Made by a program: the position numbers and the translations under genes. Under the pieces are notes generated by a model. The model made no database searches. It worked only from the letters and a program-made list of their open reading frames with translations, and was not told where the DNA came from. A DNA stretch of 54,143 nt from Thermoplasmata archaeon (lineage in GTDB: Archaea > Thermoplasmatota > Thermoplasmata > Lutacidiplasmatales > UBA184), in assembly GCA_022749995.1 (NCBI GenBank), contig JAKIWO010000004.1:1-54143 (forward strand). The letters run 5' to 3'. Shown in pieces: positions 1 to 54,143 of this stretch (position 1 is its first letter; the number at the start of each line of letters is the position of its first letter).

Positions 1-165
1 AACAAGGGGACGTGCACGCTGTCGTCCCAGGGCACGTGCTCCTTCACCTGGAACTCTGCTGACGACACGTGCGGCTCTTCGACTCTCTCCGCGACCTACT
101 GGGGGGCCACCTACTACTACAAGAGCAGCGGATCGACGGTGGTCGGCGTCACGGGCGGCTGCTAA
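1..165 (+). CDS. C-terminal end of a Cys/Ser/Thr-rich, probably secreted protein (partial)
   Basis: Frame 1 is open from the window edge to a TAA at 163-165, giving the last 54 residues of a longer protein. The ORF track misses it because no start lies inside the window. The fragment has four cysteines, many Ser, Thr, Gly and Tyr residues and almost no charge. That is typical of a folded extracellular domain held by disulfides, but no family is recognised. It ends in Gly-Gly-Cys with no membrane anchor. The upstream part is needed to say what it does. Confidence 0.6.
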   Translation, partial: NKGTCTLSSQGTCSFTWNSADDTCGSSTLSATYWGATYYYKSSGSTVVGVTGGC

Positions 166-331
166 GGGCCGTCGTAGGGGGGATTGCGGCACCTCCCTAC
201 GCGGGGAGGCATCCCGGGCCATACGTACGTCAACCTGGGTCAGGCGCTCCTCGAGACGGAGGTAGGACGTGCCCGTCGATGGTACAAGCGGACGTCGCGA
301 GCGGTTTCAGAATGGGTCCCTTCTCAAGCGC

Positions 332-754
332 CTAGCCGGGAGGGAGGGCAAGCTCCGAAGGATTGCCGTTCCAAATGTCGATGACGCACCTCCACTGGCC
401 GCCCGGAGTTTTTCGCCATACCGTCACCGTCTTTCCGTGCTGCGTGACCTGCGCGCCGGTCGCATCCGGGAGCGTGAATCGGCTCCTCTCCACCAGGTAG
501 CCTAGGTCTCCTTGCTCGCTGATGAAGGCGAGCTCGGGTTCCCAATCCACCGAAAACCCCGGTATCGCCAAGCTTTGGGTCACGTATTCGCGGATGGCAG
601 ATCTGCCGACCAAAGCGGGCTTATCCGGCGGCATAACTATGGCGTCCTCGGCCCAGTACGAGACGATCTTCTCGACATCTCGTGAGCCGAGCGCTTTGGC
701 CCATTCTCGGCTGGTCTGCATCAGACCGACTTGCTCGGGCGCAACGGCCGACAT
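332..754 (-). CDS. SnoaL-like / NTF2-fold protein (DUF4440-type)
   Basis: About 140 residues from the ATG at 754; the longer track ORF from 838 adds a stretch that does not look like protein. The order is typical of the SnoaL/DUF4440 fold: a helix with REWAKALGSRDVEKIVSYWAE, then DAIVMPPDKPALVGRSAIRE, then curved beta strands ending in WRCVIDIWNGN. Known members are small hydrolases, isomerases or ligand-binding domains. The sequence alone does not give the substrate. It stands alone between the partial gene and a membrane protein on the opposite strand. A second SnoaL-type gene lies 1 kb away but is clearly different in sequence. Confidence 0.75.
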   Translation of the reverse strand: MSAVAPEQVGLMQTSREWAKALGSRDVEKIVSYWAEDAIVMPPDKPALVGRSAIREYVTQSLAIPGFSVDWEPELAFISEQGDLGYLVERSRFTLPDATGAQVTQHGKTVTVWRKTPGGQWRCVIDIWNGNPSELALPPG

Positions 755-973
755 GGCAGTCCTACCGCATCTCGGCACTGGGTTAAGGCCGCGCCCGGCG
801 GGGACAGCATGTGCCTTCTCAACCTCCAGATGCTTCACTCGGCCGTGCGACCCTTTTCAGAGCGAGCGATTCTCAAAGGGAGAGCCGGAGAGGGTCTGGC
901 GTTGGGCGCGAAATCTATCACTGCCGATATCCATCGAAACGGTAAGGCGTAGATCGGGTGATCGCAGCTCCGA

Positions 974-1609
974 GTGATCCTCCAACACGACCGGACCCGG
1001 GGCCGGTCATCTGTCCTGACAATTCAGCCGGTCAGACGTCCCGCTACAGCACAGTTAGGGGCTGGCCGCAGTTGGATGCTGGGCCTCTACCTCCTGGCCT
1101 TCAGCGTTCTCGGCGGGTTGGTTGCGATCGCGTTGGGCTCGGTGGCCGAGGCCGTGGGAGTGCTCCTTCTTGTCATCGGGTTGTTCGCCGTCATGTGCAT
1201 CGCCTCACGCATGAGGGCAAATTCGAACAAACAGTCGATTCCGGCCTCCGTCGCCATCTACCCAGATCGGGTGGAAGCAACCTTCCATGACTCCGGGAGT
1301 CCAGGCTCGGTCCCTCAACGACTCAACATCCCGTTCGCGGCGGTGGAGATGATTTCGTCTGCCGGAAACAACGACGGGAGAGAGCACCTCTGGGTTCCCG
1401 CCGTCATTTCTGCCAATCCGGCTCGAGTCGGAAAATTTCAGCCAAGTTCGGTCCTCGCGACTCTACGTGCTCCGCCCGCACCGGCCGGTTGCGCTCAATC
1501 CTTCACCCTCGCGACGCACAACTTGGAACCCGTCCGGGCTGCCTACCTGAGAGCCGTGCCATCTACGGTCGTTCTTAGAGACGGAGGTCTCCGGGGCCCG
1601 GAGTATTGA
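974..1609 (+). CDS. two-helix membrane protein with a soluble C-terminal domain, unknown
   Basis: 211 residues from a GTG start. Two adjacent hydrophobic helices (about residues 35-75, starting MLGLYLLAFSVLGG) are followed by a soluble, beta-rich domain of about 120 residues, with SVAIYPDRVEATF and LNIPFAAVEMISS resembling the strands of membrane-associated PH-like domains. A weak TATA-like sequence near 945 supports the GTG. The ATG at 1076 is an alternative that would begin right at helix 1. No enzymatic motif is visible. The PH-like reading is my inference from pattern, and the function is unknown. Confidence 0.55.
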   Translation: MILQHDRTRGRSSVLTIQPVRRPATAQLGAGRSWMLGLYLLAFSVLGGLVAIALGSVAEAVGVLLLVIGLFAVMCIASRMRANSNKQSIPASVAIYPDRVEATFHDSGSPGSVPQRLNIPFAAVEMISSAGNNDGREHLWVPAVISANPARVGKFQPSSVLATLRAPPAPAGCAQSFTLATHNLEPVRAAYLRAVPSTVVLRDGGLRGPEY

Positions 1610-1796
1610 CGTGCGAGGTTACCCAGCGAGTTGCTAGCGCCGCTGACGGTGCGAGACGTGCCGAATGAGCATCTCGCCAATGCTACGAACGAAAGGCTCC
1701 CTGGCTAGAACGAGAACTTGTCCTCGAGAACGATTCACCGACCTTTAGAGCACTGGAATCCTTCAATATTCGGGCTCGCTCAGGTCGGAGCGGACT

Positions 1797-2267
1797 TTGG
1801 CGGCTCCACGAGTAAAAATGAAGCCAGAAGAGCTTTCGAATTTGATGCATACGCTGGACGATGCTTGGAATGCGGGGCCCAACAGTAAGCTCTGGGAGAC
1901 GTTCAGACAGCGGCACACCGAGGACGTCCAGGTCTACTGGCCCGGTCAACCCGAGCCTACCCGCGGACGTCACAACCACGACCTTGAGGCCGTGGAGTTC
2001 TTCAAGACATTTCCTGATAATCGCCTCGTCAACCGCCCCTACAAGATCTTCTTCGCAGCCGACCATCATACCTGCTCGGTCGCCGACTTCACCGGCACGA
2101 TGAAGGGACCGATGACGATGGGGCCGGGCAAAATCGCCCCCGCCACTGGGAAGAGTTTCCACGTGGAGTTCTGCACCATCGCCACATGGAATGACCGGGG
2201 AGAGATTACCGAGGAGAGACTCTTCTATGATCTCGTGGGCCTACTGAAGCAGATCGGGCTGGGCTGA
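1797..2267 (+). CDS. SnoaL-like polyketide cyclase / ester cyclase family protein
   Basis: 156 residues. The N-terminal helix (LMHTLDDAWNAG), the DVQVYWPGQPEPTRGRHNHD segment, and the final strands (VEFCTIATWNDRGEITEERLFYDLVGLLKQIG) follow the SnoaL/ester-cyclase pattern, a small cone-shaped fold usually acting on lipophilic cyclic substrates. The start is a TTG at 1797, placed 30 nt from a TATA-like CAATATTC, which fits leaderless transcription. The ATG at 1818 is the alternative. The gene stands alone and there is no polyketide cluster nearby, so the substrate cannot be named. Confidence 0.75.
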   Translation: MAAPRVKMKPEELSNLMHTLDDAWNAGPNSKLWETFRQRHTEDVQVYWPGQPEPTRGRHNHDLEAVEFFKTFPDNRLVNRPYKIFFAADHHTCSVADFTGTMKGPMTMGPGKIAPATGKSFHVEFCTIATWNDRGEITEERLFYDLVGLLKQIGLG

Positions 2268-2412
2268 GGGTGGGCTCACCTACCCAAGGAATCGACTGCA
2301 CGGTCGAGGTTGCGATTCGCTCCTCCCGCGGCGAGAGCCGGTGCCGTACCTCCCCTGCGAGAACCGAGCCTCGGGGGGACTTTCAAATCGGGTGCGACAT
2401 CGTGGCCAGAGC

Positions 2413-2937
2413 ATGGTCGGACGGAGCACGGCCAAGATCCAGATTCGGGACTACCGCGAGACAGACCGCTCGTTCGTGGTCAGCCTATCCGACGAGACCC
2501 ACCACGAGTTGCGAGGGATGGATCCCGACCGATTCCCTCCTGCCGTCGTTCGAGATTCCTCCAACTGGTTCGAGAGGGGTCTCTACGAATCCTGGGCTCG
2601 ACGGTCCCTGTTCCTCCTTGCCCAAGTGGGGGACGAGCCGGCCGGCTTCATCCTCGCCGGACCCACGAACGATTCGTGGACTCCCACACCGGATGAACCG
2701 CGACCGCCGCAGAAGATCGGAGAGGTCTACGAGCTCCATGTGGCCAAGGCCCACCGTCGGAAGGGGGTCGGGTCCGCATTGCTCGACGCGTCAGAGCGGG
2801 AGTTGGCCCGCCAAGGCTTCGCGTACGTGACGCTGGTGCATCTCGCCCAGAACTCGGTCGCGGCCCAGCTGTACGCCGCGAGTGGATACCGCCCGAGGTG
2901 GGTGGTCCAAGAGAAGACGTTGAGTCCGACGCTTTGA
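2413..2937 (+). CDS. GNAT-family N-acetyltransferase
   Basis: 174 residues from the ATG at 2413. The frame extends upstream to 2341, but the GNAT fold begins at IQIRDYRETD, so the shorter form is preferred. The acetyl-CoA pyrophosphate loop is clear: VAKAHRRKGVGSALLDASE, an R-x-x-G-x-G motif preceded by the strand VYELHV. The C-terminal part (LVHLAQNSVAAQLYAASGYRPR) is the usual motif B, with Asn and Tyr contacting CoA. The acceptor is unknown. It lies 54 nt before a cupin gene and may be co-transcribed with it. Confidence 0.85.
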   Translation: MVGRSTAKIQIRDYRETDRSFVVSLSDETHHELRGMDPDRFPPAVVRDSSNWFERGLYESWARRSLFLLAQVGDEPAGFILAGPTNDSWTPTPDEPRPPQKIGEVYELHVAKAHRRKGVGSALLDASERELARQGFAYVTLVHLAQNSVAAQLYAASGYRPRWVVQEKTLSPTL

Positions 2938-2991
2938 CCGGCTGACGAGAATAGGTGCCTATTTCGCCACCGGAGCGTACTCCGGCTCTCC

Positions 2992-3282
2992 ATGACCGCG
3001 GTGGCCCCGGCGCAGAAGCTTCTGATGAAGAACCGCCGAGTCCGAGTCTGGGAGATGGTACTCCAGCCGGGGGAGACCTACCCTCGTCACCAACACCGGC
3101 ATCCCTACCTCTCGATCATGTTGGAGGACGCCACGGTACTCCTCACGGATGCCGAGGGTCGCGAGGAACGGCTCAAGGTCCGGAAGGGGGACGTAGTCTG
3201 GCGGGCTCCGCCCGAGGACCATTCCGTGCGGAACGTCGGCCGCACGAGGTTTCGGAATCGATTGGTCGAGCTCTACGGATAG
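2992..3282 (+). CDS. small single-domain cupin
   Basis: 96 residues, the length of a minimal cupin beta barrel. The metal-binding motif 1 is degenerate: LQPGETYPRHQHRHPYLSIML supplies several His residues. Motif 2 is present in KGDVVWRAPPEDHSVRN (the G-D plus the C-terminal His). The domain would bind a divalent metal and a small ligand, but the reaction is not predictable. A TATA-like sequence near 2959 precedes the ATG. Confidence 0.75.
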   Translation: MTAVAPAQKLLMKNRRVRVWEMVLQPGETYPRHQHRHPYLSIMLEDATVLLTDAEGREERLKVRKGDVVWRAPPEDHSVRNVGRTRFRNRLVELYG

Positions 3283-3296
3283 CGCCGCGCGGTTGC

Positions 3297-4856
3297 CTAT
3301 TCGACGGTCGGTGGGGCCGGCGGCGCTCCGGCGATCTCTTGGCCGAGCGCAACGAAAGCGGCGGCGAGCGAGGGCCGCAGCAGCGGCAATCGGTGCCGTT
3401 CGGCCGCGCGGTAGGCTTCCCGCGCTCCCTCGACCGAGTGCATCTTGAAGCGGAGCCCGGCGAGGCGGAACTCCGCCTCGGCCCGCTGCGGCATGAGCCC
3501 GAGTTCACGGGCTCGCTCCGCGGCTTGCTGGAATCCGGCCTCGGCCTGATCCCACTGGCCCCGCCGTTCCTCGATCAGGCCCAGGGAGAGAGCGACGGCC
3601 GGTTCCCCTGCCGGGTCGGAGGCGCGCTCGAGCATGCGCGCGGCCAGGCGGGTTTCCCGTTCGGCTTCCTCGATCTCTCCGAGCTTGAGACGGAACTCGG
3701 TGCCGTACAGGTACGACCAGGCCTCCCATCGGGGCTCGCGGGCCCGCTCGGCGATGGCACGGACGCTCGCGAGGTGCTCGAGCGCCAGCCCCGGGTCGCT
3801 CGAGCCCACGAGATCGGCGAGCAGGAAGGTCGCCCGCACGAGGTCGGCGTCCGCGCCGGAGGGACCGAGCAGCCGGATCGCGCGATCGTACCAGCGCGCG
3901 GCCTCCTCCTGCATCTCCGGCCCGAGGCGAGCGAACGCCGATGCGAGCTCTAGGCCGGCCCGTCCGGCCGCTCCGGGCTCTCCGGTCTGTCGCAAGAACT
4001 CGAACGCCTTCATCGCCTCATCCAGCGCGGTGACCGCGTCCCCCTTCTCGGCAGCGACGCGGGAGCGCAACCGGTGGACCGCCGCCGCGCCTCCGATATC
4101 GCCCAAGTCCAGGAAGATACCGAGTGCCTCCTCTCCGAAGCTCTCCGCCTCCTTCGGACGGAGCTCCTCCCAGGCCATCTCGGCGCGTGCGAGCTGAAGT
4201 TGGGCGCGACCGGACCGGTCCTTCGGGGAAAGTCGCTCCACGGCCTCCAGGTAGGCACGCCCCGCAGCCGGAAAGTCACCGAGAGAATGGTACAACTGGC
4301 CCAGTTCACGGCTGATCTCGACTAGCTCAGTTCGGTGGTCCCCTCCCAGCTTGAGGAGGTCGCTGCGAGCCTGTTCGAAGTGGTGCGCGGCCTCGGGCCG
4401 CCGCCGCTCTTCCTTGGCGAGCTGCGCAGCCGCGAGGTTGTAGGTGAACGACTTCTGAGGGATCCGACCCAGGAAGAAGTGGCGCCCTAGCTCCGCCGAC
4501 GTTACCGGCGCGGCCGGGTTAGTTAGTCGTTCCATGGCGGCGGCGATCCGGCCGTGGATCACTCGCACCCGGCTCTCGGCGAGGGAGCGGTAGATCCGAC
4601 CACGGAGCGCCTCATCGGTGAAGGCAAACCGTTCCCCCCCGGGCCGTTCTCGCAGTACCCCGTCGCGCACGAGGCGCTCGAGCTGCTCGGAGAGCACCTC
4701 CGGCTCGCGCTCGAGGGCTGCCCCGAGGAGGGCGAACTCGAACTCACCGCCAATGGCACTGGCGTAGGCCAACGTCCGGAACTCCTCGGGCGCCCAGATC
4801 GCCCTTGGGTCGGAGTCCGGCCCAGCTGGGAGGGCCTCCTCCCCGCTCTCCGACAT
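3297..4856 (-). CDS. winged-helix/TPR-repeat protein (helical repeat half of an LAL/AAA-type regulator)
   Basis: 519 residues. Residues ~20-150 (RTLAYASAIGGEFEFALLGA...FAFTDEALRGRIYRSL) match the region that follows the ATPase domain in large signal-transduction ATPases (MalT/LAL and adenylyl-cyclase-linked types). The rest is at least seven tetratricopeptide-like helix pairs (for example ALSLGLIEERRGQWDQAEAGFQQAAERA). No Walker A or B motif and no HTH output domain is present, and the ATG is followed directly by this region. It may therefore be a scaffold or a split regulator whose ATPase is encoded elsewhere. It lies tail to tail with the cupin gene. Confidence 0.7.
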   Translation of the reverse strand: MSESGEEALPAGPDSDPRAIWAPEEFRTLAYASAIGGEFEFALLGAALEREPEVLSEQLERLVRDGVLRERPGGERFAFTDEALRGRIYRSLAESRVRVIHGRIAAAMERLTNPAAPVTSAELGRHFFLGRIPQKSFTYNLAAAQLAKEERRRPEAAHHFEQARSDLLKLGGDHRTELVEISRELGQLYHSLGDFPAAGRAYLEAVERLSPKDRSGRAQLQLARAEMAWEELRPKEAESFGEEALGIFLDLGDIGGAAAVHRLRSRVAAEKGDAVTALDEAMKAFEFLRQTGEPGAAGRAGLELASAFARLGPEMQEEAARWYDRAIRLLGPSGADADLVRATFLLADLVGSSDPGLALEHLASVRAIAERAREPRWEAWSYLYGTEFRLKLGEIEEAERETRLAARMLERASDPAGEPAVALSLGLIEERRGQWDQAEAGFQQAAERARELGLMPQRAEAEFRLAGLRFKMHSVEGAREAYRAAERHRLPLLRPSLAAAFVALGQEIAGAPPAPPTVE

Positions 4857-4957
4857 TCGTCTTGCGGGGGGAGATGCGTGGGGTCGATGGATAAACCCTC
4901 GTCCCAGAAAGTGGGTACCGGCGGGGGACCTCCGGGAGCGCCGGGCCGCACCAGGTT

Positions 4958-4968
4958 ACCTCTTAATA
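4958..4968 (+). promoter_or_regulatory. TATA-like box for the small membrane protein gene
   Basis: The A/T-rich CTCTTAATAG stands out in GC-rich DNA and is centred about 30 nt before the ATG at 4994. That spacing places the transcription start at the start codon (leaderless). Confidence 0.6.
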
Positions 4969-4993
4969 GCCGACCCGGGGTGGGCGCGAGCCG

Positions 4994-5269
4994 ATGCCGC
5001 CCGGCGAGGACGAGTTTGCCATGGAGAACGCCCGCTCCGTATCGGAGTTGCCGTTCCCGCGACGCGTGGTGTTCTGGGGCTTCGGCGGGCTCGTGGTCCT
5101 TGCCGTCGGGTTCTACCTGTGGTGGGGTCTGTCGTTCGGCGTCTGGGTGGACAACGGGGTCTACGCCGTCGTGATTGTCCTGCTGCTGAGCGGTCTCGCC
5201 GGGATGTGGCTCGTCAGTCCCAACCCACCGGTTCCGCCCCTCCCACCCGAGAGCCGCCGACCGGGCTAG
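4994..5269 (+). CDS. two-helix small membrane protein, unknown
   Basis: 91 residues. Two transmembrane helices (roughly 24-45, VVFWGFGGLVVLAVGFYLWW, and 52-75, VYAVVIVLLLSGLAGMWLV) are separated by a short turn, with a Pro-rich, Arg-ended tail. The start at 4994 is favoured by the TATA box 30 nt upstream; the ATG at 5021 is possible. It has no recognised family. It is divergent from the TPR gene and convergent with proS. Confidence 0.6.
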   Translation: MPPGEDEFAMENARSVSELPFPRRVVFWGFGGLVVLAVGFYLWWGLSFGVWVDNGVYAVVIVLLLSGLAGMWLVSPNPPVPPLPPESRRPG

Positions 5270-5281
5270 GCGCCCGTACGG

Positions 5282-6706
5282 CTAGAGAGGCCTACCGGCA
5301 GCCGCCCAACTCGGGCCGCTGGGGGCACTACAGACCACGCAAGCCGGCGGCGCCCCAAGATCGATCGGTGGGGGTCCTTCGAGCGTCCCCAGCAACGCGC
5401 CATCGATGGCCTTCTCGATCGCGTGGCCACAGGTCTCCGACCCGCACCATCCGATCAGGCGGACCGTGCTCGACCCGGTGAGCTCCTCGACCCGCTCGGC
5501 GCGCGAGAACGCGGCGACGAACGCCGCCTGGGCCTTTTCCCGGAGGCCGGCGTCGTACTCCGCTAGGGCGCCCCGAACCGACTCCACCAGTCCGTCTCGG
5601 GGAAGGCTCACTCGTACTCCCAGCCGGTTGACGGCGCTCAACTGGCGGGCCGCGGCTTCCCGAGGGCCGACATCGAGCCGCAGCGGTACGCCCCGAGTCT
5701 CCCAGTAGTAGTACTTCGCGCCGGGGCGGTCGCTCCGCTCATCCATGTGGACCCGGAGGCCGGCTTTCTGGAGATCCGCCACGGCCTCTCGGGCGTAAGG
5801 GGTCGGGTCAGCCCCCTTGGCGGACGGGACCGGGACCACTACCACCTGGTACGGAGCGATGTCGGAGGGGAAAGCGACCCCCTTCTCGTCTCCGTGCACC
5901 GCGACGATCGCACCGAGGAGGCGCTCGGACAGGCCGAAGGTCGTCTGGTGGGCGTACTGGGCCGAGCCGTCCGGCGCCTCGTACTGGATGCCGTAGGGGC
6001 GGGAGAAATTCTCCCGATAATGGTGGATCGACCCGATCTGGAGCGTGCGGGCGCTGCCCAACGGGATGTCGAGCGCCACCGTGTAGAATGCGCCGGGGAA
6101 CTTGTCCCAGTCTGGGCGGCGGACCGCCAGGTACGGGAGCCCGAACCGCTCGGCCATCTTGGAGAAGGCGCCGAGATTGCTCTGCACCCGCTCGGTGGCG
6201 GTGGGTTCGTCGCGCTGGCAGGTGTGCTCTTCGAAGAAGTGGATCTCCCGCACCCGAATGAATGGACGCGTGGTCTTGGTCTCGTACCGGAAGGTGTTCA
6301 CGATCTGGTAGACGTTGAGCGGCAGGTCTTGATGGGACCGGATCCAGAGCTTGAAGATCGGGTACATCGCCGTCTCGCTCGTCGGCCGCAGCACGAGCGG
6401 GACGTCGAGCGGCGTGCTCCCGCCGCGGGTCACCCAGTAGACCTGCGCGTCGAACCCTTTGATGTGTTCCCGCTCCTTCTGGAACTCGGTCTCCGGGATC
6501 AGGGCGGGGAACTCGACCGGCCGAGAGCCGGTCGCCTCGATCTCCTCCTCCATCACGCGGTCGAGCCGCCGACGGGCGAGGAACCCGTACGGGGTCCAGA
6601 CGTTCATCCCCTTCACCGGGTAGCGCTTGTCGGTGAGGTCGGCCGCCTCGACCACCGCGAGGTACCAATCGATGAATGCCGAGGCCTTCTCCGGTAGCTC
6701 CGGCAT
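5282..6706 (-). CDS. proS: prolyl-tRNA synthetase, archaeal/eukaryal type
   Basis: 474 residues, the usual length of the archaeal/eukaryotic-type class II ProRS, which charges tRNA-Pro in the cytoplasm. Motif 1 region (YGFLARRRLDRVMEEE), the TSET substrate loop (LVLRPTSETAMYPIFKLWI), motif 2 (FRYETKTTRPFIRVREIHFFEEHT) and motif 3 region (GLSERLLGAIVAVHGDEKG) are in order. The anticodon-binding domain follows (APYQVVVVPV). The C-terminal zinc module has its four cysteines (GWCGSETCGHAIE ... PACVVCSAP). The protein has a short tail instead of the usual C-terminal Tyr. A TATA box lies 27 nt before the ATG. Confidence 0.97.
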   Translation of the reverse strand: MPELPEKASAFIDWYLAVVEAADLTDKRYPVKGMNVWTPYGFLARRRLDRVMEEEIEATGSRPVEFPALIPETEFQKEREHIKGFDAQVYWVTRGGSTPLDVPLVLRPTSETAMYPIFKLWIRSHQDLPLNVYQIVNTFRYETKTTRPFIRVREIHFFEEHTCQRDEPTATERVQSNLGAFSKMAERFGLPYLAVRRPDWDKFPGAFYTVALDIPLGSARTLQIGSIHHYRENFSRPYGIQYEAPDGSAQYAHQTTFGLSERLLGAIVAVHGDEKGVAFPSDIAPYQVVVVPVPSAKGADPTPYAREAVADLQKAGLRVHMDERSDRPGAKYYYWETRGVPLRLDVGPREAAARQLSAVNRLGVRVSLPRDGLVESVRGALAEYDAGLREKAQAAFVAAFSRAERVEELTGSSTVRLIGWCGSETCGHAIEKAIDGALLGTLEGPPPIDLGAPPACVVCSAPSGPSWAAAGRPL

Positions 6707-6728
6707 CGCGAACGATGGTGAGGCGTGC

Positions 6729-6741
6729 GGCGTATAACGCC
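6729..6741 (-). promoter_or_regulatory. TATA-like box of proS
   Basis: GGCGTATAACGCC, centred ~28 nt upstream of the proS ATG on the minus strand. Its G/C arms make it palindromic (GGCGT/ACGCC). The spacing fits a leaderless transcript. Confidence 0.6.
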
Positions 6742-6780
6742 AGCGCTACCGGAGCGCTGTCGCTGTCCGGACGACCGCAC

Positions 6781-6790
6781 TTGTTTATGC
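6781..6790 (+). promoter_or_regulatory. TATA-like box of the DUF373 gene
   Basis: TTGTTTATGC, centred 28 nt before the ATG at 6814. The 107-nt divergent region with proS therefore carries back-to-back promoters. Confidence 0.6.
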
Positions 6791-6813
6791 GTCCGCTGCG
6801 CTTCTAGGGGGCA

Positions 6814-7908
6814 ATGCGCCTCGTCGTCTGCGTCGACCGGGACGATGACCTGGGCCGCAAGGCTGGCGTCCCCGGACCCGTCGTCGGCCGCGCGGCCGTA
6901 CTGGAGGCTGCGGCCAAGCTCGGCATCGCCGACCCCGGCGACTGCGACACCAACGCGATGTACGCCGCCGTGCAGCTGCTCGACGAGATCCGCCGGCACG
7001 GGGACGAATCGGAGATCGTCGTCCTCACCGGATCGCCCAAGGTCGGCATATTCTCCGACCGCCGGGTAGCCGAGCAGTTCGACCAGGTGCTCAAGGACCA
7101 CCCGGCCGGCTCGGCCCACCTCGTCAGCGATGGGGCGGAGGACGAGTACCTGTTCCCGATCCTCGCCTCGCGGGTCCGCATCGACGGCGTCCACCGGGTG
7201 TACGTCCGACAGAACGCCAGCATCGAGTCGACCTACTACACCGTGATCCGTGCCCTCAAGGACCCGAAGTTCCGGACCAAGACGATCCTGCCGCTGGCGC
7301 TCCTGTTCATTGCACTCGGTCTGGCCGCCGCGGCGGGTGTCGTCTGGTGGGGCGTGGTCACGCTGCTCGTCGCGGCGGGCGTCTACCTCGTGGCCTGGAC
7401 GTTCGACATCGACGAGATGATCATCGAGTCGCTCCGCTCGGCCTCCTCCGACATACGGCAGGGCTCGGTAGCGTTCGGCTTCGCGCTCGTTTCGCTCGCC
7501 TTGGTCTCGATCGGCTTCCTTCTCGGGTACAATCAGTACGTGGGCCACCCCGGATCCGCCCCGGTTCCCCGACTCCTGCTCTTCGTGAGCACCGGGCTGC
7601 TCTGGTGGTTCGTCGGAGGCGAGGTCTGGGAGAGCGGCCGTGCGCTGCGCCGCTACCTATCTTCCCGCAAGGTCGGTGCCGGCTACCCGATCGTCACCAT
7701 TTCCATCGTCGGGCTTGGGCTGCTCTCCTACGGGGTCGTGAGCATGATCGATTACTTCGAGAGCGCGGCCCTCGGACCGCCGCTCTGGGTATTGGTCGCG
7801 TTCTTCGCGAGCGGCTTTGCGCTCACGCTGACCGCGGCGCTGCTCGCCCAGTACATCCGCGGGCGCACCGGCACCGACGAGCCGGCGGCCGAAGTCAGTC
7901 CCAGTTAG
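6814..7908 (+). CDS. DUF373 family integral membrane protein
   Basis: 364 residues, the normal size of this archaea-specific family. The soluble N-terminal half begins MRLVVCVDRDDDLGRKAG, the DUF373 signature. It continues with the aspartate-rich GDCDTNAMYAA and the Rossmann-like EIVVLTGSPKVG, and includes YVRQNASIESTYYTVIRALKDP just before the membrane part. The C-terminal half has about six transmembrane helices. No biochemical role is established for the family. The gene is monocistronic by position and its stop overlaps the stop of the convergent phosphoribosyltransferase gene by 3 nt. Confidence 0.92.
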   Translation: MRLVVCVDRDDDLGRKAGVPGPVVGRAAVLEAAAKLGIADPGDCDTNAMYAAVQLLDEIRRHGDESEIVVLTGSPKVGIFSDRRVAEQFDQVLKDHPAGSAHLVSDGAEDEYLFPILASRVRIDGVHRVYVRQNASIESTYYTVIRALKDPKFRTKTILPLALLFIALGLAAAAGVVWWGVVTLLVAAGVYLVAWTFDIDEMIIESLRSASSDIRQGSVAFGFALVSLALVSIGFLLGYNQYVGHPGSAPVPRLLLFVSTGLLWWFVGGEVWESGRALRRYLSSRKVGAGYPIVTISIVGLGLLSYGVVSMIDYFESAALGPPLWVLVAFFASGFALTLTAALLAQYIRGRTGTDEPAAEVSPS

Positions 7909-8516
7909 GGCCCGCCGGAAGCGAGCGCTCGCTCGACATCGGCGAGCGGGGCGATCCAGCGACACCGCTCCGCGAGCAACTGCTGGACACCGGCCGGGGT
8001 CCGACCCTCGGGGAGCGATCGCTGCGCGAGCGTGCGCAGGTCCTCCCAGTAGTTCCAGGGAAAGACGACCCAGACCCAGTTCTCCCGCGGGATTTCCTCG
8101 CCCCGGTGCGTGGGAACGAACCGCGAATGGCCGATGTGCAGCAGCGCGGCGCTTTCCAGGTGCTGGGGGCCGCGCGCGCGCACGTGCTCCGTCGCCAGTT
8201 CAAGGCTCTCCCCGGTGTCGGTGATGTCATCGACGACCAGCACCGAAGTGCCTTCGAGGCTCACGGCGAGTGACTCGGTCAGCTCCGCCTTGCCGGTGGG
8301 GGTGGCGGTGACGCCCCAGTGCTGGGCGCGGAGCGCGTGCAGCCGCTTGATGCCGAGCCGATCGGCGAGCAGTCGGGCCGGGACCCATCCGCCCCGGGTC
8401 AGGCCCACGAGCGTGTCGGGCGCGCCCCCGCCCCGACGCACGCTCTCGGCGATCCGGTCGGCGAGTGCCTCGATCTCGCGCCAGCTCGTCAGGCGGCAGC
8501 GAGGGTACTCGACCAC
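7905..8516 (-). CDS. phosphoribosyltransferase (purine/xanthine type)
   Basis: 203 residues. The PRPP-binding signature VLVVDDITDTGESL is intact (two acidic residues then D-T-G-x-S), and the upstream pyrophosphate loop is TLVGLTRGGWVPARLLADRLG. The C-terminal hood has the aromatic NWVWVVFPWNYWEDLRTL seen in archaeal proteins annotated as purine or xanthine phosphoribosyltransferases. It would salvage a purine base with PRPP in the cytosol; which base is uncertain. It begins 10 nt after the gdhA stop on the same strand, so it is probably co-transcribed with gdhA. Confidence 0.85.
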   Translation of the reverse strand: MVEYPRCRLTSWREIEALADRIAESVRRGGGAPDTLVGLTRGGWVPARLLADRLGIKRLHALRAQHWGVTATPTGKAELTESLAVSLEGTSVLVVDDITDTGESLELATEHVRARGPQHLESAALLHIGHSRFVPTHRGEEIPRENWVWVVFPWNYWEDLRTLAQRSLPEGRTPAGVQQLLAERCRWIAPLADVERALASGGP

Positions 8517-8526
8517 GGAGGGCGCA

Positions 8527-9789
8527 CTACGGGTAGATGCCCCGCATCTTGATCGCGTCGACGACCCGCTGGATGGCCACGACGTAGGCCGCCGTGCGGT
8601 TGTGCACCTTGCGCTGCATCGCTTCCGCGTGCACCTCGCCGTAGGAGCGGACCATGACGCGCTCGAGCCGGTCGTTGACTTCTTTGAGCGTCCAGAAGAA
8701 CCCCTGGATGTCCTGCGCCCACTCGAAGTAGCTCACCGTCACGCCGCCGGCGTTCGCGAGCACGTCGGGCAGGACCGTGATCTTCCGGTCGTAGAGGATC
8801 TGGTCGGCTTCGGGCGTGGTGGGGCCGTTGGCCGCCTCGGCCACGATCTTGGCGCGGATGGCGTGGGCGTTCTTGCCCGTGATCTGATTCTCGAGCGCCG
8901 CGGGGATCAGGATGTCGACGTCCATGGCGAGCAGCTCGTCGTGGGTGAGCGGCTTGGTGCCGGCAAAGCCAACGACAGAGCCGGTCTTCTTCTTGTGCGC
9001 TTCAACCGCCGCCACGGACAGGCCCGCCGGGTTGTAAATGCCCCCGCGGGTGTCGGAGACAGCCACGATCTTGGCGCCCTGCTCCTCTTGGAGGATTTTG
9101 GCGGCGACGCTGCCCGCGTTGCCAAAGCCTTGGACCGCGACGGAAGCGCCCTTGACCTTGACCTTCGAGTGGGGCGCCGCCTCGCGGATGACGTAGGCGC
9201 ACCCGCGACCGGTCGCCTCGCCGCGACCCTCGCTGCCGCCGAGGGAGATGGGCTTGCCCGTGATCACGCCGGGAACGGAGTAGCCCTTGAGCACGGAGTA
9301 GGTGTCCATGATCCAGGCCATCGTCTGAGAGTCCGTGTACACGTCCGGGGCAGGAATGTCCATCTCCGGACCGATGAGTGGGGCGATCTCGCTCGCGTAG
9401 CGGCGGGTCATCCGCTCGAGCTCCCCCTGGCTCATGTGCTTGGGGTCGCAGATGACGCCGCCCTTGGCGCCACCGTAGGGCAGGTTGACCACCGCGCACT
9501 TCCAGGTCATCCACGCCGCCAGCGCCCGGACCTCGTCGAGCGAGACGTTCGGGTGGTAGCGGATCCCCCCCTTGCAGGGGCCGCGGGCCATGTTGTACTG
9601 GACTCGGAAGCCGGAGAAGACACGGTAGCTGCCGTCGTCCATGCGGACCGGGAAGTTGACGCTCAGCTCCCGCTTCGGGTGCTTGAGCATCTCGCGGATG
9701 CCGCCGTTGATCCCGATGAGGTCGCAGACGATGTCGACCTGCTTTTTCGCCGTCTCGAACGGATTGATGGAGCTTCCCTCGCTTGGCAT
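8527..9789 (-). CDS. gdhA: glutamate dehydrogenase (Glu/Leu/Phe/Val dehydrogenase family)
   Basis: 420 residues from the ATG at 9789. The track extends to 9993, but the extra 68 residues are not conserved-looking and the family starts at NPFETAKKQVD. It interconverts glutamate and 2-oxoglutarate plus ammonium in the cytosol. Catalytic segments are clear: GPCKGGIRYHP and LPYGGAKGGV (substrate lysines), then PAPDVYTD with the proton-relay Asp, and the dinucleotide loop VQGFGNAGS. The C-terminus returns to the substrate domain (GGVTVSYFEWAQDIQG). Its length fits hexameric archaeal GDHs. It lies downstream of thiL and may work with the ammonium transporter at 30 kb. Confidence 0.95.
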   Translation of the reverse strand: MPSEGSSINPFETAKKQVDIVCDLIGINGGIREMLKHPKRELSVNFPVRMDDGSYRVFSGFRVQYNMARGPCKGGIRYHPNVSLDEVRALAAWMTWKCAVVNLPYGGAKGGVICDPKHMSQGELERMTRRYASEIAPLIGPEMDIPAPDVYTDSQTMAWIMDTYSVLKGYSVPGVITGKPISLGGSEGRGEATGRGCAYVIREAAPHSKVKVKGASVAVQGFGNAGSVAAKILQEEQGAKIVAVSDTRGGIYNPAGLSVAAVEAHKKKTGSVVGFAGTKPLTHDELLAMDVDILIPAALENQITGKNAHAIRAKIVAEAANGPTTPEADQILYDRKITVLPDVLANAGGVTVSYFEWAQDIQGFFWTLKEVNDRLERVMVRSYGEVHAEAMQRKVHNRTAAYVVAIQRVVDAIKMRGIYP

Positions 9790-9856
9790 GTACCTCACCC
9801 CAAGGGTGGGCGGGCACGACCGGTTCCGTACTTGAAGCCTGCTCCGTCCCGGCCGC

Positions 9857-10825
9857 TCATCTCGACGGAGAAGGCCGCCAGGGTTGCCAACGGGAGCGCG
9901 GGGCGGGACGGGAATGCCCCTCCCGCTTGAACCAGGCGCCCCGACCGCGGCGGGCTTGGCCCACCACCGTGAGCGGGGTGCCGAGCTGGGCAAAGGCGCG
10001 GCGGAGTGCCGGGAGCGACGCCGGGGGAACCGCCGCCAGCAGTTCGTACTCCCCGCCGTAGACGGCCAGCTGGAGCCTCTCCGCGCGGGTGAGCATGGCC
10101 CGGCGCAGTCGGGGATCCAGGGGCAGCAGCTCCTCCTGGAACGTCAGCTGGCACCGGCTCGCCTCCGAGAGGATCCGGCCCGCCTCGGCCACGCCGTCGG
10201 AGGTGTCGATCATGGCGTGCGCGTGCCGGATGAGCCGCTCGCCCTCCGCCAAGCGGGGGGTGATCCGGAGGAGCTCCCGCTCGGGGTGCTGTCCGTGAGC
10301 TCGGGTCTTCGCCTTTTGTCGGGTCACCCATCCGGGGCCGCCGACGCGTCCCGTCAGTACCAGGAGGTCCCCGGGCCGAACTCCGGTGTGAGGCGCCAGG
10401 TGCGTCGAGGTGGTGGCTCCTAGGAAGGTGCCCACCAGTAGTTTTCGCGGTGAGGGCTTGCTGTCGCCCCCCACCAGCGTTCCCCCCGTGCGCGCAAGTC
10501 CGTCGCGCACGCCGCGTACGACCTGGCGCCCCCACTCCCTCGGGGTGCCGGGGGGCAGGAACAGGCCCAGGAGAAAGGCGACGGGCCGTCCCCCCTTGGC
10601 CGCCAGGTCGCTGGCGTTCGCCCCCACCAAGGCCCGGCCGACCAACCGCGGGGGGGAATCCGGTAGGAAGTGCGCGCCCTCGACGAATCCGTCGGTGGTG
10701 AGCAGCATTGCCCCGCTTCGAGGTCCGCGCAGCGCGGCGGCGTCATCGCCGAGCGGAAGCAGGACCTCGCGGGAAGCTCGGGCGCCGCGAACGAGCCAAC
10801 GATGGAACTCGCGCTCCTCGAACAG
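9857..10825 (-). CDS. thiL: thiamine-monophosphate kinase
   Basis: ThiL phosphorylates thiamine phosphate to thiamine diphosphate with ATP. The track ORF starts at an internal ATG (10708), but the frame is open upstream and encodes the essential N-terminus: EFHRWL ... LLPLGDDAAAL, followed by TTDGFVEGAHF. These are the Mg/ATP aspartates of the PurM/ThiL fold. Later motifs are LVGGDSKPSP, GVRPGDLLVLTGRVG and AMIDTSDGVAEAG. No ATG, GTG or TTG exists in frame between 10708 and the end of the acyl-CoA dehydrogenase gene. A CTG at 10825 (LFEEREFHRWL) gives the best-looking N-terminus, about 322 residues. The exact start is therefore uncertain. The C-terminal 25 residues are Arg/Pro-rich. Confidence 0.88.
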   Translation of the reverse strand: MFEEREFHRWLVRGARASREVLLPLGDDAAALRGPRSGAMLLTTDGFVEGAHFLPDSPPRLVGRALVGANASDLAAKGGRPVAFLLGLFLPPGTPREWGRQVVRGVRDGLARTGGTLVGGDSKPSPRKLLVGTFLGATTSTHLAPHTGVRPGDLLVLTGRVGGPGWVTRQKAKTRAHGQHPERELLRITPRLAEGERLIRHAHAMIDTSDGVAEAGRILSEASRCQLTFQEELLPLDPRLRRAMLTRAERLQLAVYGGEYELLAAVPPASLPALRRAFAQLGTPLTVVGQARRGRGAWFKREGHSRPAPRSRWQPWRPSPSR

Positions 10826-10856
10826 TGGGCCGCCTCGGGCCGGGCGGGTTCGGCCG

Positions 10857-12050
10857 CTACTTGTACGGGACGTACTCTTTCCCGAGCAGCTCGCGACCGA
10901 GGATGATCCGCATGATGTTGAGGCCCCCTTCGGCGCCGACGAGGTACGACATGATGCCGCGGAACCCGAGCTCGAGCCCCACCTCCTTGGTGTAGCCAGC
11001 GGCGCCGAACCACATCATCACGCGCCGGACGGTGTCGAACGCCACCTGCGGAGCCGCGAGCTTGACCGCGGCCACGGTCCGGTCGACCTCGGAGCGCTGG
11101 GCGGGGGTCGCGCCCGCCGCGGCCCGATCGAGCAGCCAAGCGGCCCGGCGGCACTGCCACTTCACCGCCTCGACCTGCGTGAACAGGTCGACGTACTCGA
11201 ACTGGATCGCCTCGAACTTGGCGAGCGGCTGTCCGAACACTTCCCGCTGTTTGATCCATTCCGCCCCGACCTCGAGCGCCCGCTCCGCAGCCCCCACGCA
11301 GGCGGCCGCCACGAAGGTCCGGGCGACGGAGAATCCCTCCATCGCGCACCCGAACCCGTGCCCCTCCTTTCCGACGAGGTAGCGCTCCGGCACCCGCACG
11401 TCGTCGTAGACGATGCCGCCGGTCGAGATGCCCATCCGGCCCATGTTCTCGAACCGTCGGGTGGTGATCCCGGGCGAGCGGGTCGGTACATACAGGAAAT
11501 GGAACCCGTCCCCGCCGCCGTCCTTGACGAGGGTCAGGTGGCCGCCGCCGAGGGCCTTCGCTTCCTCGACGCCGGAGATGAACGCCTTCTCCCCCCGGAT
11601 CCGGAACTCCTTCCCGTCCCGGCGGGCTTCGGTGCGCAGTCGGGCCAGGTCGCTGCCGCCGGAAGGCTCGGTCGTTCCGATGCCGAGGAACGCCTTCCCC
11701 CGGCAGACCGGGGGGAGGATCTCCCGCTTGGCCTCCTCGGTACCGTGACGGGCCAGGATGCTGCCCCAGCCCGCTTCGAGCAGGAAGAAGACGGCCGTGG
11801 CCATCGAGAAGTCGCCCCGACCCACCTCCTCGGCGGCAATCTCGGTCAGTACGGCGGAAGCTCCGATCCCACCGTACTGCTCCGGTACCGGCATCGCGAG
11901 GAGGCCCAACTCGGCCATCCCGGCGAGCACCTCGCGGGGGATCTCGCCCTCCGTATCGATCCGCTTTTCGTTCGGCCGAAGCACGGCGTCCCCGAACTTC
12001 CGGACCGCGGATTGGAACGCGAGCTCCTCCGGATTCAATTCGAAGTCCAT
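10857..12050 (-). CDS. acyl-CoA dehydrogenase
   Basis: 397 residues, the standard length of the flavoprotein family that oxidises acyl-CoA to enoyl-CoA. The start is the ATG at 12050 (MDFELNPEELAFQ); the track's extension to 13244 is the shadow of gap. The FAD/substrate segments read GIGTTEPSGGSDLARLRT and GEKAFISGVEEA. The C-terminal VGAEGGLNIMRIILGRELLG puts a Glu at the position of the catalytic base. The substrate chain length is not predictable. Electron-transfer flavoprotein genes are not in the window. A TATA box lies 28 nt before the start. Confidence 0.92.
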   Translation of the reverse strand: MDFELNPEELAFQSAVRKFGDAVLRPNEKRIDTEGEIPREVLAGMAELGLLAMPVPEQYGGIGASAVLTEIAAEEVGRGDFSMATAVFFLLEAGWGSILARHGTEEAKREILPPVCRGKAFLGIGTTEPSGGSDLARLRTEARRDGKEFRIRGEKAFISGVEEAKALGGGHLTLVKDGGGDGFHFLYVPTRSPGITTRRFENMGRMGISTGGIVYDDVRVPERYLVGKEGHGFGCAMEGFSVARTFVAAACVGAAERALEVGAEWIKQREVFGQPLAKFEAIQFEYVDLFTQVEAVKWQCRRAAWLLDRAAAGATPAQRSEVDRTVAAVKLAAPQVAFDTVRRVMMWFGAAGYTKEVGLELGFRGIMSYLVGAEGGLNIMRIILGRELLGKEYVPYK

Positions 12051-12069
12051 GCAGCGGCCGGTGAACCTC

Positions 12070-12083
12070 GTTCGGTTATAGGG
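12070..12083 (-). promoter_or_regulatory. acyl-CoA dehydrogenase promoter, left arm of a 14-bp inverted repeat
   Basis: On the minus strand this reads CCCTATAACCGAAC, centred 28 nt before the ATG at 12050. The same 14 nt occur on the plus strand at 12150-12163 in front of gap. Confidence 0.7.
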
Positions 12084-12149
12084 TTCCCCGACCGCCACCG
12101 TCGACGGAGCCGCCCGCGAATCGGCACAGCGACCCCCGCCCCCACAAAC

Positions 12150-12163
12150 CCCTATAACCGAAC
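12150..12163 (+). promoter_or_regulatory. gap promoter, right arm of the 14-bp inverted repeat
   Basis: CCCTATAACCGAAC, centred 28 nt before the gap ATG at 12183. It is a perfect inverted copy of the acyl-CoA dehydrogenase box, including three to four bases beyond the TATA core on both sides. Confidence 0.7.
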
Positions 12164-12182
12164 TCCGGCTCGTGCGGTTCCC

Positions 12183-13205
12183 ATGGCGCCGGTCCGCGTT
12201 TCCGTGAACGGATACGGGACGATCGGCAAGCGCGTGGCCGACGCGGTGGCCCGCCAGCCGGACCTTTCGCTGGTGGGCGTCTCGAAGACCCGGCCGAGCT
12301 TCGAGGCGAGCATCGCCATCGAGCGGGGCTACCCGCTCTTCGTCGCCGGAGAGGCGGGCGCGGAGCCGTTCCGCGCTGCCGGCATCCCCGTGAGCGGGAC
12401 CCTCCGCGACATGATCGCCCGGAGCGACGTCGTCATCGACTGCGCGCCGGAGAGCGTGGGCCGGCAGAATGCCGCCCTCTACCAGCAGGCGGGCGTGCGG
12501 GCGGTCTTCCAAGGCGGCGAGGCCGCCACCGTCGCCGAGGTCTCCTTCAACGCGGCCGGCAACTACTCGGCGGCGAAGGGGAAGCGAACCGTTCGCGTTG
12601 TCTCCTGCAACACCACGGGCCTGGCCCGCGCCGCCGCGGTGCTCCGGGAGCGGTACGGGGTGGAGGAGTGGGAGGCCACACTCGTGCGCCGGGCCGCCGA
12701 CCCGCCCGAGACACAGCGGGGCCCCGTGGACGGTATACTGCCCGCCATGCGGATCCCGTCCCACCACGGTCCGGATGTCCAGACCATCTTCCCGGATCTG
12801 CGCATCTCCACCATGGCGGTCGTCGTCCCTACGACCCTGATGCACGTGCACGTGAACCACGTACGGCTGGTGCGCCCGCCTCCCTCGGCCGAGGCGGTGC
12901 TCGAGGCCTTCCGTCAGGCGCCCCGGTTCCGTGTCTTCCGCCCGTGGGAGCAGGCCGGGGGAACCCCGCAGGTGATGGAGTTCGCCCGGGACCGTGGCGG
13001 GCGCCGTCCGGACATGATGGAGAACGTCCTCTGGGAGGACGGACTCGGGCTCACGGGCAAGGATCTCCGGTTCTTCCAGGGCATCCACCAGGAGTCGATC
13101 GTCGTGCCCGAGAACGTGGACGCGGTGCGGGCGATGTTCGAGCTGGCTCCGGACGGTCCGAGCTCGATGGCGATGACCGACCGGAATCTCGCCCGGGCGG
13201 CCTAG
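12183..13205 (+). CDS. gap: glyceraldehyde-3-phosphate dehydrogenase, archaeal type II
   Basis: 340 residues, the typical length. It begins RVSVNGYGTIGKRVADAV, the archaeal form of the Rossmann loop. The catalytic cysteine lies in VVSCNTTGLAR, and the phosphate-binding and tetramer regions (RRAADPPETQRGPVDGI, ISTMAVVVPTTLMHVH) are in place. It oxidises glyceraldehyde 3-phosphate to 1,3-bisphosphoglycerate with NAD(P), in glycolysis or gluconeogenesis in the cytosol. The track joined it to a long upstream shadow; the ATG at 12183 is fixed by the N-terminal motif and by the TATA box. It is divergent from the acyl-CoA dehydrogenase gene. Confidence 0.96.
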   Translation: MAPVRVSVNGYGTIGKRVADAVARQPDLSLVGVSKTRPSFEASIAIERGYPLFVAGEAGAEPFRAAGIPVSGTLRDMIARSDVVIDCAPESVGRQNAALYQQAGVRAVFQGGEAATVAEVSFNAAGNYSAAKGKRTVRVVSCNTTGLARAAAVLRERYGVEEWEATLVRRAADPPETQRGPVDGILPAMRIPSHHGPDVQTIFPDLRISTMAVVVPTTLMHVHVNHVRLVRPPPSAEAVLEAFRQAPRFRVFRPWEQAGGTPQVMEFARDRGGRRPDMMENVLWEDGLGLTGKDLRFFQGIHQESIVVPENVDAVRAMFELAPDGPSSMAMTDRNLARAA

Positions 13206-13268
13206 CGCACGGAGTCGCCGTCGGGTGTCAGGAGGGGGGCACACCCCGTTTCTCCCGTTCCGGAAGGT

Positions 13269-13278
13269 TCAATATACT
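13269..13278 (+). promoter_or_regulatory. TATA-like box of the large surface protein gene
   Basis: TCAATATACTGG around 13269-13280 lies directly before an ATG at 13281, too close for translation from that codon. It is ~31 nt before the ATG at 13305, which decides the start. Confidence 0.55.
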
Positions 13279-13304
13279 GGATGTCCGGCTTTTCCCTGGC
13301 ATCC

Positions 13305-16295
13305 ATGACCCATCCGTCGAACCTGCAACGCCCAAACCCGACCGATCGGCGCCCGTTCCTCCTGGCAAGCATGCTCGCCTGGGGCATCGTCGCAGCGCTT
13401 GTGATTTCCGGTAGCGCGCTCGCGCCGCAGTCCCATACCTCTCTCCCCTCCGCTCCGCAGGAGGGTGCGGTCCATTCCCTGCTCCTGCCTGCTCCCTCGC
13501 GCGCCCCGGGCCCGGCCTGGTACAGCCCTCCGTCGCACCTTCTCGGCCCGTTCAACGGCACCCTGTACAACGCGAGCTTGGACCAGACGCCCGGCGGCGC
13601 GGGCTCGGGCGCCTTCGTCGGGGTGGACCCGGCGACTCATCTGGTCTACGCCAGCAACATCCTCGGTGGCTTCGTGAGCGCCTACTCCGAGACGACGGGC
13701 CAGCTCGTGGGGGAGTCACCGCTACTCGTCACCCGGCCGGGCTCCTCCGAGGTGCTCGGGCTTGCCCTCGACCCAGCCCACCAGCGCTTGTGGGTGGTCG
13801 AGGCCGGTCCAAGTGCGATCTTCCTGCTCAACGAGACCACCCTGCAGCCCATCCTGAACGTTACCTTCCCCGCGAGCTTCCACTCGACACCGTTCCGCCT
13901 GGTGTACGACCCCGTCTCTCTCAACCTGTACGCCCGGGGGGCCAGCGGCAACGTCACGTCGTTCGACCCCGCCACGCTCACCCTCGAGCGTACCTGGAGC
14001 TGTCCGGGCTGCCTGGACGAGCCGATCTCTATCGTGCCGGGCGAGAACGAGCTGCTGGCTCCCAGTGGAGCCAACAACACCACCGTCCTCAGCCTGCCCA
14101 ACCTGCTCCTCGTCCGCAATCTCACCTCCCCGACGCCGAGCTTCAGCGCCACGGGGGCGGCCTACGACCCGTCCTCGGGACTGGTCTGGGTGGAGAACGG
14201 CAGCGGATCACCGACCCCATTCGAGGAGTTCAATCTCGCTTCCGGAGTCTACGGTGGGCCGGTGGGCGCCGGCGTGGCCAAATGCGAGTACTTAGTCTAC
14301 GACGGACCCTCGAACTCCTTCACTGCCATCACCAACGGGGGGCAGTTCAACATCTACTCGTTCAACGGCACCAGCGGGGCCCTCGTCGGCCACTTCAGTG
14401 GGGCCGCCCAGTTCGGGGGAGCCGGCCTTTCCGGCATCGACGAAGCGTACTCCCCGGCCATCGACACGAGCAACGACGAACTGATCGTCGGAATCATCGA
14501 GGGGAACTATACCGCCGCGTTCTCCTTGCCGGCGCTCGCGCCGCTGCACCCGGTCACCGAGTTCGCTATCGAGGCGTTCACCGGTGTCAGCGACGCCCCG
14601 GCGGGATTGTTCTACTCCTTGGGGACCGGCCCCAGCACGCTGGTCGCCCACGACTGGTCGAATGGCAGCCTGGCCTGGCTCACCACCCTCCCGAACGCAC
14701 TGGTCCTCGCGAGCCTGAGCGGACTCGCCGTCGACACCGGACTCGGCCGACTGTACGTGTTCAACAGTTCCCTCCCCGGCTTCCAGGAGTTCAGCGCCAC
14801 GACGGGGGTCGAACTCAGCACGAGTATCAGCCTCCCGCTCACCTTCTCGTTCACCGCGGTGGGCATCGACTCGGTGCACCACGTGCTGTATGCGCTGAAC
14901 AGCTCCGGCAACGTCACGCTCGTCAACACGCAAACCGACATCCCGCTCGGCACCGTCGTGGCTCCCGTCGGGGTCACCACCGCCTGCGGAGAGATCGTTG
15001 ACCCCGTCAGCGAATCGGCGTACGTCTCGAATTGCACGAACACCCTGAACACCATCTACTCGGTCAACGGGAGCTCGGGCTCGCTCGGGTCGAAGCAGTG
15101 GCACCTCGGTACCACCATCGCCTCGGCCGCGTTGGACCCCGCGCACCGGGAGCTGTTCGTGGGCGGCGGGAGAACACCGTACAACATCACCGTCCTCCCC
15201 CTCTCCGGGGCCGGCGCGCCCACCTCCTTCCTGACGGGCGGGCAGGCTCCTTCGGGATTGGGTGTCCAGCCCAGGTACAGCGAGCTGTTCCTCGCCAACG
15301 TCAGCAGCCCTGTGACCACGCTCTTCGACACCAGCACCCACGCCCAGCTCGGTACGGTCCGAGCCGCCGTCTCCTTCGGCTCCATCTCCAACCCCGTCGA
15401 CGGTGCGACGGTGCTGGATCAGGTCGTCCAGGGCGCCGACCTGCTGCTGCGCCCGGTCACCGCCCCGCTCGCCCCGAGCGGCCTCGCGCTGCTCGCGGGC
15501 AACACCACGCTCAACGCGAGCTGGAGCCGGATCGGCGCATCCGGGAGCGGTAACGGGACCGTCACGGGCTACACCGCCTCCCTCGGCACCAGCGCCTCGG
15601 GGCCGTGGACCACGAACCTGAGCGTTACCGCCCTCAATGCCACCTTCACGCACCTCGCCGACGGGACCGTCTACTTCGTCACGGTGAGTGCCACGAACCC
15701 CGCCGGAGCGGGTCCGCGTGCGGCCCCGGTTTCCGCCACACCGGTCGGCGTTCCGTTCCCGCCGACCACGCCGAGCTCGACGGCGGGCGGTAGCGGGAGC
15801 ATCCACCTGAGCTGGAATCCGCCCGCCTCGACGGACGGGGCCCCCGTGACCAACTACACCGTGGAGTACTCGGCGCACAGCTCCGGCCCCTGGAGCACCC
15901 TCAGCGCGGGCACCGCGCTCAACGCCTCGGTGACGGGCCTTTCGGCAGCCACGAACTACACGCTGTACGTGCTAGCGTGGAATTCGGTGGGCCGCAGCAA
16001 TCCGAGCGCGCAAGTCCACACCGCCACCTCCGCGGCCTCCTCGAGCAGCTCTTCTTCCCCGATCAGCGGCTCCAACCTGCTCTGGATCCTACTCGCGTTG
16101 GTCGTGATCGCCGCGGTGGTCGCGGCGCTGCTGCTCGCCCGGCGGCGCAAGCCGCGCGGCGCGCCGACCCCGCAACCGTCGGCTCCGTATCCCCCGCAGT
16201 ACCCGCCGCAGGGCGGGTACGGCGCCCCGCCGCCCGGCGCGGCACCCCCCACGGTGGCCCCGCCGCCCGCCGGTCCGCCCCCCGGGGCGATGTAG
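13305..16295 (+). CDS. large membrane-anchored surface protein: beta-propeller-like repeats plus two fibronectin type III domains
   Basis: About 996 residues. An N-terminal hydrophobic helix (LLASMLAWGIVAALVISGSALA) acts as signal or anchor. About 680 residues of beta-propeller-like repeats follow (FVGVDPATHLVYASN, VYDPVSLNLYARG, GIDSVHHVLYALNSSG). Two Fn3 domains come next (APSGLALLAGNTTLNASW..., PPTTPSSTAGGSGSIHLSW...), then a Ser stretch, a transmembrane helix (LLWILLALVVIAAVVAALLLA), a basic stop-transfer RRRKPR and a Pro/Gly/Tyr-rich cytoplasmic tail. N-x-S/T sequons are abundant, fitting surface N-glycosylation. The likely role is adhesion or cell-envelope structure (inference). Confidence 0.8.
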   Translation: MTHPSNLQRPNPTDRRPFLLASMLAWGIVAALVISGSALAPQSHTSLPSAPQEGAVHSLLLPAPSRAPGPAWYSPPSHLLGPFNGTLYNASLDQTPGGAGSGAFVGVDPATHLVYASNILGGFVSAYSETTGQLVGESPLLVTRPGSSEVLGLALDPAHQRLWVVEAGPSAIFLLNETTLQPILNVTFPASFHSTPFRLVYDPVSLNLYARGASGNVTSFDPATLTLERTWSCPGCLDEPISIVPGENELLAPSGANNTTVLSLPNLLLVRNLTSPTPSFSATGAAYDPSSGLVWVENGSGSPTPFEEFNLASGVYGGPVGAGVAKCEYLVYDGPSNSFTAITNGGQFNIYSFNGTSGALVGHFSGAAQFGGAGLSGIDEAYSPAIDTSNDELIVGIIEGNYTAAFSLPALAPLHPVTEFAIEAFTGVSDAPAGLFYSLGTGPSTLVAHDWSNGSLAWLTTLPNALVLASLSGLAVDTGLGRLYVFNSSLPGFQEFSATTGVELSTSISLPLTFSFTAVGIDSVHHVLYALNSSGNVTLVNTQTDIPLGTVVAPVGVTTACGEIVDPVSESAYVSNCTNTLNTIYSVNGSSGSLGSKQWHLGTTIASAALDPAHRELFVGGGRTPYNITVLPLSGAGAPTSFLTGGQAPSGLGVQPRYSELFLANVSSPVTTLFDTSTHAQLGTVRAAVSFGSISNPVDGATVLDQVVQGADLLLRPVTAPLAPSGLALLAGNTTLNASWSRIGASGSGNGTVTGYTASLGTSASGPWTTNLSVTALNATFTHLADGTVYFVTVSATNPAGAGPRAAPVSATPVGVPFPPTTPSSTAGGSGSIHLSWNPPASTDGAPVTNYTVEYSAHSSGPWSTLSAGTALNASVTGLSAATNYTLYVLAWNSVGRSNPSAQVHTATSAASSSSSSSPISGSNLLWILLALVVIAAVVAALLLARRRKPRGAPTPQPSAPYPPQYPPQGGYGAPPPGAAPPTVAPPPAGPPPGAM

Positions 16296-16324
16296 CGAGC
16301 CTGCGCCACCGCGTTCCTCGCAAG

Positions 16325-16335
16325 GATGATATAGG
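16325..16335 (+). promoter_or_regulatory. TATA-like box of the rpoE1 operon
   Basis: GATGATATAGG, centred 27 nt before the ATG at 16358. It is the only clear promoter before the five-gene information-processing cluster. Confidence 0.65.
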
Positions 16336-16357
16336 TCATCTCGGTCGGCCGCCGCCG

Positions 16358-17038
16358 ATGTATTATCTCGACGAACGGCGGGACGTCGTCCGGATCCCGC
16401 CGGACCGGCTCGGCGTCAAGCTCGAGACGACGATCTCCGAGCTCGCCCAGCAGCAGTTCGAAGGCAAGCTGGTCGACGGGCAGAACCTGACCGTCACCAT
16501 CCAGGATGTGAAGCCGCTCGGCGAGGGCCACATCATCCATGGGGACGGAGGCGTCTACCAGGAGGTGGAGTACCGGGCGCTGCTGTTCCGTCCCGAGCTC
16601 CAGGAGGTCGTCGAGGGCGCCGTCGTCGAGATTCGGAAGTTCGGCGCCTTCGTCCGGTTCGGTCCGCTCGATGGGCTGCTCCACGTCTCCCAGATCATGG
16701 ACGACCGAGTGAACATCGACGAGCACAACCAGCGGCTCGTCGGCGTGGAGACCAAGCGCGACCTCAAGGTCGGCTACAAGGTCCGCGCCCGCATCGTCTC
16801 GCTCTCCCTCTCCGAGATCTCCCCGAGGGACAGCCGGATCGGGCTCACGATGCGCCAGCCGGGCCTCGGACGCCTCGAATGGATCGTCGAGGCGCACAAG
16901 AAGGCCGAGGACAAGACCAGCAAGCGGCCGGCGCCCCCCAAGCGGGATGTCCAGCCCGGCAAGGCGCTGCCCAAGCCCGCGGCCAAGCCGGCGGCGAAGC
17001 CTGCGGCGGCTCCCGCCGCCGGAGGTCCCGCCGCATGA
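16358..17038 (+). CDS. rpoE1: DNA-directed RNA polymerase subunit E' (Rpo7)
   Basis: 226 residues. Rpo7 forms the stalk of archaeal RNA polymerase with Rpo4. The N-terminal tip domain (MYYLDERRDVVRIPPDRLG ... DGGVYQEVEYRALLFRP) and the S1 RNA-binding domain (VVEGAVVEIRKFGAFVRFGPLDGLLHVSQI) are complete. After about residue 185 there is an extra Lys/Pro/Ala-rich tail ending in KPAAKPAAKPAAAPAAGG that ordinary Rpo7 proteins lack. It overlaps spt4 by 4 nt (ATGA). Confidence 0.95.
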   Translation: MYYLDERRDVVRIPPDRLGVKLETTISELAQQQFEGKLVDGQNLTVTIQDVKPLGEGHIIHGDGGVYQEVEYRALLFRPELQEVVEGAVVEIRKFGAFVRFGPLDGLLHVSQIMDDRVNIDEHNQRLVGVETKRDLKVGYKVRARIVSLSLSEISPRDSRIGLTMRQPGLGRLEWIVEAHKKAEDKTSKRPAPPKRDVQPGKALPKPAAKPAAKPAAAPAAGGPAA

Positions 17039-17220
17039 TGAGCCTCAAGGCCTGCAAGAACTGCCACACCGTCACCGACCTGGCGAAGTGCCCCCGCTGC
17101 GGCGGGGAGACCTCGCGGGAGTGGCAGGGCTACCTCCTCGTGATCGACCCTGACAAGTCGGAGATCGCCCGGAAGCTGGGGATCAGTGCCGCGGGCCGCT
17201 ACGCGCTCCGGGTCAAGTGA
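17035..17220 (+). CDS. spt4: transcription elongation factor Spt4 (formerly RpoE'')
   Basis: 61 residues, the usual size, starting at the ATG that overlaps the rpoE1 stop. The zinc ribbon is CKNCHTV ... CPRCGGE, and SREWQGYLLVIDPDKSEIARKLGI is the Spt5-binding surface. With Spt5 it makes the processivity clamp on RNA polymerase. The gene order rpoE1-spt4 is conserved in Euryarchaeota. The ORF track lists no ORF for this frame from this start. Confidence 0.95.
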   Translation: MMSLKACKNCHTVTDLAKCPRCGGETSREWQGYLLVIDPDKSEIARKLGISAAGRYALRVK

Positions 17221-17743
17221 GGAACGGGTCTGGGTCGTCCCCGAGGCGCTCCGCCCGGCCTTGGCGAGCGAGTACGGCCCGGTCTTCTCCGGTCGTGCCG
17301 CCGAGGACCGGATCCGGCGCCTAGCGACCTTCGCTAGCTGCGGGGACCGGGTCACCGCGCTCGCGCTCCAGCTCGATCATCCGCCGCTCGTGGGGATCGT
17401 GGACTTCAAGACCCAGCGGAAGGAGAAGATCTCGCCGAACGCCTTCGTCACCCTCAAGGCGCGTCGGTACCGCCGGGTACGCAACCCGCCGGGGATGCTG
17501 ACCGAATCATTGCGCCGCGCCGTGCGCGAGCTGGTCGGGATCGGTGGGGGACTCATCGAAGTCGAGGGCGAAGAGGACCTGGGCTCGCTCGCGCTCGTCG
17601 AAGCGCTCCCGCTCGGTGCGACCGTTATATACGGTATCCCGGGTGCGGGGGTCTCGTTTGTGACGGTGGACGTCGTGGCCAAAGAGCACGTTCGGGCGCT
17701 CATCGCCCGCATGGAATTGCGGAGGATCGCCCGTGGAAGTTAG
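17186..17743 (+). CDS. GTP-dependent dephospho-CoA kinase (DUF359)
   Basis: 185 residues with the DUF359 signatures: VVPEALRPALASEYGPVF, VGIVDFKTQRKE, RNPPGMLTESL, VEGEEDLGSLALVEALPLGATVIYGIPGAGV. The archaeal family uses GTP to phosphorylate dephospho-CoA, the last step of CoA synthesis. The only in-frame start is a GTG at 17186, which overlaps spt4 by 35 nt. The conserved part begins about 12 residues later. It sits in the usual archaeal neighbourhood between spt4 and rps24e. Confidence 0.9.
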   Translation: MPRAATRSGSSEERVWVVPEALRPALASEYGPVFSGRAAEDRIRRLATFASCGDRVTALALQLDHPPLVGIVDFKTQRKEKISPNAFVTLKARRYRRVRNPPGMLTESLRRAVRELVGIGGGLIEVEGEEDLGSLALVEALPLGATVIYGIPGAGVSFVTVDVVAKEHVRALIARMELRRIARGS

Positions 17744-18314
17744 GGTGCTCGAGCAGCGCCAGAACCCGCTCCTCAAGCGGGTCGAACTGCAATTCGAAGT
17801 CGACCACACCGGCGCCGCCACGCCGCGCCGAGCCGATGTGATCGGCGAGCTGGCCAAGCAACTCAAGGTCCCCAAAGAGCGGGTCGTCCTCGAATCGATG
17901 CACGCGCGATTCGGCATCCCCCAGAGTCGCGGCGAGGCGCGGCTCTACGCGAGCACGGAGGCCCGCGACCGGGTCACTCGAGAGCACATCCTCATCCGCA
18001 ATGGCCTGAAAGAAAAGAAGACGGCCGCACCGCCCGGGGAAGCCGCCCCGACCCCGGCCCCAGCCGCTCCCGCCGCCCCAGCGCCGGCGGCACCGCCCGC
18101 GGCGGAGTCGAAGCCCGAGTCCAAGCCGGAGGCGAAGGCGGAGAAGAAGGCCGAGCACAAGCCGGAGCCCAAGGCGGATCACAGGGCCGAGCCCAAGGCG
18201 GATCACAAGGCCGAGCCCAAGGCGGATCCCAAAGCGGAGGCCAAGGTCGAGCCGAAAGCCGAGTCTAAGGGCGGTGGCAAGTCGGCGGCCAAGCCCTCCA
18301 AGAAGGAAGGTTGA
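17733..18314 (+). CDS. rps24e: 30S ribosomal protein S24e with a long low-complexity C-terminal tail
   Basis: 193 residues from a GTG overlapping DUF359 by 11 nt. Residues 1-100 are a normal S24e (NPLLKRVELQFEVDH, TPRRADVIGELAKQL, RVVLESMHARFGIPQSRGEARLYAS). The following ~90 residues are extra. First comes an Ala/Pro run, then Lys-rich repeats on an EPKADHKA theme (about 8 residues, several copies), ending in KSAAKPSKKEG. S24e is a small-subunit protein. The tail resembles histone-like or ribosomal extension tails and could bind rRNA (inference). Confidence 0.93.
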   Translation: MEVRVLEQRQNPLLKRVELQFEVDHTGAATPRRADVIGELAKQLKVPKERVVLESMHARFGIPQSRGEARLYASTEARDRVTREHILIRNGLKEKKTAAPPGEAAPTPAPAAPAAPAPAAPPAAESKPESKPEAKAEKKAEHKPEPKADHRAEPKADHKAEPKADPKAEAKVEPKAESKGGGKSAAKPSKKEG

Positions 18315-18316
18315 GC

Positions 18317-18529
18317 GTGGGCAAGGCCCGTACCGACTTCTACTCGACGAAGGGCGAGACGCTCGCTCGGACCCATCAGCCCTGTCCCAAATGCGGGCCC
18401 GGGATATTTCTCGCCGAGCACTCGAACCGCCGCTCCTGCGGTCGCTGCGGCTACATGGAGAGCCGCTCGGAGCCGAAGCCCGTGGGCAAGCCCGTCGTGG
18501 GGAAGGCCAAGCCGACGAAGCCGGCCTAA
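18317..18529 (+). CDS. rps27ae: 30S ribosomal protein S27ae
   Basis: About 70 residues from a GTG at 18317, 2 nt after the rps24e stop; the TTG at 18311 in the same frame is an alternative. The core matches S27ae (RTDFYSTKGETLARTHQPCPKCG ... EHSNRRSCGRCGYME) with the C-x2-C/C-x2-C zinc finger. It again has a basic extension (KPVVGKAKPTKPA). The cluster stops here. The Kae1/Bud32 gene often found next in Euryarchaeota is not present; a tRNA gene follows instead. Confidence 0.93.
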   Translation: MGKARTDFYSTKGETLARTHQPCPKCGPGIFLAEHSNRRSCGRCGYMESRSEPKPVGKPVVGKAKPTKPA

Positions 18530-18623
18530 GTTCGCCCCCAGTTCGTCGGTTGCTCCAGCTCGGCGCCGTCGTGGTCCGCTTAGGCTCGCCCGTCCGCTGC
18601 GCGGCGGCACGCCTCGGGGACAA

Positions 18624-18637
18624 CGCTTACGTAGCGC
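18624..18637 (+). repeat. 14-nt motif upstream of tRNA-Arg, repeated at 19645
   Basis: CGCTTACGTAGCGC; a 13/14 copy (CGCTTACGTGGCGC) lies at 19645-19658, upstream of the MntA-like gene. Both are followed by a similar GCCT(T)AC. It contains a TACGTA core. It could be a promoter piece copied together with the tRNA end (inference). Confidence 0.5.
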
Positions 18638-18666
18638 GTGCCTACCTCGACCCGTCCTCGATCCGC

Positions 18667-18740
18667 GGGCCCGTAGTATAGCTTGGATATCACAGAGGCC
18701 TCCGGAGCCTCAAACCCGGGTTCGAATCCCGGCGGGCCCG
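18667..18740 (+). tRNA. tRNA-Arg (anticodon CCG)
   Basis: Acceptor strands GGGCCCG/CGGGCCC with discriminator G. The anticodon arm is GAGGC-CTCCGGA-GCCTC, so positions 34-36 are CCG, reading CGG. The T arm is CCGGG-TTCGAAT-CCCGG. The D arm is present with an imperfect stem and G18G19. CCA is not encoded and there is no intron. Its 3' end is the parent of two downstream copies that separate toxin-antitoxin cassettes. Confidence 0.93.
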
Positions 18741-18742
18741 TC
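18723..18742 (+). repeat. att-like repeat copy 1 (3' end of tRNA-Arg)
   Basis: CGAATCCCGGCGGGCCCGTC, spanning the T loop, T stem and acceptor 3' strand and 2 nt beyond. It is identical over 20 nt to 19560-19579 and matches 18 of 19 nt with 20579-20597. Confidence 0.85.
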
Positions 18743-18822
18743 CCCGAAAGGGAGGGAGGTGGGTCGTCGGGCCGCCACCCAGATTTTCGAGTCTCTCCCC
18801 AGCACCGCACTCTCAGCGGAGG

Positions 18823-19221
18823 CTATCGCCAAACTACCGAAAGCGAAGGGACCCTGAGGAACGCCGGGTCATTCGATACCAATGGGAGCCCGCGTGAAAT
18901 CGCGAGGGAGGCAATCATCCTATCGTGAAGCTCCGGGATAGCTAGGTCCAGAAACGAACCCCAGCCCATCGGACCCAAGGCCGCGAGCTGGATGTATCCG
19001 GAACCCCGAACCTGGGTGAGGACCTCCTCTACAAGGGAACGTGGTTCCGGCGCCCCGATCCGCCCGCGTAGGGCGAGATACGCGAACTCGCCGAGGGCGA
19101 CCTCCGGTAAGAACAGCGTTGCTTCTCCGTTCTCGGCCTCTCGAAATATACGCTCGCTCCGGCGGGGAAGTGAGTCATCGAGATGCCGGATCAGTGCGAC
19201 CGTGTCGATGACGGCGTCCAT
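18823..19221 (-). CDS. PIN-domain ribonuclease toxin (VapC-like)
   Basis: 132 residues from the ATG that overlaps the antitoxin stop by 4 nt (ATGA). The acidic residues of the PIN site are present: AVIDTVALIRHLDD, LPEVALGEFAYLA, ELHDRMIASLAI and the final SNDPAF. PIN toxins are Mg-dependent RNases that cleave tRNA or rRNA when free of antitoxin. It forms cassette 1 with the AbrB-type gene. The coding strand is opposite to the flanking tRNA. Confidence 0.88.
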   Translation of the reverse strand: MDAVIDTVALIRHLDDSLPRRSERIFREAENGEATLFLPEVALGEFAYLALRGRIGAPEPRSLVEEVLTQVRGSGYIQLAALGPMGWGSFLDLAIPELHDRMIASLAISRGLPLVSNDPAFLRVPSLSVVWR

Positions 19222-19448
19222 CAGAGGAGCCACTCTTTCTGGAGTGCGCGGAGCTCTCGCTCCGCCTTGCCTACGTTGACGCGGCCTTTCAGTAGACCCC
19301 GCAGAGTCTGGCGCCCGTGGCGGATCAGGACACCCTCCTTCGTCTCAAGAATGAGGACGGTCTCCCCCTCTTCGAGGTGGTGTCGACTTCGCAGCTCCTT
19401 TGGTAGCGTGATCTGGCCCTTCGAACTTACGACGGCAGACTTCGTCAT
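19221..19448 (-). CDS. AbrB/MazE-type antitoxin of cassette 1 (VapB-like)
   Basis: 75 residues. The N-terminal swapped-hairpin DNA-binding domain is typical (SAVVSSKGQITLPKELRSRHHLEEGETVLIL), and the C-terminal tail (RALQKEWLL) would wrap the toxin. It is the first gene of the pair, so it can neutralise the toxin and repress the operon. A TATA-like box lies 30 nt upstream next to a palindrome. Confidence 0.88.
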   Translation of the reverse strand: MTKSAVVSSKGQITLPKELRSRHHLEEGETVLILETKEGVLIRHGRQTLRGLLKGRVNVGKAERELRALQKEWLL

Positions 19449-19473
19449 AGTTCCCTGGAAGATGCACCCGAGT

Positions 19474-19496
19474 CAATAAACTTTACCTTAGGTAAA
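19474..19496 (-). promoter_or_regulatory. promoter and operator-like palindrome of cassette 1
   Basis: On the minus strand TTTATTG (19474-19480) is the TATA-like box ~30 nt before the antitoxin ATG. Immediately upstream, at the BRE position, is TTTACC-TTA-GGTAAA (plus strand, 19482-19496), a perfect 6-bp inverted repeat suited to a dimeric AbrB-type repressor. The stretch is A/T-rich unlike its surroundings. Confidence 0.65.
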
Positions 19497-19559
19497 GGAA
19501 TGTCGACCTCCGCCTCCTCAGAACCCCTGGACTCCAAGGTCCTAGAACCTACAACCAAC

Positions 19560-19579
19560 CGAATCCCGGCGGGCCCGTC
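19560..19579 (+). repeat. att-like repeat copy 2 (copy of tRNA-Arg 3' end)
   Basis: CGAATCCCGGCGGGCCCGTC, 20/20 identical to the tRNA copy 837 nt upstream and in the same orientation. The rest of the tRNA is absent here. It separates cassette 1 from cassette 2. Confidence 0.85.
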
Positions 19580-19644
19580 GCTCACCTCGGCCGGGTCCGG
19601 ACCCGGACGCCATCGATGGCCTCTGACTACCCCTTGCCTGACGT

Positions 19645-19658
19645 CGCTTACGTGGCGC
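19645..19658 (+). repeat. second copy of the motif upstream of tRNA-Arg
   Basis: CGCTTACGTGGCGC, 13/14 match to 18624-18637. It lies 66 nt after repeat copy 2 and ~50 nt before the MntA-like gene. The real TATA-like box of that gene is probably ACTAATAGCC at ~19678, 28 nt before its ATG. Confidence 0.5.
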
Positions 19659-19708
19659 AGCCTTACGCATAGGTAGGACTAATAGCCGCCAATCTCCTCC
19701 GCGAAGCT

Positions 19709-20146
19709 ATGGCGGACGAGTTGCTGCCGGAGTTCCATTGCCATCGCTGCATCTACACCTGGACTCCGAGACGCACGCCAGTCCGCATGTGTCCCCGATG
19801 CAAGTCGAGGCTCTGGAACGTGCCGGAGCTCCGTCCCGTGCGGCTGGGAACCGGCCTCGGGATCCCCGAGGTGTTCGGACCTCATCGCCTCAAAGTCCTG
19901 GCGCTGGTCTCGAACTACGGCGCGAAGCGAGTGCGGGTGTTCGGATCGGCTCGGCGCCGCGAGGCGAACAATAGGAGCGACGTCGACCTCCTCGTGGACG
20001 GTTTGCCCAAGGCCTCGCTTCTCGACCGCGCCCACCTTGAGACCGAACTGAGTCGAATCTTGGGGCGCTCGGTCGACGTCGTGGAAGAGGATGGCCTGCC
20101 TTGGTCGATCCGTCCTCAAGTGCTGGCCGAGGCGGTTCCCTTCTGA
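19709..20146 (+). CDS. MntA-like nucleotidyltransferase antitoxin with an N-terminal zinc ribbon
   Basis: 145 residues. Residues 79-93 carry a perfect minimal nucleotidyltransferase signature GSx10DxD (GSARRREANNRSDVD), the hallmark of MntA antitoxins that transfer AMP to a HEPN partner. Unusually, residues 10-40 form an added zinc ribbon (CHRCIYTWTPR ... CPRCKSRLWNVP), where ordinary MntA starts directly with the nucleotidyltransferase. The partner gene overlaps it downstream. A TATA-like box ~28 nt upstream supports the ATG. Confidence 0.87.
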   Translation: MADELLPEFHCHRCIYTWTPRRTPVRMCPRCKSRLWNVPELRPVRLGTGLGIPEVFGPHRLKVLALVSNYGAKRVRVFGSARRREANNRSDVDLLVDGLPKASLLDRAHLETELSRILGRSVDVVEEDGLPWSIRPQVLAEAVPF

Positions 20147-20502
20147 GCGCCTCCGAAGCACGTGCCCGGACGTCGGTCGACAGAATGCTGCGCGAGGCGG
20201 CAGCCGCCCAGCGGTACCTCGCTCGTGGGAAGGAGGCATTCTTCGACGTGCGATCCCCGGAGATCCGGGAAGCGACGGAGCTGCGAATCCTTCACTTCAC
20301 GGAGACCGCGACGAAGGTGGGACGGCCGTTCCGGAACGCCAATCCCCTCATCCCCTGGGACGACCTCGACCAGCTTCGAAACGATCTCGTCCACGAGTAC
20401 CCCGAGGTCAAGGCCGATCCGATTTGGCGGTTCGTGCACGATGACCTGCCCGGCCTGGTCGCGAAGCTCCGGCGGGCCCGATATCCGACCGGCCGGGAGT
20501 AG
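20101..20502 (+). CDS. HEPN-domain toxin (HepT-like, DUF86)
   Basis: Up to 133 residues; the frame starts at a TTG (20101) overlapping the MntA-like gene, a CTG lies at 20143 and the first ATG at 20185. Helical DUF86 pattern: VDRMLREAAAAQRYL, ATELRILHFTETATKV, PWDDLDQLRNDLVHEY. The last contains R-x4-H-x-Y, the RNase site plus the tyrosine that MntA AMPylates in characterised pairs. It forms cassette 2. Confidence 0.87.
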   Translation: MVDPSSSAGRGGSLLSASEARARTSVDRMLREAAAAQRYLARGKEAFFDVRSPEIREATELRILHFTETATKVGRPFRNANPLIPWDDLDQLRNDLVHEYPEVKADPIWRFVHDDLPGLVAKLRRARYPTGRE

Positions 20503-20558
20503 TCGCGAATCCCTAGCCGGAAGAAGAGGGTGCGGCCTCTCACGTGGGCTCCTGGGAC

Positions 20559-20586
20559 GGATTCGAACAACTAGTTCATCGAATCC
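20559..20586. repeat. 28-nt near-palindrome at the cassette 2/3 junction
   Basis: GGATTCGA and TCGAATCC arms surround an inner palindrome AACTAGTT. The right arm is the start of repeat copy 3. The left arm on the minus strand reads GTTCGAATCCGTCCC, like the 3' end of another tRNA in opposite orientation. Confidence 0.55.
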
Positions 20587-20597
20587 CGGCAGGCCCG
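20579..20597 (+). repeat. att-like repeat copy 3 (diverged copy of tRNA-Arg 3' end)
   Basis: TCGAATCCCGGCAGGCCCG, 18 of 19 identical to the tRNA end (one G to A) and in the same orientation, 1,857 nt from the original. It separates cassette 2 from cassette 3. Confidence 0.75.
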
Positions 20598-20617
20598 AAT
20601 CACGTAGGAGCGCTGGG

Positions 20618-21025
20618 TCAGCCGAGCCAATCGGTCTCGGCGAGCTGGCGGAAGTGCGGATCGCCGGTGAGCAGCCGAGAGCCGGTCGCTCGAGCCGTCG
20701 CGAGCACCAGCCCGTCGCTCAGTCCCGGTCTCCCGAGCCTCAAGGACCTAGCCCGGCTCCGAAGCTCGGCCGTCGCAGCCGCCGCGGCTAGTGCCAGTTC
20801 GGGTCTGATGGGCACCACTGCGGAGGACTCCGTGATTGCAGCCATTTCCTGTTGGATCTGTCCGTCCCCCAGCCCGTCCCGGAAACACTGCAGCGCGACT
20901 TCCGCCAACACGATCGCCGGCGTGAAGCAGGAGTCCGCCGCCTCCAGGCGATCTTTCGCGTCGATCCCGAGCGCGGTTCCGCGGATCAGCTCGATCCAGG
21001 CGAACGAGTCAATCGTGAGCCGCAA
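20618..21025 (-). CDS. PIN-domain ribonuclease toxin (VapC-like), cassette 3
   Basis: About 135 residues from a TTG at 21025 that overlaps the antitoxin by 17 nt. The track begins far upstream at 21628, but that part is shadow. PIN acidic residues are LTIDSFAWIELIRG, IVLAEVALQCF, GLSDGLVLATA and LLTGDPHF. It is clearly different in sequence from the PIN toxin of cassette 1, so the cassettes are not duplicates of each other. The stop lies only 20 nt from repeat copy 3. Confidence 0.86.
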   Translation of the reverse strand: MRLTIDSFAWIELIRGTALGIDAKDRLEAADSCFTPAIVLAEVALQCFRDGLGDGQIQQEMAAITESSAVVPIRPELALAAAAATAELRSRARSLRLGRPGLSDGLVLATARATGSRLLTGDPHFRQLAETDWLG

Positions 21026-21221
21026 GCCGGTCCTCGTCCGCGAATCTTGACACCACTCCCTTGCCGCTGCCCAACATACGGTGCAGCGCGCGTGATCGCC
21101 GCTCACGCACCAGCTGCAGGATGGTCTCGTCCGCGCTCCGGGTGTGGAACACCTGCCGTAGCCGCTCCAGCTCGGCGAGCGTCTGCCTCGAGACCCGCAC
21201 CGAGGATACCGCGGCCGCCAT
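21009..21221 (-). CDS. small antitoxin of cassette 3 (VapB-like, ribbon-helix-helix-type N-terminus)
   Basis: 70 residues from the ATG at 21221. The N-terminus SSVRVSRQTLAELERLRQVF followed by SADETILQLVRERR resembles ribbon-helix-helix antitoxins. The tail SRFADEDRLAAHD would contact the toxin. Family assignment is from pattern and position. A weak TATA-like CCCTATCG lies ~30 nt upstream. Confidence 0.78.
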   Translation of the reverse strand: MAAAVSSVRVSRQTLAELERLRQVFHTRSADETILQLVRERRSRALHRMLGSGKGVVSRFADEDRLAAHD

Positions 21222-21249
21222 GCGCGAGATTGCATGCACGCATGCGCGA
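21219..21249 (-). promoter_or_regulatory. operator-like repeats before cassette 3
   Basis: CATGCGCGA occurs at 21219-21227 and again at 21241-21249, a 22-bp period (two helical turns). A GCATGC palindrome lies between. This overlaps the start codon and promoter of the antitoxin gene, where an autorepressor would bind. Confidence 0.45.
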
Positions 21250-21375
21250 TAGGGCCTCCGTGTGTGGTGAACTCTGGTGAGTGCCCCCAACGGAGCGTCG
21301 GATGGCCGTGCTCCGCGAACTGGTCCCTGGTGGCAGAGGATACCCTGGCGCGAGCCGAGCTCGGCGCGGGTGCCG

Positions 21376-21747
21376 CTAGTCCTGCGAGCGGGCGCGGTGA
21401 TCGTGCAGCCGGAGTGCGTTTCCGGCGGGGTCCCAGATCACTCCCTGGTGACCGCTCTCCCGAAGGCACTTGACGCCGGCCCGAGTCAGCGCGGCCTCGG
21501 CTACCGGATAATCGGACACATGGAAGACGAGGGGTGTACCGGCCCCCTCGGGTCCGAGGGCGATCACGGGCGAATCCTCGTCGAGGTACAGCGTCAGCGG
21601 AAAGCCTCCGGCCTCTAGTTCGGTCCACACGGGGTTGACCTTCCCCCTCACGGCGAACCCAAGGAGCCCCTGGTAGAAGGCTAGCGACGATTCCATGTCC
21701 TTCACCGGCAGGATGATGTGTCCCACGCCCTCGACGACGCCCCCCAC
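21376..21747 (-). CDS. glyoxalase/VOC superfamily protein
   Basis: About 123 residues from a GTG at 21747, 27 nt from a TATA-like TTCATACG; the GTG at 21726 is the alternative. It has the bleomycin-resistance/dioxygenase fold: VGHIILPVKDMESSLAFYQGLLGFAVRG at the start, then LVFHVSDYPVAEAALTRAGV and VIWDPAGNALRLHDH. Two beta-alpha-beta-beta-beta units are present. The metal-ligand set looks partial, and the substrate is unknown. It stands just outside the toxin-antitoxin island. Confidence 0.82.
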   Translation of the reverse strand: MGGVVEGVGHIILPVKDMESSLAFYQGLLGFAVRGKVNPVWTELEAGGFPLTLYLDEDSPVIALGPEGAGTPLVFHVSDYPVAEAALTRAGVKCLRESGHQGVIWDPAGNALRLHDHRARSQD

Positions 21748-21830
21748 GGTGGACGCACCGCGAGCGGACGTATGAACTAACGCGGCGGGTGAGCTTGCGC
21801 GCCTCCGCGCTCGATGGACCGAGGGTGCCC

Positions 21831-22361
21831 TTACCCCGCGGCCTTGGAGCGGCTGCGCCAGACGACGATCACGGCCACGACGGCCGTAAGGAGGTAGCAC
21901 GCGAGGAGGAAGTCGTACAGCCACGGGATGTACGAGAGGGCTCCCGGATACGCCGAGGTCCCGAAGAGGTACTTCTCGAACTCCGTCATGGACGGGAATC
22001 CCACCTGCGAGTACGACTCGACGATGCCGACCATAGCGAGCACGGCCAGGAGCGACCACGCTAGGGCGACGAGCCCCACATGCCGGCGCAGGAGTCCGGG
22101 CGTCCCATCAGCCGAGGAGGGGAAGGAGAACACCAACACGACCGTGGCCCCTACCACGTCCACGAGCGCCATCGCCAGGACGCCGTACCAGTGGGAGTAG
22201 TACGCCTTCTGGGCACCGAAATTGGTCTGCAGGTTCTTGTCCGTGACGAGCATGACGACGGCCACTACGAAGTCGAGCAGCAGCAACGCGGCCAGCGCGA
22301 GTCGGATCTTGTCCGGTCCGGGGCGGTTCCGCGGGGCACCCTGAGGCTCGGAAGCGGGCAC
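21831..22361 (-). CDS. four-helix integral membrane protein, unknown
   Basis: About 176 residues from a GTG at 22361, 26 nt from a TATA-like CCTATCAG; the track's longer start at 22475 adds a charged, low-confidence segment. Four transmembrane helices are visible (LALAALLLLDFVVAVVMLV; YGVLAMALVDVVGATVVLVF; HVGLVALAWSLLAVLAMVGI; PWLYDFLLACYLLTAVVAVI). The loop FPSMTEFEKYLFGTSAYPGA between helices 3 and 4 is likely extracellular. No family recognised. Confidence 0.65.
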   Translation of the reverse strand: MPASEPQGAPRNRPGPDKIRLALAALLLLDFVVAVVMLVTDKNLQTNFGAQKAYYSHWYGVLAMALVDVVGATVVLVFSFPSSADGTPGLLRRHVGLVALAWSLLAVLAMVGIVESYSQVGFPSMTEFEKYLFGTSAYPGALSYIPWLYDFLLACYLLTAVVAVIVVWRSRSKAAG

Positions 22362-22556
22362 GAGTTCGCAATTGAATCCCCCCTGATAGGCCCTTCTGTT
22401 GGAACCCTCCAGCGGGTTCCGGTCGACGTGCGGCTTTGCACCAAACGCTCGGACCGTGGGTCGGTCACCGCTCACGTTTCCGGCCCCCGTTGCCCGGGCG
22501 CGGACCGCTGGGGTGCCGCGGTTAGACTGAAGGTCCCGAGGAGGCTACGCCCCGCC

Positions 22557-23075
22557 ATGCAACTCCGTCCGCTCTACCGTGCGCAGTTCGAGTATCCCCA
22601 GCAGTGGGAGGCCGAGCTCAAGGGAAAGAACGGCGTGGAGGAACAGACCTTCCTGCTGGCCGAAGGAACGGTCGAGGGGAAGCTCACCGGGGCGCTGCGA
22701 GGCGCCAACTACGCCCGTCGCCGGACCGACGGGACGGCGGTGACCGACTTTCGCGGGGTCCTCGAGTGCGCGGACGGTGCGGTGGTCCTGTTCGAGTACC
22801 GCGGGTTCGGACGAGCCCACACCCCGGAGCACGACCGGATCGCGGGTGCCAGCCGGCGTCAATGGGTCGCCACGGCCACCCACCTCTCGCACGATCCTCG
22901 GTACGCCTGGCTCAACGACACCGTCTGCGTGGGCACGGGCGAGGTCGGTCCGCGTCCCGGCGGCGTGGTCGAGAGCGGCGGCGGTCTTAGCGGAGGACCG
23001 GCCGCTCGCCTTCGACTGGAGGTGGCCGAGCTCGTCTGGGAGCCGCCGGAGCCTGCGGCGCCATCCACGAAGTAG
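22557..23075 (+). CDS. DUF3237-like protein
   Basis: 172 residues from the ATG at 22557, with a weak TATA-like GGTTAGACT 27 nt upstream; the track joined it to an upstream shadow. The pattern LAEGTVEGKLTGALRGANYARRRTDG, FRGVLECADGAVVLFEYRGFGR and FETAT-like WVATATHLSHDPRYAWLNDTVCVGTGEV matches the beta-barrel DUF3237 family, whose function is not known. The C-terminus after ~150 is Pro/Glu-rich. Confidence 0.7.
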   Translation: MQLRPLYRAQFEYPQQWEAELKGKNGVEEQTFLLAEGTVEGKLTGALRGANYARRRTDGTAVTDFRGVLECADGAVVLFEYRGFGRAHTPEHDRIAGASRRQWVATATHLSHDPRYAWLNDTVCVGTGEVGPRPGGVVESGGGLSGGPAARLRLEVAELVWEPPEPAAPSTK

Positions 23076-23138
23076 TGGCTGCCGGGTCGCTGCCCTAGTG
23101 GATCAGCGGTCTCCGCCCGACGCCGGACGGTACTCGGG

Positions 23139-23882
23139 CTAGTACTCCCCGTAGAACGGGGCGTCGACCGACATCGACGCGACGTCGTAGACCTCGATCT
23201 GATTGCCGTCGGGGTCCAGCAGGTAGGCTAGTCGGATCCCGTTCGGCCCGGTATGGAACGGGAACTCCCGGAACGGCCTCAGGTCGGCCGGCTCGCAGCC
23301 GATCGCGTGCGCTTTTTCGAGGACGCGTGGGACGTCGGGCACCCGCACCCCGATGTGGTCCAGCGCCTCTCCGGCGACGAACGGAACGCCGAACTGCCCT
23401 CCCGGCGGATACCAGTTCAACTCGAGTTGCTGACCGGTGCGCGGGTGGCGGAGCATGACGTTCCGGGAGTGGAGCTCCGCGTTCACGCGAGCGGGAGTGA
23501 CCGGCTCGAAGCCGAGGATGGTCGTGTAGAATAGGGTGGATCGCTCAAAGTCGGTCACGCGCAGTCCGAAGTACGTGACCAGTGGGATCCCCGGACCCAT
23601 CTGCGATGCTGCGGCAAAGGTGCGATGCGAGGGACGCCCGTCGATCAGTTGCTCGGGCACGGACGGGGGTCCGTCGGGGAATCGGTCCAGGAAGCGAGCG
23701 GGGTCGGTCCAGAAGGAGAGGCAGCTGAACCCGTCCTGGGTCCCTTCGCGTAGGACATACGCCCCGTAGCAGCCCGGGGATCCGAACAGGAGCGCCGCCC
23801 GTTGCTCGAGCGCTTTCAGCAACTCCCTCTCGGCACCCGATCGTGGACGGAGCGAGAGCATCTCGACGTACATGGCGGGCAC
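23139..23882 (-). CDS. fusion of an ABM-like (dimeric alpha/beta barrel) domain and a VOC domain
   Basis: 247 residues. Residues 1-85 (MYVEMLSLRPRSGAERELLKALEQRAALLFGSPGCYGAYVLRE ... SFWTDPARFLDRF) resemble antibiotic-biosynthesis monooxygenase domains. Residues ~100-247 form a VOC domain with GLRVTDFERSTLFYTTILGFEPV, an internal DHIGVRVPDVPRVLEKAHAIG, and RLAYLLDPDGNQIEVYD, keeping His and Glu positions of the metal site. The start GTG at 23882 is 27 nt from a TATA box (GGTATAAGCG). The substrate is unknown. Confidence 0.78.
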   Translation of the reverse strand: MPAMYVEMLSLRPRSGAERELLKALEQRAALLFGSPGCYGAYVLREGTQDGFSCLSFWTDPARFLDRFPDGPPSVPEQLIDGRPSHRTFAAASQMGPGIPLVTYFGLRVTDFERSTLFYTTILGFEPVTPARVNAELHSRNVMLRHPRTGQQLELNWYPPGGQFGVPFVAGEALDHIGVRVPDVPRVLEKAHAIGCEPADLRPFREFPFHTGPNGIRLAYLLDPDGNQIEVYDVASMSVDAPFYGEY

Positions 23883-24101
23883 GCCGCTGCGATTCGTGCA
23901 CGTCGCTTATACCTAGTCGCGGGGCCCGAAGGCAGCCACCCGGCCGGCGGCCCAACGGTCGTACGCCGAGCCGTCCCGGCTCTGAGGATTCGGTACAGTG
24001 GTCGAATGGATCCGCCGGCCCGTACACCGGGTCGGCGAGGACTCCGCGGTCTGGGTGGCACAGTCCCGGTACTGTTACTAGCCGCTCGTAGCTGTCGGCT
24101 C

Positions 24102-24980
24102 ATGGCCGCGGAGCGGGACGTACGGGTCGGCGATGGCCGACGATTGAGGCTGACCGAGGGCGGAGCAGCGTCGGGGCCGGCCGTGTTCGTCCTGCACGGC
24201 TCCCCCGGAATGGGTGACCTGTACGAGCCGCACGTCCGCGACGCCCGGGCGCGAAGGGTGCGCCTCATCGGCCACGACCGGTCCGGCTACGGGGATTCCA
24301 CCCCGCACCCCGGCCGCAGCATTGCGGACGAGTCCGCAGACGTGGCGGCGATCGCCGACGAACTGGGAATCGACCGATTCGGGGTCTGGGGATTTTCCGG
24401 CGGGGGCGCTCTCGCGCTGGCCTGCGCCGCCCAACTGCCGAAACGCGTAGTCGGGGCCGCGTGCATCTCCGGCCTTGCTCCGAGGGGGGCGGACGGGCTC
24501 GACTGGCTCGCCGGCATGGGGGAGTCGAACGTCGAGGAGTTCCGTCAGCTCCTCGAGGACCGACCGGCCTGGGAGCGCAAGACGACCGAGGAGTGCGCCG
24601 CCCTGGCGAGCGCCGATCTGGCGCAACTGACCTCGAGCATGTCCACGCTCCTGTCCGAGGTGGACCGGGCAGCGTTCCAGGGTGACCTCGGGCGCTACTT
24701 CCACGGCATCATGACCGGGGGAGTTCGGCACGGTAGCGACGGCTATCGGGACGACTCGCTGGCCCAGATGCAGCCGTGGGGATTCGACGTGCAATCCATC
24801 CGGGTCCCGACCCAAATCTGGCACGGCGCACAGGACCGATTCGTTCCCTACACGCACGGTCAGTGGCTAGCCGCCCGGATCGCCGGAGCGGAGGCGCATC
24901 TCCTTCCCGTGGAGGGGCACATCACGCTCTACGAGCACGCGGTTCCGCAGGTCCACGCTTGGCTCGCCGCCCGGTTCTGA
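24102..24980 (+). CDS. alpha/beta hydrolase
   Basis: 292 residues from the ATG at 24102. All landmarks of the fold are present: oxyanion loop VLHGSPGMGDLY, IGHDRSGYGDSTPHPG, nucleophile elbow GFSGGGALAL (G-x-S-x-G), then a helical cap (~150-220), catalytic Asp in GAQDRFVPYTHGQWL and His in VEGHITLYEH. It hydrolyses an ester, amide or epoxide; proline-iminopeptidase-like and haloalkane-type relatives share this layout. It stands alone between convergent and divergent neighbours. Confidence 0.9.
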   Translation: MAAERDVRVGDGRRLRLTEGGAASGPAVFVLHGSPGMGDLYEPHVRDARARRVRLIGHDRSGYGDSTPHPGRSIADESADVAAIADELGIDRFGVWGFSGGGALALACAAQLPKRVVGAACISGLAPRGADGLDWLAGMGESNVEEFRQLLEDRPAWERKTTEECAALASADLAQLTSSMSTLLSEVDRAAFQGDLGRYFHGIMTGGVRHGSDGYRDDSLAQMQPWGFDVQSIRVPTQIWHGAQDRFVPYTHGQWLAARIAGAEAHLLPVEGHITLYEHAVPQVHAWLAARF

Positions 24981-25049
24981 CCGGGTCCGACGGCGCGCCT
25001 TGCCGGACCGCCAGGTGCCGTCCGGCCGGGCGCCAAGAACGGGGGATCG

Positions 25050-27215
25050 CTAGTAGAGCCAGGTGCCTCCCGCTTGGTTGAACCCGTTGAGGTAAACCAC
25101 GGTCTTGTCCACCGGGTCGGCCGCGCTACCGGCCACGTAGTCCGCTCCAGGGTTGTTCGCGGGCGAGAGGGCCGTCCAGCCTCCTCCGACGAAGCTCCAC
25201 GTGTCCGACATCGCCACGGACCCTACGCCGAGCCCTCCGTACAGGAGCACATACCCGTCCAGGGGGTCGTACACAGCGCTTCCGCCGACCGTCCCCGGAG
25301 GGGGAACTCCGGCCGACGCGGTGATGTTGGTCCAGGTCCCACCCAGATAGCTCCACGTGTCGTCGAGGTAGATCGTCGAGCCGTTCTGGCCCCCGAACAG
25401 CAGCACGTAGCCATCCCAGGCATCGTACACCATCGCGGAGGCCGCGCGACCAGAGGGAGCCGGCCCGCAGGTCACGCACGCCGGCGGCGCGAGCGCGGTC
25501 CAGGTGCCCGCCACAAAGGTCCAACTGTCGTTCGACCAGGCGACGTGCGAGGCATTCGGCGCGTACTCCTCTCCCCCAAAGAGGAGGACATACCCATCCG
25601 CCGCGTCGTACACCATCCCCGAGAGCACCCGGGGACGCGGTGAGATGGCGGGGAAGAGCTGGGTCCACTTTCCTCCCAGGTAGGTCCAGGTGTCGTTCCC
25701 GTAGGTCCCGGTCACCGTGACCTCTCCGCTGAAGAGCAACACGTACCCATCGGCCTGGTCGTACGCCAGACCGAAGGCGACCCGCCCGGAGGGTGAGACC
25801 GCGGGTCGGAGCTGGGTCCAGTGTCCGTGGGCGTAGCTCCAGGTGTCGCCCAACAGGCCGCCGATATTCCCGTTATTGATGCGCGCGCCGCCGAAGAGGA
25901 GCACGTACCCATCGGCCTCGTCGTAGACCATGCTCACGATCACTCGAGCCGGCGGTCCGGACGTGGCGACGTGGAGCCAGACATCGGCCTTGAACGTCCA
26001 GGTGTCTCCGAGCCCCGCGCTGTGGTTTCCCCCAAAGAGGACCACCTTGTTGAGCGCGCTGTCGTACGCCGCGCTGGCCATCGCCCGGGAGCTCGGCGGC
26101 GTGGCCGGTGCGAGCTTGGTCCAGCTGGCGTTGACGAACTGCCACGTGAACGCCGAGTTGACGCCGCCGGAGCTCCGACCGCCGAACAGGACGAGGTAGT
26201 GGTCGATGGTATCGTTGGTCAACGTAGCGCCGAAGACGGCGACCGGGATCGTGGCGGGGTGGAGCTGGCTCCAGTGCCCGCGGGTGAAGTTCCACGTGTC
26301 GAGGAAGACGGCGCCGAGGCCCGTCTCACCGCCGAAGAGCACGACCCAGCCGTGGGTGTTGTCGTAGCCCAGCGCCATGTTCTCGCGCGCGGTCGGGGGC
26401 GTGGCCGGGCTCAGCGTCGTCCATGCGCCGCCGACCCAGGTGAAGGTGCTGGACCGGACGGTCCCGCCGGAGGGGGAGCCACCGAACAGCACGAGGTAGG
26501 AGTCGTTCGTGTCCCAGACCATGCCCGCACCGGCGGCGGCCGGCGGAGGGGACCCGGGCGTCAGGTGGGTCCAGGCTCCGTGCAGGAATTTCCACGTGTC
26601 TCCCAGCCGGCCGCCGGAACCCAGCCCGCCGAAGAGGAGCATGTACCCGTCCTTGTAGTCGTAGGCGATCGCTGCACTGGCTCGGGCCGACGGACTCGTC
26701 GCCGGCGTCAGCTGCGTCCAGAGCCCGTTGTACGTCCACGTGTCCGACAGGAAGCTCCCGTTCCATCCGCCGAACAGCACGACGTACCGGTCCGCTGCGT
26801 CGTACGCCATCGCCGCCGCAGATCGGGCGGAGGGAGAAAGCGGATGCGCGGTCCAATCCGGTAGGGTGGTGGTGCTCGGGTGCGGGCTGCGTGGGGCCGG
26901 AGGAGCGGAAGCATGGGGTGGACTGCAACTGTAGGACCCGCTCCCGGAGGCACTGCTGCAACTCCAGGCGCCCCCCGCCGCGGGCCCGGCACCCTGAGCC
27001 AGCGACGCGGCGGCCCGCTCGAGTTCGGCCGGAGCGCGTAGGAGTGCGGCGGCTGCGGAGCGGGCCAGCGCCGATGTCGCAGGTATCAGGGCTCGGTCCG
27101 CGCTGACCAGGGTGGACGATAGCACTAGCACAAGCGTGACCGCTAGGAGCGCGGCCGTCCTTCCCCCGCGCGATAGTCTGCGCTCCATCCCTCGCCGCTT
27201 CGACGTCGCAACCAT
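25050..27215 (-). CDS. secreted kelch-repeat protein (about 12 repeats)
   Basis: 721 residues. An N-terminal signal (RTAALLAVTLVLVLSSTLVSA) is followed by a Ser/Ala-rich linker and then 11 clear kelch units of ~50 residues, each with a core like VYDAADGYVLLFGG, then DTWTY and WTQL. A degenerate twelfth unit (AADPVDKTVVYLNG) closes the protein. There is no C-terminal membrane helix, so it is probably released or held by other surface proteins. Kelch units form beta-propeller blades. Start alternatives are 27215 and 27191; both keep the signal. Confidence 0.87.
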   Translation of the reverse strand: MVATSKRRGMERRLSRGGRTAALLAVTLVLVLSSTLVSADRALIPATSALARSAAAALLRAPAELERAAASLAQGAGPAAGGAWSCSSASGSGSYSCSPPHASAPPAPRSPHPSTTTLPDWTAHPLSPSARSAAAMAYDAADRYVVLFGGWNGSFLSDTWTYNGLWTQLTPATSPSARASAAIAYDYKDGYMLLFGGLGSGGRLGDTWKFLHGAWTHLTPGSPPPAAAGAGMVWDTNDSYLVLFGGSPSGGTVRSSTFTWVGGAWTTLSPATPPTARENMALGYDNTHGWVVLFGGETGLGAVFLDTWNFTRGHWSQLHPATIPVAVFGATLTNDTIDHYLVLFGGRSSGGVNSAFTWQFVNASWTKLAPATPPSSRAMASAAYDSALNKVVLFGGNHSAGLGDTWTFKADVWLHVATSGPPARVIVSMVYDEADGYVLLFGGARINNGNIGGLLGDTWSYAHGHWTQLRPAVSPSGRVAFGLAYDQADGYVLLFSGEVTVTGTYGNDTWTYLGGKWTQLFPAISPRPRVLSGMVYDAADGYVLLFGGEEYAPNASHVAWSNDSWTFVAGTWTALAPPACVTCGPAPSGRAASAMVYDAWDGYVLLFGGQNGSTIYLDDTWSYLGGTWTNITASAGVPPPGTVGGSAVYDPLDGYVLLYGGLGVGSVAMSDTWSFVGGGWTALSPANNPGADYVAGSAADPVDKTVVYLNGFNQAGGTWLY

Positions 27216-27390
27216 GGTTTGCTTACCCCTTGAGCGCGGGCCGTTGCCGGACCGCTCGGCCCAGTAGCCGGTTCCGGAGCATAATGCCCGCAGCCGGAGC
27301 TACTCCCGCACTATCCGCGCCCTGCCGGGGTGCTCGCCCCTGAGCCGCGTTGGCGGCGCTTCCGGACGGTAGCCCGCGATGGATACCGAT

Positions 27391-27930
27391 TCAGCGGGAG
27401 CGCGTCCGTGGCCGCGTCGTGCGACGCGCCCGGCCGGCCTTCGTCCGGGCGTAGTCGGCGGCGAGCGACTTCCGGAACGCACTCCACAGTCCCCGCAGCT
27501 CCGACTCGAACCGCTGGCGGGTGGGTTGCTCGGTGTGCCAGAGGGAAGGACGCCGCCGCATTCGAATCTCGAGCTCGGTCCCGCCGGACGCGAGCGTACG
27601 CAGCCGGTAGTCGATCTTCGCATCCCGGACATTTCCGGTAGAATCCGCGCTCCAGCCGTCCGGAGGGCGGAGGGCAACCAACGTGCGGCGCCACCGCCAG
27701 CCCGTGTCCGTCCACCACGCGTCCTCGAAGAGCACCTCCCGCGAACTCTGTCGCAGCACTCGACGCTCGTACGACTCATCGGCCCGCTCCCCGTCGTCGG
27801 CTCCGAAGTCGGTGCACCATCGATACACGTACGGCAGCGGCGCGGGAAACCGCACTTGGATCCGATACTCTGGAGGTGGCCAGCCCGGCCGGCCAGCACT
27901 CCTGCGAGGGATCACAGTTCGTCCCTTCAC
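27391..27930 (-). CDS. SRPBCC/START-like (polyketide cyclase/AHSA1-type) protein
   Basis: 179 residues from a GTG at 27930, 25 nt downstream of a clear TATA box (GCTATATGG). The segment YRIQVRFPAPLPYVYRWCTDFGADDGE at the start and RRTLVALRPPDGWSADSTGNVRDAKIDYRL, GGTELEIRMRRRP later follow the helix-grip fold that binds hydrophobic ligands in a deep pocket. The C-terminal ~20 residues are Arg/Thr-rich. The ligand is unknown. It is divergent from the winged-helix gene. Confidence 0.75.
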   Translation of the reverse strand: MKGRTVIPRRSAGRPGWPPPEYRIQVRFPAPLPYVYRWCTDFGADDGERADESYERRVLRQSSREVLFEDAWWTDTGWRWRRTLVALRPPDGWSADSTGNVRDAKIDYRLRTLASGGTELEIRMRRRPSLWHTEQPTRQRFESELRGLWSAFRKSLAADYARTKAGRARRTTRPRTRSR

Positions 27931-28092
27931 GAGGAGGCGCAGCGGCTCCGTCCATATAGCGGGGGGGCGGGACTGCTATGGACCCCCCTTCGCAGGACTC
28001 CGGGAGTGAGCACTCCCGCGGGATTGAGGCGGCCCCGAGCGCTGCCGGCTTCCGACAAACGTTCAAGTAACCCTGACCGCTTTTGGCCCGAC

Positions 28093-28500
28093 GTGCCTTC
28101 GACTCCTGCGCGCACCGGAGCTCCCCCTCACACGGCGGAGGCGCCCTCGGCTTCGGAGACGCAGCAACTCGTCGATCGGATCCTCAACGAGCTCGAGCTC
28201 CTCGGCCGCAACGTCGACATTTTGGAGCAGTTGAGCAGCAATCCCCCCATGGGGATCATCCGACTCGGGGAGGCGCTCCACCTGCCCATTCACAAGGTCC
28301 GGTACTCACTCCACCTGCTCGAACGGGAAGGCGTGATCCAGCCCTCCGCGGACGGAGCGGTGGTGACGGACCGGGCCAAGCAGTTCTGGGAGTCGCTCGA
28401 TGAGTCGCTCGAGCGGATGACCGGCCTCATCCAGCATCTCAAGGAGCGCGCGGCCGAGTACAACCGCCGGTCGACGGCGCCGGGCCGGAAAGGCTATTAG
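28093..28500 (+). CDS. winged-helix transcriptional regulator
   Basis: 135 residues from a GTG at 28093, with a TATA-like AAGTAACC ~27 nt upstream; the track runs to 27379 through shadow. Residues 25-100 form a winged helix: ETQQLVDRILNELELLGRNVDILEQL, then GIIRLGEALHLPIHKVRYSLHLLEREGVIQPSADGAVVTDRA. A C-terminal helix (LERMTGLIQHLKERAAEY) probably dimerises. It has no ligand domain. Targets are unknown; it lies 26 nt before two tRNA genes. Confidence 0.75.
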   Translation: MPSTPARTGAPPHTAEAPSASETQQLVDRILNELELLGRNVDILEQLSSNPPMGIIRLGEALHLPIHKVRYSLHLLEREGVIQPSADGAVVTDRAKQFWESLDESLERMTGLIQHLKERAAEYNRRSTAPGRKGY

Positions 28501-28526
28501 CGGCGCCTCGGGTCGCCGCGGCCGGT

Positions 28527-28627
28527 GCCGCCGTAGCTCAGTGGCAGAGCGATCGGCTGTTAACCGAAAGGTCAGCGGTTCAATGGGTCCGGAGCCCGCT
28601 CCGGACCGGAAACTCCGCTCGGCGGCG
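28527..28627 (+). tRNA. tRNA-Asn (anticodon GTT) with an intron in the T loop
   Basis: Acceptor GCCGCCG/CGGCGGC with discriminator G, D arm GCTC-AGTGGCA-GAGC, anticodon loop CTGTTAA (GTT), T stem AGCGG/CCGCT. The T loop contains 36 nt where 7 are expected. The surplus ~29 nt (about 28585-28613) fold as a perfect 9-bp hairpin, GGTCCGGAG-CCCG-CTCCGGACC. Splicing AAT|G ... AC|T leaves the normal loop TTCAATT. There is no intron at the canonical position 37/38. One mismatch (A27-A43) ends the anticodon stem. Confidence 0.88.
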
Positions 28628-28641
28628 CCCTCTCGGTGCGT

Positions 28642-28714
28642 GGGCCCGTAGCTTAGTGGTTAGAGCGACCGGCTCATAACCGGTCGGTCGGCGGTTCGAG
28701 TCCGCCCGGGCCCA
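28642..28714 (+). tRNA. tRNA with CAT anticodon (Met elongator or Ile2)
   Basis: GGGCCCG/CGGGCCC acceptor with discriminator A, anticodon arm ACCGG-CTCATAA-CCGGT, T arm GGCGG-TTCGAGT-CCGCC. There is no intron and no encoded CCA. The sequence does not settle whether it is elongator Met or the Ile tRNA whose C34 is modified. It is not an initiator, since the three G-C pairs of the initiator anticodon stem are absent. Confidence 0.92.
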
Positions 28715-28745
28715 TCAGTTGGGGCTCGAAAGCGTGCCATGAGCC

Positions 28746-28761
28746 ACGGTGTGAACACCGT
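28746..28761. repeat. perfect palindrome after the tRNA pair
   Basis: ACGGTGT-GA-ACACCGT, a 7-bp inverted repeat with a 2-nt centre, in the 194-nt gap before the TrmB-like gene stop. Short GCCATG/CATGGC arms flank it. It could be a terminator-like hairpin or an operator; nothing else is visible in the gap. Confidence 0.4.
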
Positions 28762-28908
28762 ACGGACCGATCCGGCATGGCTCGAGGAGGCTTCCGCTCA
28801 TCGGCCAGCCGATGCGGCTCGACTCGGTAACGTCCGACCCCCCGTGGGCGCGGGAGTGCCGGCGAGCCCGAAATCCGCCGAGGAGCGATGGCGGGAAGCG
28901 ACCGGGGA

Positions 28909-29760
28909 CTAGCTCCCGCGAGCACCGCCGGAGGCGGAGGCGCGAGAGCGCCGAGGCTCCGGGACCTCGAGCGGTCGGGCGGTTTCCCAGGCCCGGTCAA
29001 AATACGCTTGCTGGGCGGTCGCGAAGTCCGGCGTATCGGTCCACATCGCAATCTCGTCGACCGAGCGACGGCCGGTCTCGGGCACGATGAAGACGAGCGC
29101 CTCCGTCCGGTCGATGACCGTGATACGGGCGCGCTGCGGGTCGAGCGTCCTCACGCTGATGTTCGGGTACTTCCGCCGGGCCGCGTCGAACCGGCGCAAT
29201 GCCACCGGAAGCCGGGAATCTTGCTCGAGGATCATCCGGAACCTTCCCCCGCGCCGGAGCAGCGCGGTGAGGGAGTCGAAGGTCCGCAGCCCCGCCGACT
29301 CTCGAAAGGAACGGAACGTCAGCATGGCGCACACCTCCTTCTGCGCCCGTGCGAGCGCCTCGCGAAGGATGGGGTAGACCGCAGCTGACCCCGTGATGAG
29401 TTGGAAGCGGGGGGATCCATCCACGATCGATTGGGTGAGCGCCGGGAGCTGCTCGGCGAGGTTCCGTGCGAGGGCCACGTCCTCCTCGAGCGCTCGGCGT
29501 CGCTCCGTGAGGCTGCGTTCGAAGAGGACGGTGGGGGACAGTGCCACGTACCGACGCGGGCGCTCGGCCGTGATTTGCACGAGGCCCCGTGCGCGCATGC
29601 TGTCGAGCGTTCGATACGCCACCACCCGGTCAATTCCGGCGGCCCGGGTGATCTCGCGCGCCGTGGCACGGCCCTGATGGAGCAGAAGCAGGAACAGTCG
29701 CGCTTCCCGGTCGTGGAAGCCGAACCGGCCCATCGACTCGAGCACCTCTCGCTGCTCCAC
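28909..29760 (-). CDS. TrmB-family transcriptional regulator
   Basis: About 283 residues from a GTG at 29760; the track start at 29817 lies upstream of the TATA-like box and is unlikely. The N-terminal winged helix (GFHDREARLFLLLLHQGRATAREITRAAGIDRVVAYRTLDSMRARGLV) is the TrmB type. It is followed by a coiled coil (LFERSLTERRRALEEDVALARNLAEQL) and the PLD-like effector domain (RFQLITGSAAVYPILREAL ... RITVIDRTEALVFIVPE). No sugar-binding domain is obvious. It is divergent from amt and separated from it by a palindrome, suggesting it controls amt (inference). Confidence 0.86.
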   Translation of the reverse strand: MEQREVLESMGRFGFHDREARLFLLLLHQGRATAREITRAAGIDRVVAYRTLDSMRARGLVQITAERPRRYVALSPTVLFERSLTERRRALEEDVALARNLAEQLPALTQSIVDGSPRFQLITGSAAVYPILREALARAQKEVCAMLTFRSFRESAGLRTFDSLTALLRRGGRFRMILEQDSRLPVALRRFDAARRKYPNISVRTLDPQRARITVIDRTEALVFIVPETGRRSVDEIAMWTDTPDFATAQQAYFDRAWETARPLEVPEPRRSRASASGGARGS

Positions 29761-29796
29761 CGATGCTGCTCCCGAGGGACGTAGCCGAGCGGCGCC

Positions 29797-29831
29797 AGAT
29801 AAGGAGTTGTGGCCCACAGTTGTTACAACTC
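29797..29831. promoter_or_regulatory. operator-like AGTTGT half-sites between the TrmB-like gene and amt
   Basis: GAGTTGT (29804-29810), AGTTGT (29818-29823) and ACAACTC (29825-29831). The last two make AGTTGT-T-ACAACT, a perfect inverted repeat. A minus-strand TATA-like CTTATCT (29797-29803) abuts the first half-site. The amt TATA box (GCGTATAAGG, ~29901-29910) lies 70 nt further right. Confidence 0.6.
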
Positions 29832-29961
29832 GACTCGGGCCGATCCACGGGAAAGGAAGCGCGGGCCCGCCCCGCCGGGCGCGTCAGGTCCGACGCAGGG
29901 CGTATAAGGGGGAACTTCGCGTCGAGTCTTTCCGGAGCGGTTGGACGGGCGAGTCGCACGC

Positions 29962-31242
29962 ATGGACACGACCTCGCTGGTGAACAATCTCTGGCTCCTC
30001 CTAGCTGCGCTCCTCGTCTTCACCATGACCATCGCCGTCGGCTTCCTCGAAGTCGGCGAGCTCGGGGAGGATCTCTGGCCGAGCCTGCTCAAGACCACGA
30101 TGATCAGCGGCTCGGGTCTGTTCTTCATGGCCCTCGTCGGATTCAACATCGCCTTCGCCCCGACGGTCCTGCACGGGTTCATCGGCAACCCCGTCTACAC
30201 GGGCGCCTTCCTCGGCGGCTTCGACCCGTCGACCTCGCTCTCGGTGTGGTGGTCGCAGGGTCCCTCCCACGGGAACACCGGACTCTACCTCGGGACGTAC
30301 TTCCTGTTCGAGGTCGCCTTCGCCACGGTGACGCTCGCACTCGTGGGCGTCGTCATGCTCCGGAAGGTGAAGCCGGAGGCATTTGCGCTGTACACGATCC
30401 CCTACTTTGTTCTCATCTGGAATCTCCCGGCCGCCTGGATCTGGAACCCGGAAGGTTGGCTGGCGAGCATGGGCATGGTCGACTTCGCCGGTGGGCTCGT
30501 GGTGCACGGGGCCGCCGGCGCAGCGGGCCTGGCGTTCCTCGTACAGATCTGGCGGGAGGAGCGCGCGCGGGGCCTCACCGAAAGCCCCCAGACATCGATC
30601 AAGATGGTACCTACTTGGCTCACGCTCGCGATCCTCCTCCTCTGGGTCGGTTGGTTCGGCTTCAACCCCGGCAGCGTGCTGCAACTGAACGCGGAGGTTC
30701 CGGTGGTCGTCCTCACCACCTTCCTCGCGGCCGCCACCGCCTTCCTGTCCACGATGGGCTGCCAGTACCTGATGACCCGACGCGACCCGGGCCCCCTCTG
30801 GGCGGTGAACGGGATCCTGATGGGACTCATCGTGATCACTCCGCTCGCCGGATTCGTCAGTCCCGCCAGTGCGGTCGTGCTGGGCCTCCTGTGCGGCCCC
30901 CTGTTCATCGCCGGTGAGCGGTACGTCGCCCGGCTCACGTGGTGTTCCGACCCGGTCGGGCTCCTCCCGGGCCACCTGCTCGGCGGGCTCTTCGGCGTCG
31001 GAATGATCGCGTTCTTCACCCAGACGCAGTTCGCCACACTGTCGGGCGCCCCGACAAGCCTCCCGAACGGCCTGCTGTTCGGCGGGGGGATGCCGGCGGT
31101 CCACCAGCTCGGGATCGAGATGTTCGGCGTGGTGGTCGTGATGGCCACCGTCTTCGCCCTCTCCTTCGTCGCGGTGTGGGCGATCGCGAAGGGGCTCCGT
31201 GGGCTCACGCGCCCTGAGCTGTATCGCACTCCTTCGGGCTAG
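29962..31242 (+). CDS. amt: ammonium transporter (Amt/MEP/Rh family)
   Basis: About 426 residues, 11 transmembrane helices. The pore histidine pair is present: DFAGGLVVHGAAGAAGLAF (conserved Asp and first His) and GGGMPAVHQLGIEMFGV (second His). WVGWFGFNPGS is a family signature. The N-terminal region (GFLEVGELGED ... NIAFAP) is somewhat divergent. It carries ammonium into the cell. No glnK/P-II gene follows, unlike most archaeal amt loci. The ATG at 29962 is chosen; a TTG at 29941 is closer to the promoter. Confidence 0.94.
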   Translation: MDTTSLVNNLWLLLAALLVFTMTIAVGFLEVGELGEDLWPSLLKTTMISGSGLFFMALVGFNIAFAPTVLHGFIGNPVYTGAFLGGFDPSTSLSVWWSQGPSHGNTGLYLGTYFLFEVAFATVTLALVGVVMLRKVKPEAFALYTIPYFVLIWNLPAAWIWNPEGWLASMGMVDFAGGLVVHGAAGAAGLAFLVQIWREERARGLTESPQTSIKMVPTWLTLAILLLWVGWFGFNPGSVLQLNAEVPVVVLTTFLAAATAFLSTMGCQYLMTRRDPGPLWAVNGILMGLIVITPLAGFVSPASAVVLGLLCGPLFIAGERYVARLTWCSDPVGLLPGHLLGGLFGVGMIAFFTQTQFATLSGAPTSLPNGLLFGGGMPAVHQLGIEMFGVVVVMATVFALSFVAVWAIAKGLRGLTRPELYRTPSG

Positions 31243-31273
31243 CGCCCCCGTCCTCCCCCAGGACGGATTCCTA

Positions 31274-32365
31274 CTATCGATGTAGTAGCTTCTGGCGCAC
31301 CCCGCGGCCGGCCGCCAGCAGCTTGGGCACGACGACCGGGAAGAGCGCCAGCACGAGGAGAGCCCAGAACCAATAGTTGACGTGGGTCAGCACGTCCAGG
31401 GTCGAGCCGCCGCTGCAGTCCGGGTTCCGGTGCAGGCCGGCGGTGCAGACCACGGCCTTCGGCCCCACCAGCAGGAAGGGGAGCAGCCAGAGCACGCTCA
31501 CGCCCACGGTGACGGCGAAGTTTCGGATGTCCCGGCGCCAGAGGTAGTAGCCGGCGACGAACAGGTTTGCAAACTGCTTGGTCCCGAGCGCGACCCATTC
31601 TGCGATCTTCCTCGGTGGACCCGTCAAGGTGACGAACGCGAGGACGAGCAGCAGCACTCCCGGAAAGTCGTTGTAGCCGTTGGCCGCAAGCAGTGCCGGG
31701 TACGGGCTGCCAATCACGAGGAGCGCCCACGGGCGATTGCGCACGAGGTAGAGGGCGGCCACCCAGCACAGGCTGGTCGTCACCTGGTAGGGGATCAGTG
31801 GGATTGCGAGGAACGGGAGTAGCGGGAGGTAAACGAAGTAGGACCGGGAGGTGTACGAGGCGCAGGCGACCAGCGCTCCCTGGGTGGGCCCAGAGCACTG
31901 TGTGTAGTTGAAGACGAGCTGAGTAGTGTACGGGTTCTTCCCCGCGAGGATGAGCCCCGCGTACCGCGTCGTGGTGAACGGCTCATCGGTGGACCCGCCG
32001 AAGATGCCCGTTGTCAGCACGAGGACCACGAGAGCTCCGGAGAAGAGCAGCAACCAGCGCAGCGATGCCGGCTGCGTCCCGCCGAACCGGCGGGCGAGGT
32101 ACGGGTAGGCGATCGCCCCAACGCCGACGAGGAGCGATATTTCGACGAGGTGCCCGTTGCCGGTCAACCAGTCGAGGGGGGCGGACAGGACCATGGGCAG
32201 CAGGCCCACGCCGAACAGCGCGAGCAGGAGCGGCCCCCAGCGGGCGGGGCGGGAGATGTTGGGCGCCGTGGTGCGGGCGACGGGCGCTCGCGCATAAGCG
32301 CGCCACCGCCCGCCGGGTAAGGCCGCCGTGGATTGTTGGCCACGTCGCGGTGCCGCCGCCACCAA
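31274..32365 (-). CDS. multi-pass membrane protein, GT87/DUF2029-like glycosyltransferase
   Basis: 363 residues with about ten membrane helices. The first outside loop after helix 3 contains STDEPFTTTRYAGLILAGKNPYTTQLV. A loop of this kind, with an acidic residue and a G-x-NPY motif, is typical of GT-C polyprenyl-phosphate-mannose-dependent transferases. A small Cys-containing loop (CTAGLHRNPDCSGG) near the end may form a disulfide outside. It would add a sugar to a lipid-linked glycan on the outer face (inference). The GTG start at 32365 is uncertain. It is divergent from pntAA. Confidence 0.68.
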   Translation of the reverse strand: MVAAAPRRGQQSTAALPGGRWRAYARAPVARTTAPNISRPARWGPLLLALFGVGLLPMVLSAPLDWLTGNGHLVEISLLVGVGAIAYPYLARRFGGTQPASLRWLLLFSGALVVLVLTTGIFGGSTDEPFTTTRYAGLILAGKNPYTTQLVFNYTQCSGPTQGALVACASYTSRSYFVYLPLLPFLAIPLIPYQVTTSLCWVAALYLVRNRPWALLVIGSPYPALLAANGYNDFPGVLLLVLAFVTLTGPPRKIAEWVALGTKQFANLFVAGYYLWRRDIRNFAVTVGVSVLWLLPFLLVGPKAVVCTAGLHRNPDCSGGSTLDVLTHVNYWFWALLVLALFPVVVPKLLAAGRGVRQKLLHR

Positions 32366-32375
32366 GGGTATAGCC
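32366..32375 (+). promoter_or_regulatory. TATA-like box of the pnt operon
   Basis: GGGTATAGCC, centred 30 nt before the pntAA ATG at 32401; leaderless spacing. Confidence 0.65.
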
Positions 32376-32400
32376 TCGGCCGGTTGGACCGTCGACGGAC

Positions 32401-33540
32401 ATGGCCGTCACGCTCGCGGTGCCCCGGGAGACGCACCCGGGAGAGCGCCGCGTCGCGTGCGTGCCCGAAGTCGTGGCCCGGCTTTCCAAGGCCGGACACT
32501 CCGTACGTGTCGAGAGCGGGGCTGGGGAAGGCTCCTACCTGACCGACGACGCATTCGCCCAGGCCGGCGCGAAGCTCGTCGCGGACAACGTGGGGCTGTA
32601 CTCGGGCGCCCAGATCGTCCTCCGAGTGAACGCCCCCACTCCCGAGGACGTGGCCCGCATGGATCCAGGTGCCATCGTCGTGGGGTTCCTGGGCCCCGGG
32701 AGGAACCTGCCCACGGTCCGCGCGATGCGAGAGCGCAAGATCACCGGATACGCGCTCGAACTCGTGCCACGGATCAGCCGAGCCCAAAGCATGGACGCCC
32801 TTTCTTCCCAGGCGACCGTCGGCGGATACGTCGCGGCGCTCCTCGGGGCGAGCGAGTGCCCCAAGTTCCTGCCGATGCTCACTACGGCAGCGGGGACGAT
32901 CCGCCCCGCTCGGGTGTTGATCCTTGGCGCCGGAGTCGCTGGCCTCATGGCGATTGCCACCGCGCGCCGTCTTGGTGCGATCGTGGAAGCCTACGACGTA
33001 CGGCGGGCAGCCGGGGAGCAGGTCCGCAGCCTGGGGGCGAAGTTCCTAGAACTGGCGATCAACGCCGAGGGGGCCGGGGGGTACGCCCGCGAGCTCACCT
33101 CCGAGGAGAAGGTCCAGGAAGGCTCGATGGTCTCCAAAGCGGTGGCCGAAGCGGATGTAGTGATCACCACCGCGAACGTCCCTGGACGGCGCGCTCCACG
33201 GCTGGTCAGCCAGCAGACGGTGGCCCTGATGCGACCGGGGTCGGTGGTGGTGGACCTCGCGGCCGAGAGCGGCGGCAATTGCGAGCTGACCCGCCCGGGC
33301 GAGACGGTGGTGGATCACGGAGTGAAGGTGCTCGGGCCGCTCAATTTGCCTAGCCGCGTTCCGCTCAATGCGAGCCAGATGTACGCCAGGAATCTCCAAT
33401 CGTTCCTCGAGCTGCTCCTCACCAAGGACGGGCAGCTCGTCTCCGACCGGTCCGATGAGATCCTCGTCGCCAGCTGCCTCGTGCAGGACGGTGAGGTCCG
33501 GCACGCCCCGACCCGGGAAGCGCTCGGAGCGTCCGGATGA
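32401..33540 (+). CDS. pntAA: NAD(P) transhydrogenase subunit alpha, part 1 (dI, NAD-binding)
   Basis: 379 residues. It starts VTLAVPRETHPGERRVACVP, the alanine-dehydrogenase/PNT N-terminal signature. The Rossmann core VLILGAGVAGLMAIATARRLGAIVEAYDVRRAAGEQV binds NAD(H). SEEKVQEGS and VVVDLAAESGGNCELTRPGE complete the dI domain. It exchanges hydride with NADP bound to PntB while protons cross the membrane. Its stop overlaps pntAB by 4 nt (ATGA). Confidence 0.95.
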   Translation: MAVTLAVPRETHPGERRVACVPEVVARLSKAGHSVRVESGAGEGSYLTDDAFAQAGAKLVADNVGLYSGAQIVLRVNAPTPEDVARMDPGAIVVGFLGPGRNLPTVRAMRERKITGYALELVPRISRAQSMDALSSQATVGGYVAALLGASECPKFLPMLTTAAGTIRPARVLILGAGVAGLMAIATARRLGAIVEAYDVRRAAGEQVRSLGAKFLELAINAEGAGGYARELTSEEKVQEGSMVSKAVAEADVVITTANVPGRRAPRLVSQQTVALMRPGSVVVDLAAESGGNCELTRPGETVVDHGVKVLGPLNLPSRVPLNASQMYARNLQSFLELLLTKDGQLVSDRSDEILVASCLVQDGEVRHAPTREALGASG

Positions 33541-33839
33541 TCAGCGAGCTCTGGACGGCCGCGTTCATCGCGATGCTGGCGGCGTTCACCGGTTACGAGG
33601 TGATCAGCCGTGTTCCGGTGATCCTGCACACGCCCCTCATGAGCGGCTCGAACTTCGTGCACGGGGTCGTCCTGGTCGGAGCGCTGGTCGCCCTCGGCTT
33701 CGCGACCACTTGGCCGGAGCGGATCATCGGGTTCGTGGCCGTGGTGCTGGGGGCGGCGAACGTCACCGGCGGCTACGTCGTCACGGAGCGGATCCTCGAG
33801 ATGTTCGACCGGTCCGGGCGCAAGCCCAAGGGAGGCTAG
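33537..33839 (+). CDS. pntAB: NAD(P) transhydrogenase subunit alpha, part 2 (membrane)
   Basis: 100 residues with three to four membrane helices (LWTAAFIAMLAAFTGYEVIS, VHGVVLVGALVALGFA, RIIGFVAVVLGAANVTGGYVVTERIL). The GYEVISRVP and TPLMSGSNFVHGVV segments are typical. It makes half of the proton channel. It sits directly between pntAA and pntB, with an ATGA overlap upstream and the pntB ATG immediately after its stop. Confidence 0.95.
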   Translation: MISELWTAAFIAMLAAFTGYEVISRVPVILHTPLMSGSNFVHGVVLVGALVALGFATTWPERIIGFVAVVLGAANVTGGYVVTERILEMFDRSGRKPKGG

Positions 33840-35234
33840 ATGGTCGCCGTCACCGACGCGATCGAAGCGGTCTACGTGCTCACCGCGGCATTCTTCATCC
33901 TCGGTCTCCACCGGATGAGCCACCCGACCACCGCGCGCAGCGGCATCGTCTGGGCCGGCTGCGCCATGTTCGCGGCGGTGGCGATCACCTTCCTCACGCC
34001 GGAACTGTTCGCCAACGGGGCCACGAACATCGCTCTGATGGGCCTCGGGATCGCCATTGGCGGGGGGTTCGGGTACCTCGCGGCGGTGCGCGTCGCGATG
34101 ACCGACATGCCGCAGATGGTCGCCATCTACAACGGCATGGGCGGCGGAGCAGCGGCGGGGATCGCCGCGGTGGCGCTGCTCGCAGGTACCTCCGCCACCG
34201 AGGGTTCGCTCGCGGTGACCGGTGGGCTCATCGGCGCGGTCTCGTTTACCGGGAGCCTCATCGCGTTCCTCAAACTCCAAGGCTGGATGCGCCAGAAGCC
34301 GGTCGTCTATCCCGGTCAGCAGCCCACCAACCTGCTCGTCCTCGCGCTCGCCCTCGTCTTCGGCAGTCTGCTGCTGCTGCGCCCGGCGGGGCTACCGTTT
34401 CCCGGCGGCGCGTACCTACCGGCGTTCTTCCTGTTCGCCCTCGGGTTTGGCCTGCTCATGACCCTGCCCATCGGGGGGGCCGATATGCCGGTCGTGATCT
34501 CGATGTTCAACGCCTTGACCGGCTTGGCGGTCGGACTGGACGGCTTCGCGCTCAGCAACTACGCGATGGTGGTCGGCGGCGTCATCGTCGGCGCGGCAGG
34601 TACGCTCCTCACTCTGGTGATGGCCCGCGCCATGAACCGGTCCGTCTCCAATGTGCTGTTCGGTGCCTTCGGCGCGACGGAGGAAGCCGCCGGAACGATC
34701 CAGGGTTCGATGAAGGCGGTCGACGCCGACGACGCGGCGGTGCTGCTCGCGTACGCGAACAAAGTGATCATCGCACCCGGCTATGGGATGGCCGTCGCGC
34801 AGGCCCAGCACAAGGTCAAGGAGCTGATGGACCAGCTCGAGGCCAAGGGGGTCCAGGTGAAGTTCGCTATCCACCCGGTCGCCGGCCGGATGCCGGGCCA
34901 CATGAACGTCCTGCTCGCCGAGGCCGGCGTGCCCTACGACCACCTGAACGACCGAGAAGAGATCAATCCCGAGTTCGCGAGCGCCGACGTCGTGCTCGTC
35001 ATCGGCGCGAACGATGTCGTGAACCCGGCGGCGCGACGCCAGGGGAGCCCACTGTTCGGGATGCCGATCCTCGAGGTGGATGCGGCGAAGAACGTGCTGG
35101 TGCTCAAGCGGGGGCAGGGACGCGGGTTCGCCGGCGTCGAGAACGACTTGTTCTACAAGGAGAACGCGCGGATGGTCTACGGCGATGCCCAGGAGACCGT
35201 CGGCAGGATCGTCCAGGCGCTCAAGAAGCTGTAG
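33840..35234 (+). CDS. pntB: NAD(P) transhydrogenase subunit beta
   Basis: 464 residues. The N-terminal ~270 residues are eight to nine membrane helices (including the conserved YNGMGGGAAAGIAAVALL and GGADMPVVISMFNALTGLAVG). The C-terminal NADP-binding domain dIII has VIIAPGYGMAVAQAQHKVKEL, IHPVAGRMPGHMNVLLAEAGVPYD and LVIGANDVVNPAA. The split into three genes resembles the alphaproteobacterial arrangement. The complex would make NADPH using the proton gradient, tying in with NADPH-using biosynthesis and gdhA. Confidence 0.96.
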   Translation: MVAVTDAIEAVYVLTAAFFILGLHRMSHPTTARSGIVWAGCAMFAAVAITFLTPELFANGATNIALMGLGIAIGGGFGYLAAVRVAMTDMPQMVAIYNGMGGGAAAGIAAVALLAGTSATEGSLAVTGGLIGAVSFTGSLIAFLKLQGWMRQKPVVYPGQQPTNLLVLALALVFGSLLLLRPAGLPFPGGAYLPAFFLFALGFGLLMTLPIGGADMPVVISMFNALTGLAVGLDGFALSNYAMVVGGVIVGAAGTLLTLVMARAMNRSVSNVLFGAFGATEEAAGTIQGSMKAVDADDAAVLLAYANKVIIAPGYGMAVAQAQHKVKELMDQLEAKGVQVKFAIHPVAGRMPGHMNVLLAEAGVPYDHLNDREEINPEFASADVVLVIGANDVVNPAARRQGSPLFGMPILEVDAAKNVLVLKRGQGRGFAGVENDLFYKENARMVYGDAQETVGRIVQALKKL

Positions 35235-35312
35235 GCCGCCGGTACCCCGGGAACCCCCCGATCGCGATCCTGCCCCGTCCGTCGGGGGCATCGGCGCGCG
35301 GACCGAACCCTA

Positions 35313-36881
35313 ATGCGGCGGACCCCGTTCTATCGAAGCGTGCTCTCGGCCGAGCCGCCGCGTAGCCCAAGTGAGCAGGAAACCGATGGATTCCTCGGCT
35401 ATCGCCGTTGGGTGCGACTAGCTCGGCGGTTCGCCCTCGAGCCTCAGTACCGGCGGCTCCGCCGCATCGTCCTCGTCGGCCTGCTGGTGCGGCTCCTCCT
35501 GGCCCCCGTCAGCTCCTGGGATTTCGACACCCCGGGCTTCGTGCTTTCCGGCATCTCGACCGTGTACACGGGCAACCCGTACGCATCGTCCCTCTGGGCC
35601 AATCCTCCGCTTGCTCCGTATCTGGCAGCCCCGCTGCTCGCCATCCCGACGCTCCTCTGGGGCCCCCAGAGCCTTGTGGCCGTTGCCTCCGGGGTCGCAC
35701 CGGTCACCGTGGTCACTGGCGTCAACGCAACCTTCCTGCCGAGCCCCATCGCGTTGCTGGCTTGGAAGCTGCCTCTCCTCCTGGCCGACCTGGGGGTTGC
35801 GCTCTTGCTCTATCTCCTGCCGCCGCGACTCGGGCTGCAGGTCCCGTTCTCGCGCGAGGGCCTCGCCGCGGCCTGGTTCCTGAACCCGCTGGTGATCTGG
35901 TCCTCGGCCGTTCATGGGGAAGTGGACTCGCTCGCCATCCTCCTCGTGCTGCTCTCACTCTACGCGGTCATCACCGAGCACTGGTACTCGGCAGGACTGC
36001 TCTTCGGGCTCGGGGTGTTCACGAAGGCCTACCCGCTCGTGCTGCTCCCGCTTCTCGGGGTGGCGGTCGCGCTGTGGCCCAGCGCGTCGCCTCCCCCACC
36101 GCGACAGTGGCTACGTCGGGCGGGCCGCCTCGCCGCCGGAGTGGCAGTCGGCGTGGTGGCGTTCCTCTCCTTCCTCCCCCAGACTTTCGGCTTGATTGTT
36201 TCCAAGGCGACCAATCCGAACTTCGGCGGCATGAGCCTGCTCATTCTCTACAATCGCATCGCGCCCGGGGGCGCCACGGGGCACTGGACGGTACCGACCT
36301 ACATCCCGACCGGCTTGGCGGTCCTCTCGGTGTTTCGGATCATGGCCGTACTGGCCGTGCTGCTCGGCGCCGGATTCTTCGCCTGGCGCTTGTGGCGCCG
36401 GCCCAGCGCGTCACGACAAGAACGGTTCCATTGGCTCTTCCTGGCCGCCCTCTGGGCGATCGTGGGCGTCCTCCTCTCCGACTCGGTTCCGCAACCCGAG
36501 AACGTTGTCGCGCTCCTGCCGCTCATGCTACTCACCCTTCCGGCCCCGGCCCGGTGGCGGAGGCTCGCTCCGTACGTTCTCCTCTCGGGAGCGGGGCTGC
36601 TGATGTATTGGGCGTTCCTTACGCCGCTGGCCATGCTTTACCCTGGGGCCGCGCTCGCCGGGCCCGCGGGGGTCGCCTGGGTGAACGGCGTCGTCCTCGC
36701 CTACGTCCATTCTCCCCTGCTCCACGGGGTCCTGATGACGTGCGCCGGGGTCGTCGGGGGGGCGATGCTGCTGCTCGTGTGGGCGCATTCCGGCTGGCTA
36801 CTCTTGCCCGAGGAGCTGCGCCCACGTCGGGGGGAGGTGAGCGGTGATCGGACGGCTCCGGCGCCCGCGACTCCGGTCTGA
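35313..36881 (+). CDS. multi-pass GT-C-type glycosyltransferase-like membrane protein
   Basis: 522 residues with 12 or so membrane helices. The first outside loop (APVSSWDFDTPGFVLSGISTVYTGNPYASSLW) has the acidic DFD and G-NPY pattern of GT87/PIG-M-like enzymes. WFLNPLVIWSSAVHGEVDSLAILLVLLSLY and LGVFTKAYPLVLLPLL also match such mannosyltransferases. It should transfer a sugar from a polyprenyl-phosphate donor on the outer face. It begins 78 nt after pntB and overlaps the next gene by 38 nt, so the two are coupled. Confidence 0.75.
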   Translation: MRRTPFYRSVLSAEPPRSPSEQETDGFLGYRRWVRLARRFALEPQYRRLRRIVLVGLLVRLLLAPVSSWDFDTPGFVLSGISTVYTGNPYASSLWANPPLAPYLAAPLLAIPTLLWGPQSLVAVASGVAPVTVVTGVNATFLPSPIALLAWKLPLLLADLGVALLLYLLPPRLGLQVPFSREGLAAAWFLNPLVIWSSAVHGEVDSLAILLVLLSLYAVITEHWYSAGLLFGLGVFTKAYPLVLLPLLGVAVALWPSASPPPPRQWLRRAGRLAAGVAVGVVAFLSFLPQTFGLIVSKATNPNFGGMSLLILYNRIAPGGATGHWTVPTYIPTGLAVLSVFRIMAVLAVLLGAGFFAWRLWRRPSASRQERFHWLFLAALWAIVGVLLSDSVPQPENVVALLPLMLLTLPAPARWRRLAPYVLLSGAGLLMYWAFLTPLAMLYPGAALAGPAGVAWVNGVVLAYVHSPLLHGVLMTCAGVVGGAMLLLVWAHSGWLLLPEELRPRRGEVSGDRTAPAPATPV

Positions 36882-38004
36882 TCTCGCGCGGCTCGCTACC
36901 GTCGGCTCGCTCTTCGTCGTGGCGGTGCTGGTGCTTCAGAGCAGCGAAGGACCGGGTGCGCTCGCCTCCGCCCGCGTCGCCAGCTGGGCAGGGCTTCCCG
37001 GCGGCACGCTGCAGGTCACTGTCGAGGTGAGTTCGCATCGGCCCTGGCCACTGCCCATCCGCGCAGCGCTGCTGCCGGTGGTGTTCGCACCGACCGCCAC
37101 CTCAGTCTACGTGCTCGAGGACCCGAATTACCCGGCCCTGTTCGGTACTACACCGGAAGTCGCCGCCTTGGTGAGCTTCCTCGGTACCGAGTTCCAACGC
37201 TTCGGTTCCTCCACGACGATCGCGACGCTCGACGCGGCCCAGCTACCGGACTTTCTCTCGGGCAACCGCAGCGCCACCCTGATCGTGGCCAACTACGGTT
37301 GCGTCCCATCGGCTGTCCTCTCCAGCCAGAACGACTCGCTCGGGTCCTGGATCCGCGCAGGCGGTCGACTGGTCTGGGCGGGTGGCCCCCTGGGCTACTT
37401 CGAGGAGCCGGCCGCATCCAGCGCGGGTGGCCCGCTGCCCGGAGGGATGGGGTGGGCCGGCCAAGTACGCCTGCTCGGCTTTCCGCTCGCGGACCCGCTC
37501 CCTGTGGGCAGTGAGGGACCGCAATCGATCAACAGTAGCCCGATGCTGGGAGTCAGTCCGTCCCCCCTCGCCGAAGGACTCGGGTTGGCGTACAACGGCA
37601 CACCGTTCGGAGCGAACGTGACCGAACTGACGGCACACGGGGGTCTCTCGCTGGGGTTCGAGTCGGCTCCCCTCTCCTCAGGGGCTGCGGCGCGAACTTC
37701 GATCGCCTATCTCCCCGTGGGCAACGGTTCCTTGGTGTACTTCGGGGGTGCGGTCAATGACCCGGCCAGTCAGTACGTGCCCGAGGGCGGGGTGCGGTTG
37801 GCGCAGGACGTGGCTGTCCTGCTCGCCTTCCCTTTCACCCCGACGCCGGGTCCCGTCGACGTTCGGAATTTCGACCTCGGCCCGTTCGGCACCCAGCAGG
37901 TACTCTTGCAAGCGACTCCCCCGGTCCGCTCGGAGGGAGTGCTGGTCCAGAGCAACGTGGCGGGCGCCGTACTGTTCGCTTGGGCACAGGCTGTACCCTA
38001 CTAG
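36844..38004 (+). CDS. exported protein with a GATase1/DUF4350-like domain, unknown role
   Basis: 386 residues from a GTG inside the preceding gene. An N-terminal membrane helix (LATVGSLFVVAVLVLQSS) is followed by an outside part. The segment TSVYVLEDPNYPALFGTTPEVAALVSFLGTEFQRFG ... LIVANYGCVPSAVLS ... WIRAGGRLVWAGGPLGYFEE resembles the amidotransferase-like folds of DUF4350-type proteins, without a catalytic Cys-His pair. It probably works with the GT-C protein upstream at the membrane (inference from overlap). N-glycosylation sequons are frequent. Confidence 0.62.
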   Translation: MIGRLRRPRLRSDLARLATVGSLFVVAVLVLQSSEGPGALASARVASWAGLPGGTLQVTVEVSSHRPWPLPIRAALLPVVFAPTATSVYVLEDPNYPALFGTTPEVAALVSFLGTEFQRFGSSTTIATLDAAQLPDFLSGNRSATLIVANYGCVPSAVLSSQNDSLGSWIRAGGRLVWAGGPLGYFEEPAASSAGGPLPGGMGWAGQVRLLGFPLADPLPVGSEGPQSINSSPMLGVSPSPLAEGLGLAYNGTPFGANVTELTAHGGLSLGFESAPLSSGAAARTSIAYLPVGNGSLVYFGGAVNDPASQYVPEGGVRLAQDVAVLLAFPFTPTPGPVDVRNFDLGPFGTQQVLLQATPPVRSEGVLVQSNVAGAVLFAWAQAVPY

Positions 38005-38052
38005 TCGCACCGCCGGAGCGTGGTATCGCCGAGACGCCCGGGAGCCCGTCGT

Positions 38053-40836
38053 CTACTGGCGGCGGCGTGGCTCCGGTGCGCGCGTGTCATCGATTGCCGG
38101 GCCGACCACCATTCGCAACGCTGGGAACGCTGCGGCGATCAAAAGGAACGGAGCCACCGTTGCACAGAAGACTCCTACGAGGTAGTACCGATCCGGAGCG
38201 TACTGCGAGATCGTGAGCTCGTCGAACCGGAGGTTCAGGCCGTAGGGGCCGGCGCTGTACTTGCCGAAGCCGAGCTGGCGGGTCGGGGCGGGGGAGCTTC
38301 GGCTCAGGTTGTCGACGGTGAACGTCGTGCCGCTCGATCCGCTGCGGAGTGAAAAACGAACCTCCGGCGTCGGGACGGAGACGTTGGTGAAGTTCGCGCC
38401 TTGCTGGAGCGCGAAGGCGAAGGAGGGGACGATGGGGGGCATGGAGGGGGAGACGTAGAGGGCGGTGGCGTAGCCGGTGAAGGAGTTGCTGGCGGAGCCG
38501 GGGTAGGGAGGGGAGCCGACGAGAAGGTCGGTGGAGCCGTTGAGGAAGAGGGGGAGCGGGAGGGAGGCGAGAAGGCCGTCGATGTCGAAGGAGAGGCCGG
38601 TGGGGGTGGGGTGGAGGATAGCGAAGCTCCACTGGTCGAGGGGGAGGAGGCCGCCAAGGGAGAGGAAGCGGGTGGTGTTGTGGGTGAGGAGGCCCGAGTA
38701 GACGAGCAACGTCTGGCTGCCATCGCTCGAAAGGAGGAGGGAGGACTCAGGCCCGTTCAGGTAGAGTGGGACGGTGTCCGTAAGTCCCCGGCTGTGCGGC
38801 TCGAAGGAGAGGAAATAGTATCGGTTGAGCCAGGACCCTGGAGGGAACTGGTAACTCGCGTACGCCTCGGAGTTGTAGTACCCAACGGCCGCCGCCTGAT
38901 CGGGCGGCACCGAGCTGTTGCTGCTCGCCCGTACTCCCGGGTCGGAACCGGGCCGGACGAGGCTCCCGGCGGCAAAGGAGGGAGCGCTGGCGTTCTGGAA
39001 CCAGAGGCTGAACGGCGTGCCGTTGACCGCGAGCGTCGAGCGCGGAGCCGTACCATCGAGTTGAATCGTGCCGGCGATCGCGGTTCCGGTACCGTCGTAC
39101 CATCGGCTGAAGGCCAACGGCGGTGCCTTGGCCGAGATCTGCACGGTATTGCCGCTGAGCGTGTAGGTCTCCGACGGGATCGGGCGCACTACGTTGCCCT
39201 CGGGCGGCACGTAGAGTGGGAGCATCGCGTAGACGGGGACCTCTCCGCTCCCGTGGTAGTTGAGCAAGTCAGGCGCGCTGGCGTTGAACAGGAGCGAACC
39301 GGCCACGACGAGCACCAACACCACCCCCACCATCGCTAGCGCTCGCCGGCGCGGACCCGAGGGGCGAACGGCCAGCGCGCTTCGAGGGAGACTGGGCGGG
39401 AAGAACGGCCGAGCGGGGTCGGTGCGGCCGTAGAGCGCCAGGATGAGGAACGAGAGTGCGATGCCCGTCGCCGTCAACACGTTGAACAGTTCGAGGAAGA
39501 GCTGCACCTGGGCCGGCGTGGTCAGCACGCGGGGATTCGAATGGAACAGGTCATACCCCCAGAGGAACGGGCCCACCCCATCGGGCTGTCCATTGGTCAG
39601 GCTGAAGCTGATCAATAGCAGGCCGAGGGCGGGATACGCCAGCAACCCGGCGAGCCGGGTGAATCTCGCGGCGGACGGGCGCCAGCCGAGGAAGCTAAGG
39701 AGGGCGAACGGGAAGACGAAGAGGTAGTTGTCCGGCGTCGGCACGGAACTGGTGAAGACGAAGAGCGTCGCCACCACGAACAGCGTCGACGGTTCGGTAA
39801 ATCGGAGCTGGCGCAGTACGAGCGGGAGGGCGAAGGCAATCCCCCCGAGCAGGACCAGATAACAGTTCGCGGAGAGCGGAGCGAAGTACTGGAAGCCGAA
39901 GTACGCGGCCCGATTGAGGCCGCTCGTCGACCCCACCAATGCCCCGGTGTACTTCCCCAGGTTCCCGTCGAAGGCGTACACGCTGGCGGCGAACAGCGCC
40001 GCGAAGATTGCCGAGAAAGCACCCAGCTCGACCAGGAGCTCCCTTCTCGAACGGGAGTAATACAGGAGGGTCGGAACGAGCACCAGCGCCAACCAGTAGA
40101 AGAACACCGAGACGGCGATCAGGGCGACCGCCGCCACGATACGGGTCGATTCTGGAAGTGCAGGGCTGCCAAAGCGCAGCAGCACGTAGCCGACGGCCAC
40201 GAAGGCGATGGGGACGATGTCGTACTCCGTCCAAACGTAGCTCACGTAGAGGAGAAGCGGGTTCGCCAGCACGAACACGCCCACCCCGGTGGCGAACGAC
40301 CCGCCCCGCGGGCGAGCTACTCGGTAGAGTCCGTACGCCAGCCACGCGGTAAGTACGAAGAAGATGACCTTGAGCGCTGTGTACGCCGCGTAGAGCTGGT
40401 AGCCGGAGCCGACGTACGCGAGGTGCGCCGGCACGAACAGGGCATAGATGAACGGCCCGGCGACCCAGCCGTTGTACGTTGCAGGCGGCGCGGCGCTAGT
40501 GAAGTGGGAGCCGACCGATAGTGCGAGCGGGATATTGTTGGGGTCGTAGAACGGCAGGAAGAGGAAGAATAGATTGACGAGCAACGCGACAAGAAGAGCG
40601 GGTCGTGCGAGAAGCTGCAGCGCGGTCGTCGAGATCCAGCGGGCTCGGCTCCGCAGCCACCCTTTGAGTCTCCGATCGATCAGAGCCGATGCTGTCAGTG
40701 GAATGGCGATGCCCTCTATGCTTCCGGCGCCCGTCGAGGCGGCGGATCCATCGATTCGCGCACTCCCCTGGGCGGCAAGCCCCACCGTGGGGCGCCGACG
40801 CGACTGGGTATCTCCGAGAGGCACTGCTGGGCTCAT
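38053..40836 (-). CDS. giant membrane protein, paralogue 1: GT-C-like membrane half plus outside lectin-like half
   Basis: About 927 residues from the ATG at 40836 (ATG 40872 is possible, but a TATA-like CTAACTTATG overlaps it). Residues ~80-510 hold about a dozen helices with outside segments FLPFYDPNNIPLALSVGSHF and YVWTEYDIVPIAFVAVGYVLLR. A further helix (MVGVVLVLVVAGSLLF) leads to a ~370-residue outside domain with many N-x-S/T sites and a jelly-roll-like pattern (LNGPESSLLLSSDGSQTLLVYSGLLTHN), and the protein ends in ISQYAPDRYYLVGV plus a last helix. It is homologous along its length to 41966..44653. No family name is certain. Confidence 0.75.
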   Translation of the reverse strand: MSPAVPLGDTQSRRRPTVGLAAQGSARIDGSAASTGAGSIEGIAIPLTASALIDRRLKGWLRSRARWISTTALQLLARPALLVALLVNLFFLFLPFYDPNNIPLALSVGSHFTSAAPPATYNGWVAGPFIYALFVPAHLAYVGSGYQLYAAYTALKVIFFVLTAWLAYGLYRVARPRGGSFATGVGVFVLANPLLLYVSYVWTEYDIVPIAFVAVGYVLLRFGSPALPESTRIVAAVALIAVSVFFYWLALVLVPTLLYYSRSRRELLVELGAFSAIFAALFAASVYAFDGNLGKYTGALVGSTSGLNRAAYFGFQYFAPLSANCYLVLLGGIAFALPLVLRQLRFTEPSTLFVVATLFVFTSSVPTPDNYLFVFPFALLSFLGWRPSAARFTRLAGLLAYPALGLLLISFSLTNGQPDGVGPFLWGYDLFHSNPRVLTTPAQVQLFLELFNVLTATGIALSFLILALYGRTDPARPFFPPSLPRSALAVRPSGPRRRALAMVGVVLVLVVAGSLLFNASAPDLLNYHGSGEVPVYAMLPLYVPPEGNVVRPIPSETYTLSGNTVQISAKAPPLAFSRWYDGTGTAIAGTIQLDGTAPRSTLAVNGTPFSLWFQNASAPSFAAGSLVRPGSDPGVRASSNSSVPPDQAAAVGYYNSEAYASYQFPPGSWLNRYYFLSFEPHSRGLTDTVPLYLNGPESSLLLSSDGSQTLLVYSGLLTHNTTRFLSLGGLLPLDQWSFAILHPTPTGLSFDIDGLLASLPLPLFLNGSTDLLVGSPPYPGSASNSFTGYATALYVSPSMPPIVPSFAFALQQGANFTNVSVPTPEVRFSLRSGSSGTTFTVDNLSRSSPAPTRQLGFGKYSAGPYGLNLRFDELTISQYAPDRYYLVGVFCATVAPFLLIAAAFPALRMVVGPAIDDTRAPEPRRRQ

Positions 40837-40991
40837 CGGTGAGCACTCGAGGAACGGGCCGAGGCCCGCCATAAGTTAGTGCCCAGCTACTGCCGATTCG
40901 CGGGGCTTGGTGCAAAGGCGAGAGTGTCAACGTCTAGGATCCATCGCCGCGGCCTGAGAGGCGAGTGTCCGCACTAGCGCGCCCTGGTGCT

Positions 40992-41969
40992 TCAGCGCGC
41001 GGAGGGACCGGGCGGGGTTCGGCCCGACCCTGCAAGGGCCGCCACGATCGCCCGAACCCGTTGGCCCCTTTCAGGGAGCAGCGCGACGGCACCCGCTGTC
41101 CCGATCCACATGGAACCCAGGATGGCGAATGCCGTTCGACGATCATGTCGCCAGCAGCGCCGGGCGCAGACCGTCGTGTCGCGGACCAGGTGGTAGGTAC
41201 GGTTCGGCGAATACCCGCGGACGAGCTTCGACCGGCCCGCCCAGGAAATGCGTGTCGGCACCCCTTGCTGGTGCCAAAGTTCCGCCCTCACCGCCTCGAA
41301 GAGATGGAAGCCCCTGGCCCGTAGTCGAATGCCCAGATCGTAGTCGACCGCGTCCAGGAAGAGCTCCGCCGCGAACCCACCGGCCTCCTTCGCCGCTGGA
41401 ACGCTAAGGAGGAGTCCCGAATTGATCAGGGTGAGCCGTTCCCGGACGAATTCGTCGCGGTACAGGCGGCGCGCTCGGTAGGCCCCTTCGTAGTGCGACT
41501 CAGCCAGTCGTCGGAGCCCGGTCTTCGGGTTCAGTTCGAGCGTTACCCGCTCTCGATTCCGGGCATTGACCGCCCCCACAGAAAACTGCGGCCGGAGCCG
41601 ACCAAATTGTCGCCGCATCTCCTCCAACGCGCCACCCGCGAGCTGCGAGTCCTGGTCGAGCAGGAGGACGGACCCGAACTGCTGCGCCGCCGCTTCGTCT
41701 AGGCCGGCCTGGTAGGCCGCGCTCAGCCCCTCGTTGCGCCCCGGCGACTTGCGAAGCAGACGGTCCCAAGGCAGCTCTGGCGCGCGCTCGCGAAGCGTGG
41801 CCACCAGGCGATTGGTCGGTCCGGGGTCTTCGCTGTTGTCCCAGAGCAGCACCCCGTCCGCCTGGACGAGCGCCGCGCTCAGCCCCTCGGCCAGCTCCGG
41901 ACCCGGTCGGTACGCGACCAGCACGGCGAGCACGCGGCCGGGTTCGGCCGGAAGAGAGTCGGCGGTCAC
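40992..41969 (-). CDS. family 2 glycosyltransferase (rhamnosyltransferase-like)
   Basis: 325 residues from a GTG at 41969 that overlaps the upstream gene's stop (GTGA). GT-A signatures: VLAVLVAYRPGPELAEGLSAAL, VLLWDNSEDPG, NEGLSAAYQAGLDEAA, the DxD-type LLLDQDSQLAGGALEEM, and later FLDAVDYDLGIRLRARGFHLFEAVRAELWHQQG. This pattern is close to RfbF/RhaN-type rhamnosyltransferases. It uses a nucleotide sugar on the cytoplasmic side. The acceptor is unknown. Confidence 0.85.
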   Translation of the reverse strand: MTADSLPAEPGRVLAVLVAYRPGPELAEGLSAALVQADGVLLWDNSEDPGPTNRLVATLRERAPELPWDRLLRKSPGRNEGLSAAYQAGLDEAAAQQFGSVLLLDQDSQLAGGALEEMRRQFGRLRPQFSVGAVNARNRERVTLELNPKTGLRRLAESHYEGAYRARRLYRDEFVRERLTLINSGLLLSVPAAKEAGGFAAELFLDAVDYDLGIRLRARGFHLFEAVRAELWHQQGVPTRISWAGRSKLVRGYSPNRTYHLVRDTTVCARRCWRHDRRTAFAILGSMWIGTAGAVALLPERGQRVRAIVAALAGSGRTPPGPSAR

Positions 41970-44653
41970 GGGGACCGACTGCGAGAAGAGGCATTCCACC
42001 CGCGGGTCGTCGGCCGGCCGGATGCGGGCGGGTCGAACACCCGGCGTAGCATAGGCAGCGTCAGCGCGAGCAGGAGGAACGGACCCGCGGTCGCCCAAAG
42101 GACGCCGACGAGGTAGTAGCGGTCGGGTGCGTACTGCGAAACGGCAAATCGGCTGAGGGTGAACTCGACTGAGTACGGGACCGACCGGAACTTGCCGAAC
42201 GCCACCTCCGTGGTCGGCACGATGGAGCTCATGGTCAGGTTGTCCACCGTGTAATGTGTGCCGGTGCTGGTGCTGTCGATGACGAAACTGACCTGAGGCG
42301 AAGCTAGGGTCACGTTGGTGAAGGAGGAGCCCTGCTGGAGATCGAACGCAAACGATTCTACGATGGGAGGCGAGGCGAGAGTGACGTACAAGGCCGTGGT
42401 GTTTACGGCGGAGGACCGATTGGCGGAACCGTGCGCCGGTGCGGACCCGAGCAGGAGGTCGGTAGACCCATTAACGAACAGCGGGAGCGGGACGGAGAAG
42501 AACTGACCGTCGAGGTCAAGGGAGAGGCCGGTAGACGACGGGTAGAGAACGGCGAAATTGGATCGGTCGGGAGAAAGGAGACCGCCGAGGGCGACGGACC
42601 GGGTAGAATTGTGGGTGAGAAGTCCGCAGTAGAGGAGGAGGGTCTGGTTCCCATCGCTCGTCAGCGCCGCGAAGGCCTGCGGACTGTCCAGAAAGAAGAG
42701 GACCGTCTCGTTCGGTGGGGGGTCTCTGGGGAAGAAGTAGAACGTGTAGTAGCGATTCAGCCACGACGAGGCAGCGAAGTGGTACCCCGTGTACGCCAGC
42801 GTTTCATTGAATCCGTGCGGGGCACTCCGATCCGCCGCGGGCGTCGCGTTGCCGTCGGCCGCCACCGCGGGTCCCGACGTCGGAGTCTGCGCGGTCGAGC
42901 CCGAGAGATTGGGCGAGCTCCCGTTCTCGAGCCAGAGCCGGAATGGTAGCCCATCGATCGCGAGCGCGGCGCGCGGAATAATCCCGGAAAAGCCCACGCT
43001 ACCTCCGATCGTCACGGCGTCACCTCGGAACCAGCGGTTGAAGGAGAGGGCGGGGGCGGAGCCGGCTACGTGTACCGTGTTACCGTCGAGCGCGTAGGTC
43101 GCGTTCGGGATGGGCCGGACGACGTTGCCGTTGGGCGGGAGGAAGCTCGGGAGGAGCTCGTCGACCGGCGCGGGCCCCACCCCCCGATAATCGACCAGGT
43201 TCGGCACCGCGGCATTGAAGACGAGGGAGAGCACGGCGATGATCGCGAGTATGCCGACTCCTCGCACCGCCGGACGCCTCCAGCGTCGGAGATCGCCCCC
43301 GGTGGGTAGGGCGACAGGAGAGTCCTCCGGTCCCGTCGGTGGAAGGAGCGGCCGGGCCGGCTCGGTGCGGCTGCGCCGGGCCAAGAGGAAGAAGGAGCCG
43401 CTTATCGCGGCGACTACGAGGAGATTGAACACCCAGTAGAAAGCGGTCAGCTCGGCATGAGTGGTGAGAGGATGCGGGCTCGCGTGGAAGAGGTCGTATC
43501 CGAACAGGAACAGCCCGACCCCGTCCGGTTGCACGTTGCTGATGACGACGTTGATCAGCAGGAGTCCGACGACCGGATAGCCGAGCAGCCCCCAGAGCCA
43601 GCGGAATCGGATCTGGGCCGGCTTCCACAGGAGGAAGCTGAGCACGGCGAACGGGAAGACGAACACGTAGTTGTCCGGCATCGGGATGGCGCTGGTGAAG
43701 ACGAACAGGGAGACGACGATGAACAGGGCTGCCGGTTCGGTGAACCGGAGCCACCGGAGGACGAGCGGGAGCACCAGCCCAATGACGGCCGCGACCCCGA
43801 GGTAGACGGGGAGCGGCAGCGGCAGGAAGAACTGAAGGCCGAAGGAGTCCGATCGATTCAGTGTGATGTTGGAGCCCACAAGCGAGCCGAGGAATGCGGG
43901 GAAGCTGCCCGCGAACGCGTAGACCGTGAAGGCGAGCATCGCACCGAACACCCCGATGAACGCCACCAACTCCCGGAGCAGCTCTCGCCGGGTCGGGGCG
44001 TAGTAGAGAAGGGTCGGGACGAGGACTAGAGCGAACCAGTAGAAGTACACCGAGACGGCAATCAAGGCAACCGCCGAGAGCACCCGGGTCCGGTCCGAAA
44101 CGGAGGGACCCGAGTGCCGCAGGAGCAGGTATCCGACCGAGACGAACGCGACGGGCAATATGTCGAACTCGGTCCAGATGTAGCTCACATAGAGCCACAG
44201 CGGGTTGGCGAGCACGAAGGCGGCGGTCGCGACCGCCAGCGACTCGCTCCGCGGGCGGACGTATCGGTACAGGGCGTAGCTCATCCACGCGGTGCACCCG
44301 AAGAGGATCGCCTTCAGCGAGGTGTACGCCGCATTTAGCTGGAAGCCGGAGGCGACGTAGGCGAGATGCATCGGGATGAACAGTGCGTAGATGAACGGCC
44401 CGGCGACCCAGGTGTTGTAGCTCGACGGCGGAAACGCGCTCGTCAGGTGGGCGCCCGTGGACAGAGCCGTCGGAATGTTGTTCGCGTCGTAGAACGGGAG
44501 CAACAGGAACACGAGGTTCACGAGGGCCGCCACGAGAAGGACCGGTCGGGCGAGGAGCCAGCGGACTGGTCGGACCAGGCGGGCGGCCGGCACGAGCCCG
44601 TGGCCTGCCTCGGTGCGCTCCAGCACCGCGGGCTCGGCCGGGGAGTCGATCAT
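41966..44653 (-). CDS. giant membrane protein, paralogue 2: GT-C-like membrane half plus outside lectin-like half
   Basis: 895 residues from the ATG at 44653, which overlaps the preceding GT2 stop (ATGA); the track's extra N-terminus is shadow. The plan is the same as in paralogue 1: FLLLPFYDANNIPTALSTGAHL, YIWTEFDILPVAFVSVGYLLLR, one helix at ~490, then an outside part rich in N-glycosylation sites (FFLDSPQAFAALTSDGNQTL), closing with VSQYAPDRYYLVGV and a final helix. Translational coupling on both sides to GT2 genes ties it to glycan assembly. Confidence 0.78.
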   Translation of the reverse strand: MIDSPAEPAVLERTEAGHGLVPAARLVRPVRWLLARPVLLVAALVNLVFLLLPFYDANNIPTALSTGAHLTSAFPPSSYNTWVAGPFIYALFIPMHLAYVASGFQLNAAYTSLKAILFGCTAWMSYALYRYVRPRSESLAVATAAFVLANPLWLYVSYIWTEFDILPVAFVSVGYLLLRHSGPSVSDRTRVLSAVALIAVSVYFYWFALVLVPTLLYYAPTRRELLRELVAFIGVFGAMLAFTVYAFAGSFPAFLGSLVGSNITLNRSDSFGLQFFLPLPLPVYLGVAAVIGLVLPLVLRWLRFTEPAALFIVVSLFVFTSAIPMPDNYVFVFPFAVLSFLLWKPAQIRFRWLWGLLGYPVVGLLLINVVISNVQPDGVGLFLFGYDLFHASPHPLTTHAELTAFYWVFNLLVVAAISGSFFLLARRSRTEPARPLLPPTGPEDSPVALPTGGDLRRWRRPAVRGVGILAIIAVLSLVFNAAVPNLVDYRGVGPAPVDELLPSFLPPNGNVVRPIPNATYALDGNTVHVAGSAPALSFNRWFRGDAVTIGGSVGFSGIIPRAALAIDGLPFRLWLENGSSPNLSGSTAQTPTSGPAVAADGNATPAADRSAPHGFNETLAYTGYHFAASSWLNRYYTFYFFPRDPPPNETVLFFLDSPQAFAALTSDGNQTLLLYCGLLTHNSTRSVALGGLLSPDRSNFAVLYPSSTGLSLDLDGQFFSVPLPLFVNGSTDLLLGSAPAHGSANRSSAVNTTALYVTLASPPIVESFAFDLQQGSSFTNVTLASPQVSFVIDSTSTGTHYTVDNLTMSSIVPTTEVAFGKFRSVPYSVEFTLSRFAVSQYAPDRYYLVGVLWATAGPFLLLALTLPMLRRVFDPPASGRPTTRGWNASSRSRSP

Positions 44654-45663
44654 GCGATCCCAAGGTGCTGGGCGGTCCTCCGAGCATGTTCGGCGTACCA
44701 CCGGCGCTCCAGGCCCGGCGCTAGCGTGCGCAAGGCGAGCCCGGCCACCGTGCGGCTCACGCTGATGCCCGCATCTCCGGCGATCCCACGGCGGAGCAGC
44801 CCGGGGAGCCGCCGGGCAGGGAAGGGTGCCTCCTGCGGGTCGGCGGCCAAGGCGAACAGCGCCTGTCGCTCCAGGAGCTCTCCCTGGGCGAACGGCGCGA
44901 TCGGGCTGCCGTCGGCCATCTTGACGATCCGTTCGAACCCGTCGACGATGGAGCCCCACTTCCGCCGCTCGCGCTCGAAGAACTCGGTCGAGCCCGTGCT
45001 CTCCCAGGAGGCGCTCCAGTGCAATCGGTAGTACGTGAGAGGAGCCGGTTCGTTGCGCAGCGCAAGCGGCGCAACCAGCGCGGAGTAGAACAACAGGTTG
45101 TCGCAGGTCAGGTTCGTCTCGGCCAGATGTGGCAAGGCGGAGGCGATCGCCTCCCGCCGCAGGGCGATAGAACTCAGATTGAAGTAGGCGCTCGCCCGGA
45201 GCAGCCACCGGACGGCCCTCCGGGACCGGTCCTTGGGCGCAACGTCGATCTGCCGTCGGCTCTCGGAGCGGAAGCTCCCGGCGAGGGGAAGCCCTTGCCG
45301 GTCAACGAGTTGTGTGGCGTTGTGGAGATAGCCCAGCTGCGGATCCTCGAACGCCCGGCGCACACAGGCGAGCCGGTCCGGTGCGTACAGGTCATCGTCC
45401 TCCAAGAAGGTGAGGACCTCGCCGCGCGCGGCTGCGATGGCCTCCGCCAACTTGCCGCCCAGCGCGTCGCGGTCGCTGCGAAGCAGCTGGACCCCCTGCG
45501 AGCGTAGGAACCGGTCGGTCTCCTCCTCTTCGAAGTTCTTGACGACGATTAGCTCGTACTCGCTCCGGGAAAGGCTCTGTCCAAGCACCGACGCCACCGC
45601 CGAGCGCAGGAACTCCGTCCGATGGTGGGCTGGTAGAACGACGGTAAGCGCCGGGGCGGACAT
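44650..45663 (-). CDS. family 2 glycosyltransferase
   Basis: 337 residues. GT-A start LTVVLPAHHRTEFLRSAVASVLGQSLSRSEYELIVV, then AIAAARGEVLTFLEDDDLYAPDRLACVRRAF with the metal-binding acidic run, and the acceptor-side SIALRREAIASALPHLAETNLTCDNLLFY. The C-terminus is helical, with no transmembrane segment. It is first in the minus-strand run GT2, giant paralogue 2, GT2, giant paralogue 1. A TATA-like CTTAATGG lies ~36 nt before the ATG. Confidence 0.87.
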   Translation of the reverse strand: MSAPALTVVLPAHHRTEFLRSAVASVLGQSLSRSEYELIVVKNFEEEETDRFLRSQGVQLLRSDRDALGGKLAEAIAAARGEVLTFLEDDDLYAPDRLACVRRAFEDPQLGYLHNATQLVDRQGLPLAGSFRSESRRQIDVAPKDRSRRAVRWLLRASAYFNLSSIALRREAIASALPHLAETNLTCDNLLFYSALVAPLALRNEPAPLTYYRLHWSASWESTGSTEFFERERRKWGSIVDGFERIVKMADGSPIAPFAQGELLERQALFALAADPQEAPFPARRLPGLLRRGIAGDAGISVSRTVAGLALRTLAPGLERRWYAEHARRTAQHLGIA

Positions 45664-45981
45664 CGCTGCGACGCCGTGGACGGGGACGGGCTCCCATTAA
45701 GGTACTCTTCCTCGACGGGGGGCCACGCCGGAGAACTCAGCTTGGCCGATGGATGCTCCGCCGGTCCGGACAGCCCCGAGTCCGCGAGCGAGAGCGCCTC
45801 GGAGCGGAACTCCGGGTGGAGCGGTGAAACTAAGGTCGCTCGCTGCACTAGATGGCTCGCGCGGCGGTTGACGACCGCTCGGAGGAGGAAGCGGCGTACA
45901 GTGGAGCCTACGGGTGGGTCCTCTACCCGGGTCTTGCTAGGGTCATCGACCTGGGTGGGCGCGGCGTTCTCCAGCCTCGCC
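45664..45981. other. 318-nt divergent region between GT2 and methyltransferase genes
   Basis: The minus-strand TATA-like CTTAATGG near 45700 serves the GT2 gene. The rest is open in the methyltransferase frame (track start 45676), but its translation is Ser/Arg/Thr-rich and does not look conserved. A GTG at 45955 may be the real methyltransferase start. No RNA, repeat or second promoter is convincing. Confidence 0.4.
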
Positions 45982-46743
45982 ATGCGCCTTCGGCTGCGCC
46001 TCGACGGGATCTTCCACCGGCCCCCTCGCGACCGGCCGGTATCCACCAATGTGGAGGGGGAGCTCTTCCAGCTCCTGGGCGATTCCCCCGAAGTACGCCG
46101 GGCCTGGTCCGAGTCGCACGTGATAGGCCTGGAGCAGCGGATCTCCGCGCGGCTTCGCGGCACGCTCCGATTTTCACGGGCTCCGGCGCCGGTCGCGGAA
46201 CCTTCCGGTCCGTGGCTTGAGATGCTCCGACTGATCTACACCGTGGTGCGCGTGCGCCGTCCCGAGCGAGTGATCGAGACGGGCGTGGGCCCGGTCGGTT
46301 CCTCGAGCGCATTCATCCTGGAGGCGATGCGCGCCAACGGCCGGGGCCACCTCTGGTCGCTCGACGCCGGGCGGTACACCGCGCTCTATGGGATCGAACC
46401 CGGCCTCGGGATTCCCGAGGAGCTACGGTCCCGGCACAGTCTCATTATCGGGGAGTCGCGCAAGTGCCTCCCCCAGCTGCTCGAACGGTGCGGTCCGGTG
46501 GAGATGTTCCTGCACGACTCCGACCACTCGCACTCCAACATGCGGTTCGAGTTCGACTCGGTATGGCCCCGGCTGCCGCCCGGGGGCATCCTCCTCTGCG
46601 ACGACGCCAACAACGACTCCCTCGACCGGTTCTCCCGCTCGGTGAACCTCGAGCCGGCGTTCCTTCTCTATGGGTCAACCCCGTTCGGGGTGCTCCAGAA
46701 ACCCGCCACGGCGGGTTCCCTCACGGTCCCGCTAGGCTCCTGA
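45982..46743 (+). CDS. class I SAM-dependent methyltransferase (cephalosporin-hydroxylase-like/Methyltransf_24)
   Basis: About 253 residues from the ATG at 45982 (GTG 45955 possible). The SAM-binding core is VRRPERVIETGVGPVGSSSAFILEAMRANGRGHLWSLDAG, followed by HSLIIGESRKCLPQLLERCGPVEMFLHDSDHSHSNMRFEFDSVWPRLPPGGILLCDD. The motif order and the H-D-S-D-H-S-H stretch fit sugar or small-molecule O-methyltransferases of the Methyltransf_24/CmcI group. Placement among glycosyltransferases suggests it methylates a surface glycan (inference). Confidence 0.8.
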   Translation: MRLRLRLDGIFHRPPRDRPVSTNVEGELFQLLGDSPEVRRAWSESHVIGLEQRISARLRGTLRFSRAPAPVAEPSGPWLEMLRLIYTVVRVRRPERVIETGVGPVGSSSAFILEAMRANGRGHLWSLDAGRYTALYGIEPGLGIPEELRSRHSLIIGESRKCLPQLLERCGPVEMFLHDSDHSHSNMRFEFDSVWPRLPPGGILLCDDANNDSLDRFSRSVNLEPAFLLYGSTPFGVLQKPATAGSLTVPLGS

Positions 46744-46791
46744 GCGCACGAACACGCGGCCGGGCGGTCGGGGGAAGTCCGCGCGGACCGG

Positions 46792-47766
46792 CTACGGCGC
46801 CTGGGCCGTCGACTCGGTGAGGTGGGGGGCCGCGGGAGCCATCGGGTGCCAGTGCAGTTCCTTCGTCCCGTCCACCGGCTCCCAATCGAAGGATCCGCCC
46901 ACGGAGACCAGCGCACCGCTCGCCGCGAGGGTGCGCACGACCGTCTCGCCCGAGAGGAATAGGATCACGCTCGAGCGGGGGACCTCCCCGTTGGCGAGGG
47001 TTCGACCCAACGCCCGGATGACTACCGCGGCCCGCGCGGTGGAGGGGGACGCCGCGTAGCCCCGACGGGCGTGGCTGGCGAGCGAACGGACGTACCGCAC
47101 CTGCTGGCGGATCCATTCCCGGAGCGTGGAGGGAGGCGCATTGCGGACCAGCCCGTCCGGCACGTACTCGGCAGTGAGGCCGGACGCCTCGACGAGCTCC
47201 TGGAGCATCACATCCTCGAGACCCGCATCCCGCGGAAGCGGGACATCGACGCGCCGGAACAGCTGGAAAACTGTCGTCTTGGGCGCGAGGGAGGAGACCT
47301 GGTGGTGAATCTCAACGTATGCAGCGTGCAGTTGGTTGACGATCCGGCTACGGCCCGGAACGAATCCCAGGCGTGGGCTCGCGATTCCGACCGCCGGGTT
47401 GCGCAGACACGCGAGGAGCTTTTCCACAGTACCGGGGAGGACCTGGATGTCGGCGTCGGCCCGGAGCAGCAGCGGGGCGCGCGCCAGGGCCATGAGCCGA
47501 GCCAGTGCCTCGAGTAGTCCGTCGCGGCGGCCCACGTCGACCACCCGCATGGTCGGGATCACGCTGGCGAGTTCCCGAGCGATTTCCGGAGTGCGGTCGG
47601 TCGAGCCGGAGACGTCCACCAGGAACTCGGCGCGGACCGGGATCGAGGCGCATTCTGCCCGGAGGAATTCGACCAGCAGACGAAGGTTGCGCTCCTCGTT
47701 GTACGCCGGGATGAGTATGGACAGCTCCGGTCTACTATCCATCTCATTAGTAATGTCCGTTCGCAT
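46792..47766 (-). CDS. family 2 glycosyltransferase
   Basis: About 324 residues from the ATG at 47766 (ATG 47742 also possible; the track start at 47859 is upstream of the TATA-like box). It has the dolichyl-phosphate-glycosyltransferase-like GT-A pattern: LSILIPAYNEERNLRLLVEFLRAE, VDVSGSTDRTPEIARELA, ALARAPLLLRADADIQVLPGTVEKLLACL with its D-x-D. One or two hydrophobic helices near the C-terminus (SSVILFLSGETVVRTLAASGALV) could dock it to the membrane. It is convergent with the methyltransferase gene. Confidence 0.82.
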   Translation of the reverse strand: MRTDITNEMDSRPELSILIPAYNEERNLRLLVEFLRAECASIPVRAEFLVDVSGSTDRTPEIARELASVIPTMRVVDVGRRDGLLEALARLMALARAPLLLRADADIQVLPGTVEKLLACLRNPAVGIASPRLGFVPGRSRIVNQLHAAYVEIHHQVSSLAPKTTVFQLFRRVDVPLPRDAGLEDVMLQELVEASGLTAEYVPDGLVRNAPPSTLREWIRQQVRYVRSLASHARRGYAASPSTARAAVVIRALGRTLANGEVPRSSVILFLSGETVVRTLAASGALVSVGGSFDWEPVDGTKELHWHPMAPAAPHLTESTAQAP

Positions 47767-47826
47767 CGTGTGCCTACCCGGCGCTAGCGGCGAGAGCCTG
47801 GTCCCGCCACCGTATTGCTGGGCTGG

Positions 47827-47841
47827 AGCGGGTATAAGACC
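47827..47841 (-). promoter_or_regulatory. TATA-like box for the GT2 gene, symmetric
   Basis: GGGTATAAGACCC reads as a TATA box in both directions with GGGT/ACCC arms. On the minus strand it implies a ~40-nt leader for the GT2 gene at 47766. No plus-strand gene follows it. Confidence 0.45.
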
Positions 47842-47959
47842 CTCATGGTACGTTCGCACCCGGCAGCGCTCCTCCGGAAGGTCGTCCGCGAAGGAACCCG
47901 ACAGCTACGCCAGCCGTCGGGGATGGTGCCCAACACGGGAACGGGTTGGTCGCAGTGCG

Positions 47960-48358
47960 CTAGCAGCAGCCGCCGGAGCCGCAGCCCCCGCCGCCTTCTC
48001 GCGGGGTCTCCGCCAGAAGGGGGGCCACGATCTTGAAACCGGACTCGTCCAGGTTCTGGACGTAGTCGATGGTCGCTCCGTCCAGCGCCCCGAGCACGCT
48101 CGAGTCCACGACGACGTTGAATCCGTCCACGGGGATCACTTCGTCCCCGCTGCGCGCACGGTCGAACGCCATCCCGAAGCTCGTGCCGCCCCCGCCCCCT
48201 CCGCTGCCGCACCCGCAGCTGCCGCCGCCCGACCCGCAGCCCCCTCCCGAGGAGGGGGACTGCAAGTAGACGCGGACCGCGGTGCCGGGCTTCTGGGAAC
48301 GAATGAGCTGCTCGACCTGGGTTCGTGCTTCCTGTGTGACTTCCAACTTTACCGTCAT
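47960..48358 (-). CDS. HesB/IscA-type Fe-S protein with Gly/Cys-rich insert and tail
   Basis: 132 residues. The A-type carrier fold is recognisable (LEVTQEARTQVEQLIRSQKPGTAVRVYLQ ... SFGMAFDRARSGDEVIPVDGFNVVVDSSVLGALDGATIDYVQ ... GFKI). In place of the usual single Cys in GGCSG there is a 20-residue loop with Cys at 41, 48 and 50, and the C-terminal CxC is replaced by GGGGCGSGGCC. The six cysteines could bind a cluster or another metal. An AGGAGG-type ribosome site lies ~12 nt before the ATG. Confidence 0.8.
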   Translation of the reverse strand: MTVKLEVTQEARTQVEQLIRSQKPGTAVRVYLQSPSSGGGCGSGGGSCGCGSGGGGGGTSFGMAFDRARSGDEVIPVDGFNVVVDSSVLGALDGATIDYVQNLDESGFKIVAPLLAETPREGGGGCGSGGCC

Positions 48359-48434
48359 GCCTGGGGCCCTCCTAGCGTGCCCCGACCGAGGACCGGCCCG
48401 CCTGTATTTAATGCCTGAGCGAGGCGTGCCGCGA

Positions 48435-48764
48435 CTAGGCCGAGAAGGACTTCCCGCAGGAGCAGGTCTCCTTGGCGTTGGGGTTGGCGATCTTGAAGCC
48501 GGAGTGGTCGAGCCCCATCAGGTAGTCCACCTGCACGCCCTCGAGGAGGGGAGCGCTCGCGTGGTCCACGACGACCGTGACCCCGCCGCCGTGGAAGGCG
48601 ACCTCGTCGCCGGTCTCCTGCTTGTCGAAGCTCATGCCGTAACTCAGGCCGGAGCAACCGCCCCCTTGGACGAACAGACGGAGCGCGTTGCCCGTCTTGC
48701 CCTGGCGCTCCATGATCTTGAGCACCTGCTCGACGGCGGGGGGCGTGACCTCGACGTGCACCAT
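48435..48764 (-). CDS. HesB/IscA/ErpA-type iron-sulfur cluster carrier
   Basis: 109 residues from the ATG at 48764 (MVHVEVTPPAVEQVLKIMERQG); the track's M at 48782 lacks a good promoter distance. It has all three canonical cysteines: GGGCSGLSYGMSFD and the C-terminal CSCGKSFSA (CxC). It holds and passes [2Fe-2S]/[4Fe-4S] clusters to target proteins. Two different A-type carriers in a row suggest divided roles. It is divergent from the amidotransferase gene. Confidence 0.93.
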   Translation of the reverse strand: MVHVEVTPPAVEQVLKIMERQGKTGNALRLFVQGGGCSGLSYGMSFDKQETGDEVAFHGGGVTVVVDHASAPLLEGVQVDYLMGLDHSGFKIANPNAKETCSCGKSFSA

Positions 48765-48832
48765 GGGGGTTCCTCGAAGCAAGTACGGTCCCCTCGGCGG
48801 TTAACGGTTGCGTGAAGCCGGCGACACCCGCT

Positions 48833-48840
48833 TTTTTATC
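48833..48840 (+). promoter_or_regulatory. TATA-like box of the class II amidotransferase gene
   Basis: TTTTTATC, centred 28 nt before the ATG at 48865. It supports removal of the initiator Met to free the catalytic Cys2. Confidence 0.65.
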
Positions 48841-48864
48841 CTCGAGCCCACCTCGGAACAACGG

Positions 48865-49695
48865 ATGTGTCGGCTGTTTGGGCTCCTCGGTAGCCGAGGC
48901 AGCTCCGCCACCCCTTGGCTGACCGATACCCACGAGTCGCTGCTCGCCCAGTCGAACGCACGCCCGGACCAGCTCCAGTCGGATGGCTGGGGGCTGGCCT
49001 GGTACGAGAAGACCCGCACCCCGCACGTGGAAAAGGGGGTCCGGGGCGCCTTCGATCCCGAGGAGAGCGATCGGTTCCGCTCGGCGGCCCAGCGGGCACG
49101 GGGACCCGTGGTCGTCGGGCATCTGCGCAAGGCGAGCAACCCGATGCACCTGCCGCACTCCATGCTCATTGCGATGGAGAACGTCCAGCCGTTCAGCCAC
49201 GGCAGCTACCTGTTCGCCCACAACGGCGAGATCAGCCTGCCCCGGGAGACCCGACCCCGGCTCGGCAAGTTCGAATCGAACCTCAAAGGGGTCAACGACA
49301 GCGAGGTGCTCTTCTGGCTGTTCGCCAAGCATGTCGAGGCGGCGGGCGACCCGCTTGCCGCCTACGGTCGGGCGCGCACCGAGCTCCAGGAGGTCTGGGA
49401 GGTGGCCGAGCCCCGGGTCGACCGCCCGTACTCTGGCCTCAACTTCCTGTTCTCCCGCGGCCCCAACGAGCTCTGGGCGTTCTGCAGCTCTCTGGGTGAC
49501 CATGGCTCGAGCCTGACCGACCCGAACCGACCGTACTACGAGATGGCCTACCGCACCGACACCCGCGAGCTCATCGTCGGGAGCGAGCCGTTCGACCGGA
49601 GCCTGACCGACTGGCGCACCCTCTCCAACGGGCAGTACCTAGTCGGCCGCGCCGACCACGGGCTCGTGGGCATCGAGACCGGCCCGCTGCCCTAG
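48865..49695 (+). CDS. class II glutamine amidotransferase (YafJ-like)
   Basis: 276 residues starting Met-Cys-Arg-Leu-Phe-Gly. Cys2 is the Ntn nucleophile once Met is removed, so the ATG at 48865, not the track's 48808, must be the start. The other motifs are QSDGWGLAWYE, VVVGHLRKASN (Arg/Asn of the oxyanion and glutamine site), HNGEISLP (H-N-G) and LKGVNDSEVLFWLF (N-D-S-E). It hydrolyses glutamine to ammonia. No synthase domain is fused, and the partner is unknown. Confidence 0.9.
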   Translation: MCRLFGLLGSRGSSATPWLTDTHESLLAQSNARPDQLQSDGWGLAWYEKTRTPHVEKGVRGAFDPEESDRFRSAAQRARGPVVVGHLRKASNPMHLPHSMLIAMENVQPFSHGSYLFAHNGEISLPRETRPRLGKFESNLKGVNDSEVLFWLFAKHVEAAGDPLAAYGRARTELQEVWEVAEPRVDRPYSGLNFLFSRGPNELWAFCSSLGDHGSSLTDPNRPYYEMAYRTDTRELIVGSEPFDRSLTDWRTLSNGQYLVGRADHGLVGIETGPLP

Positions 49696-49708
49696 CGCTC
49701 CGAAAGGC

Positions 49709-49717
49709 GCCTTAAAC
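49709..49717 (+). promoter_or_regulatory. TATA-like box of the ubiquitin-like/BNR operon
   Basis: GCCTTAAAC, centred ~25 nt before the GTG at 49739. It favours that GTG over the one at 49724. Confidence 0.55.
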
Positions 49718-49738
49718 CCCCGGGTGCTCGGGGCGGCC

Positions 49739-50008
49739 GTGGCGACCGTCGACCTGGACGGGATGCTCCGGGAGTTCGTCCCCCGCCGGCACCTCGAGAC
49801 GACCGCCCCCACGCTGGGGGCAATGCTCGAGGAGCTCGAGGGGAAGTACCCCCGCCTGCGCGGCAAGCTGCGCGACGAGACCGGCACGCTCCGGCCGTTC
49901 GTAAAGCTGTTCCGCAATGGGACCGAGGTGGGCCGCGCCGGTTGGGAAGCGGAGCCCCTCGGGACGAGCGATGTGGTCGACGTGCTCCACTCAATCCAAG
50001 GGGGATAA
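49739..50008 (+). CDS. ubiquitin-like MoaD/ThiS-family protein (sulfur carrier or SAMP-type modifier)
   Basis: 89 residues. Beta-grasp pattern: ATVDLDGMLREFVPRRHLETTAPTLGAMLEELEGKYPRLRGKL, FVKLFRNGTEV and the end DVVDVLHSIQGG. The C-terminal Gly-Gly is what an E1-like enzyme adenylates, either for sulfur transfer or for protein conjugation. No moaE, thiG or E1 gene is nearby. It is 6 nt before a BNR-propeller gene, which argues for a dedicated function of the pair. Confidence 0.85.
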   Translation: MATVDLDGMLREFVPRRHLETTAPTLGAMLEELEGKYPRLRGKLRDETGTLRPFVKLFRNGTEVGRAGWEAEPLGTSDVVDVLHSIQGG

Positions 50009-50014
50009 CCGACG

Positions 50015-51148
50015 ATGGCGAAGCGGGCAGTGAGGGTGTATGTGGGAACGCGCAAGGGCAGCTACGTGGCCGAGAGCGACCTGGCCCGGAAGAAGTGGAA
50101 GGTCCGAGGACCGTACCACGCCGGCAGCGACGTCTTCCACGTGATGCCCGACCCGAGGCACGACGGGGTCGTCTACTCGGCCGTGAACTCGGTCTTCTGG
50201 GGCCCGATGCTCTACCGGAGCTCCGACCACGGGAAGAAGTGGAAGGAGATCCCAACCCCCCAGATGGGCAAGAAGGCGGACCGCCCGCCCCCGAGCTTTG
50301 ATGTCGACCCCCGCACGATCGTCCGGCCGATCGTGAACCTCTGGCACATCGAGCCGGGGGTGGAGCGCGAACCCTCGACGGTGTGGGTGGGCGTCGACCC
50401 CGCGAGCCTCTACCGCTCCGATGACTCCGGCAAGAGCTGGACCGCGATGAACGGGATCAACGAGCATGCGACCCGCGCCAAGTGGAACCCCGGCGCGGGC
50501 GGGCTCTGCCTGCACTCGATCCTGGTCGACCCGCGGATCCCTGGCCGCATGTACATCGGGATTTCCGCGGCCGGGACGTTCCGTTCCGACGACTCGGGCG
50601 AGCACTGGCGGCCCGCGAACAAGGGGGTGCGCGTGAGCTTCTCCCCGGACCACTACCCGGAGTTTGGCCAGTGCGTGCACAAGATCTCGCTGGACGCGGC
50701 CAACCCCTCGACGATCTACCGGCAGGACCACGACGGCATCTACGTGAGCCACGACGCGATGGACTCCTGGAAGAGGGTCGGAAGGCCGTTGCCGTACGAC
50801 TTCGGGTTCGTCGTCACCTCCCCTGCGAGCCGGCCCGGGACCGCGTACTTCGCGCCGCTGCTGCCGATGGAGCGGATGATGGACCAGAACAGCCTGCAGG
50901 TGTACCGCTGGACCGAGAAGGGCAGGAGCTGGACGTCGCTGCTCAAGCCCGGAGCCTTCCCTGGAAGCTACGGGACCCATCGCGAGGGGATGGCCACCGA
51001 CTCGATGGACCCGCCGGGCATCTATCTCGGCACCAACACCGGGGATGTGTTCCTGTCCCCTGACGAGGGCCGACACTGGAGCGCGCTGCCCTACCGGTTC
51101 CCGCCGATCCACTCGGTCGAGGTCAGCCTCTCTCCGCCGGCGGCCTAG
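50015..51148 (+). CDS. BNR/sialidase-like beta-propeller protein (cytoplasmic)
   Basis: 377 residues with at least five BNR/Asp-box units (YRSSDHGKKWKEI, YRSDDSGKSWTAM, FRSDDSGEHWRPA, YVSHDAMDSWKRV, LSPDEGRHWSAL) separated by beta strands (RVYVGTRKGSYV, STVWVGVDPASL, GRMYIGISAAGTF). It has no signal peptide, so it acts in the cytosol. It lacks the Arg triad of true sialidases as far as can be seen. Propellers of this type next to a MoaD-like gene recur in other prokaryotes (my recollection; not checked). Confidence 0.83.
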   Translation: MAKRAVRVYVGTRKGSYVAESDLARKKWKVRGPYHAGSDVFHVMPDPRHDGVVYSAVNSVFWGPMLYRSSDHGKKWKEIPTPQMGKKADRPPPSFDVDPRTIVRPIVNLWHIEPGVEREPSTVWVGVDPASLYRSDDSGKSWTAMNGINEHATRAKWNPGAGGLCLHSILVDPRIPGRMYIGISAAGTFRSDDSGEHWRPANKGVRVSFSPDHYPEFGQCVHKISLDAANPSTIYRQDHDGIYVSHDAMDSWKRVGRPLPYDFGFVVTSPASRPGTAYFAPLLPMERMMDQNSLQVYRWTEKGRSWTSLLKPGAFPGSYGTHREGMATDSMDPPGIYLGTNTGDVFLSPDEGRHWSALPYRFPPIHSVEVSLSPPAA

Positions 51149-51160
51149 GTCGGGGTCCGG

Positions 51161-51856
51161 GTGACCTTCGCGCCGGCCCGGCAGCTCCTGTCGGGGCCGG
51201 ACGTGGGGGGCGGCTACCTACTGCAGCTCAGTCAGGACCGGGAGCCGGAGGTGCCGGGGTTCACCTACCACCTCCAAGAGGGGGGTATCGACGCGGCCGC
51301 ACCCCCTGCGGACTCGGTCGAGTGGCTCGGCTTCGCCCGGTCCGACCGGCCGTGCATGTTCGGCGGGAACCGCTGCTGGGAGCGCCACTTCCCCCAGGCT
51401 ACGGAGCCAGCGAACGCGCTCCGCAACCGGTACAACCGGTTCCGGTTCGTGTTGGGACCGCTGCTCGAACAGCGGGCGGGACACAAGCCGGTGCCGTTGG
51501 TCGCCGGTCTCAAGTCCCTGCTCCAGCGGATCGCGGCGCCCCTCGAAGCGGACCGGATCCCATGGGAGCTCGAGGGGCCGTCGGCGGCGTGGGTCCGAGG
51601 GTCGGGACCGGCTTCGATGCTGGTCGAGATCGGCACCACCGGGGAGGGATGCGTTCGACTCGGTCTCCTCCTGGCCGATTCCGAGATCTGGCCGGTGGCG
51701 CCGGGCGGCCGACCGCCCCACCGGTCCGAAGGGGCGGCCTTTCTCGGAACCTTCGTGGACGGGCTGCTCGTGCGCTGGTCGGAGTATGGAGTGAGTACAA
51801 CCCGGCCGGAGCGCGCGAGCTGGGAAGGGTTCACGGTGCCACTCTCACCACGCTGA
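51161..51856 (+). CDS. conserved-looking protein of unknown function
   Basis: 231 residues from a GTG 12 nt after the BNR gene, so third in the operon. It is soluble, with no repeats and no signal. It contains FARSDRPCMFGGNRCWERHFP (two Cys and a His that could bind a metal) and a C-terminal half rich in short hydrophobic strands (ASMLVEIGTTGEGCVRLGLLLADSEIWPV). Codon use equals that of its neighbours. I recognise no family. Confidence 0.65.
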   Translation: MTFAPARQLLSGPDVGGGYLLQLSQDREPEVPGFTYHLQEGGIDAAAPPADSVEWLGFARSDRPCMFGGNRCWERHFPQATEPANALRNRYNRFRFVLGPLLEQRAGHKPVPLVAGLKSLLQRIAAPLEADRIPWELEGPSAAWVRGSGPASMLVEIGTTGEGCVRLGLLLADSEIWPVAPGGRPPHRSEGAAFLGTFVDGLLVRWSEYGVSTTRPERASWEGFTVPLSPR

Positions 51857-51956
51857 CGCGCGCACGGTCGGCCGGCGACCGCCGGCGGATCGGGAGGCTC
51901 GCGCATCGACCGCTCCAAGCGCAGCTTCTTAGCCTAGGCGCGTCGCCGACTGGCCG

Positions 51957-52718
51957 ATGAGCGCTCTATCGCTCCAGCTGGCACCGCCCGAGCATCTGTC
52001 GCCCCACGACCTCGTCACCTACTTCCGCTGCCCCTTCGAGATGGAGGTCGAGCACCTCCGCCGTCACGCTCCGGGTGCGGCCGTCCAGCCGCGGACCCCG
52101 TCCGACGTCGTTCCGCTCCGCCACTCGGCGCTGGCGGCTCCACCGGGGGCGCACCTGCCGGTGCAGGACGGCCGTCTCGACGTCTTCCCCCACGATCGGC
52201 TCGTCTACGAGGACACCGAGGAGGAGGGGCTGCCGATCTTGTTTGCCGACGAGCAGGTCGTACCGGAGCCCCGGCTCCACGCGCACGGCCTCACCCTCGT
52301 GGACAACGAGCTCAACCTGAGCGGCCGGCCGGACCTCGTCATCCGACGCGGCGACGGAGCGCTCGTCCCGGTCGAGTACAAGGCGACGCACCCGTTCCAC
52401 GGGTTGCGCGAGACGCATGGGCGGGTGTTCGATGTCATCCAGCTGTTCCTCGAGTGTCGCCTGGTCGAGGCGGCGACCGGGACTCGGCCCCGATCGGGTG
52501 TGCTGTTCTACGGAGACCAGGCCGGGGACGGAGCGCACGAGGGATTCGTGGAGATCCCGTACGGGAACGAGGGGGACCAGTGGGTCCGCCAGGCGGTCCA
52601 GCTGGTCCGAGCCGATGCCGTCCGCGCGCCGGTGCCGGCCGAGACGAACTGCGGGCACTGCGGCGTGCACCGGGACGGGCTCTGCCGCTTCGCCGTCGGC
52701 CCGGTGCTCTCCGGGTAG
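51957..52718 (+). CDS. Cas4-like PD-(D/E)XK nuclease with Fe-S cysteines
   Basis: 253 residues from an ATG 28 nt after a TATA-like TTCTTAGCC. The nuclease core is GRPDLVIRRGDGALVPVEYKATH (D ... E-x-K), followed by QLFLECRLVEAATG (Q-Y-type motif region). Four cysteines are placed as in the Cas4/AddB Fe-S type: one in DLVTYFRCPFEMEVEHL near the N-terminus and three in CGHCGVHRDGLC at the C-terminus. No CRISPR array or cas gene is in the window, so it is a stand-alone member, probably in DNA repair (inference). Confidence 0.87.
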   Translation: MSALSLQLAPPEHLSPHDLVTYFRCPFEMEVEHLRRHAPGAAVQPRTPSDVVPLRHSALAAPPGAHLPVQDGRLDVFPHDRLVYEDTEEEGLPILFADEQVVPEPRLHAHGLTLVDNELNLSGRPDLVIRRGDGALVPVEYKATHPFHGLRETHGRVFDVIQLFLECRLVEAATGTRPRSGVLFYGDQAGDGAHEGFVEIPYGNEGDQWVRQAVQLVRADAVRAPVPAETNCGHCGVHRDGLCRFAVGPVLSG

Positions 52719-52765
52719 GCTCCGGGCCGCGGCCCGGGCTGCCCCCATGAGCCGGGCTCGCAGGG

Positions 52766-52775
52766 GTTAAATATC
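52766..52775 (+). promoter_or_regulatory. promoter of the 23S rRNA gene
   Basis: GGGGTTAAATATCG contains the strongest TATA-like sequence of the window's right end. A start ~26 nt downstream gives a pre-rRNA leader of about 140 nt before the mature 5' end. Confidence 0.65.
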
Positions 52776-52939
52776 GACCCCCTCCTCCGCACGGCTCGCG
52801 TGCTCCCTGCCAGTGAGCGCGCGATTCGTGCACTCGTAGAGGCCGGGGCCTCTCCGGGGAAGGGCGGTGGCCCCCGCGGGAGCGGACGGCCGATGACGCC
52901 AATCACACGCGTTCTGGACGCTTGTCAAACGCCATCAGA
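52776..52939 (+). other. 23S rRNA leader
   Basis: There is no ORF with protein-like sequence and no 16S or tRNA. The segment has GC-rich self-complementary pieces that could form the processing stem whose other half lies beyond the window. Confidence 0.5.
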
Positions 52940-54143
52940 GTAGCTGACTCCTGTCAGTTGGGGAATGGCTGGGCTCGGGCGCCGACGAAGGTCGTGCCAA
53001 GCTGCGATAAGCGGTGGGTAGGCGCAAGGAACCTGCGATCCACCGATTACCGAATCGGAACTCCGGACCCTTAGGGGTCATTCCGAAAGGAAAGGGAACC
53101 CCCCGAAGTAAAGCATTCTAGTAGGGGGAGGACAAGAAATCAACAGAGATGCCGTTAGTAAAGGCGATCGAACACGGCAGAGGACAAACCGAATCCCCGC
53201 CCGGTGAGGGCGGGGAGATGTGGAGTAGTGGACCTCCGCACTCGCGGGCTTCCGGAGCCGAACGCGCCTGGAATGGCGGACCATAGGGGGTGAAAGTCCC
53301 GTAGGCGAACGGAAGAGGCGAGACTGGAGGTATCCTGAGTACCGTGCGTTGGATATCGCGCGGGAAGCTGGGAGGTACAGACTTCCAATCCTAAATACGT
53401 CCCGAGACCGATAGCGCAATAGTAGTGCGAACGAACGCTGAAAAGTACCTCGGAAGGGAGGTGAAAAGAGCCTGAAACCAACTGATGACAAAGCCGCATG
53501 AGGTCCCTAAGGAACGAAGCGGGCGCAAGCCCGTGGACACAGGATCCATGCGTCCGTTTTGAATAACGGGCCAGGGAGTTTCGATCCATGGCAAGGCGAA
53601 GGCCCTCAACGGCCGGAGCCGCAGGGAAACCGACAGTCCGCAGCGCCGCAAGGCGTGAGGGACGGGGTGCGCTCGCCCGAAGTCATGGGTGGAAGACCCG
53701 AAGCCAATCGATCTAAGCGTGGGTAGGTTGAAGCCTGCCGAAAGGTAGGTGGAGGACCGAACCGGTGTTGATGTGCAAATCACTCGGATGACCTGTGCTT
53801 AGGGGTGAAAGGCCAATCTAGACTGGGAATAGCTGGTTCCTCTCGAAACTACTCGCAGGTAGGTCTCGGCCGAGCTGGCTCGGAAGGTAGAGCACCGATT
53901 ACGGGACCTGGGACCGAAAGGTCTCAGCCTGTTGTCGAACTCCGAACTTCCGTGCAGCGTAGACGCCGGGAGTGAGCGCTGCAGGGGTAAGCCCGCAGTA
54001 CGAAAGGGAATGCAACCCAGCCTCGCATTAAGGGCCCCAAGTGCCGGTTCAGTGTTATGCAAAGGGCGTCCGTGTTCGAAGACAACTGGGAGGTGGGCTC
54101 AGAAGCAGCCATCCTTCAAAGAGTGCGTAACAGCTCACCAGTC
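52940..54143 (+). rRNA. rrl: 23S ribosomal RNA, 5' part (cut by the window end)
   Basis: The large-subunit 5' domain is recognisable: GAAGGTCGTGCCAAGCTGCG, then ATTACCGAATCGG, later GGTGAAAGGCCAATCTAGAC, TAGCTGGTTCCTCTCGAAAC and the end at AGTGCGTAACAGCTCACCAG. The first ~1.2 kb are present. The 5' end (~52940) is estimated from similarity to known archaeal 5' ends. Minus-strand ORFs here are artefacts. The upstream neighbour is a protein gene, so 16S is not linked. Confidence 0.96.

Follow-up and report, generated by a model that had tools for sequence, protein, structure and literature searches.

What is the function of two very large, similar membrane proteins whose genes alternate with glycosyltransferase genes in an archaeon of the Thermoplasmata? 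The window (the whole stretch of DNA analyzed, 54,143 nt) contains four minus-strand ORFs in the order GT2a, giant 2, GT2b, and giant 1, as the first-pass annotation had described. GT2a (44650..45663, 337 aa) is predicted to be a soluble family-2 glycosyltransferase (GT2) with an EDDD metal motif (Pfam Glycos_transf_2, E 1.6e-14), and GT2b (40992..41969, 325 aa, GTG start) a soluble, rhamnosyltransferase/GlfT1-like GT2 with a DQD motif. Giant 2 (41966..44653) has 895 aa. Giant 1 (38053..40872) has 939 aa if it starts at 40872 or 927 aa if it starts at 40836; the start codon is uncertain, and relatives lack an equivalent of the first ~50 residues. The two 4-nt overlaps reported before are present, one between the GT2a stop and the giant 2 start (ATGA) and the other between the giant 2 stop and the GT2b start (GTGA). 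Since GT2b and giant 1 are separated by about 120-155 nt, depending on the start codon chosen, coupling is limited to two of the three joints. The locus also encodes a methyltransferase (Methyltransf_24, 45955..46743, plus strand, Pfam E 1.1e-14) and a further family-2 glycosyltransferase, GT2c (46792..47766, minus strand, Pfam Glycos_transf_2 E 1.5e-15), and both have relatives in the corresponding locus of G003, a genome of the same genus.

Over 850 residues, the two giants share 54% identity (E 1.6e-289), and both carry QYAPDRYYLVGV just before the final helix. They share a layout of about 12 helices, an all-beta outside domain (367 and 369 aa in the two giants), and a closing helix. In giant 2, hydropathy and the AlphaFold2 model agree on the last of the ~12 helices (residues 455-485), the all-beta region (487-841), and the final helix (847-870). 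In giant 1, the outside domain covers residues ~517-884 when numbering begins at 40836. N-X-S/T sequons occur 13 times in the outside domain of giant 2 and 9 times in that of giant 1, versus 3.8 and 3.1 in shuffles, while the membrane halves have only 2 and 0, respectively. A sequon excess, mostly two- to three-fold, was also found in the outside domains of relatives. Since the excess is confined to the beta domain and recurs in relatives, this domain is placed outside the cell. By hydropathy, 10 of 11 family members have 11-14 helices including the closing one, and the loop before the last helix is 363-383 aa long in nine; in the remaining two members, the count is interrupted by a hydrophobic stretch. 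The layout proposed earlier for these ~900-residue proteins, with a multi-helix half, a ~370-residue sequon-rich domain, and a QYAPDRYYLVGV-helix end, is thus borne out by alignment, hydropathy, and sequon counts. Divergence between giants 1 and 2 is 0.35, 0.27, and 0.52 at the three codon positions, and both copies are therefore maintained under protein-level constraint.

When the giants were searched as single sequences, Pfam, NCBIfam, and PDB yielded no meaningful match, and no Pfam or NCBIfam model recognizes the family. A search of PDB sequences with the giant-family profile returned only noise. We compared a profile of 11 giants with one of six smaller GT-C proteins from the same loci using hhalign; one of the six clears the GT87 and PIG-U cut-offs. 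The membrane half of the giants aligned with these GT87/PIG-U-type proteins over residues 23-347 (probability 98.3%, E 2.3e-14). In this alignment, NP...W.E.D of the giants corresponds to NP...HG..D of the smaller proteins, and P.PDN to PQPEN. In Foldseek, the model of a whole giant matched PIG-U of the human GPI transamidase (E 8e-3, probability 1.00). Confidence in the structure models is moderate (pLDDT 55 and 63), and the models were built from shallow alignments of 5 sequences. Y55, D56, K114, N150, P151, and W160 (giant 2 numbering) are invariant in the 11 aligned relatives; all of these also have an acidic residue at position 164 (D164 in giant 2), and DN327-328 is kept in 10. The Y-D pair lies in the first outside loop, after helix 1, and is invariant down to ~20% identity. 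The giants thus have the hallmark of GT-C proteins, namely 8-13 helices and a conserved acidic position within the first outside loop, and the membrane half (residues ~24-479 of giant 2; 43217..44584, minus strand) is predicted to be a GT-C. A GT-C-like half had been suggested from the start, with the lack of such a topology named as grounds against it; the topology was found, and hhalign, the PIG-U match, the helix count, and the Y-D pair all agree with it. Since PIG-U is a non-catalytic subunit, its rank as the top structural GT-C match could mean that the giants are non-catalytic as well and serve as surface receptors or scaffolds for glycan assembly. We regard this as very unlikely, because the first-loop Y-D is invariant in such distant relatives and both copies retain all the conserved polar residues.

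One of the smaller GT-C proteins is encoded in the window (35313..36881, plus strand, 522 aa). It is PIG-M/PIG-U/GT87-like, with Pfam scores just under the cut-offs for PIG-U (E 2.7e-5) and PIG-M (E 7.8e-5), and its relative in locus L026 clears the GT87 cut-off. Its gene overlaps by 38 nt that of a one-helix protein (36844..38004, plus strand), and the pair is kept in L026, L027, L028, and L032. This arrangement (35313-38004) recalls by analogy the PIG-M/PIG-X pairing. A polytopic membrane protein at 31274-32362, between an ammonium transporter and pntA, might be another GT-C and is conserved in L026 and L027.

The outside domain of giant 2 (residues ~480-846; 42115..43216, minus strand) was predicted in the first-pass annotation to be lectin-like, and structure prediction followed by a fold search pointed the same way. 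Modeled alone (pLDDT 63), the outside domain matched galectins, laminin-G domains, SHBG, and pentraxin in Foldseek (E 1e-5 to 1e-4, probability 1.00). The best figure for giant 2 was E 1.2e-5 (probability 1.00), and the named matches were galectin-9 and the LG domains of laminin and SHBG. One family member also shows a weak Pfam match to Laminin_G_3 (E 0.13). The models thus predict a ConA-like galectin/laminin-G lectin fold, and the fold alone is no proof of sugar binding. Some structural alignments cover ~300-360 columns of tandem galectin or LG pairs, and this length raises the option that the domain consists of two sandwiches, with an rmsd too high for a claim.

Relatives were searched with a protein query and a 5-row alignment. 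Of the 103 genomes of the same family, 9 carry giant homologs. A sample of 390 genomes across the phylum added one genome outside the family (G354, 37% GC), the sole carrier among 77 genomes of its own family. Its full-length giant aligns with the family profile over 785 columns (E 1.8e-35), and thus the two halves are conserved as one protein. In this locus (L046:159-3567), a TIGR01556-like GT2 ORF overlaps the giant ORF by 14 nt. The presence of a giant in this AT-rich genome, alone in its family, suggests horizontal transfer.

If the giants work with glycosyltransferases, the linkage should be found in other loci. A GT2 gene lies within four genes of the giant in all 11 loci, so the homologs are not mostly away from glycosyltransferases, the outcome that had been named as evidence against the link. 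The stricter expectation that a GT2 is always adjacent holds in part, since the two are direct neighbors in only 6 of the 11. In the other loci, the neighbors are WbsX (three loci, 1-4 nt overlap), rmlD (one), and another GT-C gene (one). At L025:7620-11413, L026:7553-11370, and L027:7942-11768, WbsX-family genes overlap distant giant homologs and take the place of the window's GT2. In 7 of 11 loci, a same-strand GT2 or WbsX gene overlaps the giant or lies no more than 29 nt from it. With 15 GT2 domains in the 1.61-Mb genome of the window, at least one GT2 would be expected among eight random neighbors only ~7% of the time, a rough figure that assumes about 1,700 genes and ignores gene clustering and the relatedness of the loci. 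The proposed coupling to GT2 genes is supported. GT2b scored 71.3 bits (E 7.4e-20) against TIGR01556, for which the curated cut-off is 200.55 bits, and thus appears to be related to this rhamnosyltransferase but not a member. A GT2 resembling TIGR01556, below the cut-off, is within 4 genes of the giant in 8 of 11 loci, including that of G354. dTDP-rhamnose genes are near the giant in G010 and G020, and the window's genome carries an RmlC-like gene. The glycan locus of G020 also encodes two large DUF2079 membrane proteins (L031:1418-3730 and L031:13071-15038), another possible GT-C type. Because the smaller GT-C proteins score to PIG-M/PIG-U, the giants might instead modify a membrane glycolipid, like PIG-M, and have no role in surface polysaccharides or glycoproteins. 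This is quite unlikely, since the large lectin-like domain and the linkage to multi-enzyme glycan loci in all 11 cases suggest a longer acceptor.

We therefore consider it fairly probable that the giants are outside-facing GT-C transferases that depend on lipid-linked sugars and hold their acceptors with a lectin domain, all within a surface-glycan locus. The fold assignment, topology, conservation, linkage to glycosyltransferases, and lineage-specific duplication form the basis of this explanation, from which we infer catalysis, donor, acceptor, and division of labor. The giants would work as GT-C-fold glycosyltransferases at the external side of the membrane, and the helical half would draw a sugar from a polyprenyl-phosphate carrier, the presumed donor. 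The conserved outside Asp of FYD, after the first helix, is the probable catalytic residue. Between the last two helices, the lectin-like domain of ~367 residues would grip the acceptor glycan. From nucleotide sugars inside the cell, the coupled soluble GT2 enzymes would make the lipid-linked acceptor or perhaps the donor, and all these genes together would form one surface-glycan locus. The duplicated giants 1 and 2 probably target different sugar positions or linkages. The explanation is supported by the GT87/PIG-U/PIG-M profile match, the Foldseek match to PIG-U, and the conserved polar residues. The galectin/laminin-G fold, the outside-only sequon excess, the GT2 linkage, and the dTDP-rhamnose and RmlC-like genes also argue for it, and the surface-glycan role assigned initially is likewise supported. 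Several points count against the explanation. The pLDDT values are moderate, and no GtrA-family flippase (PF04138) was found in the window's genome, which is 87% complete, or in its genus; the family is present in G082, G114, and G354. Moreover, GT2a and GT2b have only 0-1 hydrophobic stretch each, with no helix found in GT2a, and they do not have the membrane helices that are typical of polyprenyl-phosphate sugar synthases.

The first-pass annotation could not assign the giants to a known system. This holds at the sequence level, as they belong to none of the tested families, but not for their plan and operon logic, which match YfhO/CsbB, GT136, and EmbC/AftD. In YfhO, which has 13 helices, an outside loop of 389 aa separates the last two, and its operon partner is a GT2 (PMC5836110). 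An outside carbohydrate-binding domain has been suggested for S. aureus YfhO (PMC8035078). The giants match the length class of YfhO (PF09586), which works with CsbB and GtcA in lipoteichoic-acid glycosylation in Bacillus, Listeria, and Staphylococcus, and they have its layout of ~13 helices, the last preceded by an outside loop of ~390 aa. Both systems have a GT2 in the operon, but the GT2s of the giants lack the pair of C-terminal membrane helices. PF09586 matched none of the 11 members at E<=1 and gave no match in the 101 related genomes searched; the B. subtilis control was positive. Membership of the giants in YfhO was therefore rejected. Since no GtrA flippase was found in the window's genome and the GT2 partners have no two C-terminal helices, the bacterial three-component scheme of transmembrane glycosylation is not present in full.

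Similar plans have been described elsewhere in bacteria. In the O-antigen locus of Citrobacter youngae O1, GT136 ORF12 is a GT-C whose helices are followed by a beta-rich carbohydrate-binding domain, and it modifies the glycan outside; EmbC and AftD have a GT-C core fused to outside carbohydrate-binding modules (PMC11127046). Compared by this description, ORF12 has 11 helices and a pentofuranose donor, and no closing helix after the beta domain is mentioned, whereas the giants have one. The mycobacterial arabinosyltransferases EmbA/B/C and AftD share the plan of a GT-C and an outside module with the giants but differ in lineage and gene neighbors, and the giants have no match to Emb or AftD Pfam domains. 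Emb proteins are also neighboring paralogs. GT-C proteins of the PIG-M/PIG-U/GT87 type align with the membrane half and share the NP...W/HG..D and P.(D/E)N-type motifs, but they lack the ~367-aa lectin-like domain and the closing helix. A literature search for an archaeal GT-C with laminin G found no paper in the library searched. The shared fold class, the outside domain, and neighbors that build lipid-linked glycans would also be compatible with outside-facing ligases or polymerases, which move a whole lipid-linked glycan rather than single sugars, as an oligosaccharyltransferase or an O-antigen ligase does. This is unlikely, because the WWDYG motif of STT3/AglB is absent from all 11 members, no Pfam match to STT3 or ligase families was found, and two similar neighboring copies are better explained by linkage specificity.

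How did the two giants arise? Giants 1 and 2 are sisters in the tree (100/99 support) to the exclusion of the G003 giant. The G003 locus has the order HesB-GT2a-giant-GT2b, followed by the partner/GT-C pair, with an ortholog of GT2a upstream of its only giant. Therefore, the giant alone was duplicated and its copy placed after GT2b, which makes giant 1 a lineage-specific tandem copy. The duplication is also marked at the DNA level, by repeats that are spaced at a constant 3,943 nt. Duplication of a GT2-giant pair as a unit was rejected, since GT2a and GT2b both flank one giant in G003 and have no detectable similarity in BLASTP. Thus, the tandem duplication proposed at first holds for the giants, while the interleaved order does not reflect one duplicated unit. 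Giants 1 and 2 are 49% identical in the outside domain and 58-59% in the membrane half. The greater divergence of the outside domain would fit a change of acceptor, although the same trend is general in all relatives.

In this genus, the interval between HesB/GATase2 and pntAB contains glycan genes of varied content in five genomes. G000 (the window's genome) and G003 have a giant with GT2a and GT2b there, G001 and G005 combine a giant with WbsX, and G002 lacks a giant. Unrelated genes occupy this flank in several other genera. Within the genus, the glycan genes are flanked by two HesB-like genes and one for a class II glutamine amidotransferase (47960-49695), and this set stays linked in many genomes of the family. 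In its gene content across these five genomes, the interval resembles a variable glycan locus. A more tentative and rather doubtful idea is that it is the archaeal equivalent of a serotype locus, with conserved flanks and exchangeable cassettes, in which the lectin-tailed GT-C is the outside transferase, the duplication made a new type of surface glycan, and the two giants possibly form a heteromer.

The general design of the giants is known from bacteria, while the archaeal family is unnamed and has no model; it looks like a rare, locus-specific archaeal version of the bacterial design. GT-C enzymes with carbohydrate-binding tails determine surface chemistry in Gram-positives, mycobacteria, and O-antigen producers. 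The giants offer a delimited set of genes and candidates for catalytic residues to test, and the patchy, locus-bound distribution of the family suggests a diversification of surface glycans in Thermoplasmata similar to that in those bacteria.
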